DNA from: Kiritimatiellia bacterium
GTDB taxonomy: Bacteria; Verrucomicrobiota; Kiritimatiellia; RFP12; UBA1067
Direction: 5' to 3'
Length of the DNA: 35,468 nt
NCBI GenBank assembly: GCA_017563185.1
Contig: JAFXIL010000058.1
Location: forward strand, 1-35,468
Part shown: piece after piece, positions 1 to 35,468 of the stretch
How the letters are laid out: every line of letters begins with the position of its first letter
How positions within the stretch are numbered: position 1 is the stretch's first letter
Notes under the pieces: model-generated
What the model saw: the letters and a program-made list of their open reading frames with translations, nothing else
What the model was told of the DNA's origin: nothing
Databases searched by the model: none
Position numbers and translations under genes: made by a program

Positions 1-803
1 TCGGCCTTCTTCGCGGCGGCTATGTGCTCGACGATCGAATCGACGGACTGCCTGAACGAGAAATTGCGCACCACCACGAACCGCTCGCAAGCCGTGAGCT
101 TGTTCAGCACGGCGACGATGGCGGCGGGGCGCGCCAGAATCTCGAACGCATACGACTCCTTCGTCATCTTTGGCGCGTCGGCGGCCTCTTTCTTCGAGGA
201 CGTCTTCTTGTCCTTTGCGGACGACGAAGAATCGGCTTCGGCCTCGGCCTGCTTCTCGACCTTGGCCGAGAGGCGCGTGACGGACTTCACCTCGTACACG
301 CCAGCCTCGGCGAACGCATCGGCAAGGCGGCATATCGACCCCAGCTGCACCGCGAGGCGAGGCACCTCGGCGTCCTTCGGCAGCACTCCGCCTTCGCCGA
401 GATACTGCTCGAAGCCGAAGAGGAACGTCGGCGCGGATATCTTTCCGCCCGCGCCGCCAGGGAGCTCGCGTATGCGGCGCACCTCGCGTTCGAGAAGCTG
501 CTTGAACTTCGAGGCCGACTCTACCTGCATGGCCCTGTCGCCGCGGGCCGCAAGCGTCACGGCGGAATCATACCACTCGACGTAGCTCGTGGCGTTGGAC
601 TTCACGCTGTCGATAGACGCCTTCGAGGGATACACCGTCGCCTCGTTGAAGCGCCTGAACGCAGCGGTCTCATCAGTCACCTTCGTCTCGACTTCGCCCT
701 TGTCGGACCATGCCGAGTACAGCATCCATCCAAGGCCGCCGACGCAGACCACGAAGATTCCGGCGCCCACGGCGCCTATCATCTGCTGCTTCGAGAGACT
801 CAT
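1..803 (-). CDS. Amuc_1100-like pilus-assembly (PilO-position) protein, 3' end cut by window
   Basis: The frame is open from an ATG at 803 to the window edge, so at least 267 residues are seen and the C-terminus is missing. A short cytoplasmic N-terminus is followed by one membrane helix (about residues 9-30) and then a long charged, helix-rich periplasmic part. A Ser/Lys-rich linker lies near residues 195-215, and an alpha/beta-looking segment follows it. This single-pass layout is that of PilO-type inner-membrane proteins. Together with the upstream genes it best fits the Akkermansia Amuc_1100 family. The ATG overlaps the stop of the upstream pilM-like gene (ATGA), which argues for translational coupling and fixes the start. 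By synteny I would expect Amuc_1099- and Amuc_1098-like (secretin) genes just outside the window; that is inference. The family call rests on topology and context, not on an alignment. Confidence 0.72.
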   Translation of the reverse strand, partial: MSLSKQQMIGAVGAGIFVVCVGGLGWMLYSAWSDKGEVETKVTDETAAFRRFNEATVYPSKASIDSVKSNATSYVEWYDSAVTLAARGDRAMQVESASKFKQLLEREVRRIRELPGGAGGKISAPTFLFGFEQYLGEGGVLPKDAEVPRLAVQLGSICRLADAFAEAGVYEVKSVTRLSAKVEKQAEAEADSSSSAKDKKTSSKKEAADAPKMTKESYAFEILARPAAIVAVLNKLTACERFVVVRNFSFRQSVDSIVEHIAAAKKA

Positions 804-2524
804 TTCTTGGTCCCCTTTCCTTTCCGGCCCGTCTCGCTTTCGGGCACGATGCTGGGGGCCGGCGCAATGTCCATCTGAATCGAAAACTCCGAGAGGCTGC
901 CCTCCACGCTCTTCTGCGAAGTGATCTTCACCGTCTCGGGCACGAACTCCGCGCTGCGCTTGATCTTGGCCATGACGATTTCGGCCACGGTCGCGCCCTT
1001 GCCGCCGTTTTCGGCCGACCACCTGGCCTCCGCCTTCTCCATGACGTCGCGCCATCCGCGCACCGTAAGGCGGACGGCCTCGCGGGAGTCCGGCTTGTCC
1101 TTCGACTGCGGCAGCGACTTCCACTCGGTTATCCACATTCCGTCCAGAAGGCTGCGGCGGACGTCCTGCAGCCGGCGCAGCGCCGCCGAACGGCTCGACA
1201 TCAGCTGCTGGAAATCATCGCACTTTGCGCGCGCCTCCTGCATGGTCTTCTGCTCTGCCTTGAGCTTGCCCTCGAAGGAGCGCAGCGACTGGTTGCGGCT
1301 CTCCACGCGTTCGAGCTTCGCCTTTGCCTTCTCCACTCCGCCGCTCTCAAGCATCCAGCCCACGCCAAGAGCGGCGAGGAACGCAAGGCCGCCCGCCACG
1401 AGGAACGGGATGCGCTTCATCGCGCGCGCCTCGTTCACGAGCTCCGGCGGAAGAAGGTTGATCGAAATCCATGCGCTCTCGCCGCCGCGCAGCGCAAGGC
1501 CCACGCTCTCCGTCAGGGCGAATGCGTCGCCTTCGAGCTTGCCCTGGTCGATCTTGGGGCCGAACGCAACGGAGCCGAACGGATTGAGATACTGCACGTC
1601 AACCTGCAGCGCGTCCATGAAGAACTGGTCGAGCTGCGGCATGCGCGCTGTGCCGCCCGTGAGGAACAGGCGCGTGGGGGCGCTGCCGCCCTGCTGTGAG
1701 CGGTAGAAGTTTATCGAGCGGGATATCTCGGCGTGCAGACGGGTGAGCACGGTGCGGATGATCTTCGAGATGCGGTCGGTGATCTCGTCTTCGTCCTCCG
1801 TCACGCCGCCGAGCGCCACGTAGCCGCGCTCGAGCTTCACCTGCTCGGCCTCCTCGAAGGAACAGCCGAACTGCTGCGCGATCTCCTTGGTGATTGTGTT
1901 GCCGGCGATCGGAATCGAGCGGTTGTACACCCTCTCGTTCTCGAGGATTATGAGGTTCGTCGTCTTGGAGCCGACGTCAAGCACCACCGAGCAGCCTTCG
2001 AGCTGCGGGTACGCCACCTTGAGCGCATTGCAGATCGCGACGGGCGAGACGTCCACCACGGCGGGCTTCAGGCCGGCTGCGCGCACCGCATCGGTGACGG
2101 CCCGCACGGCCTCCACCTTCGCGGCCACGATCATCACGGCCTTGTCGCCGTCGGCCATCGTGCCGAGGAACTGGTAGTCGCTCACGATCTCGTCGATCGG
2201 GAACGGCACGTTCTCCTCGATTTCGTAGCGCACCTGCTGCTCAAGCTTGTCGGCATCCACGGGCGGACACTTGGCCCAGCGCGGGAAGACCATCTGGCCC
2301 CCGAGCGACACCACGAGGGGCGCCGGGCGTATGTCCTTCTCGCGCATGATCTGGCGAAGCACCTGCGGCAGAGTGGCGCCAAGAGAGCCTATGTCGTTGA
2401 CGTCAACCGTCGGCAGTTCGCCGCTGCCGTAGCCCGTCAGCGTGAGGCGGCCTTTCCCGCCGAGCGAATACTCGGCAAGGACCGCCTTCGAGGCGCCGAT
2501 GTTCAATGTTAGGATGCGAGACAT
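800..2524 (-). CDS. pilM: PilM-PilN fusion, type IV pilus inner-membrane platform protein
   Basis: 574 residues. The first ~345 form an actin-like PilM ATPase domain: an N-terminal beta strand with LNIGASK, a nucleotide-binding VLDVGSKTTNL stretch at 181-191, and LTGGTARMP at 288-296. It is followed by INLLPPEL at 355-362, a motif typical of PilN N-termini, a membrane helix at about 372-392, a coiled coil to about 450, and a C-terminal periplasmic domain. PilM is normally a separate cytoplasmic protein that binds the cytoplasmic tail of PilN, so here the two partners appear to be one chain. The gene lies 51 bases after an Amuc_1102-like gene and overlaps the Amuc_1100-like gene by ATGA. Akkermansia Amuc_1101 is annotated as PilM. 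I cannot say whether it has the same fused architecture. No strong ribosome binding site precedes the ATG. Confidence 0.85.
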   Translation of the reverse strand: MSRILTLNIGASKAVLAEYSLGGKGRLTLTGYGSGELPTVDVNDIGSLGATLPQVLRQIMREKDIRPAPLVVSLGGQMVFPRWAKCPPVDADKLEQQVRYEIEENVPFPIDEIVSDYQFLGTMADGDKAVMIVAAKVEAVRAVTDAVRAAGLKPAVVDVSPVAICNALKVAYPQLEGCSVVLDVGSKTTNLIILENERVYNRSIPIAGNTITKEIAQQFGCSFEEAEQVKLERGYVALGGVTEDEDEITDRISKIIRTVLTRLHAEISRSINFYRSQQGGSAPTRLFLTGGTARMPQLDQFFMDALQVDVQYLNPFGSVAFGPKIDQGKLEGDAFALTESVGLALRGGESAWISINLLPPELVNEARAMKRIPFLVAGGLAFLAALGVGWMLESGGVEKAKAKLERVESRNQSLRSFEGKLKAEQKTMQEARAKCDDFQQLMSSRSAALRRLQDVRRSLLDGMWITEWKSLPQSKDKPDSREAVRLTVRGWRDVMEKAEARWSAENGGKGATVAEIVMAKIKRSAEFVPETVKITSQKSVEGSLSEFSIQMDIAPAPSIVPESETGRKGKGTKK

Positions 2525-2575
2525 GGTTTAGTCTTTGGGTATGCGTACTTGAAAGCTCCAGGACGGCGGCGCAGG

Positions 2576-3304
2576 CTACTGCACCAGTTCGTAGTCGGCG
2601 TTGTTGACGAGCCAGAACGGCGTCTTCGAGCGGTCGACGAGGCCCTGGCGGCGTTCGACCTGGTTCTTCTGCTCGCCGTTGACGGTCCTCTGCCAGTTCA
2701 TGAACTTGTCGTTTTCCCACCACTTGCCGTTTTCGCCCTGCATGGCGGAGGCGGCGTTCTTGTCCTGGTTCTCGGTCTGCGCGGCGAGCTGGTCGCCGTC
2801 CTTGTTGGTGATGATGAGCGAGACGGTGCAGGGCTCGCCGTAGCGCTCGAGCACGCTGGGCGGCAGGCAGACGCTGGCCATGTGGCTGCCCTTCTTGATG
2901 TCAACGTATCGCACCTGCGTGGTATAGTAGGAGTAGGGGGCGGGAAGGTTGCGAGGATCCTTCTCCTTAGCCTTCGAGGAGTCGAGAAGCACATGCCAGG
3001 TGAAGGTGAGCTCGTCCTGCCACTTCGCCATCGTGGTGTACTTCGTCTCGAGCACGATCCACTGGCGCGGGCGGCCGCCGAGCGGCGGAAGCAGCTTGCC
3101 GTTAGCCTGGAGGTTGGGCGCGCTCGCGAGGCAGGTGCCACCCGGGCGGGCGGGAACGTCGATCGTCACGTAGGCGTCGCGCCCCTGCGCGACGGCCTTG
3201 CCGCCGTCCGCGCCGACGGCGCCGCGACGGCGCGAATACTGCGCCGAGACTGTGAACGCGCACGCGGCCGCGAGCGTGAGGAATGCGATTGTCTTAAGCT
3301 TCAT
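2576..3304 (-). CDS. Exported pilus-cluster protein, Amuc_1102-like
   Basis: 242 residues with a clear signal peptide: MKLK, then a hydrophobic core, likely cut after VSA at residue 21. The mature part looks all-beta, with many short strands, and contains two Cys. It could be an immunoglobulin-like fold such as the one reported for Amuc_1102 of Akkermansia. There is no type III (pilin) signal that I recognise. An AGGAGAT ribosome binding site lies 4-6 bases before the ATG, supporting this start. It is the first gene of the cluster that continues with the PilM-PilN fusion and the Amuc_1100-like gene, so it probably acts in the periplasm or at the cell surface in the same pilus-like machine. 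The assignment relies on gene order and size; alternatively it is an unrelated exported protein that travels with the cluster. Confidence 0.6.
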   Translation of the reverse strand: MKLKTIAFLTLAAACAFTVSAQYSRRRGAVGADGGKAVAQGRDAYVTIDVPARPGGTCLASAPNLQANGKLLPPLGGRPRQWIVLETKYTTMAKWQDELTFTWHVLLDSSKAKEKDPRNLPAPYSYYTTQVRYVDIKKGSHMASVCLPPSVLERYGEPCTVSLIITNKDGDQLAAQTENQDKNAASAMQGENGKWWENDKFMNWQRTVNGEQKNQVERRQGLVDRSKTPFWLVNNADYELVQ

Positions 3305-3334
3305 GTTGATCTCCTCTTATGGTTGACTGAATAC

Positions 3335-3364
3335 ATTGTATCATAAAACCTTTAGTTTGGGCAA
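3335..3364 (-). promoter_or_regulatory. Candidate promoter for the pilus cluster
   Basis: On the minus strand a TTGCCC box (3359-3364) and a TACAAT box (3335-3340) are separated by 18 bases. They overlap the 3' end of the upstream isomerase gene and lie about 30 bases before the Amuc_1102-like start. The -10 box matches the consensus at five of six positions and the -35 at four. It would let the pilus genes be transcribed independently of ackA-pta-kpsF. Confidence 0.45.
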
Positions 3365-4321
3365 ATCCTGAATATCGACAATGCCAAGAACTTTACCGCC
3401 GGCGTCGCACACCGGAAGGTCGTCGATGCGGCGCTTCTCGAAGATGCGCAGCAGCTCGGCGGCGTATGCGCCCGCCTCGACGAAGAGAGGGCTGCGGGTC
3501 ATGTGCACGGAGACGGGATCGGAAAGGCTTAGACCGCCGCCGGCAAATGCGCGGCGGAAGTCGCCGTCCGTGAATATGCCCGCAAGCTTCCCGTCGGCGT
3601 CGGTCACAACGGCGCTGCCGCCCTGCGCCTTCGTCATCGCGAGAAGCGTGTCGAGAACCGGAGTCTCGGGCGAGACCACGGCCACTCTGTCGCCAGTGCG
3701 CATCACGTCGGAGACGCGCAGCACGAGCGCGCGGCCTATCGCGCCGGCGGGATGGTTGAGCGCGTAGCTCTCCTTGCCGAAGCGGCGCACCTCGAGCATC
3801 GTCATCGCAAGCGCGTCTCCCATCGCCATCGTGGCGGTGGCGGAAGTCGTGGGCGCCATGCCGAAGGGACAAGCCTCGGGTCCGCACGGAATCTCGAGCA
3901 CGACGTCGCTCAGGCGCGCGAGCGACGAATCGCTCCTGCCCGTGAGCGCGACGATCTTCAGCCCGTGGCGGCGCACCGCCGGCACGAGGCGCAGCAGCTC
4001 GTCGCTTTCGCCGGAGAAGGAGAGCGCCAGCATCACGTCGCGCGCGCTCACCATTCCAAGGTCGCCGTGCATCGCCTGCACTGGGTTGAGCACGATCGAG
4101 CGCGTGCCTGTAGAGGCGAATATCGCGCTCGTCTTCTCGGCCACCTGCAGGCTCTTCCCCACGCCGGTCATCACCACAAGCCCGCCCGCGTCGAGCGTCT
4201 CGTTGAGAAGGTCGACCGTCGCGACGAACGACGCCCCCAGAGAGTCGCGGGTCCTCTCAAGCCCCGCTATCTCCGCGTCGAACACATGACGCGCACGCGC
4301 TATCTTCTCTTGATCCGTCAT
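3341..4321 (-). CDS. kdsD: KpsF/GutQ-family D-arabinose 5-phosphate isomerase
   Basis: 326 residues, the usual length of the family. An N-terminal SIS domain (about 1-195) is followed by a CBS pair (about 205-326). It should interconvert ribulose 5-phosphate and arabinose 5-phosphate, the first step towards Kdo of lipopolysaccharide, in the cytosol. The residues equivalent to the E. coli KdsD catalytic set appear present: Lys56 in GVGKS, Glu105 in SFSGES, Glu149 in GPEACP and His190 in NHPAG; the HGDLGM motif is at 85-90. One deviation is that the usual GKSGH reads GKSLQ, losing the His next to the phosphate loop. The start is supported by an AAGG about 12 bases upstream. It lies 35 bases after pta and is probably co-transcribed with ackA-pta. 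A capsule-specific KpsF or another sugar isomerase cannot be excluded. Confidence 0.88.
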   Translation of the reverse strand: MTDQEKIARARHVFDAEIAGLERTRDSLGASFVATVDLLNETLDAGGLVVMTGVGKSLQVAEKTSAIFASTGTRSIVLNPVQAMHGDLGMVSARDVMLALSFSGESDELLRLVPAVRRHGLKIVALTGRSDSSLARLSDVVLEIPCGPEACPFGMAPTTSATATMAMGDALAMTMLEVRRFGKESYALNHPAGAIGRALVLRVSDVMRTGDRVAVVSPETPVLDTLLAMTKAQGGSAVVTDADGKLAGIFTDGDFRRAFAGGGLSLSDPVSVHMTRSPLFVEAGAYAAELLRIFEKRRIDDLPVCDAGGKVLGIVDIQDLPKLKVL

Positions 4322-4356
4322 CGCCAGCCAACCTTGATATGCCCGCTAGTTTCCCT

Positions 4357-5394
4357 TCACTTTGTCGTGGACTGCAAAAGCGTCACGCAGATGGTGCCCA
4401 CGATGTCCTCCGCGCTGCATCCGCGGCTGAGGTCGTTCATCGCCTTCGCAAGGCCCTGCAGGTTCGGCCCGATCGCCGTGGCGCCGCCGAGGCGCTGCGC
4501 GATCTTGTAGCCGATGTTGCCGGCCTGGAGGTCGGGGAAAACGAAGACGTTGGCGTTGCCCTGGATCTCGCCCCTGGGGTTCTTGAGCTGGCCGACGGAG
4601 GGAACGATCGCCGCGTCGAACTGCAGCTCGCCGTCCATCTTGATGCCCTTCTCGGCGAAGACAGGGCGGGCAAGCTCAACCGCCTTCTGCACCTTCTCGA
4701 CGAGCTCGCCCGCGGCGGAGCCCTTCGTTGAGAAGCTGAGGAACGCGACGCGCGGCTCGTTGCCGGTGAGGTCGCGGTACGTCTGCGCGCTAGAGAGGCC
4801 GATGTCCACGAGCTGCTCGGCGGTGGGGTTGGGGATCACCGCGCAGTCGCCGAACGCCAGCACGCTGTCGCCGCTCGCGGTGGGCTCCTTGAGGTCCATG
4901 ATGAAGCAGCTCGACGCCGTCTTCACGCCCTTCTGCGTGCCGAGCGTGTGGAAGGCCGCGCGCAGCATGTCGCCCGTCGATGCGATGGAGCCGGCCACAA
5001 GGCCGTTCACGCGCCCGAGGCGCACCATCATGCCGCCGAAGTAGATGCGCTTCGTGCGCAGCGTCTTCTGGGCGGTCTCGAGATCGATGATCTTCTGCTT
5101 CTCTGCGGGCTTGCGCGCCTCCTTGGCGTTCCAGGCCTCGAGATACGCGGCCTCGAGCTCGGTGTCGCCCTGCGTGTAGTCGATCGTGCGGATGTTGCGC
5201 TCGACGAGCGAAAGGCCGGCCTTGGCCTCGGCCTCGGAAATCTCCTGAGGCGTGCCAAGCACGATGGGCGTGCAGATGCCGCGGTCCACGCAGCTGCAGG
5301 CGGCGGTTATCACGCGCGCGTCCATGCCCTCGGGCAGCACAATCGTTCCTTTAAGGGCGGATGCCCTCTCTATGATCTTTTCAATCGCCTTCAT
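4357..5394 (-). CDS. pta: Phosphate acetyltransferase
   Basis: 345 residues, the short single-domain class of Pta. It transfers the acetyl group between acetyl-CoA and phosphate, giving acetyl phosphate for acetate kinase and so ATP during fermentation. Recognisable family segments include IVLPEG near the start, a GSIASTGDMLRAAF stretch mid-protein, SCFIMDL, GDCAVIPNPT and, near the end, LQFDAAIVP, NVFVFPDLQAGNIGYKI and GPNLQGL. The N-terminal DRTGG/AAA regulatory part of long enterobacterial Pta is absent. It lies 59 bases downstream of ackA in the same orientation, with no visible terminator between them, as expected for an ackA-pta operon. No clear ribosome binding site precedes the ATG. 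Confidence 0.96.
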   Translation of the reverse strand: MKAIEKIIERASALKGTIVLPEGMDARVITAACSCVDRGICTPIVLGTPQEISEAEAKAGLSLVERNIRTIDYTQGDTELEAAYLEAWNAKEARKPAEKQKIIDLETAQKTLRTKRIYFGGMMVRLGRVNGLVAGSIASTGDMLRAAFHTLGTQKGVKTASSCFIMDLKEPTASGDSVLAFGDCAVIPNPTAEQLVDIGLSSAQTYRDLTGNEPRVAFLSFSTKGSAAGELVEKVQKAVELARPVFAEKGIKMDGELQFDAAIVPSVGQLKNPRGEIQGNANVFVFPDLQAGNIGYKIAQRLGGATAIGPNLQGLAKAMNDLSRGCSAEDIVGTICVTLLQSTTK

Positions 5395-5453
5395 TCTAAG
5401 CTACTTGTCTTGGTTTCTGGTTTCTTGTCTATAGTTTCCGCGTGCCAGGCGCA

Positions 5454-6671
5454 CTATCCCCTCAGCACGGCAACGGTCTCGCGTGCGATCATCAGCTCCT
5501 CGTTCGTGGGGATGACGATCACGGGAATCTTCGAGTCCTTGGTGGAAATCACGCCCGACGCGCCGAAGCGCACCTTGAGGTTGGCCTTCTTGTCGAGCTT
5601 CACGCCGAGCGCGCCGAGGCGTTTGACGATCTGCGCGCGCAGCTCGGCCGCGTTCTCGCCGATGCCGCCCGCCATCACGATCGCGTCCGCGCCGCCAATG
5701 AGCGTGTTGTAGCCGCCGATGTACATCGCGGTGCGGTGGCCGAACGCCTCAAGCGCCTCCACGGCGTCGATGTCGCCCTTCTCCGCCTTGGCCACGACGT
5801 CGCGCGAGTCGCCGCCTTCAGCGCCTGCAAGGCCCTGGAAGCCGCTCTCCTTGTTGAGCAGACGGTCAAGCTGGTCGAACGTGTAGCCCTGCTTGCCGAG
5901 GAAGAGCAGCACGCCGGGATCGATCGTCCCGGAGCGCGTGCCCATGATCAGTCCGTCGAGCGGCGTGAGGCCCATCGTGGTGTCGATGCACTCGCCGTTC
6001 TTCACGGCTGCGAGCGAAGAGCCGTTGCCGAGGTGGCATGTGACGAGGTTGACCTTCTTCACGGGCTTCTTGAGCCATGCGGCGGCGGCCTGCGTGATGA
6101 ACTTGTGCGAAGTGCCGTGGAAGCCGTACTTGCGTATGCCGAACTTGCGCGACACCTTGCGCGGCAGCGCGTACTGATACGCGCAGCCAGGCATCGTCTG
6201 ATGGAAGGCGGTGTCGAACACGCCCACGTTGGGCACGCCCTTCGCCGCCTTCTCGCACGCCTCGATGCCCTGCAGGTTCGCCGGGTTGTGAAGCGGCGCA
6301 AGCGGCACGCACTTGCGGATGAGCGCCTTCGCCGCCGCGGTGATCTTCGCAGGGGCGGAGAACTTGTCGCCGCCATGCACCACGCGGTGCCCGATCGCGT
6401 CGATCTCGCCAAGGCTCTTCACCACGCCGCACCCCGGATCGCAGAGGACGGCCATCACCTGGGCGATGGCCTCCACATGGTTCTTCATCGCCACCTCGCG
6501 CACGATCTTGTCGCAGCCCGTCTTCGTGTACACGAGACGCGAGCCCGCAATTCCGATGCGCTCCACCAGTCCCTTGCAGAGCATCGTCTCGCCCTTCATG
6601 TCGAAGAGCTGGAATTTGAGCGACGACGAACCGCAGTTTACTACGAGAACCTTCTGTATTTCCTTCTTCAT
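5454..6671 (-). CDS. ackA: Acetate kinase
   Basis: 405 residues, full length for AckA. It makes acetate and ATP from acetyl phosphate and ADP in the cytosol. Family signatures are visible in order: VLVVNCGSSSLKFQLFD at the N-terminus (first acetate/butyrate kinase signature), GHRVVHGGDKFS, VFDTAFHQTMP, HLGNGSSLAAV, MGLTPLDGLIMGTRSG-type nucleotide site, and GGIGENAAELR near the C-terminus. It heads the ackA-pta pair and suggests an anaerobic, acetate-producing metabolism. The gene starts 52 bases after the giant gene ends. No convincing promoter or Shine-Dalgarno sequence could be found in that gap. Confidence 0.97.
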   Translation of the reverse strand: MKKEIQKVLVVNCGSSSLKFQLFDMKGETMLCKGLVERIGIAGSRLVYTKTGCDKIVREVAMKNHVEAIAQVMAVLCDPGCGVVKSLGEIDAIGHRVVHGGDKFSAPAKITAAAKALIRKCVPLAPLHNPANLQGIEACEKAAKGVPNVGVFDTAFHQTMPGCAYQYALPRKVSRKFGIRKYGFHGTSHKFITQAAAAWLKKPVKKVNLVTCHLGNGSSLAAVKNGECIDTTMGLTPLDGLIMGTRSGTIDPGVLLFLGKQGYTFDQLDRLLNKESGFQGLAGAEGGDSRDVVAKAEKGDIDAVEALEAFGHRTAMYIGGYNTLIGGADAIVMAGGIGENAAELRAQIVKRLGALGVKLDKKANLKVRFGASGVISTKDSKIPVIVIPTNEELMIARETVAVLRG

Positions 6672-6723
6672 TTTGTTTTGGCGTTAGATTGTTTCGTGTT
6701 TAGGTGGCGGGATGAAGCGGTGA

Positions 6724-9700
6724 TCAGCGGATCTTGATCTTGAAGAACTGGTCGCCAGCCGCCTTGCGGGCCTTGACCGTGAGGTCGAGAATGTCGCTGG
6801 AGACCTCCACCTTGCCGTTCGCGGGCACCGACACCTTGCCGGCCACCGTCTCGGTCCAGCCCTCGTCGGCGAGCGACTTCTTCGAGAGAAGCACGATCTC
6901 GAACTCGGGATCGGGAGCCGCGGCGAGCAGCCTGCCGCCGTTCACGCTCTTCGTCTCGCTCACGATGCTGAACTTCATGCCGCCGTCGGTGCTGAAGGAC
7001 TCAACCTTCACCTCGGTTACGGGCACGAGGTCGTTCGGATTCGTCCCGCCGCAGAGGAGGTAGGCCATGGCGAGGCTGTCGGCATCGGAGCCGGAGAGCA
7101 CGCTCATGAGCCTCGGCACCACATAGTCGCTGCCCGTTGCGAGCTGGGCGAGGCCAAGCTCGCTGTAGGCCTGGACGGTTGCGAGCAGACCCGGGTTGAC
7201 CTTCGTGAAGAAGGTGTCGCCAGCGGCGGGGTTCTGCGCGTCGAGCGAGCCGAACGTCGAGTACTCCCACGCGTCCGGGAAGCCGTCCTGGTCGGTGTCG
7301 CTGTCCTCGATGAATATCGTCACGCCGGGCACCGCGGAGCTGGGCTCCGTGACGACGACCGCGGCGGGCTTGTACACGTCGAGGTCGCTGCCGCCGATGC
7401 CGTTGGCGTATCCCCAGCTCTCCCACGGGTCGCGCATGAAGTTGCTGTTCGCGTCGATGTACGCGCACACGTAGTACGTGCCGGCGGGCAGCGCGAGCGT
7501 GACGGCGTTGACGCCCTCGACGTTCTGCGAGGTGAGCTCCGTGGCATTCGTCACCCAGCCCTCGGCAACGGGCACGCCCACGAAGTCTGGCGAGGAGAAC
7601 GCCTGCACGTGTATGAGGCTGCTGACGACCGACGGAGTGGTGGAGACCGACTCGGCGAGCGGGCCGAAGTACCGCACGTTCGCGGCGATCGTGCCGTAGC
7701 GGCGGCCGTCGTTCATCATGCCGGTAGCCTCGAGGCGGAAGTCCTGCGCCTCGTGCCAGTTCGGCGTGGTGAACTTCGCGTCGAGCATCGAGACGCGCCA
7801 CTTGTAGTTCTCCTTCGTGGTGAACACATGTCCGTTCTCGGTGACCATGCCGTCGTAGAGAGGCGCCGTCCAGCTGTACACGCCCTGCGAATTGCGGGCG
7901 GGCGCACGCCTGTCGCCGGAATCGTACACGACCGCGTTGGACGAATCGAGCACCTGCAGGCGGAACGCCGGGTAGTCCTTGATCTTATAGCCGTTCGAGT
8001 CGAGAGCCTCGTGACGCCACTGGAACGTGACCGTCGCGCCCTGCGTGGTGCCCTTCGGCGCCACAGGCGCGGCGAGCGTCTGCTGACGTCCGTACTCGTA
8101 GGCGTTCACGAAAGTGACTGCCGCGAAGGAATTGAACGTCCAGCCGGTGGCCGACCCATTGCCGTACAGCACGCGATATGTCGCGTTCGTGAGGGCGGTG
8201 GTGATCGCCGACCCGTTGTGAGTGGCCTGCCAGGCGGCGGTGAGCGTGCCCCAGTCGAGGTCGAGGAGGCCATCGGCCACGAGGTCGGCTTCGGTGAGCA
8301 TCGGATGGCCGCCAAGGTATATCTCGCGGTCGAGCACCACGCCGTTGTAAAGCGTGTTGCCCACGCCAAGCTCGCCGTTCACGGCCGTGCGGATCACGCG
8401 GATGCGGCTCGTTGCGGTCGCGGCGGGCCTGCCCTCGGCCTGCGTGCCTGGCACGCCGGCGCCAACGTCGTCGCCCTCCTCGCCGTCGTCAGGCAGCACC
8501 TTGAACGCGGTCTCTAGCGACTGGTTGGAGTAGTAGGAGCCGTTCACGGAAGTGCTCCGGTCGGTCAGCACGTCTGCCGTGGCGAAGTCCTCGGCAGCCG
8601 TCAGGCCTGCGAGGTCCATGCGCGCCATTTGCGGCGCGATGTCGGTAAGCTCAACCGAGAACGAGGCGGCAGACCAGCCAACGTCCACTTCGGAGGCCAC
8701 GCCGAGAGGCTCGCCAGGCGACCACACGCCGTTGGAGTCCATGTCGGCAAACACCACGAACATGTTCTTGCCTTCGCGCAGGTGGCCGTACTTCGTGGCC
8801 TTCGCCTCGCTGTTGTCTTCAGAACCGGAGGCGCTGCTGCTGTCGTCCCCGCCTGTTGCCGCAGTCTCGTCGGACCAGGAGAGGTAGAATTTCCCGGAAT
8901 TGCCCACGCCCGCCTTCTGCGACTGCCACACGATTCTCACGCTGGACATGGAGAGATCGGCGTACTCGAACATGCCGGTATCCTCGTCGGCCGTCCCGTT
9001 GATTTCGGAGAGCGGCTCCACGTCGACGCCCTGAAGCGTCGCGTGCGAGAAATCCACCGTCATCACGCCCGTGACGTAGTTGATCTCGCCGACCTGCTCG
9101 CGGCGCCATGTCACCATGCGCCCGTGTTCGGGGTCGCCGGCTATCGGCATGTCGTAAACGGACTCCCACCAGTTCGGCTCCTGGGACCGAATGTAGTTCC
9201 ATTCTCCGTTTTCATCTTCCCACATCTGCAGGGCGTTCGGATCGCGGAAGTGCACGCTCACGCTGCCGGCGGCCACCGAACCCGGACCGAGGCCGAAGGT
9301 CAGCACGCGGTTGCGGTTCTGGCCGATATGCTTCTCCTTGTCGGCAACGGCCCCGGGGCCGGGGATCGTCCAGGCCGCGTCCGGAAGCCCGGACATCTGC
9401 CTGTCGGAGCCATTTTCCTGCGACCATGCCTGGACGACGATCGGCGACGAGGAGAAGTTCTTCTTTCCGTTGTAAACGATACCCACTTCCACAACCGGCA
9501 CCGGGTACTCCTCAAGCGTCGCGGTGTCCGCTCCCACCATCGCCTCGAAGTCGGGCCGCGTTCCTGCCTGGTATTCCGCCCTGTTGCTCCAGCCGTCGTC
9601 GTCGGGGTCTGCCAGCGCATCCCACAGGCCGCGCGAGGCGAAGTCCACGCCGTACAGGTCTTCCCATGCGTCGCTGATCATGTCGCCGTCGGCGAACATC

Positions 9701-12700
9701 TGGCCGAGGTAGAGCGAGCCGACCCGCAGGAAGTAGTCCGGCACGCCCTGGCCGAACGTGTTCGGCTTGATCGGGCTGATGGCCGGGAAGCCGTACTTCA
9801 CGAAGCCCTCGGAGATCAGATACTCCGCGTAGTTGGAGAGCTGGTCGTTGTCATGGTCGCCATAGGCGGTCTCGCTGGCGATGCCGTTCAGGCGCTCCCA
9901 CCAGTCTGGCATGCCGTCCTTGTCGGTGTCGCGCTTGTCGGCGAACGTGTTCTCGGCAACGCCGCCGGGGAGCATGCCGCTCGCGAGGTCGCGCATATAC
10001 GCTTCACGCGCCGTCATCTCCGTGCCGGAGGCGTCGGGCCATTTCACGATGGAGGACCATTCGATGTCCTCGGGCGCGCCGTAGCTGCCGATCGCGATCT
10101 CCTGCCACCAGTCGGGCATGCCGTTGCCGTCGACGTCGGCGAGAGCGGAGCCGCCGTTGGCCGTGACTTCCCAGGCATCGGCAGCGCCGTCTCCGTCCCA
10201 CATCTCCTCGGTGCGCTTGGCGAACGCGCCGCCGAGAGGAACGAGGTCGGAAGTGCCCACGAAGCCGCTGCGAATCTCGAACGCGTAGGCCGTGCGGTTC
10301 GTCGCGAAGCTCGCGTCAGCCTCGGCCATGTAGTTCAGGAAGAACTCATGGTAGGCCCTCTCGGAGCTGTAGTTGTACATCGGATAAGGATGCGCAGTGT
10401 TCGGGAAGAGGATCTTCTTCACCTCGCCGACAGTGGCTGCGGCGGCAAGTTCGTTGATTTCACCGTACACCTCCCTCGCGGCGGCTGTGCCGCCGAAGAA
10501 CTCGCTCCAGTAGCGCGAATCGGCGCAGGAGCCGTCCATGAACGGCAGATGGCCGCACGTGTTCTGGATCCACGGCACCCAGCGGTAGTTCTCATAGACG
10601 GTGCTGTGCACGGGCAGGGCGCTCCACCAGCCGCACTCGAAGGTGCCGGCGGGCAGCACGCCGTCCATGTCGCGCACGTTGTCGAAGACGTACTTCGTGA
10701 AGCCGGCGGGCTCCCAGAGGACGTCTGTGGCGTTCACGGCGCCGGGCATCGCCTGGAACGCATAGTGCTGCAGAAGCTCGGCGGGCAGCATGCCCTTGCC
10801 GTCGTTGTCGTTGCGCGTGTAGCCCTTCAGCCAAGCGGCGTACACCTCGTCGCGCTGTGCGGCGACGTCGGCGAAGCTAAAGCGCTTCTTGTAGGAGGCC
10901 TTGATCTCGCTGAGAGTGCGCACGCCGTCCCACACGCGCACTTCGTCGATGTAGCCCTGGTAGAAGTTCGCGTAGCTCTTCCACGTCGTCTCCTCTGTGA
11001 GGCCGATGGCCGTTCCGTCCATGGCCTGGGCGCCGAGCACGAACGCGCACGGGAGGTTGATGTAGCCGTTCTCGAGAACCGGGAAGTTTTCCATGCCGAT
11101 CACGGCCTCCTGATGCATCACCACAAGGCCGTTGGCGGGCTCGAGCGAGGTGGCGGTGATGCCGGAGACGCGGCCGTCCTGATGCAGCTTCAGCTCCTTG
11201 CCGTCGTATGTGAGGGCCACGTGCTGCCACTTGCCCTGCTCGGGCACCGTGCCGATTACCGTGGGCGAACCAGGACCAGTGCCGGAAGGAACGGCGTCGG
11301 ACGTGTCGAAGAGACCGTACACGCGGCCGTCGGCCTTGATGCCGATGCGGAAGTTGGCGCGAATCTGGGCCTCGTCGTTCTCGTAGGTGGAGGAGGTGTA
11401 CCTGCATGCACGCTCGAGAACCACCTGCTCACGTGTGAGGTCTTCGGGGCAGATCCACGCCTCGACCGTGAACTGACGCAGCACGTCGTACTGGTCGCCG
11501 TTCGGACGGTGGAAGTAGCCGGAATAGGAGACCGCGGCGGATTCTGCGCCGGGGAACCACATCGCCTGGCGACGGTCAGGATCCGCGAATATGAGCGGGT
11601 CGGAGATGGCGTTGCCCGTCATCGCGCGCTCGTCGGCGTCTGCTACGCGATCGTTGTCGGTGTCGTAGCCTTCGTTCTCCTCGAAGGAGTACATGAAGGT
11701 GCCGGAGGTCGATCCTTCCATGGTCTTGCCGGAGCCGACGGACCAGAACCAGGGATATACCGCGAAGTCGGGCGAGTCGACGTACGGGTCGAGCTGATAG
11801 TACTGAACCGTGAAGCTTGCGTTGTTGAGCGCCGTCGAGTCGGTGTACCACAACGGAGTCGGGTCGGTGTGGGTGGGCATAGGCGAGGTCATGTTCACAA
11901 TCAGCGCCTCGGAGATGTTTCTAAGGCCATCGCCGTCAGCGTCAGCCTCGGGCGTGCCCATCATCCAGGGATAGGCGATTGCGTCGAACTTGGGCTCGTC
12001 GCCGTTCCAGGGCTGCTGCGGCCAGCCAGTCCAGCCGTTGCACCAGTGGTTGATCATGCCCATGTACTGCGCGGCGATCACGTCATAGTCGAGGCCGCCG
12101 TCCTGCACGGAGCCGAGCAGCGGGTTGAGGCCGTGGAAGATCTCGTAGAAGTCGTCCATGCCGTCCATGTCGGTATCCCACTGGCGGGGATCGGTGCTGA
12201 CGTATCCAAGGGCCGGGAAACGCTGGCCGTTGGGGTCGAGGCCGGCGGGCGTGAGCATCACGCGGTAGCCGAGGTCATCATAGTTGACCATGCCCTCTGT
12301 GTAGTTGTTGAGGCTCAGCCAGTCCCATTCCTGCGGCGGCTTTACGAAGTAGCCGAGGTACTCGAACTGCCAGGCGCCGGTGGCGGCGAAGCCGTTGTCC
12401 TTGCACGCCTTGTAGAACGTGTCGCCGTCCATGATGTTCATCGGCAGGAAGCTCACGAACTTGCGCGACCTCTCGGGGCCGTCGGGGATCCAGCTGCCCA
12501 TGAGCGGCGTCTCGGAGTCGTCGTAGCGGAGATGGCGCAGGGACTGCACGAGGTACTCCTGGAAGTTCTGGAGGCCGTCGTGGTCGAAGTCGAAGTCGCG
12601 ACGAGTGCCGGTGCGCGGGTCGCGCGAGACCACGTCGAAGAACGCGCCGGAGCGGCCGAGGTTTCCGTCGGGCAGAAGCGTGAAGGCGTCGCCCGCGTAC

Positions 12701-15700
12701 GTGCCGTCCATGCCGCCGGTGATGTAGAAGCCTGCGGCTGCGGCGCCTTCAGCCCCAAGCCCGTCGCCGCGGCGGATCATCTTCAGCACGTCGTCGTCGA
12801 GCACGCCGCCGGCGTCGCGCGCCTCGGCGGTGAAGAGGATGCCCGCGAACTGCCGTTCCCAGGCGTCGGGCAGAAGGTCGCCGTCGGTGTCGACGGTGCA
12901 CGGGTTCAGGCCGCCGCCGCGGATGCAGAGCTCCCTGTTCGACGGGTCGGCCTTCTCCTCGTCGGGCTTTCCGTCGCGGTCGCCGTAGATGAAGGTGAAG
13001 CCGTGGGCGACGATCGAGGTCGATTTGCCCCACACCCAGTCGGCCACCCATCCGGCGCCCTCGGCGCCGTCCGAGAGGCCGTCGCCGTCGGTGTCGGTGT
13101 TGTTCGGATCGGTGGGGAAGAACTTGTTGAACCAGCCGGAGTTGAGGCCGGTGTGCTGCGAGTAGATGGTCTCGCAGCCGGAGTAGGCGTTGCAGGAGTC
13201 GGTGCCGGCGAACTCGGCCACGAGGTTGAGGCCGTCGTTGTCCACGTCGGCAGTGTCGGCCGCGCGGCCGTCGTTCGGATTGTGGCCCACGTAGAGCTCC
13301 CAGCCGTCGGGAACGCCGTCCTTGTCGGTGTCTGCGCCGTGGTTGTCGCTGGCGTAGGTCTGGCTCATCGACTCGGTGACCCAGTCGGGATCCTCGTAGG
13401 CGACGTTCGGGTTGGTGGTGCCGCGGCGGAGGACGCGTTCGTGGCGGCGCTGCTTCCTGTCGTTCCAGAGCGCCTTGTCGGCCGCCTTGGAGAAGACGAA
13501 CGCCTCGCCGGCGTCTTCGTCCCAGCCCTCCATCGCGGGCGTCGCCTCGTAGCGGTACTTGAGGAGGAGGTACTCGTCGCGCGCGGTGTAGCCCTTGGTG
13601 TTCACGGGCTCACCGGCGCCGTTGAGATACACCGAGCCGACGATGACCGAATTTGGCTCCCAGCGGCGCGCGAGGTAGCCGTGGTCGTTGATGTTCCAGC
13701 CGGTGCGCGGATCGAACCCGAACTGGTTGTACACCTGGTCGTGGATGAGCGCAAGGGACTGGCCGAGGGCGACGGAGACGATGTTCGTGTTGCCTTCGAG
13801 CAGAAGCGAAGTCGCGGAGAGGGGCGGCAGCCCGGCCGAGCCGCGGTTCTTCGGCACGCACACGGCGGAAGCGTCGCCGTAGCGGAACACGGCGATGGCG
13901 TTCAAGTTGGTGACGCCGTCGGTGAACTTCCACGCGCCGCCCTCTTCGGCGGTGATGAAGTTGCCACCGTCGTTCGGGAGGGCGTATTCGCCGAGGCCGT
14001 CGATTTTGACGATGGCGTATTCGCCGGGGGTGGTGAAGTAGGCCATGAAGTCGCCGTCGGCGTTCATGCCGCCGTTGTTGGCGTTGTCGGCCTTGACGGG
14101 ATTCATGCCGCGCATGATCTCCCAGAGATCGGAGAGGCCGTCCCCGTCGGTGTCCCAGCTGATCGGGCTGGTGCCAAGAGCATACTCCTCGAGGTCGGTG
14201 AGGCCGTCGTTGTCGGTGTCGCGCTCGTTGGCGGAAGCCGTGGATGCCTGCGTGGGATCGAACGCGGCGGCGATCTCCTCGGGGGTGAGCTCCTCGCCCA
14301 CGGCGATGTCGTCGATGGAGAACTTGGTGCCGCGGAGGCGGTTGTCGATGCCGTCAACGCCGACCATGGCGCTGTACCAGAAGTAGTACTCGTAGCCGTC
14401 GGGGAATCCGTCTTCGTCCGTGTCGGCCACTGTCGGGTCGGTGCGGTTCTCGGGAATCCAGCTGTTGGCCGCGTTGAGCCCGGCTGTCCAGGCGGCGACT
14501 TCCGTGGCGTTGGTCGGATTGGGCAGACGGCGAATCGGGTTGCCTTCCTCGTCGGTGTCCTCGACCCAGAGGTTGTTCACGCGGGCGATCGCGTTCGACT
14601 CTGCCTCGGAGAACGACGGAATGGATATCCACGCGCCGCGCACGTTGCGGTTGAGGCCGTCGTTGTCGGCACGCATGTTGAGGCCGTCGTGGAAGCCGCG
14701 GATTTCGAGAATCGCCCTGAACTCGCCGCCGAGGCGGGCCCAGTTCTGGACGTTCTCAACGAGGGAGCCGCCATGCGCGGTCAGCGCGGGCAGGAAGTCC
14801 TCGTCCATGTTGGCCGCGGCGAGGGCTCTGAGGTCGCCGCCCTCCTCAAGCTCCACCGCGTCCTCGACGGCCTGGTAGAGGCGGCCGCCGGCCCAGGTGG
14901 TGTTGGCGGCGTACACGTCGGGGATGCCGTCCTGGTTGATGTCGCCCACGTTGTCCTCCTTGTAGCGCTCGATGGAGAAGATGGCCTCCACCATGGTGCG
15001 GGGGAAGGAGGGCGCCTCGTCGTCGGCCTCCGGCATCTGCACGCGGTTTTCGCCGGTGGAGCTGTTCACCTCGGGCTGGACGGTGCCGCTGAGGTGGGAG
15101 GAGTTGCCCTCCTCGGTGTCGTAGAACAGCCAGCAGTAGAAGTAGCTGTCCATGCCGTTGCCGGGGTTGTAGGTGTAGTACGAGCCGTAGGAAGAGGGCG
15201 TGTTGTACCAGGTGCCGGCGTTGTCAACCGCGTAGTCGCGGCTGCCGGCGGGGCCGAGGCTGCCGTTGTCCACGTCGCCCACCTTGTAGCCGTATGCGTA
15301 GATCTTCGGGTTGAGGTCGTTGGCGGGCTGGAAGTCCCAGTACTGCGTGAAGTTGCTCACGCGCGTGGGATAGTCGGCCGAGGTGCACCACACGCGGCCG
15401 GCGCCGATGCCCACCGCGCCGGTGTACTTCTGCGAGAACGCGGATAGCGCGCCGGTGTTCGGGCGGCGAGGAGTGATCTCGAGGCCCATCGAGGCCTCCA
15501 CCTTGTAGTACCAGGTGCGGGTGTCGGTGCCGCCGTCCTTGTCCTGCACCATGAGCGTGACCTCCTTGTGGCCCGCGCTCGTGAAGATGATCTGCTTGTT
15601 GTAGGTGCCGGTGGTGGACTGCGTGGTCGTCTGCGACGAGCCGTTGTAGCTCCACGTCACGGTCATGTTCTGCTGGTCGGGCAGCACGTCCCTCACGTTC

Positions 15701-18700
15701 CACGTGATGTTGAACGGCACGTTGAGGGCGGCCGGGCGCTCGTTCGTGGAGACCACCTCGCCGGGACCGATCTTCGGATCGACGTTGGCCACAAAGATGT
15801 CGAAGTCCGTCACAGGCTGGTAGTACTGGCGCCACGTCTTGTTGGGGTCGGCCGTGCTGGGCGTCGTCTCGAGTATCTGGGCGTTGATGCGGAAGCCCTT
15901 GAGCTCGCTCTGCGGCGTGCCGTCAAGCTCGCTGAGGTAGAAGTAGCCGCTCGTCTGGCCGTTCTTGAATTCGATCTCGGTGCGGTTCAGAACGGGCATC
16001 ATGCCGTCGTTGAGGCCGTTGCGCAGAACAGTGAGCTGCACCGTGATGCTGCCGCCAACTTCAAGGCCTGTGGGCGGCACGTTCAGCTCGACGTTGATGC
16101 GGCCGCTGATCGGGCCAGTGTCGTTCTCGTTGAACACGTTGCTGCCAAGGGCGGGCGAGAGCGAGATCGCGGGCGCGTCGATCACCGTGACGTTCACCAC
16201 GAACTCGGGCGCCTCGTCGAACTCCTGGTCGGTCATGTCCTTGTCGCGCACCTTTGCCGTGACCTGGGCGTTGCCGGCGTTGCTGAAGGTGTGGGTGACG
16301 CTCTTGCCGGTGGGGGCGCCCCTGATGAGCTTCTTCTCCACCACTGCTCCGTTCTCCCAGAAGCGCAGCTCGGTATACGCCTTGTCGCCGTCCTCAAAGT
16401 CGAAGTAGCTGATGGCGGGGTCGGCGATGCCGATGGTGAATGTCTTCTCCACACCCATGGGCACCGCGGCCGTGTAGGTGCCGCCGCTCGTGGTCATGGG
16501 GGTGTCGTTCATCGAGATGTAGGAAATCCTCGGCGCAACGTTGGTGGAGTTGATGTAGAACGTCTTGCCGGTCCAGGCGCGGATGACGTTGTCCATCGTG
16601 TTGTCGTTGGCGTCGCGCACTTCGACCTCGAAGCGGAGGTTGCAGCCGGTGTAGCCGTCCTTCAGCTTGATCTTGGCGGAGCCGGTGGAAGCCCTGTCGC
16701 CGTTGTAGATGAAGGTGGAGGTGGTGTGGCTGTCGTCGTTCTGCGATGCGACGTAGGTGAGGTTGGAGGTCACCTCGTCGGCAGGATAGATGAACACGTA
16801 TGCCTGATCGGCAAGGCTCTCCTGGAACGCGTCGGAGAAGTTGAAGTTGACCGTGACCTCGTCGCCTTCCTTGTAGGGGGCGTTGCCCTTGTCAAGAACG
16901 GCGGTTACGGTCTTCGGCGCGCTCACGTTCACCTTGATGGAGTGGACGGGCGACTTCGCGCCGCCCTCGTTCATGACGTAGAACTTGGTCTGGTACGGGG
17001 ACCCAGGCTCGGAGGCCGTCACGTAGCGGCGCGGCACCACGAGCTCGCCGCCGGCGCTGGCGTGAAGACCGGGCACCGCGTCGTAGGAGCCGCTGCCGGT
17101 GTTGTCCCAGTACACGGTGTACGTGCCGTCGCTGATTTCGCCGATGGCGTCCTGGATCTGGATCGTGAAGTCGGTGACGACGTTGCCGGGCACGTTGAAG
17201 TATTCATAGCCGTTGACGGGCGAGACCACGTCGAGCGCGCCGCCGTTGTAGTTGATGCGCACGGAGTCGGGCGAGATCGCGCCCGTGAAGAACGCGCGCG
17301 CCTGCGCCGAGAGGGCGGTCTCGTCAACGGAGAACTGGATTCCCTTGAGGGTGTGCTCGTCGGCCCTGTTCGCGTAGAGGTAGAGCATGCTGCCGGATTC
17401 GGAGGCGAGGGTGCAGCCCTTGTTCACCGTCATGGTGACGACCCTCTGCGAGTATTCGTCGGAGCCTTCGCCGTTGAGGGAGACGCCGATGTACTTCCAG
17501 GGATCGGCAGTCTCGTCGTCCTTCATCTTGGGAACGAGCGTGACCGTGAGGGGATCGTCGTAGGGCCAGGGCTCGGTGAGCTCGAGGTCGATGGACGCGA
17601 CGGAAATCGTGTAGTCTGCCGACGTCTTAACCTCGTCGGCGCTGATGTTGACGGCCATGCCGGGCGGCGGCGGCTCCACCACGCGGATCGTGCGCCACGT
17701 GAAGTTGGTTAGCAGCGTGCCGGCCGAGTTGTACACGTTCGTGGGCGTGGCGGCCATGAAGACCTCGGTGGAGGAGCCCACCTTGTCGGCCGCGCCCCTG
17801 ATGCGGAAGGGAATCTCCTCGTCGCCGGGCTTGATGCTGACCGCGGCCACCTTGCGCGTCACGCCGTCCTTGAAGACGTAGTCGGTGCCGTTCACCACCT
17901 CGGCGATGGCGGGATCCTTCACCCACACGTACAGAACCTGCGAAGCCTCGCTGCCGCCCGGCACGGAGATGGCGGGCATGGCGGGGATGGCGGTGGTGGA
18001 GCCGGCGGCGATGCTGCGCCACACGGTCTCGTCGTCTGTTGTTCTCGAATCGAAGTCCGCCGCGCGGATGTAGATGCCGGCGAGGCTGAGGTCGTAGTCG
18101 CGCACGTTGCCGTACGTTCCGTCGGCCGTGACCACGTTCGGATGATAGACGCCGGTGCTGAGGCTCTGGTCGCCGAAGAAGAACTGCAGCTGGTTTGCGT
18201 TCTTGTACGCGACTCCGCTGTTGACGGCGGGGAAGTAGTTCCAGAGGTCGCTGTAGAGCATGTAGTACGACTCGCTGTACCATGCGCCGTCAAGGTTCAT
18301 CGCCTCGCCGAGGCCGTCGGGGCGCACGAGCTTGAGAGGCATGGCCAGATCGCCGCGCTGCACGACGTAGGAGCAGATGAACTCCGTGAAGAATCCGTCG
18401 TCCGACTGCTTCAGCTCCTCGATCTTTGCGAACCTGCGCTGGCCGCTGACCCACAGGCCCACCTGCGGCATGCTGTTGGTGTCGGCAATCGGGTCGTTGG
18501 GGCCCACATGCTGGAGCGACCACGGGTTGCGGTACTCGTCTTCGCTCGCCGGCGGCTGGGCGGGATCGATGTCGCCGCGGCGGCGGTTGACGACGCGGAT
18601 CTTGAACTTCACCTTTTCGCCGGCCACCAGAGGCTCGTTCAGGTTGGGGTACGTGCGCACCACCGTCTCAGGGTCCGAGTAGACCTCGATGGAGCGAATG

Positions 18701-18789
18701 TCGCCCGCCGCCTTCGCCGTGCGCGGCAGAGCGCACGCGAGCGCGGTAAGCGCCATCGCCAAGATGCCAAGCGTTTTCTTTGTCTTCAT
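6724..18789 (-). CDS. Giant exported protein (~4021 aa): Ig/PKD-like modules, DxDxDG calcium-binding repeats, LamG domain
   Basis: The start is placed at the ATG at 18789 because a GGAAGGAAG sequence precedes it and the protein then begins with a good signal peptide (MKTKK, hydrophobic core, AKA near residue 28). An in-frame ATG at 18828 overlaps the upstream stop but would put 13 odd residues ahead of the signal. Residues to about 1350 look like serial beta-sandwich (Ig, PKD or Calx-beta-like) modules. From about 1460 there are roughly 17 DxDxDG-type motifs followed by a short helix (e.g. DTDGDGLSDLWE near 1550, DTDKDGMPDWWE near 2950), like thrombospondin type-3/EF-hand loops. A LamG/jelly-roll domain lies at about 2435-2635, with FTVEAWICPE at its start and GYIDEVRVWDG at its end. 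More beta modules follow, then a final DTDQDGFPDAWE near 3826, and the chain ends FFKIKIR. It is probably a calcium-stiffened surface or adhesive protein. No catalytic domain, sortase motif or beta-barrel was seen. Confidence 0.9.
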   Translation of the reverse strand: MKTKKTLGILAMALTALACALPRTAKAAGDIRSIEVYSDPETVVRTYPNLNEPLVAGEKVKFKIRVVNRRRGDIDPAQPPASEDEYRNPWSLQHVGPNDPIADTNSMPQVGLWVSGQRRFAKIEELKQSDDGFFTEFICSYVVQRGDLAMPLKLVRPDGLGEAMNLDGAWYSESYYMLYSDLWNYFPAVNSGVAYKNANQLQFFFGDQSLSTGVYHPNVVTADGTYGNVRDYDLSLAGIYIRAADFDSRTTDDETVWRSIAAGSTTAIPAMPAISVPGGSEASQVLYVWVKDPAIAEVVNGTDYVFKDGVTRKVAAVSIKPGDEEIPFRIRGAADKVGSSTEVFMAATPTNVYNSAGTLLTNFTWRTIRVVEPPPPGMAVNISADEVKTSADYTISVASIDLELTEPWPYDDPLTVTLVPKMKDDETADPWKYIGVSLNGEGSDEYSQRVVTMTVNKGCTLASESGSMLYLYANRADEHTLKGIQFSVDETALSAQARAFFTGAISPDSVRINYNGGALDVVSPVNGYEYFNVPGNVVTDFTIQIQDAIGEISDGTYTVYWDNTGSGSYDAVPGLHASAGGELVVPRRYVTASEPGSPYQTKFYVMNEGGAKSPVHSIKVNVSAPKTVTAVLDKGNAPYKEGDEVTVNFNFSDAFQESLADQAYVFIYPADEVTSNLTYVASQNDDSHTTSTFIYNGDRASTGSAKIKLKDGYTGCNLRFEVEVRDANDNTMDNVIRAWTGKTFYINSTNVAPRISYISMNDTPMTTSGGTYTAAVPMGVEKTFTIGIADPAISYFDFEDGDKAYTELRFWENGAVVEKKLIRGAPTGKSVTHTFSNAGNAQVTAKVRDKDMTDQEFDEAPEFVVNVTVIDAPAISLSPALGSNVFNENDTGPISGRINVELNVPPTGLEVGGSITVQLTVLRNGLNDGMMPVLNRTEIEFKNGQTSGYFYLSELDGTPQSELKGFRINAQILETTPSTADPNKTWRQYYQPVTDFDIFVANVDPKIGPGEVVSTNERPAALNVPFNITWNVRDVLPDQQNMTVTWSYNGSSQTTTQSTTGTYNKQIIFTSAGHKEVTLMVQDKDGGTDTRTWYYKVEASMGLEITPRRPNTGALSAFSQKYTGAVGIGAGRVWCTSADYPTRVSNFTQYWDFQPANDLNPKIYAYGYKVGDVDNGSLGPAGSRDYAVDNAGTWYNTPSSYGSYYTYNPGNGMDSYFYCWLFYDTEEGNSSHLSGTVQPEVNSSTGENRVQMPEADDEAPSFPRTMVEAIFSIERYKEDNVGDINQDGIPDVYAANTTWAGGRLYQAVEDAVELEEGGDLRALAAANMDEDFLPALTAHGGSLVENVQNWARLGGEFRAILEIRGFHDGLNMRADNDGLNRNVRGAWISIPSFSEAESNAIARVNNLWVEDTDEEGNPIRRLPNPTNATEVAAWTAGLNAANSWIPENRTDPTVADTDEDGFPDGYEYYFWYSAMVGVDGIDNRLRGTKFSIDDIAVGEELTPEEIAAAFDPTQASTASANERDTDNDGLTDLEEYALGTSPISWDTDGDGLSDLWEIMRGMNPVKADNANNGGMNADGDFMAYFTTPGEYAIVKIDGLGEYALPNDGGNFITAEEGGAWKFTDGVTNLNAIAVFRYGDASAVCVPKNRGSAGLPPLSATSLLLEGNTNIVSVALGQSLALIHDQVYNQFGFDPRTGWNINDHGYLARRWEPNSVIVGSVYLNGAGEPVNTKGYTARDEYLLLKYRYEATPAMEGWDEDAGEAFVFSKAADKALWNDRKQRRHERVLRRGTTNPNVAYEDPDWVTESMSQTYASDNHGADTDKDGVPDGWELYVGHNPNDGRAADTADVDNDGLNLVAEFAGTDSCNAYSGCETIYSQHTGLNSGWFNKFFPTDPNNTDTDGDGLSDGAEGAGWVADWVWGKSTSIVAHGFTFIYGDRDGKPDEEKADPSNRELCIRGGGLNPCTVDTDGDLLPDAWERQFAGILFTAEARDAGGVLDDDVLKMIRRGDGLGAEGAAAAGFYITGGMDGTYAGDAFTLLPDGNLGRSGAFFDVVSRDPRTGTRRDFDFDHDGLQNFQEYLVQSLRHLRYDDSETPLMGSWIPDGPERSRKFVSFLPMNIMDGDTFYKACKDNGFAATGAWQFEYLGYFVKPPQEWDWLSLNNYTEGMVNYDDLGYRVMLTPAGLDPNGQRFPALGYVSTDPRQWDTDMDGMDDFYEIFHGLNPLLGSVQDGGLDYDVIAAQYMGMINHWCNGWTGWPQQPWNGDEPKFDAIAYPWMMGTPEADADGDGLRNISEALIVNMTSPMPTHTDPTPLWYTDSTALNNASFTVQYYQLDPYVDSPDFAVYPWFWSVGSGKTMEGSTSGTFMYSFEENEGYDTDNDRVADADERAMTGNAISDPLIFADPDRRQAMWFPGAESAAVSYSGYFHRPNGDQYDVLRQFTVEAWICPEDLTREQVVLERACRYTSSTYENDEAQIRANFRIGIKADGRVYGLFDTSDAVPSGTGPGSPTVIGTVPEQGKWQHVALTYDGKELKLHQDGRVSGITATSLEPANGLVVMHQEAVIGMENFPVLENGYINLPCAFVLGAQAMDGTAIGLTEETTWKSYANFYQGYIDEVRVWDGVRTLSEIKASYKKRFSFADVAAQRDEVYAAWLKGYTRNDNDGKGMLPAELLQHYAFQAMPGAVNATDVLWEPAGFTKYVFDNVRDMDGVLPAGTFECGWWSALPVHSTVYENYRWVPWIQNTCGHLPFMDGSCADSRYWSEFFGGTAAAREVYGEINELAAAATVGEVKKILFPNTAHPYPMYNYSSERAYHEFFLNYMAEADASFATNRTAYAFEIRSGFVGTSDLVPLGGAFAKRTEEMWDGDGAADAWEVTANGGSALADVDGNGMPDWWQEIAIGSYGAPEDIEWSSIVKWPDASGTEMTAREAYMRDLASGMLPGGVAENTFADKRDTDKDGMPDWWERLNGIASETAYGDHDNDQLSNYAEYLISEGFVKYGFPAISPIKPNTFGQGVPDYFLRVGSLYLGQMFADGDMISDAWEDLYGVDFASRGLWDALADPDDDGWSNRAEYQAGTRPDFEAMVGADTATLEEYPVPVVEVGIVYNGKKNFSSSPIVVQAWSQENGSDRQMSGLPDAAWTIPGPGAVADKEKHIGQNRNRVLTFGLGPGSVAAGSVSVHFRDPNALQMWEDENGEWNYIRSQEPNWWESVYDMPIAGDPEHGRMVTWRREQVGEINYVTGVMTVDFSHATLQGVDVEPLSEINGTADEDTGMFEYADLSMSSVRIVWQSQKAGVGNSGKFYLSWSDETAATGGDDSSSASGSEDNSEAKATKYGHLREGKNMFVVFADMDSNGVWSPGEPLGVASEVDVGWSAASFSVELTDIAPQMARMDLAGLTAAEDFATADVLTDRSTSVNGSYYSNQSLETAFKVLPDDGEEGDDVGAGVPGTQAEGRPAATATSRIRVIRTAVNGELGVGNTLYNGVVLDREIYLGGHPMLTEADLVADGLLDLDWGTLTAAWQATHNGSAITTALTNATYRVLYGNGSATGWTFNSFAAVTFVNAYEYGRQQTLAAPVAPKGTTQGATVTFQWRHEALDSNGYKIKDYPAFRLQVLDSSNAVVYDSGDRRAPARNSQGVYSWTAPLYDGMVTENGHVFTTKENYKWRVSMLDAKFTTPNWHEAQDFRLEATGMMNDGRRYGTIAANVRYFGPLAESVSTTPSVVSSLIHVQAFSSPDFVGVPVAEGWVTNATELTSQNVEGVNAVTLALPAGTYYVCAYIDANSNFMRDPWESWGYANGIGGSDLDVYKPAAVVVTEPSSAVPGVTIFIEDSDTDQDGFPDAWEYSTFGSLDAQNPAAGDTFFTKVNPGLLATVQAYSELGLAQLATGSDYVVPRLMSVLSGSDADSLAMAYLLCGGTNPNDLVPVTEVKVESFSTDGGMKFSIVSETKSVNGGRLLAAAPDPEFEIVLLSKKSLADEGWTETVAGKVSVPANGKVEVSSDILDLTVKARKAAGDQFFKIKIR

Positions 18790-18824
18790 GTTGCCGCTTC
18801 CTTCCGTTGAAACTTTACCGTCCG

Positions 18825-19313
18825 TCATTTAGAGGCGACGGGCGCCGCCGTCGCCTTCCCCTGGGCGACGGCCCTCTGGTCCGCCGCCTCCTTTTCGATG
18901 CGACGCCGCACTATGCCGCGCACATCTGCCAACTCTTTCTCCGCCCTCGCGCTCGCTTTCGCGTGCGCGACGACAAGCTGCCTCCAGCCCGCGTACTTCG
19001 CGGGATTGCCGTCTAGCTCGGCCTTGATCTGCTCTTCGGTGGCGTCCTCGCCGACAGCGCGGCGGGCGCGCGCCTTGAGCATGTCCATCTGCCGCGTGAT
19101 CTTCGCAAGGGCCACCGCCGTCCGCGTCTGCTGCGCCGCCTGGTCCTTGAGCTCCTTTGTGTAGGCGGGGTCGCTGCCGCGAGACACATGCACCTCGGGC
19201 TTCCTCTCGCAGCCCTCAAAAGCCGCGAAAGCAAGCAAACACGCCACCGCCGCAAACGGTGCAATGATCTGTATTCTCTTTTTTTCCATTTGATCGATCA
19301 GCCTCGAGAACAC
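18825..19313 (-). CDS. Small probable lipoprotein encoded just upstream of the giant protein
   Basis: 162 residues from a GTG at 19313 with a strong GGGAGGT just before it; an ATG at 19289 is the alternative but has no good ribosome binding site. A hydrophobic stretch (about 16-33) ends in FEGC, an imperfect lipobox, so lipid attachment at that Cys is likely but not certain. The mature part is almost entirely charged and helical, rich in Ala, Lys, Arg and Glu, and probably coiled coil. No family is recognised. The stop lies 35 bases before the start of the giant gene and no terminator separates them, so the two form a unit. A periplasmic or outer-membrane partner that helps export or anchor the giant protein is possible; that is inference from position only. 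Confidence 0.75.
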   Translation of the reverse strand: MFSRLIDQMEKKRIQIIAPFAAVACLLAFAAFEGCERKPEVHVSRGSDPAYTKELKDQAAQQTRTAVALAKITRQMDMLKARARRAVGEDATEEQIKAELDGNPAKYAGWRQLVVAHAKASARAEKELADVRGIVRRRIEKEAADQRAVAQGKATAAPVASK

Positions 19314-19336
19314 TAGACCTCCCGAAGCCGATTAAC

Positions 19337-19366
19337 ATTTTATCATTGTTTGCATGGATGTTGCAA
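19337..19366 (-). promoter_or_regulatory. Candidate promoter of the lipoprotein-giant protein unit
   Basis: TTGCAA (19361-19366) and TAAAAT (19337-19342) on the minus strand are 18 bases apart. A transcript starting about 7 bases further on would have a leader of roughly 17 bases containing the GGGAGGT ribosome binding site of the lipoprotein gene. Confidence 0.5.
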
Positions 19367-19390
19367 GGGAGAAATGAATTTTTTGCGGAC

Positions 19391-19762
19391 TATCTGATGC
19401 GGATGCTGAAGGAGGAGCGCACGAGCTCGAGCGCGTAGCTGCCATCGGCGCGCTGCGACATGCGCGCCGCCGCCAAGATCGCACCGCGTTCCCGTCGCCA
19501 GGTCAAGCGCGTCGAGGCTCGCCGCCTCGGCGGCGACGGTCAGCGCGCCGTTCGCGAGCGAGATCTTCTCGAGCGCCGGCAAGGCCTTCGTGCCGGATCG
19601 GCCGATGATGCCGGCGTCCACATACTGCACGCCGCTCGATTCCACGTATTCGACGAACTTGTCGGGCGTGTCGGCAAACGCCGCACCGGCCGCCGCCGCG
19701 ATCAACAGCATGGACATTGCTCTTTTCAGTCGTTTCCTTTCTGACGCATCGTATGCATTCAT
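19391..19762 (-). pseudogene. Decayed exported-protein gene with a frameshift
   Basis: A frame beginning at an ATG at 19762 (other ATGs at 19795 and 19831) gives a basic N-terminus and a hydrophobic signal-like core ending AAFA. A segment DKFVEYVESSGVQYVDAG follows, then a short leucine/alanine-rich part. That frame then runs into an Arg-rich, low-quality tail ending at 19343. A one-base shift near 19483 instead gives a sensible ending: DGSYALELVRSSFSIRIR and a TAG at 19391-19393. That ending is like the FFKIKIR end of the giant protein. I read this as a remnant of a larger exported protein that has lost its middle and picked up a frameshift; a sequencing error in an intact short gene is the alternative. 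The exact start is uncertain and no good ribosome binding site was found. Confidence 0.55.
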
Positions 19763-19842
19763 CCACTTGCGGATATTAGAGCAAAAATCCGTCATGGCCA
19801 CATCACCGCCTGCAAATTGATGCGCGGACATAAAACACGCAC

Positions 19843-19876
19843 GCCCGAGGCGGCTAGGAATCCGGCTCGGGCGTCT
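19843..19876 (-). terminator. Hairpin downstream of the kinase-sigma operon
   Basis: Arms 19843-19855 and 19864-19876 (starting ACGCCCGAG) pair over 13 positions with a single mismatch, with an 8-base loop. On the minus strand the stem is followed by GCGTGTTTTATG, only a weak T-run, so this is a plausible but imperfect intrinsic terminator about 100 bases past the sigma stop. The A/T run at 19957-19976 lies between them. Nothing else is seen in 19796-19974. Confidence 0.55.
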
Positions 19877-19974
19877 TTGGCTAACTGAGGAAAGAGTCTC
19901 AGGCTCTCAACACTTGAATATATGCCTGACTCCTCGGCCGATGACAAGCATTCTGAAAATTTTTTTAATTTTTT

Positions 19975-20601
19975 TCATATCCGCTCGGCGGCAGCGGCCA
20001 TTTCACGGCCGATGGCGGCTATGCGCCTCTCTATGCGCGTCTTCACCTGGCTTACGCTGTTGCGGGATAGCTTGAAATGCTTCGCAGCTTCGTCTATCGA
20101 GTGCCCTTCCTGCACGTAGAAGCGGTAGATCTCGCGATCCCTGTCGGAAAGCGCCGTCTTTGTCATCACATGCTCCACGGCGGCGGCGAGGATGGCGCGT
20201 TGCCAGTCGGCATCGACCTCGACCTGGCCAGGGGCCTCCTGGCCAGGATCGGCGAGCGTCTCCTGCAGCACTTCGTCCAGGGGCACATGCGAATCTGTCC
20301 TGCGCACTTCGTCCTTGCGGCGCTGCATGTGCACCTCGTTGTAGATCATGGCCGCAAGGTACGAGTGGAAGCTGCCCTTCTCTGGCTGGTACTGGCCGCT
20401 GCGCAGCACGTCCACCAGCTTGGCGAGCACCGTCATCACGATGTCGTCGACATTGGCGCCGGCGCCTTTGAACACTGCGAAGGCGCGCATGGCGGGGGCG
20501 TAGAGATCCCAGAACCTGTTCCACACGGCGGAATCCTGCCCGCGCGCAAGGTCCTTTATCTTGGCGATGAGGGTGAAGGATGTTTCGGGGAACGTGCTCA
20601 T
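19975..20601 (-). CDS. ECF-type RNA polymerase sigma factor
   Basis: 208 residues. Sigma region 2 spans about 25-100 (with FWDLYAPAMRAF and later SYLAAMIYNEVHMQRR) and region 4 about 148-195 (LSDRDREIYRFYVQEGHS, then a helix-turn-helix EAAKHFKLSRNSVSQVKTRI). It should direct RNA polymerase to a small regulon. In region 2.2 the usual DAEDLVQE pattern reads NVDDIVMT (residues 50-57): the first Asp is Asn, and the Gln-Glu pair is Met-Thr. Loss of these acidic residues with a Thr in their place recalls ECF sigmas switched on by threonine phosphorylation (Vibrio EcfP/PknT). The gene overlaps the upstream Ser/Thr kinase gene by ATGA, which fits such a pairing. No anti-sigma gene is seen nearby. Confidence 0.88.
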   Translation of the reverse strand: MSTFPETSFTLIAKIKDLARGQDSAVWNRFWDLYAPAMRAFAVFKGAGANVDDIVMTVLAKLVDVLRSGQYQPEKGSFHSYLAAMIYNEVHMQRRKDEVRRTDSHVPLDEVLQETLADPGQEAPGQVEVDADWQRAILAAAVEHVMTKTALSDRDREIYRFYVQEGHSIDEAAKHFKLSRNSVSQVKTRIERRIAAIGREMAAAAERI

Positions 20602-21953
20602 TGAGGCGTCTTTCCTTCCAGGCGGTCGGCCATGTCGCCTAGCATGCGGGCGAGAGCTGCAGGTTCGGAGAGCTGCTCATACTCGTCCTGCGGCTCGAAA
20701 TACGAGTCCACGCCGTCATCGTCGGAAGCGAGCTGCGAGAGACGGCGAACCTGCTCTGCGGCGCGCGCGCGCGTGGTCTTGCCGCTCTCCACGTCGGCGA
20801 GAAGGCGATGCGTGAGCACCCATGCGTCGATCTGCGCAAGCTCAAAGTCGGCGCGCGACATTTCGTCGCCGTCGTCGGTGGACTGCCCGTCCATGGGCAG
20901 GGCGCAGAGCAGTTCGAACGATGGCAGTCTCTCCGCCGTCGCGCGGGAATAGAACCACGCCAGGCCGCCGCCGCACGCGCATGCCGCGGCAATGGCGGCC
21001 GCGAGAAGTCCGATCAGCCACTTCTTCGCCTTCTTCGCGCGGCGCAGCTTGCCGCGAGCGTCTTCGTATGCCTTCTCGGACTGAAACGCCTCCTCCTCGC
21101 GGCGGGCCTTCTCAAGCTCGCGCCACGAAGGGCACTCCCTTCCCGCCGGGTTCAGGTGCAGCAGCTTCGGCAGTATCTGCGTCCACACCGGGTTGTATGT
21201 CTCAAGATCTCCCGCCACGTCCGTGCGCGCATCGCACCACACTCCCGTGAGCAGACGGAACACGAGCACCCCAAGCGCATACCAATCGCTCGCCTCGCTC
21301 GCCTCCACTCCCATCTCCACCTCGGGCGCAAGATACCCCACGCTTCCCATCACCTGCCTCTGGCCGCGGCGTGCCGCCACCAGCGTCTGCTCCGCCGAGA
21401 GTCCAAGATCGGCCCGCAGCTTGGGGTTGAATATCTGCGCCACGCCGAAGTCGCTCAGCACCACATGGCCGTCCGGCCCCACCAGCACGTTCTGGAGCTT
21501 GAGGTCGCGGTGCAGGATGCCTTTCTTGTGGATGTACTCAAGACCGTCGCGAAGATCTTCGTACCACATCGCCACCTGGTCTTCGTCCACGCCTTCCGCG
21601 CCGGCGTCCGCGAGAGTGCGCGGCCGCCCCTCAGGGTCAAGCACTAAATCCATCACGAAGTACGGCCTGCCGCTCGCCTCGTCCTCGCCTATGGCGTACA
21701 CTCCTACGAGACGCGGATGGCGCAGCTTGGCAAGCAGCCTGCCCTCGGCGAAGAACCGCCAGCGCACCGCCTCCTGCTCGCCGCGCTCATAGGTGAAGAG
21801 CTTCAATGCATAGCGCACTCCAAGCTGCACGTCCTCCACCTCGTACACCTCGGCCATGCCGCCCTTCGCAAGCAGCTTCACCACTTTCCAGCCGTCGAGA
21901 AGCGCACCTTCCTTCAGAGCGCCGCCTGCGCCTGTCTCTTTCCCTTGTTCCAT
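20598..21953 (-). CDS. Transmembrane Ser/Thr protein kinase paired with the ECF sigma factor
   Basis: Starting at the ATG at 21953 the product has 451 residues; an upstream extension in frame is Arg/Cys-rich and unlikely. The kinase domain has all key features: Gly-rich loop AKGGMAEVYE (29-38), ATP lysine K51, helix-C Glu70, catalytic HRDLKLQN (148-155), DFG (168-170) and APE (209-211). A membrane helix follows at about 312-336, then a ~115-residue extracytoplasmic C-terminal part rich in acidic residues with no known sensor fold. It presumably senses an envelope signal and phosphorylates a cytosolic target, most simply the sigma factor encoded by the next, overlapping gene. A -10-like box 7 bases before the ATG suggests a leaderless message. 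Confidence 0.9.
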   Translation of the reverse strand: MEQGKETGAGGALKEGALLDGWKVVKLLAKGGMAEVYEVEDVQLGVRYALKLFTYERGEQEAVRWRFFAEGRLLAKLRHPRLVGVYAIGEDEASGRPYFVMDLVLDPEGRPRTLADAGAEGVDEDQVAMWYEDLRDGLEYIHKKGILHRDLKLQNVLVGPDGHVVLSDFGVAQIFNPKLRADLGLSAEQTLVAARRGQRQVMGSVGYLAPEVEMGVEASEASDWYALGVLVFRLLTGVWCDARTDVAGDLETYNPVWTQILPKLLHLNPAGRECPSWRELEKARREEEAFQSEKAYEDARGKLRRAKKAKKWLIGLLAAAIAAACACGGGLAWFYSRATAERLPSFELLCALPMDGQSTDDGDEMSRADFELAQIDAWVLTHRLLADVESGKTTRARAAEQVRRLSQLASDDDGVDSYFEPQDEYEQLSEPAALARMLGDMADRLEGKTPQ

Positions 21954-21960
21954 GCGCAAT

Positions 21961-21989
21961 ATTCTATCAAATCCTGAGGGGATGTGCAA
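21961..21989 (-). promoter_or_regulatory. Candidate promoter giving a leaderless kinase-sigma transcript
   Basis: TAGAAT (21961-21966), five of six consensus bases, ends exactly 7 bases before the kinase ATG. A weak TTGCAC (21984-21989) lies 17 bases further up. Transcription starting at the usual distance would begin at the A of the ATG. No Shine-Dalgarno sequence is present, which fits. Confidence 0.45.
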
Positions 21990-21990
21990 A

Positions 21991-22923
21991 TTAGCCCTTG
22001 AAGAGCCACATGGCAAGACCCACGATCGGCGGCATCGTGGCAAGCGAAAGAAGAGTGGTGCCCGATACGATGCCCACGGAAAGCGGCACGTCGCGGCCGT
22101 ACTTCGCGGCGAAGACCGTTGTGAGCGCCGCCACGGGCGCGCTCGACGCGGTGACCAGCGCCACGGCCATCGTGCCGTCGGGCGGACTGCTCAGCCACAC
22201 CGCTCCCAGCACCGCGCACGGCAGCGCCACAAGGCGCAGGAACGCCACCGCGTACGCAGCGCCGCAGCGCAGCACCGCTCCGAACGACGCATCCGCGAGA
22301 TAGTACCCGATCACTATCATCGCAAGCGGCGTGTTGAGGTCCGCCAGCATCTTCACCGGCTCCCCCACCGCCGCCGGAAGCGTCACCGAGAAGAGGAAGA
22401 ACGGCAGCCCGCACGCGATTCCCAGCGTGCCCGGATTCACGAAGAGCGTCCTCGTGCGCACCTCCTTCGCGCTGCCGCACATCGTCATCAGCCCCCAGCT
22501 CCAGCACACCACGTTGAACACCGCCACGTACACCGCGCCGAAGAACACGCCGTCGCTCCCCAGCAGCGCCTGCTCGAGCGGAATGCCCATGAAGCCCGCG
22601 TTCGAGAACGCCGTGGCGAAGCGCAGCACGCTGCGGCGCGCCGGCTCCGCCGAACGGAAGCACAGGCCAGCGACCATGCCGAGCGCATGCGAAAGAACGG
22701 CGATCCCAAGCGCCCACCCAAGCCCCTGCAGAAGATGGCGCTCGAACGGACGCTGAAACGCATGCACGATGACGCACGGCGTGACCACCAGCAGCAGCAC
22801 CTCCACAAGTCCCTTCACCGTTGTCTCGGTGAGCACGCGCCTTTTGTTGCAGGCGTATCCCACGCCCATGAGCGCGAAGAGAACGGCCACCTGCCGCGCG
22901 ACCACCAGAAGGCTCTCAAGCAC
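21991..22923 (-). CDS. AEC-family (auxin efflux carrier-like) permease
   Basis: 310 residues from a GTG at 22923, chosen because GGAGGT lies 6 bases before it and the product then starts directly in a membrane helix. A longer in-frame extension upstream is Cys/Arg-rich and overlaps the exonuclease gene. About ten hydrophobic helices are visible in two halves. AEC features include the N-terminal FALMGVGYACNKR stretch, the FSNAGFMGIPL segment in the middle (conserved N-x-G/P-x-P crossover type) and the C-terminal APVAALTTVFAAKYG region. Members export or import small organic acids such as malate or malonate; the substrate here is unknown. The start overlaps the exonuclease stop by 8 bases, so it belongs to the patatin-exonuclease-permease unit. 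Confidence 0.85.
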   Translation of the reverse strand: MLESLLVVARQVAVLFALMGVGYACNKRRVLTETTVKGLVEVLLLVVTPCVIVHAFQRPFERHLLQGLGWALGIAVLSHALGMVAGLCFRSAEPARRSVLRFATAFSNAGFMGIPLEQALLGSDGVFFGAVYVAVFNVVCWSWGLMTMCGSAKEVRTRTLFVNPGTLGIACGLPFFLFSVTLPAAVGEPVKMLADLNTPLAMIVIGYYLADASFGAVLRCGAAYAVAFLRLVALPCAVLGAVWLSSPPDGTMAVALVTASSAPVAALTTVFAAKYGRDVPLSVGIVSGTTLLSLATMPPIVGLAMWLFKG

Positions 22924-23500
22924 CGCACACCTCCATCCACATCGGCGCAAGGCGGCGCACGTGGCAGAACAGCACCGCGCACGCACAGGCGTCGTAGAGC
23001 GCGTCGTGCCAGGCGCGTCCCGGACAGAGCGCTTCAACCTGCGCCTGAAGGCCGAACGTGCGCACAACGTCGCCAAGCGCAAAGGACTCCATCAGCGGCC
23101 AGAACCTGCGCACGATGCGGAGGGTGTCCACCCACGGACCAAACCGCGTGAGCGGCGCGCGCTTCTCGAGGATGGTGCGCTCGGTGGATGCGTTGTGCGC
23201 CACGAGCGGCACGCCCACGAGACTCGGCGCAAGCTCCGGCCACACGTCCATGAACGCCGGCGCCGCCGCGAGTTCGCCGCGAAGCTGCGCCCATCTCCCC
23301 GGCGCGCGCGGCGAAAACGGACGCTCCGGCGCTGTCTTGAGAAGATGCTCGCGCAGTGAACCCGCCATCGGCCCCTCGCTTCCGATCTCGACGAATCCGA
23401 TCTGCCACGGCTCGTTCGGCCAGCCCTTCACCGAGCCGGTCGTCTCGAAGTCGATCGCCACGAATCGCGCCGCGCCGAATTCTGCCGCATCCACTATCAC
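22916..23500 (-). CDS. DEDDh 3'-5' exonuclease (DnaQ/epsilon-like)
   Basis: 194 residues from a GTG at 23500 whose TG is shared with the stop of the patatin gene (GTGA). A second GTG two codons on is also possible. All three exonuclease motifs are present: Exo I FVAIDFETTGS (Asp17, Glu19), Exo II VAHNASTERTIL, and Exo III WHDALYDACACA with the His and Asp of the DEDDh class. The protein is a stand-alone domain, without polymerase III PHP or GIY-YIG parts. It is probably a two-metal nuclease acting on DNA or RNA ends; it could be a proofreading or repair or RNase T-like enzyme. It sits between the patatin and AEC permease genes and overlaps both, a mixture that does not point to a single pathway. 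Confidence 0.88.
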   Translation of the reverse strand: MIVDAAEFGAARFVAIDFETTGSVKGWPNEPWQIGFVEIGSEGPMAGSLREHLLKTAPERPFSPRAPGRWAQLRGELAAAPAFMDVWPELAPSLVGVPLVAHNASTERTILEKRAPLTRFGPWVDTLRIVRRFWPLMESFALGDVVRTFGLQAQVEALCPGRAWHDALYDACACAVLFCHVRRLAPMWMEVCGA

Positions 23501-24312
23501 CTCGCGCGCCCTTCCACAAGCGCCTCTATCTCGGCGCGATGTTCGTCGGCTGCGGCATAGCCGGCCTCGATTGCCGCGCGGGCGGTGAGGAAGTCGAGCG
23601 TGAAGATGTCGCCCACCGCAGGATGGACGCATACATCCGGCGCCTGGGCGGCAAGGGTGCCGCGGGTGACTTCGTTCTCGAGGATGCTGATGGTGTTGGC
23701 GAGTATCTCCATGATCTTGAGCGACTTCTTCGCGCGGCGATATCCTGGCGGACCCTTCCGGAGATTGATGTCCACCGCGATCACCGCATCCGCGCCTAGA
23801 TCGCGGCACACCGATATCGGCAGAGGATTCACAAGCCCTCCGTCCACAAGCTGACGCCCGTCGCGCTCCACCGGCGTGAACACTCCTGGAATCGCGTAGC
23901 TCGCGCGCACTCCCTCCATCATGTCGCCCGTGCGCAGCACCACCTCTTCGCCGGTGGCGATGTCGGTGGCAACAGTCGCCAGCGGAACGGGCGACTCCGA
24001 GAAGTCGCCGTATGGAATGAACGTGCGCAGTCGCTCCTCCACTCGCCTGCCGGTGAAGAAGCCGGTGACGGGCATGTTGATCTCCGCGAAGAGAGTCGCC
24101 GCGCCGGCCCAGTCGAGGCGCTCGGCCCAGGCGATCGCCTTGTCCACGGTGCCCGAGGCGTAGATGGCGCCCATGATCGCGCCGATGGACGTGCCTGCCA
24201 CGCAGTGCAGCTTGACGCCCCATTCGTTCAGGCGCGCCAAGACGCCCAGATGGGCGAGTCCGCGCGCGCCGCCCGAACCAAGCGCCAGACCGATCTTCAC
24301 TTGCCGCCGCAT
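23497..24312 (-). CDS. Patatin-like phospholipase, RssA/YchK-type
   Basis: 271 residues. The oxyanion hole GSGGARG (12-18), nucleophile elbow GTSIG with Ser42 and the DGG motif with Asp157 form the complete Ser-Asp dyad of patatin lipid acyl hydrolases. There is no signal peptide, transmembrane segment or extra domain, so it should be a cytosolic or membrane-peripheral lipid esterase. A strong GGAGAGGAA ribosome binding site lies 3-4 bases before the ATG. It is the first gene of a three-gene chain with stop/start overlaps (patatin, exonuclease, permease). Patatins also act as killing effectors in CBASS defence, but no nucleotide cyclase or sensor is seen here. Confidence 0.93.
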   Translation of the reverse strand: MRRQVKIGLALGSGGARGLAHLGVLARLNEWGVKLHCVAGTSIGAIMGAIYASGTVDKAIAWAERLDWAGAATLFAEINMPVTGFFTGRRVEERLRTFIPYGDFSESPVPLATVATDIATGEEVVLRTGDMMEGVRASYAIPGVFTPVERDGRQLVDGGLVNPLPISVCRDLGADAVIAVDINLRKGPPGYRRAKKSLKIMEILANTISILENEVTRGTLAAQAPDVCVHPAVGDIFTLDFLTARAAIEAGYAAADEHRAEIEALVEGRAR

Positions 24313-24369
24313 CGTTCCTCTCCTCTGTCCATTCCCTGTTCGCCCATCGCAGTCGCTTTTCAGGCGAAT

Positions 24370-25542
24370 CTACTTCGTCTTGTTCTCGAAGATCACGGGG
24401 CCTCCCCACTTGCCGGTGGTGACGAGATCCACGTCGCCGTCGCCGTCAATGTCTATGGGCACTATGTTCATCCCCGCGCCAATGCCTTCGTTGTATGTGA
24501 TCACATGTTTTTTGAACACGGGATCGGGGCCGGGCGTGAAGTCATAGTAGTACACGCCGAGCGGACCGTTCTCGTCGGGATCGCCGCCGTTGTGCGCCAT
24601 GAAGCGCTTGCCGGCGATGAGCTCGGGAATTCCGTCGCCGTCGATGTCGCCCCAGCCGAGATAGTGCGCCTGCGTCCACGTGTCGTCGATCACGTGCTTC
24701 TTGAACTGCAGTTCGCCGGATGGCGTTTTCTCCTTGAGCTGCTCCCACCAGAAGATGCCGTACTTGTGCGCAGAGCTCACGAGGATGTCCGCAAGACCGT
24801 CGCGGTTGACGTCATGAACTATGAGGTTGGAGGCGTGGCCGAGCGCGCGGCCGCCGTCCGAGAAGCCGACGTCGAGCGGGCGCTTGCGCCATTTGCGCCC
24901 TGGCAGCTGCTCGTACCAGGCGGTGGGCGTGAGAATGTCGTTGCGGCCGTCGCCGTTCAGGTCGCCGCAGCCACGGCCCATGTTGCAGCGCTCGTTGTCT
25001 ACGGAGTCGCGCTTGAACGAACCGTCGCCGGATGGAGCGTAGAGGCATGTTAGCTGCGTGTCTGGGATGAAGTCCGTCGCCTTGCCGTCGCCGTCGATGT
25101 CCACGAGGATGCCTGTCTCGATGTTGCCCGTTCGCTCGATGAGGTGCTGGCGCCAGATGTTGGTGGAGGGAAGCGCGTTCTCGATCCACCACGTCTCCTT
25201 GCAGAACCAGTCGCCGGATATGACGTCGATGCGGCCGTCGCTGTTCACGTCGAGCGGAAGGTTCATGAAGTCGTTCGCGTAGCCTTTGCCGTCGGGCGTT
25301 ACGTTCGTCTTCACCTCGCGCACCTTCACCGGACGGAACGCCGGCGCAAGGTAGAGATACGGCCCGGCGATGATGTCTGGCCGGCCGTCGTTGTTGAAGT
25401 CTGCCACGCCGCACGCCTCCGTGCGCGCACTGCCTATGCGCCGCACGCCAAACCGCACGCCGCCCTGCGCCCCTGTGGCATCCCCCGCGCACAGCGCGGC
25501 GATGGATGTAGAGGCAATCGCAATCGAAACGAATGTCTTCAT
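24370..25542 (-). CDS. Exported FG-GAP/VCBS-repeat beta-propeller protein
   Basis: About 390 residues. The N-terminus is a signal peptide (MKTFVSIAIAS, small residues to about 25). Seven repeats each carry a DxNxDGxxD-type calcium loop: DFNNDGRPDII, DVNSDGRIDVI, DIDGDGKATDF, DLNGDGRNDIL, DVNRDGLADIL, DIDGDGIPELI and DIDGDGDVDLV. They are spaced about 45-60 residues apart, as in a seven-bladed integrin-alpha-like propeller. Aromatic WWE/WYE motifs precede several loops. The chain ends a few residues after the last repeat (FENKTK), with no anchor or catalytic domain. Such proteins are common in planctomycetes and verrucomicrobia; substrate binding or adhesion is likely. In-frame ATGs at 25548 and 25578 are alternatives; 25542 is preferred because a -10 box lies 7 bases before it. 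Confidence 0.85.
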   Translation of the reverse strand: MKTFVSIAIASTSIAALCAGDATGAQGGVRFGVRRIGSARTEACGVADFNNDGRPDIIAGPYLYLAPAFRPVKVREVKTNVTPDGKGYANDFMNLPLDVNSDGRIDVISGDWFCKETWWIENALPSTNIWRQHLIERTGNIETGILVDIDGDGKATDFIPDTQLTCLYAPSGDGSFKRDSVDNERCNMGRGCGDLNGDGRNDILTPTAWYEQLPGRKWRKRPLDVGFSDGGRALGHASNLIVHDVNRDGLADILVSSAHKYGIFWWEQLKEKTPSGELQFKKHVIDDTWTQAHYLGWGDIDGDGIPELIAGKRFMAHNGGDPDENGPLGVYYYDFTPGPDPVFKKHVITYNEGIGAGMNIVPIDIDGDGDVDLVTTGKWGGPVIFENKTK

Positions 25543-25549
25543 GCGCATG

Positions 25550-25578
25550 AGTTTACCACATTTGCCCGCGCCCTTCAA
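25550..25578 (-). promoter_or_regulatory. Candidate promoter giving a leaderless propeller transcript
   Basis: TTGAAG (25573-25578) and TAAACT (25550-25555) are 17 bases apart. The -10 box ends 7 bases before the ATG at 25542, and no Shine-Dalgarno sequence precedes the gene. The rest of 25579-25760 is a purine/pyrimidine-skewed spacer in which I see no gene or strong hairpin. Confidence 0.4.
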
Positions 25579-25760
25579 GTATGGCAGACAATCGAATGTA
25601 ATCGGAGGCTCATCTGCCTATTTCACCACACTCCTCCCGAATTGAGATAAGTGCCTGAATTGTGTGCGGCGTCAGTTATCCGGCCTCCCGCTTCCTCTCC
25701 ATCCGTCTCCACCACCTCCAGCCACACGGCCCTCGCCCGCACCTGTTGGAGGGCCGACCT

Positions 25761-27344
25761 TCACACCTCTACGGCTTTGAACCAGAAGGATATGGGCTTG
25801 GAGAGGCCGGCGCCGCGCATGAAGTTGTAGAGGGCGAGCTTGAGCGCCTTGCCGATGCGGTCCCAGTCGGGCGCGCCAGGCTCCTCGTACGGAATCTCGT
25901 TCAGGGCGAACGTGCGCCCGCGGCTGCGCCTACGGCCTGCTACCGATGCGCGGACTGACGGCGCAAGGCGGATGCCGAAACGCGCTGGATCCTTTGCGAT
26001 TGGCGAATGCACCGTGAGGGCGAAGCGATGGAAGAACGCGCTCTGCACAAGCCCTTCCTTGAAGAAGCGTCTCACGTGGGAGAGCGCGGCGCGCGCTTCG
26101 CGTTCCGTCTCTGTGGGAAAGGCGTACATTAGATATGCGTGCACCATGATTCCGGCGTCGCGGAATGCGGTGAGAGCGGCGCGTGCGGAGGCGAGCGTGA
26201 TGCCCTTGTTCATCAGGGCGAGAAGGCGGTCCACCGCACACTCGAGGCCTCCGCTCACCGCGATGCATCCGGCGCGGGCCATCAGGCGCGCGAGCTGCGG
26301 GGTGAAGGCGGTGTCGAACCGGATGTTGCCCCACCAGCGGCAGCGGAACTTACGCTTCACGATCTCGCGGCAGACGCGCGCGATGAGCGCGGGAGGCATC
26401 GCCTCGTCGGTGAAGTGGAACGCCGGAACGTCGCTTCCCGTCTCGGCGGCAAGGGCCTGCATTGCGTCCACCACCGAGGCGGCGCTCGGCATCTCGAAGC
26501 TTTTTATGTAGTCGAGCGTCACGTCGCAGAAGGCGCACTTGTGCCAGTAGCAGCCGCGCGCCATTTGAAGCTTGAGCCAGCGGCCCGTGGACCACAACCT
26601 GTGCATCGGATTTTCGGTCTCGGGCAAATCCATGTACAGAGAGAGGTCGAGACCCTCGTAGGACGGTTTCACAAGTGCAGGCACGGGAACTTCCTTCTCG
26701 TCCGTACCCTCCAGCAGCTCGATCCATGGCGCGTAGCCTTCGTCGTACATCACGACGTCGAAGAACCTTCCCACGCGCTTGTCGTCCAACGAGCGCAGCT
26801 CCGTATTCACGTATCCGCCGCCAAGTATGAGACGTACGTCTGGTGCAAGGCGGCGCACCGTCTTCGCGATGCGGAACGAGCCGAGCAGCGTGCCAGGGAA
26901 AGGACACGCCACGCCCACCATGTCGGGACGCGTCTCGCGCAGCACCTCCTCCACCTTCGCCTCGAGGATGCGGTCCACCGCGCTGCGCCGGCGAAGGCGC
27001 CTTAGCACCATTCCGAAATCCGGCACCGCCACGCCCAGATGCTCCGCGTAGCGGGAAAAGCCGAAGTCGGGGTCCACATTGTCGCGTATCCACAACGCCA
27101 GCTCGTCAATGTACGCCGTTGGACGCACCTTCGCCTCAGGCGGAAGATGCGGGTTCTGCAGAATCTCGATCGCCTCGTCCGCAAAGTCGTCCCCATACGT
27201 GCGCAGCATCTCCAGCGCCACCTCTATCGAGAGGTCGCGCTGGGCGCACTTGTATCCTCTTTGCGAAAGAAACCCCACCAGCGAAGGCGTAGCGGGGTAT
27301 GGTGTGTTCAGCTGAACGAAGGGCGGAGTGAGAAGCAGAATCAT
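25761..27344 (-). CDS. B12-binding-type radical SAM protein
   Basis: 527 residues from the ATG at 27344; the longer in-frame extension is Arg/Pro-rich and overlaps the helicase gene, so it is rejected. The N-terminal ~210 residues look like a cobalamin-binding-like Rossmann domain (MILLLTPPF start, VGVACPFPGTLLGSF, LILGGGYVNTE), but the DxHxxG base-off motif is not seen. The radical SAM core begins at about 255 with GCYWHKCAFC: Cys265, Cys270 and Cys273, a CX4CX2C spacing rather than CX3CX2C. Later segments fit the TIM barrel (FHFTDEAMPP, WWGNIRFD, GGLECAVDRLLALMNKG, AYLMYAFPTET). A C-terminal ~100-residue basic domain follows. The reaction and substrate are unknown; B12-radical SAM enzymes methylate or rearrange inert carbons. 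It lies 31 bases after the helicase gene. Confidence 0.87.
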   Translation of the reverse strand: MILLLTPPFVQLNTPYPATPSLVGFLSQRGYKCAQRDLSIEVALEMLRTYGDDFADEAIEILQNPHLPPEAKVRPTAYIDELALWIRDNVDPDFGFSRYAEHLGVAVPDFGMVLRRLRRRSAVDRILEAKVEEVLRETRPDMVGVACPFPGTLLGSFRIAKTVRRLAPDVRLILGGGYVNTELRSLDDKRVGRFFDVVMYDEGYAPWIELLEGTDEKEVPVPALVKPSYEGLDLSLYMDLPETENPMHRLWSTGRWLKLQMARGCYWHKCAFCDVTLDYIKSFEMPSAASVVDAMQALAAETGSDVPAFHFTDEAMPPALIARVCREIVKRKFRCRWWGNIRFDTAFTPQLARLMARAGCIAVSGGLECAVDRLLALMNKGITLASARAALTAFRDAGIMVHAYLMYAFPTETEREARAALSHVRRFFKEGLVQSAFFHRFALTVHSPIAKDPARFGIRLAPSVRASVAGRRRSRGRTFALNEIPYEEPGAPDWDRIGKALKLALYNFMRGAGLSKPISFWFKAVEV

Positions 27345-27375
27345 CGGCGATCCGCGACTCGTGGTTCGAGCCTCC

Positions 27376-29409
<2,034 letters not shown>

Positions 29410-29431
29410 GTGTTTCCTCTAATAAAGCATA

Positions 29432-29466
29432 GGCCGCACGTGGAAGGTTGACCTTCCGCGGCGGCC
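29432..29466 (-). promoter_or_regulatory. Extended hairpin in the helicase 5' region
   Basis: GGCCGC (29432-29437) pairs with GCGGCC (29461-29466) and GGAAGG (29442-29447) with CCTTCC (29452-29457), with small internal bulges and a TTGA loop on the plus strand. It lies 23 bases before the helicase start. On the minus strand it is followed by CTATGCTTTATT, a poor T-run. It could be a terminator after rpsI or a structured leader controlling the helicase gene. Confidence 0.45.
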
Positions 29467-29477
29467 CGTCGCTGTGC

Positions 29478-29500
29478 GGCGGTTCGACATGCGAACCGCC
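29478..29500 (-). terminator. Perfect 9-bp hairpin just past rpsI
   Basis: GGCGGTTCG (29478-29486) and CGAACCGCC (29492-29500) form a perfect 9-bp stem with a 5-base loop, starting 10 bases past the rpsI stop. There is no T-run after it on the minus strand, so it may protect the 3' end or act as a terminator only with help. Confidence 0.45.
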
Positions 29501-29509
29501 ATGTTCCGA

Positions 29510-29911
29510 TTAACGCTTCGAGAACTGGAAGCGCTTGCGGGCGCCCGGCTGACCGGGTTTCTTGCGCTCCTTCATGCGGCTGTCGCGCGTCATGCAGCCA
29601 GCCTTCTTGAGGGCGGGACGCAGATCGGCGTTGGCCGCCACGAGGGCGCGGGCAAGACCATGGCGGATGGCACCGGCCTGGCCGGAGCAGCCGCCGCCCT
29701 TGGCGAACACCACCACATCGACATTCGTGGCGTCGAAGCCGCTGATGGCGATGGGCTGCTTGAGATAGTCGCGAAGCGCCTCGGACGTGATGTACTCCTC
29801 GAGCGCGACCCTGTTGACGGTCCACTTGCCTTCGCCCTGCATGAGCGTGACACGGGCGCACGCGGTCTTGCGGCGACCGGTTCCGGCGGAAATAACCTTG
29901 TTCGTAGCCAT
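29510..29911 (-). CDS. rpsI: 30S ribosomal protein S9 (uS9)
   Basis: 133 residues, normal length. The family is clear from GTGRRKTACARV near the N-terminus, GGGCSGQAGAIRHGLARAL in the middle, and the C-terminal tail ARKRFQFSKR, which reaches towards P-site tRNA in the ribosome. It follows rplM by 14 bases, the conserved bacterial rplM-rpsI pair. A TAAGGAGAT ribosome binding site overlaps the end of rplM and supports the start. Confidence 0.98.
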   Translation of the reverse strand: MATNKVISAGTGRRKTACARVTLMQGEGKWTVNRVALEEYITSEALRDYLKQPIAISGFDATNVDVVVFAKGGGCSGQAGAIRHGLARALVAANADLRPALKKAGCMTRDSRMKERKKPGQPGARKRFQFSKR

Positions 29912-29925
29912 TTCTCGAAATCTCC

Positions 29926-30366
29926 TTAGAGCGTGATCACTTCAGGCTTCTGCGCCTCATGGATGTGGTTGGCGCCGGCGAACACCTTGACGCGCGTCAT
30001 CATCTTGCGCGCGATCGTGTTCTTCGGCAGCATGCCCCACACTGCCTCCTTGATGATGCGGTCGGGATGAGAGGCGCGCATCTGGGCGGCGGTGAAGCGC
30101 TTAAGACCATCGCGGTATCCGGAATAGCGCTGATATTCCTTCTGCTGTTCCTTCTTGCCGGTGAGCTTCACCTGGGCGGCGTTGATCACGATCACGAACG
30201 CGCCTGCGTCGACGGATGGGTCGAACGCGGGAGTGTCCTTCGCGCGGAGCTTGTTGGCGATCACGACCGCGAGACGGCCGAGAACCTGATCCTTCGCGTC
30301 CACCAGATACCACTTGCGGCTGTCGCCGGGGTTCGCGGGACGCGTGCTTTTCTGCTTGTTCAGCAT
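29926..30366 (-). CDS. rplM: 50S ribosomal protein L13 (uL13)
   Basis: 146 residues. Family features are RKWYLVDAKDQVLGRLAVVIA near the start, the GAFVIVINAAQVKLTGKK segment, AVWGMLPKN and a C-terminal HEAQKPE. It binds 23S rRNA early in 50S assembly. An AAAGGAC ribosome binding site precedes the ATG by about 5 bases. It is the first gene of the rplM-rpsI operon, with a good promoter about 125 bases upstream and a structured leader between. Confidence 0.98.
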   Translation of the reverse strand: MLNKQKSTRPANPGDSRKWYLVDAKDQVLGRLAVVIANKLRAKDTPAFDPSVDAGAFVIVINAAQVKLTGKKEQQKEYQRYSGYRDGLKRFTAAQMRASHPDRIIKEAVWGMLPKNTIARKMMTRVKVFAGANHIHEAQKPEVITL

Positions 30367-30482
30367 GTTCTGTCCTTTTTTCTGTGGCTTTGTGCCCCCT
30401 TGAGGGGGGATTTGTCCGTAATGTGCGGGCGAAACCTCTCCGTCCGCATGGAACCGACTTCGTCAGCCGATTCCGCGTAAGA
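30367..30482 (-). promoter_or_regulatory. Structured rplM leader, possible ribosomal-protein control element
   Basis: Between the predicted transcript start and the rplM ATG lie about 115 bases with several possible stems. These include a five-pair stem CCCCC/GGGGG (30395-30399 with 30104-type partner 30404-30408) and a TGCGG/CCGCA stem around 30424-30448. Ribosomal-protein operons are often autoregulated through such leaders. No known leader motif was recognised. Confidence 0.35.
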
Positions 30483-30489
30483 GCCGCAT

Positions 30490-30518
30490 ATTTAATCAAA
30501 AACCGGGGGAAAAGTCAA
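30490..30518 (-). promoter_or_regulatory. Promoter of the rplM-rpsI operon
   Basis: TTGACT (30513-30518) matches five of six -35 bases, and TTAAAT (30490-30495) matches four of six -10 bases, with the optimal 17-base spacing. It sits in an AT-rich patch just upstream of the leader, and is the best sigma-70-like promoter in the window. Confidence 0.65.
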
Positions 30519-30551
30519 TAGGGTTGAGAAAATAAATTTTTCTCTTCATTT

Positions 30552-30582
30552 CCATGGCGTAAGAAATCGCCATGGCGATTTC
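30552..30582. repeat. Nested palindromes between the lipoprotein gene and the rplM promoter
   Basis: 30563-30582 is a perfect 20-base palindrome centred on CCATGG. Its inner 8 bases (30568-30575) are also an inverted copy of 30552-30559, so two alternative hairpins compete. On the minus strand the stems run into a T/A-rich sequence, so they could end transcription from the accessory block. A protein-binding operator is the other reading. Confidence 0.55.
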
Positions 30583-30609
30583 GGGTGGGCGGTATCTTCA
30601 TAATCTGAT

Positions 30610-30747
30610 TCAATCTGCTTGCGCGTTCGAAGCTTCCGCCCGAAAGCCTTCTTGAATCTCGCATTCAACTTCTCGCGGTTGAAATATGCACACCAGATCC
30701 ACCTGCGCGTGGAACAGTCTCCATCGGAACTCGGACATGTTATACAT
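30610..30747 (-). other. Possible small ORF (45 aa), doubtful
   Basis: An ATG at 30747 has GGAGG about 8 bases before it and opens a 45-residue frame (MYNMSEFRWRLFHAQVDL at its start) with no signal peptide. Another minus-strand frame through the same DNA, in phase with the lipoprotein and directly after its stop, stays open for 73 codons but has no start. Both may be remnants. Apart from these and the palindromes, the 400-base gap 30367-30767 holds only the rplM promoter and leader. Confidence 0.2.
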
Positions 30748-30767
30748 TCCGCATCCCTCCTGCTCCC

Positions 30768-31139
30768 TCACTGTTTAGGTCGATAATCCTCTGGAACTTC
30801 GCCGATATCCTCAAGGCGTATGGACAGCACGGTGTCAATCACATGATTATAGTACTTGACCTTCAAATCACGACGCTTTAGTGAAGATATCTTCTGGCAA
30901 AGGCGAAATATGTATATGCGTTTGTCCATTCTGCCATACATCTCGGTGTTCCATATCTTGGACCAATTGTCGAAATCATCCTTGATTTCCGATTCCACCT
31001 TAACGGTCTGATCTGCCGTAACGTTCTGCGTCGCGTTTGTACCTAGGACTTCTTTAGGCAGTTCGTGTGGACATGCCGTTAACGTAGCCAACGCTGCCAC
31101 ATACAGAACGAGTAATCTGATCTTTGCTGCCATATTCAT
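30768..31139 (-). CDS. Small lipoprotein of unknown function
   Basis: 123 residues. A signal peptide with a good lipobox (LTAC, Cys at about 23) predicts lipid attachment at the outer or inner membrane. The mature part starts with a Thr/Asn-rich stretch and continues as a mostly helical, charged domain (DNWSKIWNTEMYGRMDKRIY region) with no family I recognise. GGAGAGAGGAG precedes the ATG by about 6 bases, a strong ribosome binding site. It is the last gene of the accessory block; its codon usage is less GC-biased than the ribosomal genes that follow. A degenerate copy of part of the protease gene lies directly upstream of it. Confidence 0.75.
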   Translation of the reverse strand: MNMAAKIRLLVLYVAALATLTACPHELPKEVLGTNATQNVTADQTVKVESEIKDDFDNWSKIWNTEMYGRMDKRIYIFRLCQKISSLKRRDLKVKYYNHVIDTVLSIRLEDIGEVPEDYRPKQ

Positions 31140-31227
31140 TTTTTGCTCCTCTCTCCTTCTTCATGGCGAAGGGTTTGAAGATGACGAAGGGGCGAGAACC
31201 AAAACACCGTCTAGGAAAAGTGTCCGG

Positions 31228-31317
31228 TTGATACTGGTACGCAAAACTTCCGTCCGGGAACAGCTCCGCCTGGAAGTTGGTGATGCAGTTCACGTCGCGG
31301 TTGAATTGCCACGAATA
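31228..31317 (-). pseudogene. Gene remnant duplicating part of the metalloprotease gene
   Basis: Just after the stop of the preceding gene, a frame with no proper start encodes FNRDVNCITNFQAELFPDG and then SFAYQYQ. It matches the protease segment VNRDENCITNFQAEFFADG plus RFSYRY. At DNA level 31264-31304 and 34507-34547 agree at 40 of 41 positions. After this segment the frame turns to nonsense and runs into the lipoprotein's ribosome binding site. It is a broken piece of a paralogue, or a recombination scar. Confidence 0.6.
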
Positions 31318-31321
31318 AGCC

Positions 31322-32170
31322 TCACTCTCCGATGTTCAGCTGCACAAGCGGTTGTCCGGACGAGAGCAATTGGTTTGTCACAGAGATAAAGTGTTCTCCT
31401 GACAATTCTGCATATATTGGCATTGAAAGCACGTTTAGTGCGTGTTCCAATCTGTTGGAACTTGTTTCATATCCGCTTATGTATCGGACAAAGAGTCCGT
31501 CCACAATGGAATATGCGGCTGACGGCAACATGCGATTTCTGTAGAACATGCTTACGGCACGATCTCGAACCGCCCGCTGGGCGTCGTTTGTGGCATTAAA
31601 ACCCAACAACATATAGGCATATTGGCAACTGGCCGCACCATATTCTCGGCGAGTGTATTCCGCTGTGTTTGTCATAATTGTCTCAGCAAAGGCAGTTGTA
31701 GAATCGTCAATTGGACAAAACTGTATTGCAAGTCTTATGGCGTCGTTGCGATATATTCCATTGGGATTTAGCGCAAGCGCTTTCAACGACTGTGCGGCCT
31801 CAACATAGTTCAGCGTGCGGCACTGATCGAGTGCCACACGAACATATTGCTTGTCCAGCGCCGAGAGCGCCCTGCAGTCATTCGTGCCCAACGTCGATAG
31901 ATACCATGCGAATGCAGCCTTCTTCTCCGCCAACGTCCACCCATGGCTCTCGTCACGCCCCAGAAATCCCGGCCAAGTCACAGGAGCCTCGCGATTGCCG
32001 ATCCACGGCTTCCCATCAAGCAGGTTGTCGTTCGCAGAAAAAATGATGCTCCCAAGCATCCCCCGCACCAGTTCATTGGTTTCAGCAGGCGAATGCGCAG
32101 ACAATGTCCATGCCAGCGACATGACCGCGACTGCAAAGATGACTATGTGGTTTATGATTTGCGTGTTCAT
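31322..32170 (-). CDS. Exported protein of unknown function, coupled to the metalloprotease
   Basis: 282 residues. The N-terminus has a hydrophobic signal segment (about 8-25, ending LSA). The mature part is predominantly helical with regular spacing, for example WPGFLGRDESHGWTLAEKKAAF and then a run of helices with Ala/Leu faces, suggestive of a HEAT/TPR-like solenoid; I recognise no family. The ATG overlaps the protease stop by ATGA, so the two are translationally coupled and the product may be a chaperone, inhibitor or substrate-binding partner of the protease. That is inferred from position only. Confidence 0.75.
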   Translation of the reverse strand: MNTQIINHIVIFAVAVMSLAWTLSAHSPAETNELVRGMLGSIIFSANDNLLDGKPWIGNREAPVTWPGFLGRDESHGWTLAEKKAAFAWYLSTLGTNDCRALSALDKQYVRVALDQCRTLNYVEAAQSLKALALNPNGIYRNDAIRLAIQFCPIDDSTTAFAETIMTNTAEYTRREYGAASCQYAYMLLGFNATNDAQRAVRDRAVSMFYRNRMLPSAAYSIVDGLFVRYISGYETSSNRLEHALNVLSMPIYAELSGEHFISVTNQLLSSGQPLVQLNIGE

Positions 32171-35100
32171 TTTGAATACACTTTCTCGTTGGACGGTTCT
32201 ATGCCGGAAGCTCCGACGTTCTGGTGGTCTTTATCAAGAATCTTTGAAAGCCCGTACACCTTGCCAGAAGGGATGTCGCCAATGACGTTATTGGTGCTGG
32301 TTGAACTTTCAACTCCAAGCATAAGGAGCATGTCGATTGTAGAGGCTATCGTGTCGCAATTCTCGTAGAATCCCCTTCCGGTTTCACGACGCCAGTCGTG
32401 CTCATGGTCTGTGAAAACATGCTTGTCCAATGGGTTGAGCCTTGCCCCCAGACTCCAGATGGTGTTAGTTCCGTTTGCGGCGACTTGCACTGAATGACAG
32501 ATGTCTTTCAACCCTAACGTATGTCCTAGCTCGTGCGCCAAGACATATTTAAAATCCGTCCTGCCTATGATCACCCCAAATTCAGTGGTGATGGCAGCTA
32601 CGGAAGGATTGACTATGCCACCGACAAAATACACCTCTACGCAGTCGTTGGTTTTGTAGTTGTTTAGAAGTGTCATCATTTGGCTAGTGACATATTCCGA
32701 GTAAGAAACCTCTCCGTAGATATTTGTTGTCACGTTGCACATGGGGACAATCCAGTTATTAGTGGCATCGATATTCTGCGGCACGCCGACCATCTCAAAA
32801 CGGATGCCTACCTGCGTGAATATCTCATTGGCAGTGTCAAGCATGTCACTGACATCAGAATGTAACCAGGCATTATCCCTCATGTCCTGCGGAGGTTTCA
32901 CGATAAATGTTTTCAACGGTATCGTGCGCGGCATCACAACTGGCAACTTGAAACTTGGCTGTATCTCATCTCCGTTGAAGCGCGCCTCGACCACGACGTC
33001 CTCGTTCGTGCCAGTGGGCACAACAGTTGTGGTAAAGCCGTTCATGGGCGAAATGTCCGCCGAACCTGACACTACACGCCATTGAACGTTGGTGGCATCG
33101 AAGTCACCGTTCACGCCAACCCGCAGAACGGCATTGGTGCCCATCACAAGCCGCGATGGATTGATGAAACGGCCCGCATCCTTCTCCGTCGTCACCAGTT
33201 TGCGAAGCGGCTCTATGCACTTGAAGCTCGCCGTATCCGAAAGCGTTCCGCCGCCGTCGAGCGACACCGTGGCGGTGAGCGTCCCCGTGCCTGTTTGCGG
33301 ACACGACACACAGATCGTGTGCACTCCCATTCGCGTAAAAGGATCTGTCACCGCAAGCGGCAGCACGGTTGTTCCCGTTATTCGGTTCGTCACGTCATTC
33401 TCCACATAGCACACGACAGGATTGGCTGTGCCCTGCGCCGATATCGTCAAAGTGCCGCTAGTTCCATAGGGCGCCTGCAGATTCAGCGTTACGGGGCGTA
33501 TGCGCTCGGGACGGTTTGTAGGACATGCTCCGCCATCTAGGAAGTCTGCGTCATTGAGGAAGAACACCTCCTGGCAGCCGATCGTCAAATTTGGCGTGGG
33601 TTCGGTGTTCTGGCCCACCGTGAACCAAGTCGTGTTCGTGATGGCATAGCCGCCCACATATTCCGTAACAAGCGAGACATGGTTGGTCGCCCACTGCACG
33701 AAGTTCGTGGAAGTGTAAGAGACTATTGTGTTGAGAGAATGCGGATCAAGGAAGGAAATGCCATTGCCGCCAGACCAAGTACATCCCAGATAGGCGTTGG
33801 CATGACAGTTGGTCACAACAGCCGTAAGTTGTGCAATGTTGCCGGGATAGAGGTGCGTGAGGTATTGGTCATCCACGGATACTTCCGCGGTGCGCCGTAT
33901 CCAGCCCGTGCGAGGACTGTCGAGATGCACCACCACGTCGCCTGTCATGCACTCATATGGAAATACGCAGTTGATTGATTGTGGAATTGTGAAATTGTGC
34001 AAATGTAGCAATGTGACATTATGAAATTGGGTTTCGCCGCCAATGCCCAATGCCTCATTTCCATAATTCCACAATTCCACAATTGCACATTCATTGAGCT
34101 CGCCGTCCGAGAGCGAGAACGGAACCTGCGCACCGCAGTCGATGGCGTAGAGCAGTTCGGCGTTGCCGTCCGCCATCACGGGGACGCCGCCCACCTCAAC
34201 GCACACGGGCCATCTGCCGCCCTGCAGGGCGATGTTTAGACCAACAAGGCGACGGTTCGGATCGGACGCCCTCTGCACCACCCACGCGGCGTAGCCACCC
34301 GCAGAAGCGATCTCGGCCGCGTTGCTCGGGAAAGCCACAGCCGCCCACGCCTCGCTCTGATTCCACGCTGTCGTGGCAAGCGGGATCTCCGGTTCTGGAT
34401 CAATCGCGTTTGGCAGTCCGTCAAAGTCAAGGTCAAGCGGATGCACTCTTGAATATCCAACCGTGCGGTCATCGTAGCGGTATGAGAATCGTCCGTCGGC
34501 AAAAAACTCCGCCTGGAAGTTGGTGATGCAGTTCTCGTCGCGGTTGACGGGCGAGTTCTCCCATGTGACAACCAACGAGTTGGACGGCGAGACGGCGTGC
34601 CAGAACACATTGGAGACACCGCTCGGCAGAATATTCCAGTTGAAGGACGGCACAACCGCAAGCGGTACCTCGAACGGCGGAGGGAAGTATGGCGTGCGCA
34701 ACGCCGGACGTAGCCCTCCATCGGAGAAAACCGTCATGCCCTCAAGAAAACCGTCGCGCCACGGACACGACCATCCGACGGCGGGGATATGCATCACATC
34801 CATGAAACCGCCACGCACAAGCCAATCCTCATGTATCTGCGGAGCGTCAAAGGCGTCACGCCCAATAATCTCACAACCTTCGCGGATTTCGGCAACGCGC
34901 CAGCAGTTGGTAATGTCCTCGTCCGTAATCTGAACCTGCGAACCTCCCGAGCGCAATGGCAAGCCAAGGCCCAGATGCTGGTAGGGCGGCCAGCCCTCTG
35001 GCCGCCGCAATGGCTCGCCGCTGACTTGTCCCTGCTGCACTTGGTTCGTAGGATCGCCGGGAACTTTGACGGACCCCATCGAAACGCCAATCCCAAACAT

Positions 35101-35277
35101 CACGGACATTAAGAAGACGCCAAGGAGGCCACATCTGCATATCTTCACGGCGGACATCTTCACGCTCTTCATCAGCGCAACAGCCGACGAGGCCGTGAGG
35201 ACGCCAAGCGACAGCACGACCAACGCGTACAGCACGAGGCTCTGACATGACTCGAGAAACAACTTCACGTCATTCAT
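32167..35277 (-). CDS. Large membrane-anchored or secreted zinc metalloprotease (metzincin-like)
   Basis: 1036 residues. Two hydrophobic segments lie at about 13-35 and 49-69; either both anchor the protein or the second is a signal from a start at Met36/41. The ATG at 35277 is preferred because GAGGTG precedes it. Residues ~90-330 and ~330-830 look like beta-rich modules (one with NCITNFQAEFFADG, several Ig-like repeats from ~480). The C-terminal domain holds HELGHTLGLKD (His915, Glu916, His919, Asp925), the HEXXHXXGXXD zinc site of metzincin/snapalysin-type enzymes, and a later Met-containing STIDMLLML that could be the Met-turn. A palindromic element (33978-34085) is read through in frame. 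It starts 10 bases after the stop of the upstream partial gene and overlaps the next gene by ATGA. Confidence 0.85.
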   Translation of the reverse strand: MNDVKLFLESCQSLVLYALVVLSLGVLTASSAVALMKSVKMSAVKICRCGLLGVFLMSVMFGIGVSMGSVKVPGDPTNQVQQGQVSGEPLRRPEGWPPYQHLGLGLPLRSGGSQVQITDEDITNCWRVAEIREGCEIIGRDAFDAPQIHEDWLVRGGFMDVMHIPAVGWSCPWRDGFLEGMTVFSDGGLRPALRTPYFPPPFEVPLAVVPSFNWNILPSGVSNVFWHAVSPSNSLVVTWENSPVNRDENCITNFQAEFFADGRFSYRYDDRTVGYSRVHPLDLDFDGLPNAIDPEPEIPLATTAWNQSEAWAAVAFPSNAAEIASAGGYAAWVVQRASDPNRRLVGLNIALQGGRWPVCVEVGGVPVMADGNAELLYAIDCGAQVPFSLSDGELNECAIVELWNYGNEALGIGGETQFHNVTLLHLHNFTIPQSINCVFPYECMTGDVVVHLDSPRTGWIRRTAEVSVDDQYLTHLYPGNIAQLTAVVTNCHANAYLGCTWSGGNGISFLDPHSLNTIVSYTSTNFVQWATNHVSLVTEYVGGYAITNTTWFTVGQNTEPTPNLTIGCQEVFFLNDADFLDGGACPTNRPERIRPVTLNLQAPYGTSGTLTISAQGTANPVVCYVENDVTNRITGTTVLPLAVTDPFTRMGVHTICVSCPQTGTGTLTATVSLDGGGTLSDTASFKCIEPLRKLVTTEKDAGRFINPSRLVMGTNAVLRVGVNGDFDATNVQWRVVSGSADISPMNGFTTTVVPTGTNEDVVVEARFNGDEIQPSFKLPVVMPRTIPLKTFIVKPPQDMRDNAWLHSDVSDMLDTANEIFTQVGIRFEMVGVPQNIDATNNWIVPMCNVTTNIYGEVSYSEYVTSQMMTLLNNYKTNDCVEVYFVGGIVNPSVAAITTEFGVIIGRTDFKYVLAHELGHTLGLKDICHSVQVAANGTNTIWSLGARLNPLDKHVFTDHEHDWRRETGRGFYENCDTIASTIDMLLMLGVESSTSTNNVIGDIPSGKVYGLSKILDKDHQNVGASGIEPSNEKVYSK
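33978..34085. repeat. Imperfect 37-bp inverted repeat inside the protease gene
   Basis: Left arm 33978-34014 and right arm 34049-34085 pair at 30 of 37 positions, with a 34-base loop. The arms contain tandem AATTGTG-like units and are far richer in A/T than the surrounding gene. The element is read in frame (peptide NYGNEALGIGG region) without a stop. It looks like a MITE- or REP-like palindromic insertion; there is no transposase nearby. Confidence 0.7.
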
Positions 35278-35286
35278 CGTGTCACC

Positions 35287-35468
35287 TCAGAAGAAACACC
35301 GTGCCGTCAACCGACGCCTTGACCGCAGCACGAAACTCAGTGAAAACGAAAGCGTGCCTGTTGCCGACAGCGCATTCAGCGCGATGTTCGTACAGGCACC
35401 CGCATCTGCAAAGTCAGGCTGCGGCAACGGCGCGGCAGCCGCATATGCAGCCGCCACAAGGGCACAAA
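35287..35468 (-). CDS. 3' end of an unknown gene upstream of the protease
   Basis: A frame is open from the window edge to a TGA at 35287-35289, giving 59 visible residues, Ala-rich at first and then PDFADAGACTNIALNALS and TLSFSLSF. The last ~16 residues are Arg-rich, and a one-base shift would instead give EFRAAVKASVDGTVFLLR with a stop 1 base earlier in phase, so the true end may be frameshifted. The stop lies 10 bases before the protease start, so both are probably in one operon. Too little is visible to assign a function. Confidence 0.45.
   Translation of the reverse strand, partial: CALVAAAYAAAAPLPQPDFADAGACTNIALNALSATGTLSFSLSFVLRSRRRLTARCFF

Follow-up and report, generated by a model that had tools for sequence, protein, structure and literature searches.

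Direct activation of an ECF sigma factor by a kinase is known from EcfP/PknT of Vibrio parahaemolyticus and EcfK/PknS of Xanthomonas citri (PMC8999054, PMC13147305). In EcfP, the equivalent of the DAED motif reads STTA and the second Thr, the third residue of the motif, is phosphorylated (PMC8999054), while EcfK reads QATE at this place, with T51 as the Thr (PMC13147305). A Thr at the third DAED position is conserved in 88% of the ECF43 group (PMC13147305, PMC8999054). EcfK remains functional as a T51A mutant, and another phosphosite, located in the linker, can take the place of T51 (PMC13147305), so that a simple switch is not general even in ECF43. ECF59, ECF61, ECF62, ECF217 and ECF283 also lie beside Ser/Thr kinases and have kept DAED or an acidic motif like it (PMC8999054); kinase-linked ECFs outside ECF43 keep the acids that are absent from EcfP. 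We found no study of kinase-sigma pairs in Kiritimatiellae in the literature.

We analyzed a stretch of 35,468 nucleotides (the window), which, like the loci of the ECF43 pairs EcfP/PknT and EcfK/PknS, encodes an ECF sigma factor with a Thr in region 2.2 beside a predicted transmembrane Hanks-type kinase, without an anti-sigma factor. The features of the locus are as follows.

21961..21966, minus strand: -10-like TAGAAT box, ending 7 nt before the kinase ATG
20598..21953, minus strand: Hanks-type Ser/Thr kinase gene, 451 aa, ATG at 21951-21953, Pkinase match
21144..21905, minus strand: kinase domain, residues ~17-270 (G-loop, K51, HRD, DFG, APE)
20961..21017, minus strand: predicted transmembrane helix of the kinase, residues 313-331, from hydropathy (separate evidence gives a helix at 277-328)
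20601..20960, minus strand: C-terminal 120 residues of the kinase past the membrane helix, helical and conserved, candidate sensor domain
20598..20601, minus strand: ATGA overlap of kinase stop and sigma start, kept in most orthologues
19975..20601, minus strand: ECF sigma factor gene, 208 aa, sigma2 and sigma4 domains, from a TIGR02937 match and the structure model
20431..20454, minus strand: codons of the region 2.2 core-contact motif, sigma residues 50-57 (NVDDIVMT), with the Thr57 codon at 20431-20433

Judged from the sequences compared, the pair is of a known general kind, the kinase-paired ECF, to which a clade-specific change of the core-contact motif is added. It appears to differ from ECF59, ECF61, ECF62, ECF217 and ECF283 in its host lineage, Kiritimatiellae, and in its motif with Asn50, Met56 and a non-acidic residue 57.

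The kinase-sigma pair and its conservation

The sigma factor matched the sigma70-ECF family TIGR02937 with 58.8 bits (cut-off 42.9), and its Pfam region 2 and region 4 scores were slightly below the cut-offs. A structure model built from 26 sequences (pTM 0.53, with poor inter-domain placement) contained the ECF helices and showed residues 48-68, which bear region 2.2, as a single helix. Its top Foldseek match in the PDB was E. coli sigmaE/RseA (1or7), with several ECF sigma factors just behind; a PDB search with the sigma factor as a single sequence gave no match, and a profile search gave weak matches only. In tblastn, the closest named records were MAGs; they include 'Kiritimatiellae bacterium' RGIG4394, found in roe deer omasum (88% identity), as well as 'uncultured Lentisphaerae bacterium' RUG572. 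The host is probably a gut member of Kiritimatiellae.

The kinase gave a Pkinase match of 112.6 bits, contains the G-loop, the VAxK lysine, HRD, DFG and APE of Hanks-type kinases, and has PknA and StkP as its closest solved relatives by sequence. Its hydropathy profile shows one hydrophobic helix, residues 313-331, followed by 120 residues, so the description of a complete transmembrane kinase in the first-pass annotation was borne out by both the catalytic motifs and the helix. The catalytic residues are retained in all complete kinase orthologues, and in the activation segment T190 is nearly invariant and S204 fully invariant, as expected for activation by autophosphorylation. Conservation in the C-terminal part centers on PxF and DAWVLTH, and this helical part beyond the membrane helix is a candidate sensor, predicted to be extracytoplasmic.

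A search of 115 genomes of the family, which are fragmentary MAGs, yielded 31 orthologous sigma genes. The kinase gene lies directly upstream in 25 of them, nearly always with the same 4-base overlap, and the ATGA overlap reported earlier for the window was confirmed together with its coordinates. The other six were scored as lacking an adjacent kinase: in four genomes (G080, G085, G103, G120) the best kinase match is on a different contig from the sigma gene, in G115 a kinase match lies upstream on the same contig with its frame displaced or interrupted, and in G003 a second sigma copy has no kinase within 2.4 kb upstream. The remaining flanking genes vary between species in the 20 orthologous loci compared. 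No conserved anti-sigma neighbor was found in these loci, and a search of the window's genome with one Pfam family, zf-HC2, gave no anti-sigma domain above the cut-off. Within this neighborhood and this family we therefore rejected a hidden anti-sigma factor, in agreement with the earlier claim of control without one. The sigma gene thus stands beside an STK gene in a pair conserved across species and has no adjacent anti-sigma gene, as in STK-linked ECFs.

Upstream of several kinase orthologues, a TATAAT-like box stands as far from the ATG as the TAGAAT box does in the window. Across window positions 21954-21966 and the loci L135-L175, which are partly redundant, TAWAAT boxes lie 6-7 nt before the ATG in 23 of 114 cases, compared with ~3 at each other spacing, an excess that points to leaderless transcripts in the lineage. 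The boxes suggest that transcription of the operon starts from a housekeeping-type promoter and gives a leaderless transcript, in which case control would act after translation.

The neighborhood contains several recurrent proteins. Proteins that carry a thioredoxin-like CxxC segment, mostly with a signal peptide, lie near the pair in five of the 20 loci (L136, L137, L138, L140, L150), acidic proteins of ~230 aa with one N-terminal hydrophobic helix in six (L141, L142, L148, L149, L152, L154), and a second family of ~290 aa in four (L139, L148, L149, L150). In the window, the sigma gene is two genes upstream of a gene (6724-18828, minus strand) for a giant protein of 4034 aa that has a signal peptide and in which acidic TDxDxDGxxD segments recur. 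A short gene at 19343-19831 (minus strand) encodes a signal peptide and a YVESSGVQYVDAG segment followed by an apparently out-of-frame stretch, and is possibly the truncated remnant of a surface protein.

Region 2.2 of the sigma factor

Re-reading the sequence confirmed NVDDIVMT at residues 50-57. Against the core-contact motif DxxDxxQE, D50 is replaced by N, Q56 by M and E57 by T. We compared these positions with those of 78 related ECFs, most of which are also kinase-linked. Asn50 is present in 27 of the 31 orthologues, compared with D or E in 75 of the 78 related ECFs; Met56 in 29, compared with Gln in 76; and residue 57 is acidic in none, compared with 71. The altered positions mark the 31-member clade, so the change is not due to chance, and among the sequences compared here the combination of Asn50, Met56 and a non-acidic residue 57 occurs in this clade alone. 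The near-fixed Asn50 and Met56 look like a retooled core-binding face rather than decay. Residues 52 and 53 are both acidic in all 31 orthologues (residue 52 is Asp in 30 and Glu in one). The proposal that acidic contacts with RNA polymerase are weakened therefore holds only in part: Asp52 and Asp53 are retained, and with them the sigma factor may bind core without phosphorylation.

In sigma32, several residues contact the beta-prime clamp helices, D77 and E81 among them (PMC10216364); by motif spacing these two correspond to D53 and residue 57 of the window sigma factor. A Thr does sit at a polymerase-contact Glu position, as had been claimed, the position being that of sigma32 E81 (PMC10216364). 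The analogy to EcfP that had been drawn for Thr57 is misplaced, because the phospho-Thr of EcfP (PMC8999054) aligns with Asp52, which is already acidic; by its position in the motif, Thr57 was rejected as the equivalent of that residue. Thr57 is an unconserved residue five positions past the ECF43 phospho-Thr, where DxxDxxQE has its Glu. The window pair shares with ECF43 the adjacent Hanks kinase gene, but neither the replacement of the DAED acids by uncharged residues (most of these acids are missing in ECF43, while the window reads NVDD and its clade keeps both D52 and D53) nor the conserved Thr at the third position. The clade is thus intermediate: the acids at DAED positions 3 and 4 remain, but those at D50 and QE are gone.

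Other kinase-linked ECFs in the genome and the family

The window's genome has 13 kinase matches and 12 sigma70-family genes, two of primary type and ten ECFs. Eight of the ten ECFs adjoin a kinase gene on the same strand, with either gene coming first (G000 C171, C180, C3, C53, C29, C78, C177, C205; L039, L108, L113, L115, L005-L008), which suggests that ECF control in the genome relies mainly on kinase pairing. The ECF on C164 is convergent with a kinase gene, and the only other one (C193) overlaps a membrane-protein gene whose product may be an anti-sigma factor.

Among the 78 non-orthologous ECF matches, 59 have a kinase gene on the same strand, again in both orders. Many of these paralogous pairs from the same genus or family resemble the window pair in gene order and ATGA overlap, and their sigma and kinase sequences are related to it. 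Unlike the window pair, most (47/59) have the whole motif D/E50-D/E52-D53-Q56-D/E57 intact, and 52 of the 59 have Asp or Glu at position 57, so loss of the Glu is not required for kinase pairing. It is also possible without a kinase, since the C193 ECF, with its possible anti-sigma factor, reads DLAQRTF. C171, another kinase-linked ECF of this genome, has a Thr at the Glu position (EDVVQT), but most of its relatives have Glu there. A Cys occupies this position in the kinase-linked ECF of L115 (G000 C177, AEDVAQC).

A proposed phosphorylation model and its alternatives

From the gene arrangement and the conserved motifs, we regard it as reasonably probable that in gut Kiritimatiellae the kinase and its cognate ECF form a two-gene unit in which an envelope signal leads through autophosphorylation and sigma phosphorylation to core binding. 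The predicted extracytoplasmic domain of the kinase would sense the signal, the kinase would autophosphorylate in its activation segment before phosphorylating the sigma factor translated along with it, and the phosphorylated sigma factor would bind core RNA polymerase. We infer the signal, the phosphorylation of the sigma factor by the kinase and the activation that would result; by precedent, direct phosphorylation is the most likely mode. A more specific version, which we consider rather unlikely, is that the rebuilt motif (D50N, Q56M, acid lost at 57) makes holoenzyme formation dependent on phosphorylation at a site other than that of EcfP, with Thr or Ser57 serving some lineages only.

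The first-pass annotation took Thr57 itself as the switch. For the lineage of the window, this would mean that phospho-Thr57 restores the missing Glu charge and lets the sigma factor bind beta-prime. The kinase gene next to the sigma gene and the match of position 57 to the clamp-helix contact E81 of sigma32 (PMC10216364) would suit such a role, as would the Thr or Ser found in all eight of the closest sequences (at least 71% identity), and in the six orthologues classed as lacking an adjacent kinase the residue is Gln (four), Val (one) and Thr (one). However, residue 57 is T in 13, Q in nine, S in four, V in two and K, R and A in one each of the 31 orthologues, which is Ser or Thr in 17 and Thr itself in fewer than half, an outcome that the annotation had itself named as one that would refute its proposal. 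A complete kinase adjoins the sigma gene in nine orthologues that have K, R, V, A or Q at this position. The position is the fifth most variable among sigma residues 26-99, and in a tree of the 31 orthologues and outgroup ECFs (all with D or E at 57) that was built without the residue-57 column, the orthologues are separated from the outgroup by a branch with 100/100 support and show at least five changes between Ser/Thr and other residues at 57. No orthologue is acidic there, and the Thr of C171 stands among relatives that mostly have Glu. We therefore rejected Thr57 as a conserved switch, and from this distribution residue 57 is unlikely to be a phosphosite across the clade. A lineage-specific role in the closest sequences is possible, although a Thr57 switch even in the window's lineage seems quite improbable to us. 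The residues that occur naturally at position 57 (T, S, Q, A, V, K, R) offer a ready-made test of kinase-linked ECF control.

The kinase could instead act as a membrane anchor or anti-sigma factor that holds the sigma factor until autophosphorylation or the signal frees it, with phosphorylation of the sigma factor not being key. Tight gene overlaps of the ATGA type are frequent in sigma/anti-sigma pairs, the clade-fixed N50 and M56 could form a docking face, and no further partner gene is conserved. Yet all catalytic residues of the kinase are retained and precedent points to sigma phosphorylation (PMC13147305), which makes this role doubtful in our view. It is very unlikely that the main substrates of the kinase are elsewhere and the sigma factor is merely co-expressed: the two genes are apparently separate in four genomes, but related sigma and kinase genes are paired repeatedly, on the same strand and in both orders, in the non-orthologous matches described above (59/78).

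For the phosphorylation model, we searched the sigma factor for candidate sites. A linker phosphosite like T106 of EcfK was rejected, because the linker residues T102 and S104 of the window sigma factor are not conserved among the orthologues. Ser or Thr is invariant in all 31 orthologues at T7, S8, S80, S152 and S184. At positions 80 and 184, the paralogues have Ser far less often, and the conserved serines may be structural or DNA-contacting residues rather than phosphosites. T7 and T10 are common to nearly all relatives and may be helix caps.

What the first reader, a model, noticed from the sequence alone, without database searches (positions are those of the whole stretch)
30768..35468. 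Accessory protease block with an unknown coupled partner
A very large metzincin-like protease with two N-terminal hydrophobic segments is translationally coupled to an exported helical protein of unknown family, then a lipoprotein. Base composition is visibly less GC-rich than in the flanking genes and repeats cluster here. It may be a transferred surface-protein-degrading or maturation system.
Basis: partly seen in the sequence, partly recalled or inferred. Interest (0 to 1): 0.5.

Follow-up and report, generated by a model that had tools for sequence, protein, structure and literature searches.

The report
Bacterial protease toxin with its antidote
A bacterium related to uncultured ruminant-gut species appears to carry a self-contained weapon, a membrane-anchored protein ending in a zinc protease together with the exported antidote protein made right after it, and it belongs to a large family of swap-the-tip toxins that seems undescribed in this bacterial group.

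Summary
Window 32167-35277(-) encodes a 1036-aa protein with two N-terminal hydrophobic segments and a C-terminal metzincin-like domain. It overlaps by 4 nt a 282-aa exported all-helical protein, followed by a 123-aa lipoprotein, all at lower GC than the flanking genes. The best reading is not a surface-protein maturation system but a polymorphic toxin and its immunity protein. The N-terminal part (two hydrophobic segments plus a ~185-aa 'core') is shared with many proteins that end in unrelated tips; two distant ones carry RHS repeats and end in Colicin M or Tae4. Among 95 core genes, tips fall into 19 clusters and downstream genes into 38; 257 of 259 gene pairs sharing a partner cluster share a tip cluster (best of 1000 shuffles: 87). 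Of 50 full-length partners, 40 directly follow a metzincin tip and 3 follow another partner. The partner is predicted as a helical solenoid. One T6SS marker is absent from the genus, so delivery is unknown. Named relatives are Kiritimatiellae/Lentisphaerae MAGs, many from ruminants. I call it a new variant of a known kind, with an apparently undescribed N-terminal module; toxicity and protection are inferred, not tested.

The parts
32167..35277 (-). Polymorphic-toxin gene, 1036 aa: two hydrophobic segments, core, linker, C-terminal metzincin-like tip
35062..35241 (-). Two hydrophobic segments (aa ~13-72) with a K/R-rich loop between them; predicted to leave the rest outside the inner membrane
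   Evidence: topology inferred by the positive-inside rule
34381..34929 (-). Core domain (aa ~117-299), shared with proteins that have unrelated C-terminal tips; ends in a D-x-D-x-D-G-L motif
32170..32958 (-). Metzincin-like tip (aa 774-1036), modelled at mean pLDDT 86.7
32503..32535 (-). HELGHTLGLKD zinc-binding motif (HExxHxxGxxD), aa 915-925
32314..32325 (-). L-M-x-G around Met986, candidate Met-turn
   Evidence: Met and Gly invariant in 31 sequences; fold
31322..32170 (-). Predicted immunity protein, 282 aa, exported, all-helical; 4-nt overlap with the toxin gene
31325..31390 (-). Conserved 3' end of the partner gene (NQLLSSGQPL tail), 84-89% DNA identity to six own-genome paralogues (L038: 71% over a longer stretch)
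31219..31317 (-). Remnant of a second core domain (matches aa 237-272) directly behind the partner gene
30768..31139 (-). 123-aa lipoprotein gene, single copy; possible orphan immunity gene of a lost toxin (inference)
35287..35466 (-). Remnant of the upstream exported ~200-aa protein found in front of many relatives; broken here by an internal deletion of about 355 bp relative to L034
33977..34083 (-). 107-bp palindromic in-frame segment that recurs at other positions in related genes

Best explanation
This is a polymorphic toxin-immunity operon. The 1036-aa protein is the toxin: two N-terminal membrane segments tether it (predicted inner membrane, bulk outside), the core is a constant module, and the C-terminal metzincin domain is the exchangeable warhead that would cleave proteins in the envelope of a competing cell. 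The 282-aa protein, made by coupled translation and exported to the same side, is its immunity protein, a helical solenoid that binds and blocks this warhead. Tip and immunity gene are replaced together by recombination between the constant core and conserved downstream sequence, leaving core remnants and orphan downstream genes. Shown by sequence: the architecture, tip exchange, family-specific pairing, tandem partners, mosaic DNA. Inferred: toxicity, inhibition, topology, the exchange mechanism, delivery to other cells.
For: (1) The same N-terminal part is joined to other tips in this genome: DNA 35326-34390 is 86% identical to L034, whose later part shows no protein match, while 34884-34097 is 86% identical to L042, a metzincin relative, with further L042 similarity to 32803 (the two stretches overlap at 34884-34390; for the proteins). 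(2) Relatives with the same order of two hydrophobic segments and core carry RHS repeats and end in Colicin M (E 1.6e-21, L106) or Tae4 (E 7.4e-20, L273); N-termini. (3) Among 95 core genes with a downstream gene, 257 of 259 pairs sharing a partner cluster share a tip cluster; maximum of 1000 shuffles 87. (4) Of 50 full-length partner ORFs, 40 directly follow a metzincin tip, 3 follow another partner, 4 sit at contig edges, 3 have neither. (5) Downstream genes have a hydrophobic N-terminus in 103 of 112 cases, against 7 of 18 genes of this window. (6) Tip and partner similarities correlate, r 0.84, n 32, highest of 5000 permutations 0.274; partial r given the core 0.52, n 12, p 0.002. (7) Metzincin fold: ulilysin Z 12.9, rmsd 3.0 over 178 residues. 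(8) Patchy distribution.
Against: No experiment; toxicity and protection are inferred from organisation. Only 2 of the 41 tips scanned (of 107 core ORFs) hit a known antibacterial toxin domain, and both are on RHS scaffolds, not on the ~900-1000-aa form seen here. VipB was found in 0 of 16 genus genomes, and no other delivery route was tested. Eight of 23 metzincin-tip core genes have a downstream gene outside this partner's cluster. The upstream exported gene is broken here. The correlation also contains shared ancestry. The downstream gene was chosen by a simple rule (longest ORF starting near the toxin's stop), export was judged by hydrophobicity alone, and most genomes are fragmented MAGs. 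The 123-aa lipoprotein has no relative in the loci searched, so its role is a guess.
Confidence: 0.82

Rival explanations
1. A membrane-tethered housekeeping or surface-processing protease with a dedicated chaperone or inhibitor: the partner keeps the protease silent until it matures surface proteins.
For: Metzincin fold, exported partner, membrane anchor; many secreted proteases have inhibitors or prodomains (general knowledge).
Against: The same scaffold carries Colicin M, Tae4 and other unrelated tips; the partner is missing from most genomes (found in 15 of 161) yet present in 15 places in one genome (G011); tandem partner genes occur.
Confidence: 0.09
2. The metzincin is not the warhead but a releasing peptidase that cuts the toxin free, as proposed for most PVC-metallopeptidases (here PVC = Photorhabdus virulence cassette) in polymorphic toxins (PMC3482391, passages read).
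For: That paper gives this as the usual role of such domains.
Against: The metzincin is the last domain; most tips end in a conserved ...VGA...EVYSK-like tail with nothing behind it. The partner family goes with the metzincin tip. The same paper says that versions at the extreme C-terminus likely act as toxins, with a verrucomicrobial RHS example.
Confidence: 0.05
3. A variable surface-antigen or phase-variation family without toxic function, diversified by recombination.
For: Multi-copy, mosaic, repeat-containing genes with shared ends.
Against: The zinc motif HE[LIF]GH is kept in 41 of 48 tip hits, the rest being mostly fragments; enzyme tips elsewhere; tip-specific partners.
Confidence: 0.04

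Closest known systems
Polymorphic toxin systems (Zhang et al. 2012, PMC3482391; passages read)
   Same: Constant N-terminal part, exchangeable C-terminal tip, adjacent partner gene, tandem partner genes (polyimmunity loci); metallopeptidase tips and HEAT-repeat immunity proteins are listed there.
   Different: The N-terminal part (two membrane segments plus core) has no Pfam or NCBIfam match near a cut-off, and I did not see it in the passages read; the whole paper was not read.
Rhs/YD-repeat toxins
   Same: Some relatives with this core contain RHS repeats and Rhs core domains.
   Different: No Pfam RHS match in the window protein; no VipB in the genus.
CDI systems (CdiA/CdiI) (recalled)
   Same: Toxin tip paired with an adjacent immunity gene.
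   Different: No filamentous haemagglutinin match in the window protein; a CdiB-type transporter was not searched for, and the contig ends just upstream.
Metzincins: pappalysins (ulilysin, mirolysin) and adamalysins/reprolysins
   Same: Predicted fold (Z 11-13), HExxHxxGxx(D/H), invariant Met.
   Different: Third ligand usually Asp; sequence only weakly similar (best PDB E 1.5e-4); sits as the last domain of a tethered modular protein.
HEAT-repeat immunity proteins (listed in PMC3482391, passage)
   Same: All-helical protein beside a toxin; solenoid-like model.
   Different: No significant sequence or Foldseek match; listed there with Tox-REase-7, here with a metzincin, and exported.

Membership tests
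Polymorphic toxin system | Constant N-terminal region joined to several unrelated C-terminal tips | tested here: met
Polymorphic toxin system | Tips include known antibacterial toxin domains | tested here: met
   Colicin M and Tae4, one tip each of 41 scanned (details); both on RHS scaffolds
Polymorphic toxin system | Tip-specific partner gene directly downstream | tested here: met
   257 of 259 pairs; 40 of 50 full-length partners behind a metzincin tip
Polymorphic toxin system | Partner neutralises the tip | not testable with these tools
   needs a toxicity and rescue test
Polymorphic toxin system | Tip exchange by recombination, orphan modules | tested here: met
   Mosaic DNA and core remnant; tandem partners; the recombination mechanism itself is inferred
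T6SS-delivered effector | T6SS present in the producer | tested here: not met
   VipB/TssC: 0 of 16 genomes of the genus, with E. coli positive among 14 controls; one marker only, fragmented MAGs
Rhs toxin | RHS/YD repeats in the protein | tested here: not met
   No RHS match in the window protein, though some relatives have them
Metzincin | HExxHxxGxx(H/D) zinc motif | tested here: met
   HELGHTLGLKD; both His and the Glu invariant, Gly and Asp at least 90% in 31 aligned tips; HE[LIF]GH in 41 of 48 tip hits
Metzincin | Met-turn below the active site | tested here: inconclusive
   Met invariant in 31 sequences within a metzincin-like model; geometry at the zinc site was not measured
Metzincin | Fold | tested here: met
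   Foldseek E 2.7e-5 to PAPP-A; ulilysin Z 12.9, rmsd 3.0, 178 aligned
HEAT/ARM solenoid immunity protein | Alpha-alpha superhelix | tested here: inconclusive
   AP-3, CNOT9, importin and armadillo-type matches at Z 8.7-10.2, within the range that helical repeats reach by chance; Foldseek best E 0.15

The most novel reading that the evidence does not exclude
A previously undescribed class of polymorphic toxins, in the genomes sampled almost confined to one order of Kiritimatiellae and apparently independent of T6SS: a conserved two-segment inner-membrane tether plus core displays any of many envelope-targeting tips outside the inner membrane, with exported immunity proteins and often a conserved exported upstream protein as a third component, hence a new delivery route. 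In the metzincin branch the partner's strongly conserved C-terminal tail (NQLLSSGQPL) may be the element that plugs the active site.
Probability: 0.45. Interest if true: 0.75.

Novelty: new variant of a known kind. Interest (0 to 1): 0.62.

Why it matters
If right, it adds a large toxin arsenal to uncultured Kiritimatiellae, a group for which my full-text searches found no paper on polymorphic toxins (the one paper concerns an Rhs-like giant protein of another PVC-superphylum clade); the library searched lacks most subscription journals. It gives ready toxin-immunity pairs for testing, including metzincin warheads with helical inhibitors, and poses a concrete question: how a tethered toxin without a detected T6SS reaches another cell. 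The core profile would let annotators find and name many proteins whose core matches no Pfam or NCBIfam family now.

Tried and rejected
A ribosomal S7 search gave nothing useful. Pfam and NCBIfam gave only weak sub-threshold hits for the core, the 282-aa partner and the 155/263/271-aa partners of other tips. PDB sequence search: no match for the core, nothing significant for the partner. T6SS delivery: rejected for this genus on one marker. The 123-aa lipoprotein as part of the pair: no relatives in the genome or in the loci held, so left open. The palindromic segment as a genome-wide element: rejected, as its matches lie on four contigs that carry this gene family. A complex of protease and partner could not be predicted; the two structure jobs went to the monomers, and the core and the 'KFGH' tip class were not modelled. 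The VIA list for the partner shows no immunity protein; that absence is no evidence. Literature listings seen but not opened: (apart from PMC3482391, opened).

Full report
OBSERVATION. The three genes, the 4-nt overlap, the hydrophobic segments, the lower GC and the repeats are all present. Next to them lie L13 and S9 ribosomal genes and a DEAD-box-type helicase (named from its motifs, not searched). The window is the whole of contig C205 of a 3.2-Mb genome in 206 contigs.

THE GENE FAMILY IN THIS GENOME. The 1036-aa protein has 20 matches in its own genome, 8 of them starting or ending within 25 nt of a contig end. Residues 1-298 are 83% identical to the start of a 960-aa protein (L034) whose later part shows no protein match, and the core matches 876-aa and 956-aa proteins (L035, L036) with other tips. 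Other copies keep the metzincin tip (L038, L039, L041, L042). The DNA is a mosaic: 35326-34390 is 86% identical to L034 and the match then stops; 34884-34097 is 86% identical to L042, with weaker similarity further on (74% over 33940-32803); the two stretches overlap at 34884-34390. GC falls in the last quarter (0.587, 0.563, 0.572, 0.476). Behind the partner gene lies a 99-bp core remnant (31219-31317).

TIPS. In relatives the core sits in ~850-1050-aa proteins and in 1400-2600-aa proteins. Two of the long ones end in known antibacterial domains: Colicin M with four RHS repeats (L106; E 1.6e-21) and Tae4 with an RHS repeat (L273; E 7.4e-20). Their N-termini have the same order, two hydrophobic segments and then the core (core E 6.1e-17 and 2.5e-29). 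Of 41 tips scanned, chosen mostly outside the two big classes, one hit Colicin M, one Tae4, up to four reprolysin-type peptidases, eight RHS repeats, and one adenylosuccinate synthetase (the chimera L116); at E 0.01 there was otherwise only a single weak hit here and there.

PAIRING. I took the gene directly downstream of each core gene. For 95 such genes the tips (last 170 aa) form 19 clusters and the partners 38. 257 of 259 pairs that share a partner cluster share a tip cluster; the best of 1000 shuffles gives 87. The two exceptions come from one cluster of L137, L258 and L259, broken metzincin genes whose next ORF looks like the rest of the toxin. One tip class can have many partner clusters (16 for the 'KFGH' class). 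For the 282-aa family: of 50 full-length ORFs, 40 directly follow a metzincin tip, 3 follow another partner, 4 are at a contig edge and 3 have neither; 11 further ORFs are fragments. Of the 23 core genes in the window's tip cluster, 15 have a partner in the window's partner cluster; the other 8, from more distant genomes, have other downstream genes, two of them with a member of the family elsewhere in the same locus. Tip and partner similarities correlate (r 0.84, n 32; partial r 0.52 given the core, n 12). Downstream genes have a hydrophobic N-terminus in 103 of 112 cases against 7 of 18 genes of this window, which fits tips that act in the envelope, as Colicin M and Tae4 do (recalled).

THE TIP. 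The alignment of 31 tips keeps the two His and the Glu, an Asp (at least 90%) as third ligand and an invariant Met; HE[LIF]GH is present in 41 of 48 tip hits. The model (pLDDT 86.7) matches metzincins: Foldseek E 2.7e-5 to PAPP-A, ulilysin Z 12.9. The sequence profile finds reprolysins at E 1.5e-4 and weaker.

THE PARTNER. The model (pLDDT 90.2) is all-helical. It resembles armadillo/HEAT solenoids (Z 8.7-10.2), but this is within the range that helical repeats reach by chance, and Foldseek gives nothing significant. Its C-terminal tail is strongly conserved; a motif for it matched 32 ORFs, all of them partners, and its DNA is 84-89% identical to six own-genome paralogues. This could be a functional tail, a recombination point, or both.

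DISTRIBUTION. The core is in 13 of 16 genomes of the genus and 77 of 161 of the order, but in only 19 of 387 sampled across the phylum, 17 of them in this order (in which at most 8 candidates per genome were scored). The partner is in 6 of 16, 15 of 161 and 3 of 387. Such patchiness suits an accessory system.

UPSTREAM GENE. An exported ~200-aa protein precedes the core gene in 45 of 87 cases with enough room, by single-sequence phmmer, so this is a lower bound. In the window it is a remnant with an internal deletion of about 355 bp relative to L034.

MECHANISM. Most likely a polymorphic toxin tethered in the inner membrane with its tip outside; the exported partner protects the producer and kin. 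Architecture and pairing are shown; activity, topology and delivery are inferred. T6SS is unlikely (VipB in 0 of 16 genomes; one marker).

LITERATURE. Full-text searches for Kiritimatiell with 'polymorphic toxin', with 'immunity protein', and with 'interbacterial' and 'effector' gave no paper. Kiritimatiell with RHS and toxin gave one, where an Rhs-like giant protein is described in a different PVC-superphylum clade (passages read). Verrucomicrob with polymorphic toxin and Rhs gave five (listing seen only, except PMC3482391); metzincin with immunity protein and interbacterial gave one on Bacteroides fragilis (listing only). Zhang et al. 2012 (PMC3482391, passages read) defines the general kind, lists metallopeptidase tips and HEAT immunity proteins, and mentions a metallopeptidase tip behind RHS repeats in the verrucomicrobium Pedosphaera parvula.

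Noticed in passing
window 33977-34083; L036 5859-5966; L037 8932-9038: A 107-bp palindromic segment sits in frame at different positions in several core genes (87-90% identity), like the in-frame palindromic elements recalled from Rickettsia; its matches in the genome are on contigs of this gene family.
   Followed up: partly
L034:8044-8646 and relatives: A conserved exported ~200-aa protein of unknown family precedes many core genes (45 of 87); possibly a third component.
   Followed up: partly
L035, L036, L117-L130, L135, L140 and others: A large second tip class (many ending ...KFGH...R...) with 16 different partner clusters, many of them lipoproteins; no Pfam or NCBIfam match in the two full proteins scanned (L035, L036).
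   Followed up: partly
L116:181-2925: A core gene runs in frame into adenylosuccinate synthetase (PF00709 among the C-terminal segments); chimeric assembly or a real fusion.
   Followed up: no
L142:2616-4752; L240; L251: Tandem partner genes behind one another, as in homogeneous polyimmunity loci.
   Followed up: partly
L043 (C28 of the own genome), ORF of 1132 aa: A metzincin tip relative (HELGHACGWPD) without a detected core, followed by a different exported 276-aa protein.
   Followed up: no
window 29079-29319: The short repeats here fall in the low-complexity Q/A/K-rich N-terminal part of the DEAD-box-type helicase gene (27376-29409), unrelated to the finding.
   Followed up: no
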